From an archaeon (lineage in GTDB: Archaea; Hydrothermarchaeota; Hydrothermarchaeia; JALTZZ01; JALUTC01), in the NCBI GenBank assembly GCA_027051265.1, contig JALTZH010000014.1, positions 1 through 6,949 of the forward strand: 6,949 bases of DNA, written 5' to 3'. Below are positions 1 to 6,949 of the stretch, in pieces (position 1 is the stretch's first letter; each line of letters begins with the position of its first letter). The position numbers and the translations under genes were made by a program. The notes under the pieces are model-generated. The model was given only the letters and a program-made list of their open reading frames with translations. It was not told the origin of the DNA and made no database searches.

Positions 1-268
1 ACCTTTAAGAAATCCTAAATTCGAAATCCTAAACACTAAACAAACCCTAAAATAATTTATCAATTTTCCAATTTTCAATTAACCAACGAATTTTCCAATG
101 ATTTAATGTTTCAATGGTTTAAACCATAACATACTGACACTTAGTACAGCGTTTAGGGGTTTATTAATTCATTAGAAAATTGAGTAATTGATTGTAAATT
201 AATAAATTGAAAATTTGAAAATTTGTAAATTGCCTTAAGTAGATTCCCTAAAACATATTTCCAGTCAC
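1..268. other. AT-rich noncoding spacer, Patescibacteria-like
   Basis: I see no plausible gene here. The stretch is built of reiterated short words: 'aaatcctaaa' near 10-35, 'caattttcca/caattttcaatt' near 60-80, and 'gaaaatttgaaaatttg' near 208-224. From general knowledge, such degenerate AT-rich spacers are common between genes of CPR/Patescibacteria genomes recovered from metagenomes. They look different from the archaeal spacers further right in this window. The taxonomic reading is inference from style, not from a match. Confidence 0.5.
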
Positions 269-289
269 CCTGTCATCCGAGGGGACAGG
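269..289. repeat. GC-rich hairpin, bacterial intergenic repeat type
   Basis: A 6-bp inverted repeat, cctgtc (269-274) against gacagg (284-289), encloses a 9-nt loop. The left arm runs into 'tgtcatcc', the same start as the hairpin at 337-359, so both may be degraded copies of one interspersed element. Being G+C-rich, it stands out from the AT-rich spacer on its left. Confidence 0.45.
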
Positions 290-336
290 CATGCCAAGCA
301 GAGCAGGAGTCGGACAATGGCACCATCCATTCTGTC

Positions 337-359
337 ATCCCCCGACTTGATCGGGGGAT
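337..359. repeat. Palindromic repeat 'atcccccga-cttga-tcgggggat'
   Basis: A perfect 9-bp stem (337-345 pairs with 351-359) closes on the 5-nt loop cttga, inside a 'tgtcatccccc...gatccag' context. This is a widespread bacterial intergenic palindrome type seen in many genomes, including CPR bacteria. It lies upstream of the zinc-ribbon gene. Reading that frame from the ATG at 317 would translate the repeat into the first 28 residues, so a start at 401 is preferred. Confidence 0.6.
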
Positions 360-400
360 CCAGAAAACCAAAGCATTTTAACAAAATTAATCAAATATAT

Positions 401-1111
401 ATGTCCCATAAGCCCCTAACCAAAACCTGCCAATCCTGCAACAACAGCTTTACTATAGAACCAGAAGACTTTGAATTTTATGAAAAAATAGGAGTACCTG
501 AGCCTACCTTCTGCCCTGAGTGCAGAATGATAAGAAGAATGGTTTGGAGAAATGAAAGGACTCTATATTCAAGAAAATGTGATTTATGCAAAAAACAAAT
601 CATATCCATATACCCTGAAAACTCCCCATACACTGTATATTGCCAAAAATGCTGGTGGTCTGACAATTGGGATCCACAACAATATGCTCAAGATTATGAC
701 TTTGAAAAACCTTTTTTTGAGCAGTTTGGGGAATTAATGAGGAGAGTGCCTCATATATCAGTTTTTGGGTCAAGTAGAGTTAATAGTGAATATACGAATC
801 ATGTATTAGATTTAAAAAATTGTTATTTTGTATTTGCTACTGTGTTCAGTGAAGAAGTCTCTTATTCTAACCGCGTAGCAAAATGTCGTGATTGTTTTGA
901 TGTGTACATGGTTAAAGAAAGCGAGCTGTGCAGTGAACTGGTGAACTGTAGTAAAAGTAGTAATTTGTTTTATAGTATAAATTGTGATAATTGTTTGGAT
1001 TCTTTTTTTCTTTATGACTGTAAAAACTGTTCCAATTGTTTTGCCTGTACCAATCTTAGAAATAAACAGTATTGTATATTTAATAAACAATATACCATTT
1101 TTTACATTTAA
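401..1111 (+). CDS. Double zinc-ribbon, cysteine-rich protein, truncated at C-terminus
   Basis: The function is unknown. Numbering from the ATG at 401, the protein opens with CQSC (Cys10/13) and CPEC (Cys38/41), then CDLC (60/63) and CQKC (81/84) followed by WWSDNWDP, giving two probable zinc-ribbon folds. A cysteine-studded tail follows, with CRDC, CDNC and a CxxCxxCxxC run near residues 210-220. Such proteins recur in Patescibacteria and other uncultured bacteria and are, as I recall, longer than this one. The ATG at 401 is chosen because the in-frame ATG at 317 would translate an intergenic palindrome; no clear Shine-Dalgarno site is seen at either. The family-like sequence stops at Thr232 (codon 1094-1096). 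Only IFYI and a stop follow, read from apparently foreign DNA, so the true C-terminus is missing. Base composition is richer in G+C than in the genes to the right. Confidence 0.75.
   Translation: MSHKPLTKTCQSCNNSFTIEPEDFEFYEKIGVPEPTFCPECRMIRRMVWRNERTLYSRKCDLCKKQIISIYPENSPYTVYCQKCWWSDNWDPQQYAQDYDFEKPFFEQFGELMRRVPHISVFGSSRVNSEYTNHVLDLKNCYFVFATVFSEEVSYSNRVAKCRDCFDVYMVKESELCSELVNCSKSSNLFYSINCDNCLDSFFLYDCKNCSNCFACTNLRNKQYCIFNKQYTIFYI
1094..1105. other. Probable junction between bacterial and archaeal DNA
   Basis: The zinc-ribbon gene loses family-like sequence after codon 1094-1096. On the opposite strand, the plausible archaeal reading frame enters antisense of that gene at the same place. The join lies in a short T-rich stretch. 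It is flanked by near-identical 16-mers, 1078-1093 and 1106-1121, which differ at one base (aataaac versus aataaag). Neither of the convergent genes has a natural end here. This fits an assembly chimera or a genuine recombination point; the sequence alone cannot separate the two. Confidence 0.6.
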
Positions 1112-1306
1112 TAAAGAATATTCATTAAATTCTTCGGATAAAAATCTTGTTGCAATAAATTTAGGTACAACAGTTATGAGATGTTTGATTTCACTCTCGT
1201 ATAAAATTCTTGGTGTATATTCTAATTTATTATTATCATACTTTATTCTACATAACCTTGCTAATCCGTATTGTCTTAATATTCTTATCTCTTTTATATT
1301 AAACAT
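1097..1306 (-). CDS. Unidentified archaeal protein, N-terminal 70 residues only
   Basis: An ATG at 1306 begins 6 nt after the nuclease stop (1315-1313), in the same frame, so the two probably form an operon. The first 70 residues look like real protein, with a charged and hydrophobic mix such as GLARLCRIKYDNN, EYTPRILY and FNEYSLLNVKN. The frame then stays open down to 812, but that part is only the antisense of the zinc-ribbon gene. I therefore end the gene at the junction, about 1097. The pattern ARLxxI followed by EYTPRIL faintly recalls the N-terminus of archaeal tRNA-guanine transglycosylases (ARIGxI...ETPxI). That resemblance is weak and I do not assign a function. It could also be a chance open frame; the tight spacing to the nuclease argues against that. 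Confidence 0.45.
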
Positions 1307-1312
1307 AAATCT

Positions 1313-1951
1313 TTATTGTTTTTCAAGGTTTAACACATTATACTCTATCTCAGCAACAATATTTGCATTCTCAACAATTTTCTCATAAAGCTCTTCCTTT
1401 ACATTTAATTTGAATTCCTTAAAAACATAATTGCTTTTTGATATATAGATTATAGAATAATTTTTAAATCCCAGTATATAGGCATATGCATTCGCTTGAA
1501 GGATATGTTCATAAAACGGCTCAGATATTTCGTTGAAAATTCTTTCCGAAATTGTTTTTAACTCGTATACTGTTTCGTTGTTATAATCTACGATATCTGC
1601 TCTTCCTGATATTTTTATATACTTAGGAATTCTTTTCGATGGAAATATAACCTCTACCTTAGCTTCAATCTTTATATCATCCATATCTAAACTATCCTGA
1701 AAGATTCTATGTAAAATTTTTCCTATAAAAAATATTTTCAAAGATAGAATCTTTTGTTTTAAATATTCAATTATATATTTTCTATCTAGAATATTTTTGC
1801 TTAAAATGTATTGAACATATCTTTCTTGTATAATATCGAATATATTTTTTTTAGAAAGTTGTGAAATGTAATAATGATACGGTTCAAATTCTTTAAACTC
1901 TTCAAGATAATTTTCGATGATTTTTTTCTCTAAGATTTCATTTACATTCAT
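1313..1951 (-). CDS. Cas4/RecB-like PD-(D/E)XK nuclease, cysteine-free
   Basis: Predicted Mg-dependent DNA nuclease of the PD-(D/E)XK superfamily, 212 residues from the ATG at 1951. The core is visible: His81 in GKILHRIF, Asp119 in SGRADIVD, the Glu130-Leu-Lys132 triad in VYELKT, and Gln152 in LQANAYAYILG, the Q-x3-Y motif typical of Cas4- and RecB-type enzymes. Canonical Cas4 holds a 4Fe-4S cluster through one N-terminal and three C-terminal cysteines. This protein contains no cysteine at all, so it cannot hold such a cluster. The N-terminal 75 residues are helical and rich in Lys, Glu, Ile and Tyr. A GTG at 1960 is also in frame, but it lies inside the Shine-Dalgarno site, so ATG at 1951 is preferred. 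No cas genes or CRISPR repeats are near. A role in repair, or in a virus or plasmid, is possible. The superfamily call is firm; the biological role is unknown. Confidence 0.8.
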   Translation of the reverse strand: MNVNEILEKKIIENYLEEFKEFEPYHYYISQLSKKNIFDIIQERYVQYILSKNILDRKYIIEYLKQKILSLKIFFIGKILHRIFQDSLDMDDIKIEAKVEVIFPSKRIPKYIKISGRADIVDYNNETVYELKTISERIFNEISEPFYEHILQANAYAYILGFKNYSIIYISKSNYVFKEFKLNVKEELYEKIVENANIVAEIEYNVLNLEKQ

Positions 1952-1958
1952 GAACCGC

Positions 1959-1963
1959 ACCTC
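1959..1963 (-). promoter_or_regulatory. Shine-Dalgarno site of the nuclease gene
   Basis: The minus strand reads gaggt, then 7 nt, then the ATG at 1951. This spacing selects that ATG over the in-frame GTG at 1960, which overlaps the site itself. Confidence 0.65.
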
Positions 1964-1989
1964 ATTTTCATAAGGGACATCATAGAGAG

Positions 1990-1998
1990 ATTTATATC
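1990..1998 (-). promoter_or_regulatory. Putative TATA box for nuclease operon
   Basis: The minus strand reads gatataaat, a good archaeal TATA-like element about 40 nt before the ATG at 1951. A start site some 25 nt downstream would give a short leader of roughly 15-20 nt that still includes the gaggt ribosome site. This is inferred from sequence and spacing only. Confidence 0.4.
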
Positions 1999-2047
1999 AA
2001 TATTTATGACTTATTCCATGTATCACTTCACGTACTCCTACTCATAC

Positions 2048-2059
2048 CAATTATAATTG
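2048..2059. repeat. 12-bp perfect palindrome caattataattg
   Basis: A perfect 12-bp self-complementary sequence lies about 100 bp upstream of the nuclease gene. Such short AT-rich palindromes can be regulator binding sites, but they also arise by chance in AT-rich spacers. I see no second copy in the window. Confidence 0.25.
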
Positions 2060-2141
2060 TAGTAAAGTTATTCACACAATACATATACATATCTGCTTAA
2101 TAGTTAAGTTGTTAATCTCAAGCTATTAGCTCTGTGACTAC

Positions 2142-2179
2142 TAAGCTATTAAACTGGTTAACGTTAACGTTAGCAAATA
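2142..2179 (+). repeat. 38-bp repeat, copy 1 (palindromic core)
   Basis: The repeat consists of taagctattaaa, 6 variable bases (ctggtt here), then aacgttaacgttagcaaata. Copy 2 at 3121-3158 has the same orientation and length and matches at 34 of 38 positions, with all differences in the central 6 bases. The core aacgttaacgtt is a perfect 12-bp palindrome, extended to 14 bp in this copy (taacgttaacgtta). Sequences outside the 38 bp do not align between copies. It may be a regulator site or the edge of an inserted segment. Confidence 0.75.
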
Positions 2180-2345
2180 CTAACCTCCTCCCTGCCCTTT
2201 TCTTAGCGACGTTTTGTAAACATTTCTTATTTCTATCTTACATAATAGTTTCTGTAGTGAAATATGATGATATCTAGAGTTAAATATTTAAGAGACCAAG
2301 TTTTATAAAAGAAAAATCTTCATCCTTCAAATTATGATGTTCTTG

Positions 2346-2353
2346 TATAAATA
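2346..2353 (+). promoter_or_regulatory. Putative TATA box for coiled-coil gene
   Basis: tataaata lies 60 nt upstream of the ATG at 2406. Transcription starting about 25 nt downstream would leave a leader of about 30 nt containing the gaggt site. A second candidate, ttttataaaa at 2301-2310, would give a longer leader. Confidence 0.35.
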
Positions 2354-2394
2354 GTAATGAATTGGAGATACGTATGTTAAATAAAAATTTAGTA

Positions 2395-2399
2395 GAGGT
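2395..2399 (+). promoter_or_regulatory. Shine-Dalgarno site of coiled-coil gene
   Basis: gaggt is followed by 6 nt and then the ATG at 2406. This fixes the start there rather than at the in-frame ATGs at 2421 and 2430, five and eight codons downstream. Confidence 0.6.
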
Positions 2400-2405
2400 T
2401 TTATT

Positions 2406-2774
2406 ATGTTATTAAGGTTTATGGGGAATATGGGGGTAGATATATCAAAGATTAGGGAAGCATTGCTTGAGGACGAGGATTTTCTAAGAGGATTTGCGAT
2501 AAAGGTGGCGAAGCAAAAACCTCTACAAGAATTAATCCTAAAATCCGTTATACCAAACGTCGCCACAAAAAACGATTTGAAAGACCTTGAAACAAGAATC
2601 ATTCATTACATTGATAAAAGATTGGACGACATGAGAAATTACATCGATAAAAGATTAGATGATACGAGAAATTATATAGATAAAAGATTGGATGATATGA
2701 GAAAGCTTATAATTGCTACCTCAACGATCCTCGCTATCCTATTATCCGCACTAATCGGTATCCAATTGGTTTAA
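2406..2774 (+). CDS. Tail-anchored coiled-coil protein with three 11-residue repeats
   Basis: A 122-residue protein of unknown function. Residues 11-50 form a helical head (VDISKIREALLEDEDFLRGF and onward). ATKNDLKDLETRI (53-65) then leads into three 11-residue units, YIDKRLDDMRN, YIDKRLDDTRN and YIDKRLDDMRK (68-100). Eleven-residue periodicity indicates a hendecad coiled coil rather than a heptad one. Residues 101-122 (LIIATSTILAILLSALIG and on) form one hydrophobic segment at the extreme C-terminus, so the protein is probably tail-anchored with the coiled coil in the cytoplasm, likely as an oligomer. There is no signal peptide, catalytic motif or cysteine. The layout of short head, 'TKxDLKxLExRI' segment, hendecads and final membrane helix resembles small archaeal coiled-coil proteins and DUF1640/MCUR1-like proteins, but I cannot place it in a named family. 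The gene stands alone between the two 38-bp repeats. Confidence 0.8.
   Translation: MLLRFMGNMGVDISKIREALLEDEDFLRGFAIKVAKQKPLQELILKSVIPNVATKNDLKDLETRIIHYIDKRLDDMRNYIDKRLDDTRNYIDKRLDDMRKLIIATSTILAILLSALIGIQLV
2607..2705 (+). repeat. Three tandem 33-bp coding repeats
   Basis: Units 2607-2639, 2640-2672 and 2673-2705 each encode YIDKRLDD(M/T)RN/K. Each pair differs at about 5 of 33 bases, mostly at third codon positions (gacgac versus gatgat). This fits recent in-frame duplication held by selection on the protein. The copy number could vary between strains and change the length of the coiled coil by 11 residues per unit. Confidence 0.85.
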
Positions 2775-2832
2775 TTTCTGAAAGTAAAGCTTAAATAAGT
2801 AGAAACATTACCTATGAAATATGGATTTGTAC

Positions 2833-2839
2833 TTTTTTT
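2833..2839 (+). terminator. Possible T-run terminator after coiled-coil gene
   Basis: A run of seven T residues about 60 nt after the stop codon is followed by another T-rich patch (atcttttgttg). Archaeal RNA polymerase commonly terminates at T-runs without a hairpin. This is inferred from composition only. Confidence 0.35.
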
Positions 2840-2949
2840 CATCTTTTGTTGTTTATATAATTGTTTATATATTTTATGAGTACTCGATCTCATGAGTCGG
2901 GAGTGATACAAATCTCAGAAAGTTTAAGCTATAGTTGTAGTATTGAAAG

Positions 2950-3005
2950 TCAGCTAACCCCCTTATCATCATAAAATAAATCTCAGTTTGGAGGCTTTTC
3001 ATCAT
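2950..3005 (-). ncRNA. Archaeal C/D box guide sRNA
   Basis: On the minus strand all four boxes are perfect and correctly spaced. Box C atgatga (3005-2999) is followed by a 12-nt guide (aaagcctccaaa) and D' ctga (2986-2983). A 10-nt spacer, C' atgatga (2972-2966), a second 12-nt guide (taagggggttag) and D ctga (2953-2950) complete it. The 12-nt C-to-D' and C'-to-D distances and the 56-nt length are those expected of archaeal double-guide sRNAs. These assemble with L7Ae, Nop5 and fibrillarin to direct 2'-O-methylation. By the D+5 rule the targets would be the fifth base (C) of 5'-cuaacccccuua for the D guide and the fifth base (G) of 5'-uuuggaggcuuu for the D' guide. I cannot say which rRNA or tRNA carries them. 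Flanking bases give no strong terminal stem. The ends are set to the boxes; the transcript should extend a few nt on each side. Confidence 0.85.
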
Positions 3006-3053
3006 ATATAAACTTCTTACATAAGGCCTTGTATGGGTTTATTCTTTTTTAGG

Positions 3054-3093
3054 TATCTATTTCATAGTTGAACTCACACTACTCAAATAGATA
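3054..3093. repeat. 9-bp inverted repeat with 22-nt loop
   Basis: tatctattt (3054-3062) pairs with aaatagata (3085-3093). The stem is AT-only except one pair and the loop is long, so a stable RNA hairpin is doubtful. It lies upstream of the sRNA on that strand. Confidence 0.3.
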
Positions 3094-3120
3094 TGGAATT
3101 ACTTAAATCATCTCTCTGCT

Positions 3121-3158
3121 TAAGCTATTAAATTTATCAACGTTAACGTTAGCAAATA
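3121..3158 (+). repeat. 38-bp repeat, copy 2 (palindromic core)
   Basis: This copy has the same 12-base left part and 20-base right part as 2142-2179, with tttatc as the central 6 bases. It ends 31 bp from the stop codon of the DUF89 gene, on its downstream side. The palindrome here is limited to the 12-bp aacgttaacgtt. Confidence 0.75.
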
Positions 3159-3189
3159 TTTTTCAGTGAAAATAAGGTAGTGATACAAT

Positions 3190-4047
3190 TTAAATCTTTT
3201 TTATTACTAAACTTCCACGTGGAACATTTAAACTCTTTGCTACACTTGAACATTTTGCTTTTAATATATATATTAAACGACATCTAAACATATCTTCGTA
3301 TTCACTTAACGTTTCGTAATTTCCCATACCTTTAGATATTACTAGGATGTTTTTACTGTACAAGAATTCTTTGAATTTTTTATCCGCTTCATCTAAATTA
3401 ATACCAACACTTTTACCGGATGAGACTACTTCTCCGTTATAATACTTCTTAACATCATATATCGTTGCATCATCAAGTATAAAATCAGATTTTGCAGCTA
3501 CGATTATTTTTTTGTTATATTTTTTCTCTAACTTTTCTATTACATACAAATCTATTATAAACTCACCACAGTTATCTAAGATGTAAAGAATTCTATCATA
3601 TGTCTCTATTGCGTTAATTGCATCATTTACATTACCTATAATTTCTGACTTAAATATATTCTTATATTCTTTCTCAATGTTTTTAGGAAAAGTATGCTCT
3701 TTAACACCAAATTCAAAACCATTTGCTATAGCAGCTAGTTTAAGCAAGAATGATAATTCATTTTCTCGACGATGCTTTTTTATTATATCTAGTAACATCT
3801 TTGCCTTCTTATTACTTTCATCCTTTAATCGTTTGTATATATCGTCTTGGTTACTATATTTCCTTATAATTCTATATCTACCAGTACCTAGAATTGCAGG
3901 TACAACGTTTTCGTTAAGATTATTATTCAAAAACGATAAGAATTCTCTTAAAGCTTTTAGTTTAACATTTTCATCTTTTATGCAGAGATCTGCTTCAAAT
4001 TTTGCTCTAGATATTAAGCAAGGAATACATTCGGGTTGAATCTTCAT
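3190..4047 (-). CDS. DUF89 family metal-dependent phosphatase (archaeal CxxC type)
   Basis: A 285-residue protein of the DUF89/ARMT1-like family (PF01937). Members are metal-dependent hydrolases thought to remove phosphate from damaged or surplus phosphometabolites. Visible marks in order are Cys7-x2-Cys10 in ECIPCL, typical of the archaeal branch, and AAIANGFEFG (105-114), in place of the usual GNxIDFG-like motif. The metal-site motif LDNCGE follows, with Asp158 and Asn159. Next come AKSD (185-188) before LDDAT (191-195), where Asp193 matches the family's second Asp ligand, then SKGMGNYET (238-246). The ending KAKCSSVAKSLNVPRGSLVI is the conserved family C-terminus. Length is normal for archaeal members. 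The enzyme should be soluble and cytoplasmic; its true substrate is unknown. The ATG at 4047 is only 37 bp from the divergent carA start. No ribosome site is seen upstream, so the mRNA may be leaderless. Confidence 0.88.
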   Translation of the reverse strand: MKIQPECIPCLISRAKFEADLCIKDENVKLKALREFLSFLNNNLNENVVPAILGTGRYRIIRKYSNQDDIYKRLKDESNKKAKMLLDIIKKHRRENELSFLLKLAAIANGFEFGVKEHTFPKNIEKEYKNIFKSEIIGNVNDAINAIETYDRILYILDNCGEFIIDLYVIEKLEKKYNKKIIVAAKSDFILDDATIYDVKKYYNGEVVSSGKSVGINLDEADKKFKEFLYSKNILVISKGMGNYETLSEYEDMFRCRLIYILKAKCSSVAKSLNVPRGSLVIKKI

Positions 4048-4051
4048 AAAC

Positions 4052-4060
4052 TTTTAAAAT
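4052..4060 (+). promoter_or_regulatory. Putative TATA box for carAB
   Basis: ttttaaaat is centred about 29 bp before the carA ATG. That is the right distance for a transcript starting at or next to the ATG, and no Shine-Dalgarno site precedes carA. The archaeal leaderless arrangement is inferred. Confidence 0.5.
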
Positions 4061-4069
4061 AAAATTTCA

Positions 4070-4077
4070 AATATTTT
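4070..4077 (-). promoter_or_regulatory. Putative TATA box for DUF89 gene
   Basis: The minus strand reads aaatattt-like sequence centred about 26 bp upstream of the ATG at 4047, suited to a leaderless mRNA. It lies between the carA TATA box and the carA start. The two promoters would therefore overlap face to face and might compete. Confidence 0.4.
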
Positions 4078-4084
4078 TATTAAG

Positions 4085-5215
4085 ATGAAAGCTGCGCTGG
4101 CATTAGAAGATGGTACCGTTATTATAGGTAGAGGATTTGGATCAAAGGGAGAAAGATATGGAGAAATTGTATTCTGTACTAGCATGACCGGCTATCAGGA
4201 AGCATTAACGGATCCAAGCTATAAAGGACAAATATTGATCTTTACCTATCCATTGATTGGAAATTATGGAATCCATGATGTTGACAACGAATCTTCGAAG
4301 ATTCAAGTTGAAGGCCTTGTTATAAGAGAATTAACTCATCCCTATCATTATTCAATGAGCTGTGATTTGGATAATTTCTTAAAAAAATATGAGATACCTG
4401 CTATTTGTGATATTGATACTAGAGCACTTGTTATAAAAATAAGAGAATTTGGAACAATGAAAGCTGGTATAATGGTTAAGGAGGAAATCAATAAGAGAGA
4501 TATTTCAAATCTTCTAAACAATACCATAAAACAACCCGATATAAGTGAGATCGATCTAGTTTCAAAAGTAACAAGAAAACAACCAGTAACCTTAGGAAAA
4601 GGAAAAATACATCTTGTTCTAATAGATTGTGGTGTTAAAAAAAGTATCGTTGATGAACTAATTAATAGAGGTATAAAAATTACAATAGTACCCGCTTTTT
4701 ATGATAAGAAGAAAATATTAAATTTCGAACCAGATGGTATTCTAGTATCAAATGGTCCAGGTGATCCAAAAAAAGCGGATTACGTCATAAAAACAGTACG
4801 AGATTTAATAAAAGAGGAGCTTCCCATTTTTGGTATATGTTTGGGTCATCAAATTATTGCACTAGCATTAGGTGGTGAAACGTATAAATTAAAATTTGGT
4901 CATCGTGGCTCGAATCATCCTGTTAAAGATTTGAATTTAGATCGTGTATATATTACAACACAAAATCATGGATATGCTGTAAGCTATGAGAAATTGGATG
5001 AAATAGGCTTAAAAGTTTTTCAAATAAACTTAAACGATGGCAGTATAGAAGCGATGTGTCATGAAAATCTTCCAATAATTTCAACACAATATCATCCAGA
5101 AGCAAATCCTGGACCATTTGATACGAGATATATTTTTGATATATTCCTAAAATATTTAAAAGGAGAAGAGGTTAATATAAAATGCCGAAGCGAGAAGATA
5201 TTAGAAAGATTCTAG
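4085..5215 (+). CDS. carA: Carbamoyl-phosphate synthetase small (glutaminase) subunit
   Basis: CarA hydrolyses glutamine and passes ammonia to CarB to make carbamoyl phosphate for arginine and pyrimidine synthesis in the cytoplasm. The 376 residues match the usual length. The N-terminal CarA domain (1-150) shows [35 protein letters not shown] and CDIDTRAL. The class I glutamine amidotransferase domain (175-360) shows GPGDP (224-228), the nucleophile Cys252 in [26 protein letters not shown] (292-299), and the His337/Glu339 pair of the triad in [11 protein letters not shown]. All key residues are present, so the enzyme should be active. The ATG at 4085 fits the family N-terminus and the leaderless TATA distance. 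The 3' end overlaps carB by 34 nt, and the final tail after residue 360 looks lineage-specific. Confidence 0.97.
5168..5172 (+). promoter_or_regulatory. Shine-Dalgarno site of carB inside carA
   Basis: gaggt lies 9 nt before the carB ATG at 5182, inside the last codons of carA. carB thus appears to use an internal ribosome site coupled to carA translation, unlike carA, which has none. Confidence 0.6.
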
Positions 5216-6949
5216 TTATAGGATCTGGACCTATTATTATAGCGCAAGCAGCTGAATTCGATTACTCAGGTAGTCAAGCCTGTAAAGCTTTGAGAGAACT
5301 TGGTTACGAGGTTGTTCTCGTAAATTCAAATCCAGCAACTATTCAAACGGATAAAGAGATAGCTGATAAGATATACATCGAACCATTGGTTCCTGAAATA
5401 ATAGAGGAAATTATAAGAAAAGAAAAAATCGATGCCATACTTCCAACAATGGGTGGTCAAACAGGATTAAACATTGCTCTGGAGTTGTATAAAAGAGGTA
5501 CTCTTGAGAAATACGGTGTAAAAGTACTTGGAAGTAATATTGAAACAATAATGCATGCGGAAGATCGTGAAAAATTTGCTGAATTAATGAAAAAGATAGG
5601 AGAACCTATACCAGAAAGTAAAGCGGTGAATTCTGTTGAAGAAGCGAAAAAGGTTGCTAAAGAGATAGGATATCCAGTAATAATAAGACCTGCCTATACT
5701 TTAGGAGGAACTGGAGGTGGAGTTGCTTATAACGAAATTGAGTTGGAAAACATTGTAAAGAAAGGATTAAAACTCAGCATTATAAATCAAGTTCTTATAG
5801 AAAAAAGTCTTCTAGGTTATTATGAGTTTGAATTCGAAGTAATGAGGGATTGTAAAGATAACTGTATAATAGTATGTGGAATGGAAAACTTTGATCCGAT
5901 GGGTATACATACTGGAGAATCAATAGTTGTTGCACCAATTCAAACCCTTAGGGATGAGGAATATCAGATATTAAGAAATGCTGCAATCAAAATAATAAGA
6001 GCATTAAAGATCGAAGGTGGATGTAATATTCAATTCGCGGTAAACCCAAAACCAAAAAACAAAACGTTTGAATATTACGTTATAGAGGTAAATCCTCGTG
6101 TCTCTAGAAGTTCTGCATTGGCATCTAAAGCAACTGGTTATCCGATTGCAAAAATCGCAGCAAAATTAGCTGTTGGATTATCTTTGGATGAAGTTTTAAA
6201 CGACATAACGAAAAGAACAACTGCATGTTTTGAACCAACTCTTGATTATGTAGTTGTAAAGATACCGAGATGGCCTTTCGATAAATTTAAGGATGCCGAT
6301 AGAAAAATAGGAACACAAATGAAAAGTACTGGAGAAGTAATGGCTATAGGTAGAAGTTTCGAAGAAGCTCTTCAAAAAGCAATAAGAAGTTTAGATATAA
6401 AAAGATATGGTATCTGTGCTGATGGTAGAAGATATGAAACAGATATCGAAGTAATAAAAGAAAAGTTAAAAAATCCAACGGATGAAAGATTATTCTATAT
6501 ATACGATGCTATAAGACTTGGAATCTCTATAGAGGAGATTCATGAATTAACAGGCATTCATCCATTCTTTTTATATAAAATTAAAAATATATGTGAAATG
6601 GAAAAGAAATTGGAAAGAATGTCTATCGATAATATCGATGCGGAAACGTTAAGAGAGGCAAAGAAATTAGGTTTCTCAGATAAACAGTTAGCATATCTCT
6701 TAAAAACGACAGAAGAAGAAATTAGAAAAATTAGAAAGAAATATAAAATAGAACCAGTTTATAAGTTTGTCGATACATGCGCTGCTGAGTTTGAAGCTGC
6801 AACACCTTACTATTACTCCACGTATTGTGATAACGTTAACGAATCCAAATCAAGCAAGAGGAAAAAAATACTGATAATAGGATCTGGTCCGATTAGAATA
6901 GGGCAAGGTATAGAGTTTGATTATTGTTGCGTTCATGCTGTCAAAGCGT
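5182..6949 (+). CDS. carB: Carbamoyl-phosphate synthetase large subunit, N-terminal 589 residues
   Basis: CarB uses two ATP to turn bicarbonate and ammonia into carbamoyl phosphate. The open frame begins [20 protein letters not shown] and runs off the window end. The first ATP-grasp (carboxy-phosphate) half is complete: Arg129, Arg169 and Gly175/Gly176 in TLGGTGGG fall at the same numbers as in E. coli. The metal site Glu302-Asn304-Arg306 in [20 protein letters not shown] corresponds to E. coli 299/301/303. The oligomerisation domain follows (about 405-555). The second half starts at [23 protein letters not shown] near the window end. About 45% of the usual ~1,050-1,080 residues, including the second ATP-grasp site and the allosteric domain, lies outside. 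The missing stop is caused by the window edge, not a mutation. ATG at 5182 fits the family start and has a ribosome site. Confidence 0.97.

Follow-up and report, generated by a model that had tools for sequence, protein, structure and literature searches.

A probable double-guide C/D box sRNA gene aimed at 23S helix 69, abutting a solo CRISPR leader-repeat unit in an archaeal contig

The window, that is, the whole stretch of 6,949 nt analyzed here, contains a 56-nt element on the minus strand at 2950-3005, located in a spacer, and a CRISPR leader with a single repeat on the plus strand that touches it. The features of the locus and of its surroundings are as follows.

1313-1960, minus: Cas4-like ORF (PADLOC Cas4, E 9e-6)
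2406-2774, plus: ORF of 122 aa, located upstream of the leader-repeat unit; its product has tandem repeats of 11 residues and a hydrophobic segment at the C-terminus
2828-2921, plus: CRISPR leader of the repeat at 2922-2949, with homology to the C128 array leader in the host genome (E 1.2e-22)
2922-2949, plus: solo CRISPR repeat GTTTAAGCTATAGTTGTAGTATTGAAAG, 28 nt, with 2 mismatches to the repeat of the C128 array
2950-2953, minus: D box CUGA (consensus), abutting the CRISPR repeat
2954-2965, minus: D guide TAAGGGGGTTAG (as RNA, UAAGGGGGUUAG), 12 nt, pairing with 23S helix 69, where C1920 (E. coli numbering) is the predicted methylation site
2966-2972, minus: C' box AUGAUGA (consensus)
2973-2982, minus: D'-C' loop GATTTATTTT (as RNA, GAUUUAUUUU), 10 nt
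2983-2986, minus: D' box CUGA (consensus)
2987-2998, minus: D' guide AAAGCCTCCAAA (as RNA, AAAGCCUCCAAA), 12 nt, with no target assigned
2999-3005, minus: C box AUGAUGA, fitting the consensus RUGAUGA (PMC7994747)
3190-4047, minus: ARMT1-like damage-control phosphatase (DUF89), on the same strand as the sRNA and upstream of it

The minus strand reads tatAUGAUGA-AAAGCCUCCAAA-CUGA-GAUUUAUUUU-AUGAUGA-UAAGGGGGUUAG-CUGA-cuuucaau. The boxes are arranged in the order C-D'-C'-D, C and C' both fit RUGAUGA, D and D' are both CUGA, and each guide is 12 nt long, within the 10-12 nt of archaeal C/D box sRNAs. An earlier note, made from the sequence of the window, had described this layout (C, 12 nt, D', 10 nt, C', 12 nt, D), and every base of it is right; the exact coordinates bear out the four consensus boxes and the 12-nt guides. 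Its judgment that chance is very unlikely also stands, since base composition leads one to expect about 2e-8 such layouts per window and about 5e-6 per genome of the host's size, and the reversed pattern gives 0 matches.

The other sRNAs of the host genome (G000) and its relatives should be noted. The strict C-D'-C' pattern occurs 16 times in the host, 23 times in a congener (G001, 81% complete), and 7 times in an order-mate (G002), with 1 and 2 matches in two class-mates and none for the reversed control across the five genomes. In nearly all the matches read out, a D box is present about 12 nt further on. Orthologous sRNAs are found in the host and the congener (L095/L086 and L085/L096), and the two genomes have guides in common (ATATCTAATCAT with ACCACCTCTCG; ATGATCCAGTTT against ATAATCCAGTTT); another guide, ATTTGCCGAGTG, is common to the host and the order-mate. 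Fibrillarin, the methyltransferase of the RNP, is encoded on contig C209 of the host (E 3.3e-95). The number of strict patterns (at least 16 in the host), their completion by D boxes, and the guides common to species indicate that the C/D repertoire of the host is normal and that the sRNA at 2950-3005 belongs to it. The D'-C' loops in the sizeable C/D sRNA sets of these three genomes, which represent a little-studied archaeal phylum, are mostly 3 nt long. Most of the 16 strict sRNAs of the host have a 3-nt loop as well, and the 10-nt loop at 2950-3005 is the longest among them.

No Rfam family matches the sRNA at the gathering score. The covariance-model check proposed in the earlier note nevertheless points to the same kind of RNA, because the best relaxed matches on this strand and interval (2947-3008, minus) are the archaeal C/D families sR5, sR18, and snoPyro_CD, all below the gathering score. 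An ortholog of the sRNA was not found in the 81% complete congener. A synteny search with the DUF89 protein gave no copy in the congener and remote ones elsewhere, so that the sRNA locus is not comparable with that genome.

The host 16S and 23S rRNA genes were searched for in the assembly and not found; the pairing of the D guide was therefore deduced from class relatives. In their 23S rRNA, positions 2-12 of the guide pair with helix 69, AUAACCCUCUUAAGG (AUAACCCUCUUA), through 11 bp, 10 Watson-Crick and 1 G-U, while position 1 is mismatched. A search of 23 class genomes recovered the helix 69 motif in 7; six copies are identical, and that of G003 differs by a single A-to-G substitution. Guide position 5 faces the C of UAUAAC in all seven relatives that have the region, and this C is where the methylation predicted in the earlier note at C5 of the D-guide target falls. 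In the E. coli 23S sequence used (2906 nt), this C is at position 1922. The numbering is anchored on the 2904-nt length of the reference and on the A-loop landmark U2552; the copy used is 2 nt longer than the reference, and position 1922 thus corresponds to C1920.

Shuffled guides equal the pairing score of the D guide in 2 of 400 cases. Furthermore, the order-mate has GATGATAAGAGGGTTATCTGA, whose guide, TAAGAGGGTTAT, is complementary to the same helix 69 stretch at all 12 positions, lies inside its own ATGATGA...CTGA boxes, and is aimed at the same 23S nucleotide. A lack of any complement in rRNA or tRNA, which the earlier note had named as part of the evidence against its reading, is not what is observed, given the 11 bp with helix 69 and the guide of the order-mate. 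Archaeal C/D methylation has a known hotspot in helices 68-71 (PMC4644070; PMC7994747).

The D' guide behaves differently from the D guide. The methylation at G5 of its target, also predicted in the earlier note, finds no confident rRNA or tRNA match. A search of the assembly with 11-mers of the guide, allowing up to one mismatch, gave 16 matches, no more than the control, and 0 of them lie inside a tRNA; at a level of at least 10 of 11, the tRNAs of the assembly offer no match. The best match of the guide in the rRNA of relatives does not rise above those of shuffled guides. Two candidate sites were rejected as weak: 23S helix 34/35 (GUGGAGGC), with a pairing of 7-8 bp, and a variable hairpin that lies 351 nt upstream of helix 71, with one of 8 bp. 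Shuffled guides do equally well in 76 of 400 cases. Archaeal guides with no detectable target are common (PMC7994747). Either the D' target lies in the missing host rRNA or the D' guide is an orphan. The 10-nt D'-C' loop, atypical for the host, could leave the RNP with a weaker D' half.

On the other side of the D box, the CRISPR repeat ends in the usual ATTGAAAG, and its final base, 2949, touches the first base of the box, 2950. The antisense of the sRNA thereby occupies the place of a first spacer on the plus strand. When the minus-strand spacer is used as a query, 48 places are matched in the host genome, and these are CRISPR repeats and leaders. A sequence model built from 11 leader-repeats (A1, R1) detects about 30 solo units in the host (E 1e-30 to 4e-4) besides the repeats inside arrays, such as C50:8529-8645, C48:19200-19312, C108:14096-14217, C60:666-788, C25:4218-4335, and C113:446-555. 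The model has no match in G002, G003, G006, G008, G010, or G012; in the congener, it matches the array of that genome and one degenerate unit. The solo units form a continuum of decay. By a rough count, ORF starts being called mechanically, a co-directional ORF starts within 100 nt downstream in 20 of 32 non-array units, and a divergent one within 100 nt upstream in 6 of 32. In C50:8529-8645, the repeat immediately adjoins an ATG.

The orthologous sites in the congener lack the unit in all three cases that are readable, C50:8529, C113:9008, and the array site, the first two being otherwise rearranged too. The array site is the clearest case. In the host, about 500 nt lie between two genes there, along with a leader and an array that has at least 29 repeats (C128:12332-14317 into C27:1-164). 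At the corresponding place in the congener (L176, around 560-660), the gene ending in EEILLRE is directly adjacent to the next gene, which we read as truA. From this arrangement, the array looks as if it had grown on a unit inserted between genes that are adjacent in the congener. Partial copies of the 3' end of the repeat (GTAGTATTGAAAG or ATTGAAAG) follow several solo units (L025 4336-4370, L150, L148, and L022 at about 915-930), and similar degenerate partial copies are found in the array trailers of C27 and C84. The repeat is not carried by the viral contigs searched. We think it unlikely that the solo units are real arrays collapsed by the assembler, since the leaders vary from unit to unit and many of the repeats are degenerate. 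In our interpretation, the solo units are CRISPR loci with zero spacers and represent either seeds or remnants. A further idea, which we regard as doubtful though worth stating, is that these roughly 30 loci spread through the genome, provide genes with portable promoters or 5' leaders, and can be seeds on which Cas1-Cas2 builds new arrays; the one in the window would in addition give rise to an antisense transcript of the sRNA.

Several other observations concern the surroundings. The 122-aa ORF resembles, by eye, an ORF of the congener (L069 763-1080, minus) that likewise lies next to a degenerate leader-like unit. Direct repeats of 38 nt with the palindrome TAACGTTAACGTTA (2142-2179 and 3121-3158, 979 nt apart) flank a segment with the small ORF, the sRNA, and the CRISPR unit; contig C11 (L133, minus) has one more copy, near another solo unit, and the congener contigs read have none. 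The Cas4-like ORF, which lies in the same window as the solo CRISPR unit, matches no Pfam family above the cut-off. The part of the window from 1 to about 1095 has a higher G+C content, encodes a truncated protein of the treble-clef type (zf_Tbcl-like), a kind known from Patescibacteria, and looks foreign to the archaeal remainder. The contig may be chimeric, joined near 1090.

These data allow the possible readings of the stretch at 2950-3005 to be compared. The double-guide archaeal C/D box sRNA proposed in the earlier note is supported by the boxes, by fibrillarin, and by the strict sRNAs of the host, several of them orthologous to those of the congener. Its helix 69 target could still be fortuitous, with a tRNA or an mRNA as the real one: the host rRNA is missing from the assembly, and the pairing with the sequence of relatives includes the mismatch at position 1 and the G-U pair. 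We consider this improbable, because so few shuffled guides pair equally well and the order-mate independently has a guide to the same nucleotide. The lowest probability of all is given to a one-spacer CRISPR locus whose spacer would contain C/D boxes on the opposite strand by chance. The stretch does lie directly 3' of a leader and a repeat on the plus strand, but the homology is limited to the leader and the single repeat at 2922-2949, whereas an array has two or more repeats separated by spacers; as a second repeat is absent, we rejected this locus type. Moreover, 56 nt exceeds the array spacers of about 38-40 nt (from a repeat spacing of about 67-68 nt), and four perfect boxes with perfect spacing, for which the reversed control gives 0, are unexpected in a spacer.

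Regulation of the sRNA by its CRISPR neighbor is the remaining reading, in which the leader would drive a plus-strand RNA and Cas6 would cut the repeat to give a crRNA-like antisense, AUUGAAAG-UCAGCUAACCCCC... The exact end of the repeat at the D box, the perfect antisense of the sRNA downstream of it, and the homology of the leader to that of a real array fit this scheme. However, the crRNA-like transcript is suggested by position, and the adjacency of repeat and sRNA is unique among the roughly 30 units, most of which precede ordinary genes, so that it can be a coincidence. We therefore give this regulation a very small chance, below that of another target, and regard the CRISPR unit at 2828-2949 as probably an independent neighbor of the sRNA.

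We conclude with high confidence, from sequence comparison, that the minus strand at 2950-3005 is a standard archaeal double-guide C/D sRNA gene, whose D guide would direct methylation of C1920 in 23S helix 69. By analogy with the known family, the gene would be transcribed into an RNA of about 60 nt that folds into a C/D k-turn and a C'/D' k-loop and assembles with L7Ae, Nop5, and fibrillarin. The D guide would then base-pair with helix 69, and C1920, which faces the fifth guide position counted from the D box, would become methylated on its ribose. The adjoining leader-repeat belongs to a separate dispersed family and is present there probably by insertion or by chance of position.

The sRNA shares with archaeal double-guide C/D sRNAs (Rfam sR5, sR18, and snoPyro_CD) the boxes and their order, the 12-nt guides, a length of about 56-60 nt, the location in a spacer, and a complementarity to rRNA that stops upstream of the D box. 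It differs from them in matching no family at the gathering score, in its 10-nt D'-C' loop, and in its 3' end abutting a CRISPR repeat. The order-mate sRNA (G002:C56:3416-3447) is aimed at the same 23S nucleotide with a nearly identical guide (TAAGAGGGTTAT vs TAAGGGGGTTAG), whereas its helix 69 guide is in the D' half, its interbox loop is 3 nt, and its second guide and gene neighborhood are different. Bacterial TlyA-type methyltransferases are reported to methylate the same nucleotide, C1920 of 23S (PMC5778110; PMC12805891); TlyA is a stand-alone protein enzyme, unlike the guide RNA with fibrillarin proposed here.

The sRNA is ordinary for its kind, one further guide at a known hotspot, and the dispersed leader-repeat family is the surprising part. 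A search of open-access titles and abstracts, which is weak evidence of novelty, showed nothing on dispersed solo leader-repeat units in an archaeon or on a C/D sRNA abutting a CRISPR leader-repeat. The dispersed units would bear on the origin of CRISPR arrays and on the reuse of leaders as promoters. For the sRNA, Cm1920 is a prediction that can be tested in a lineage of uncultured archaea. Within one order, two families would make this mark with the guide in the D half of the sRNA in one and in the D' half in the other, the pattern to be expected from a conserved target served by genes that turn over.
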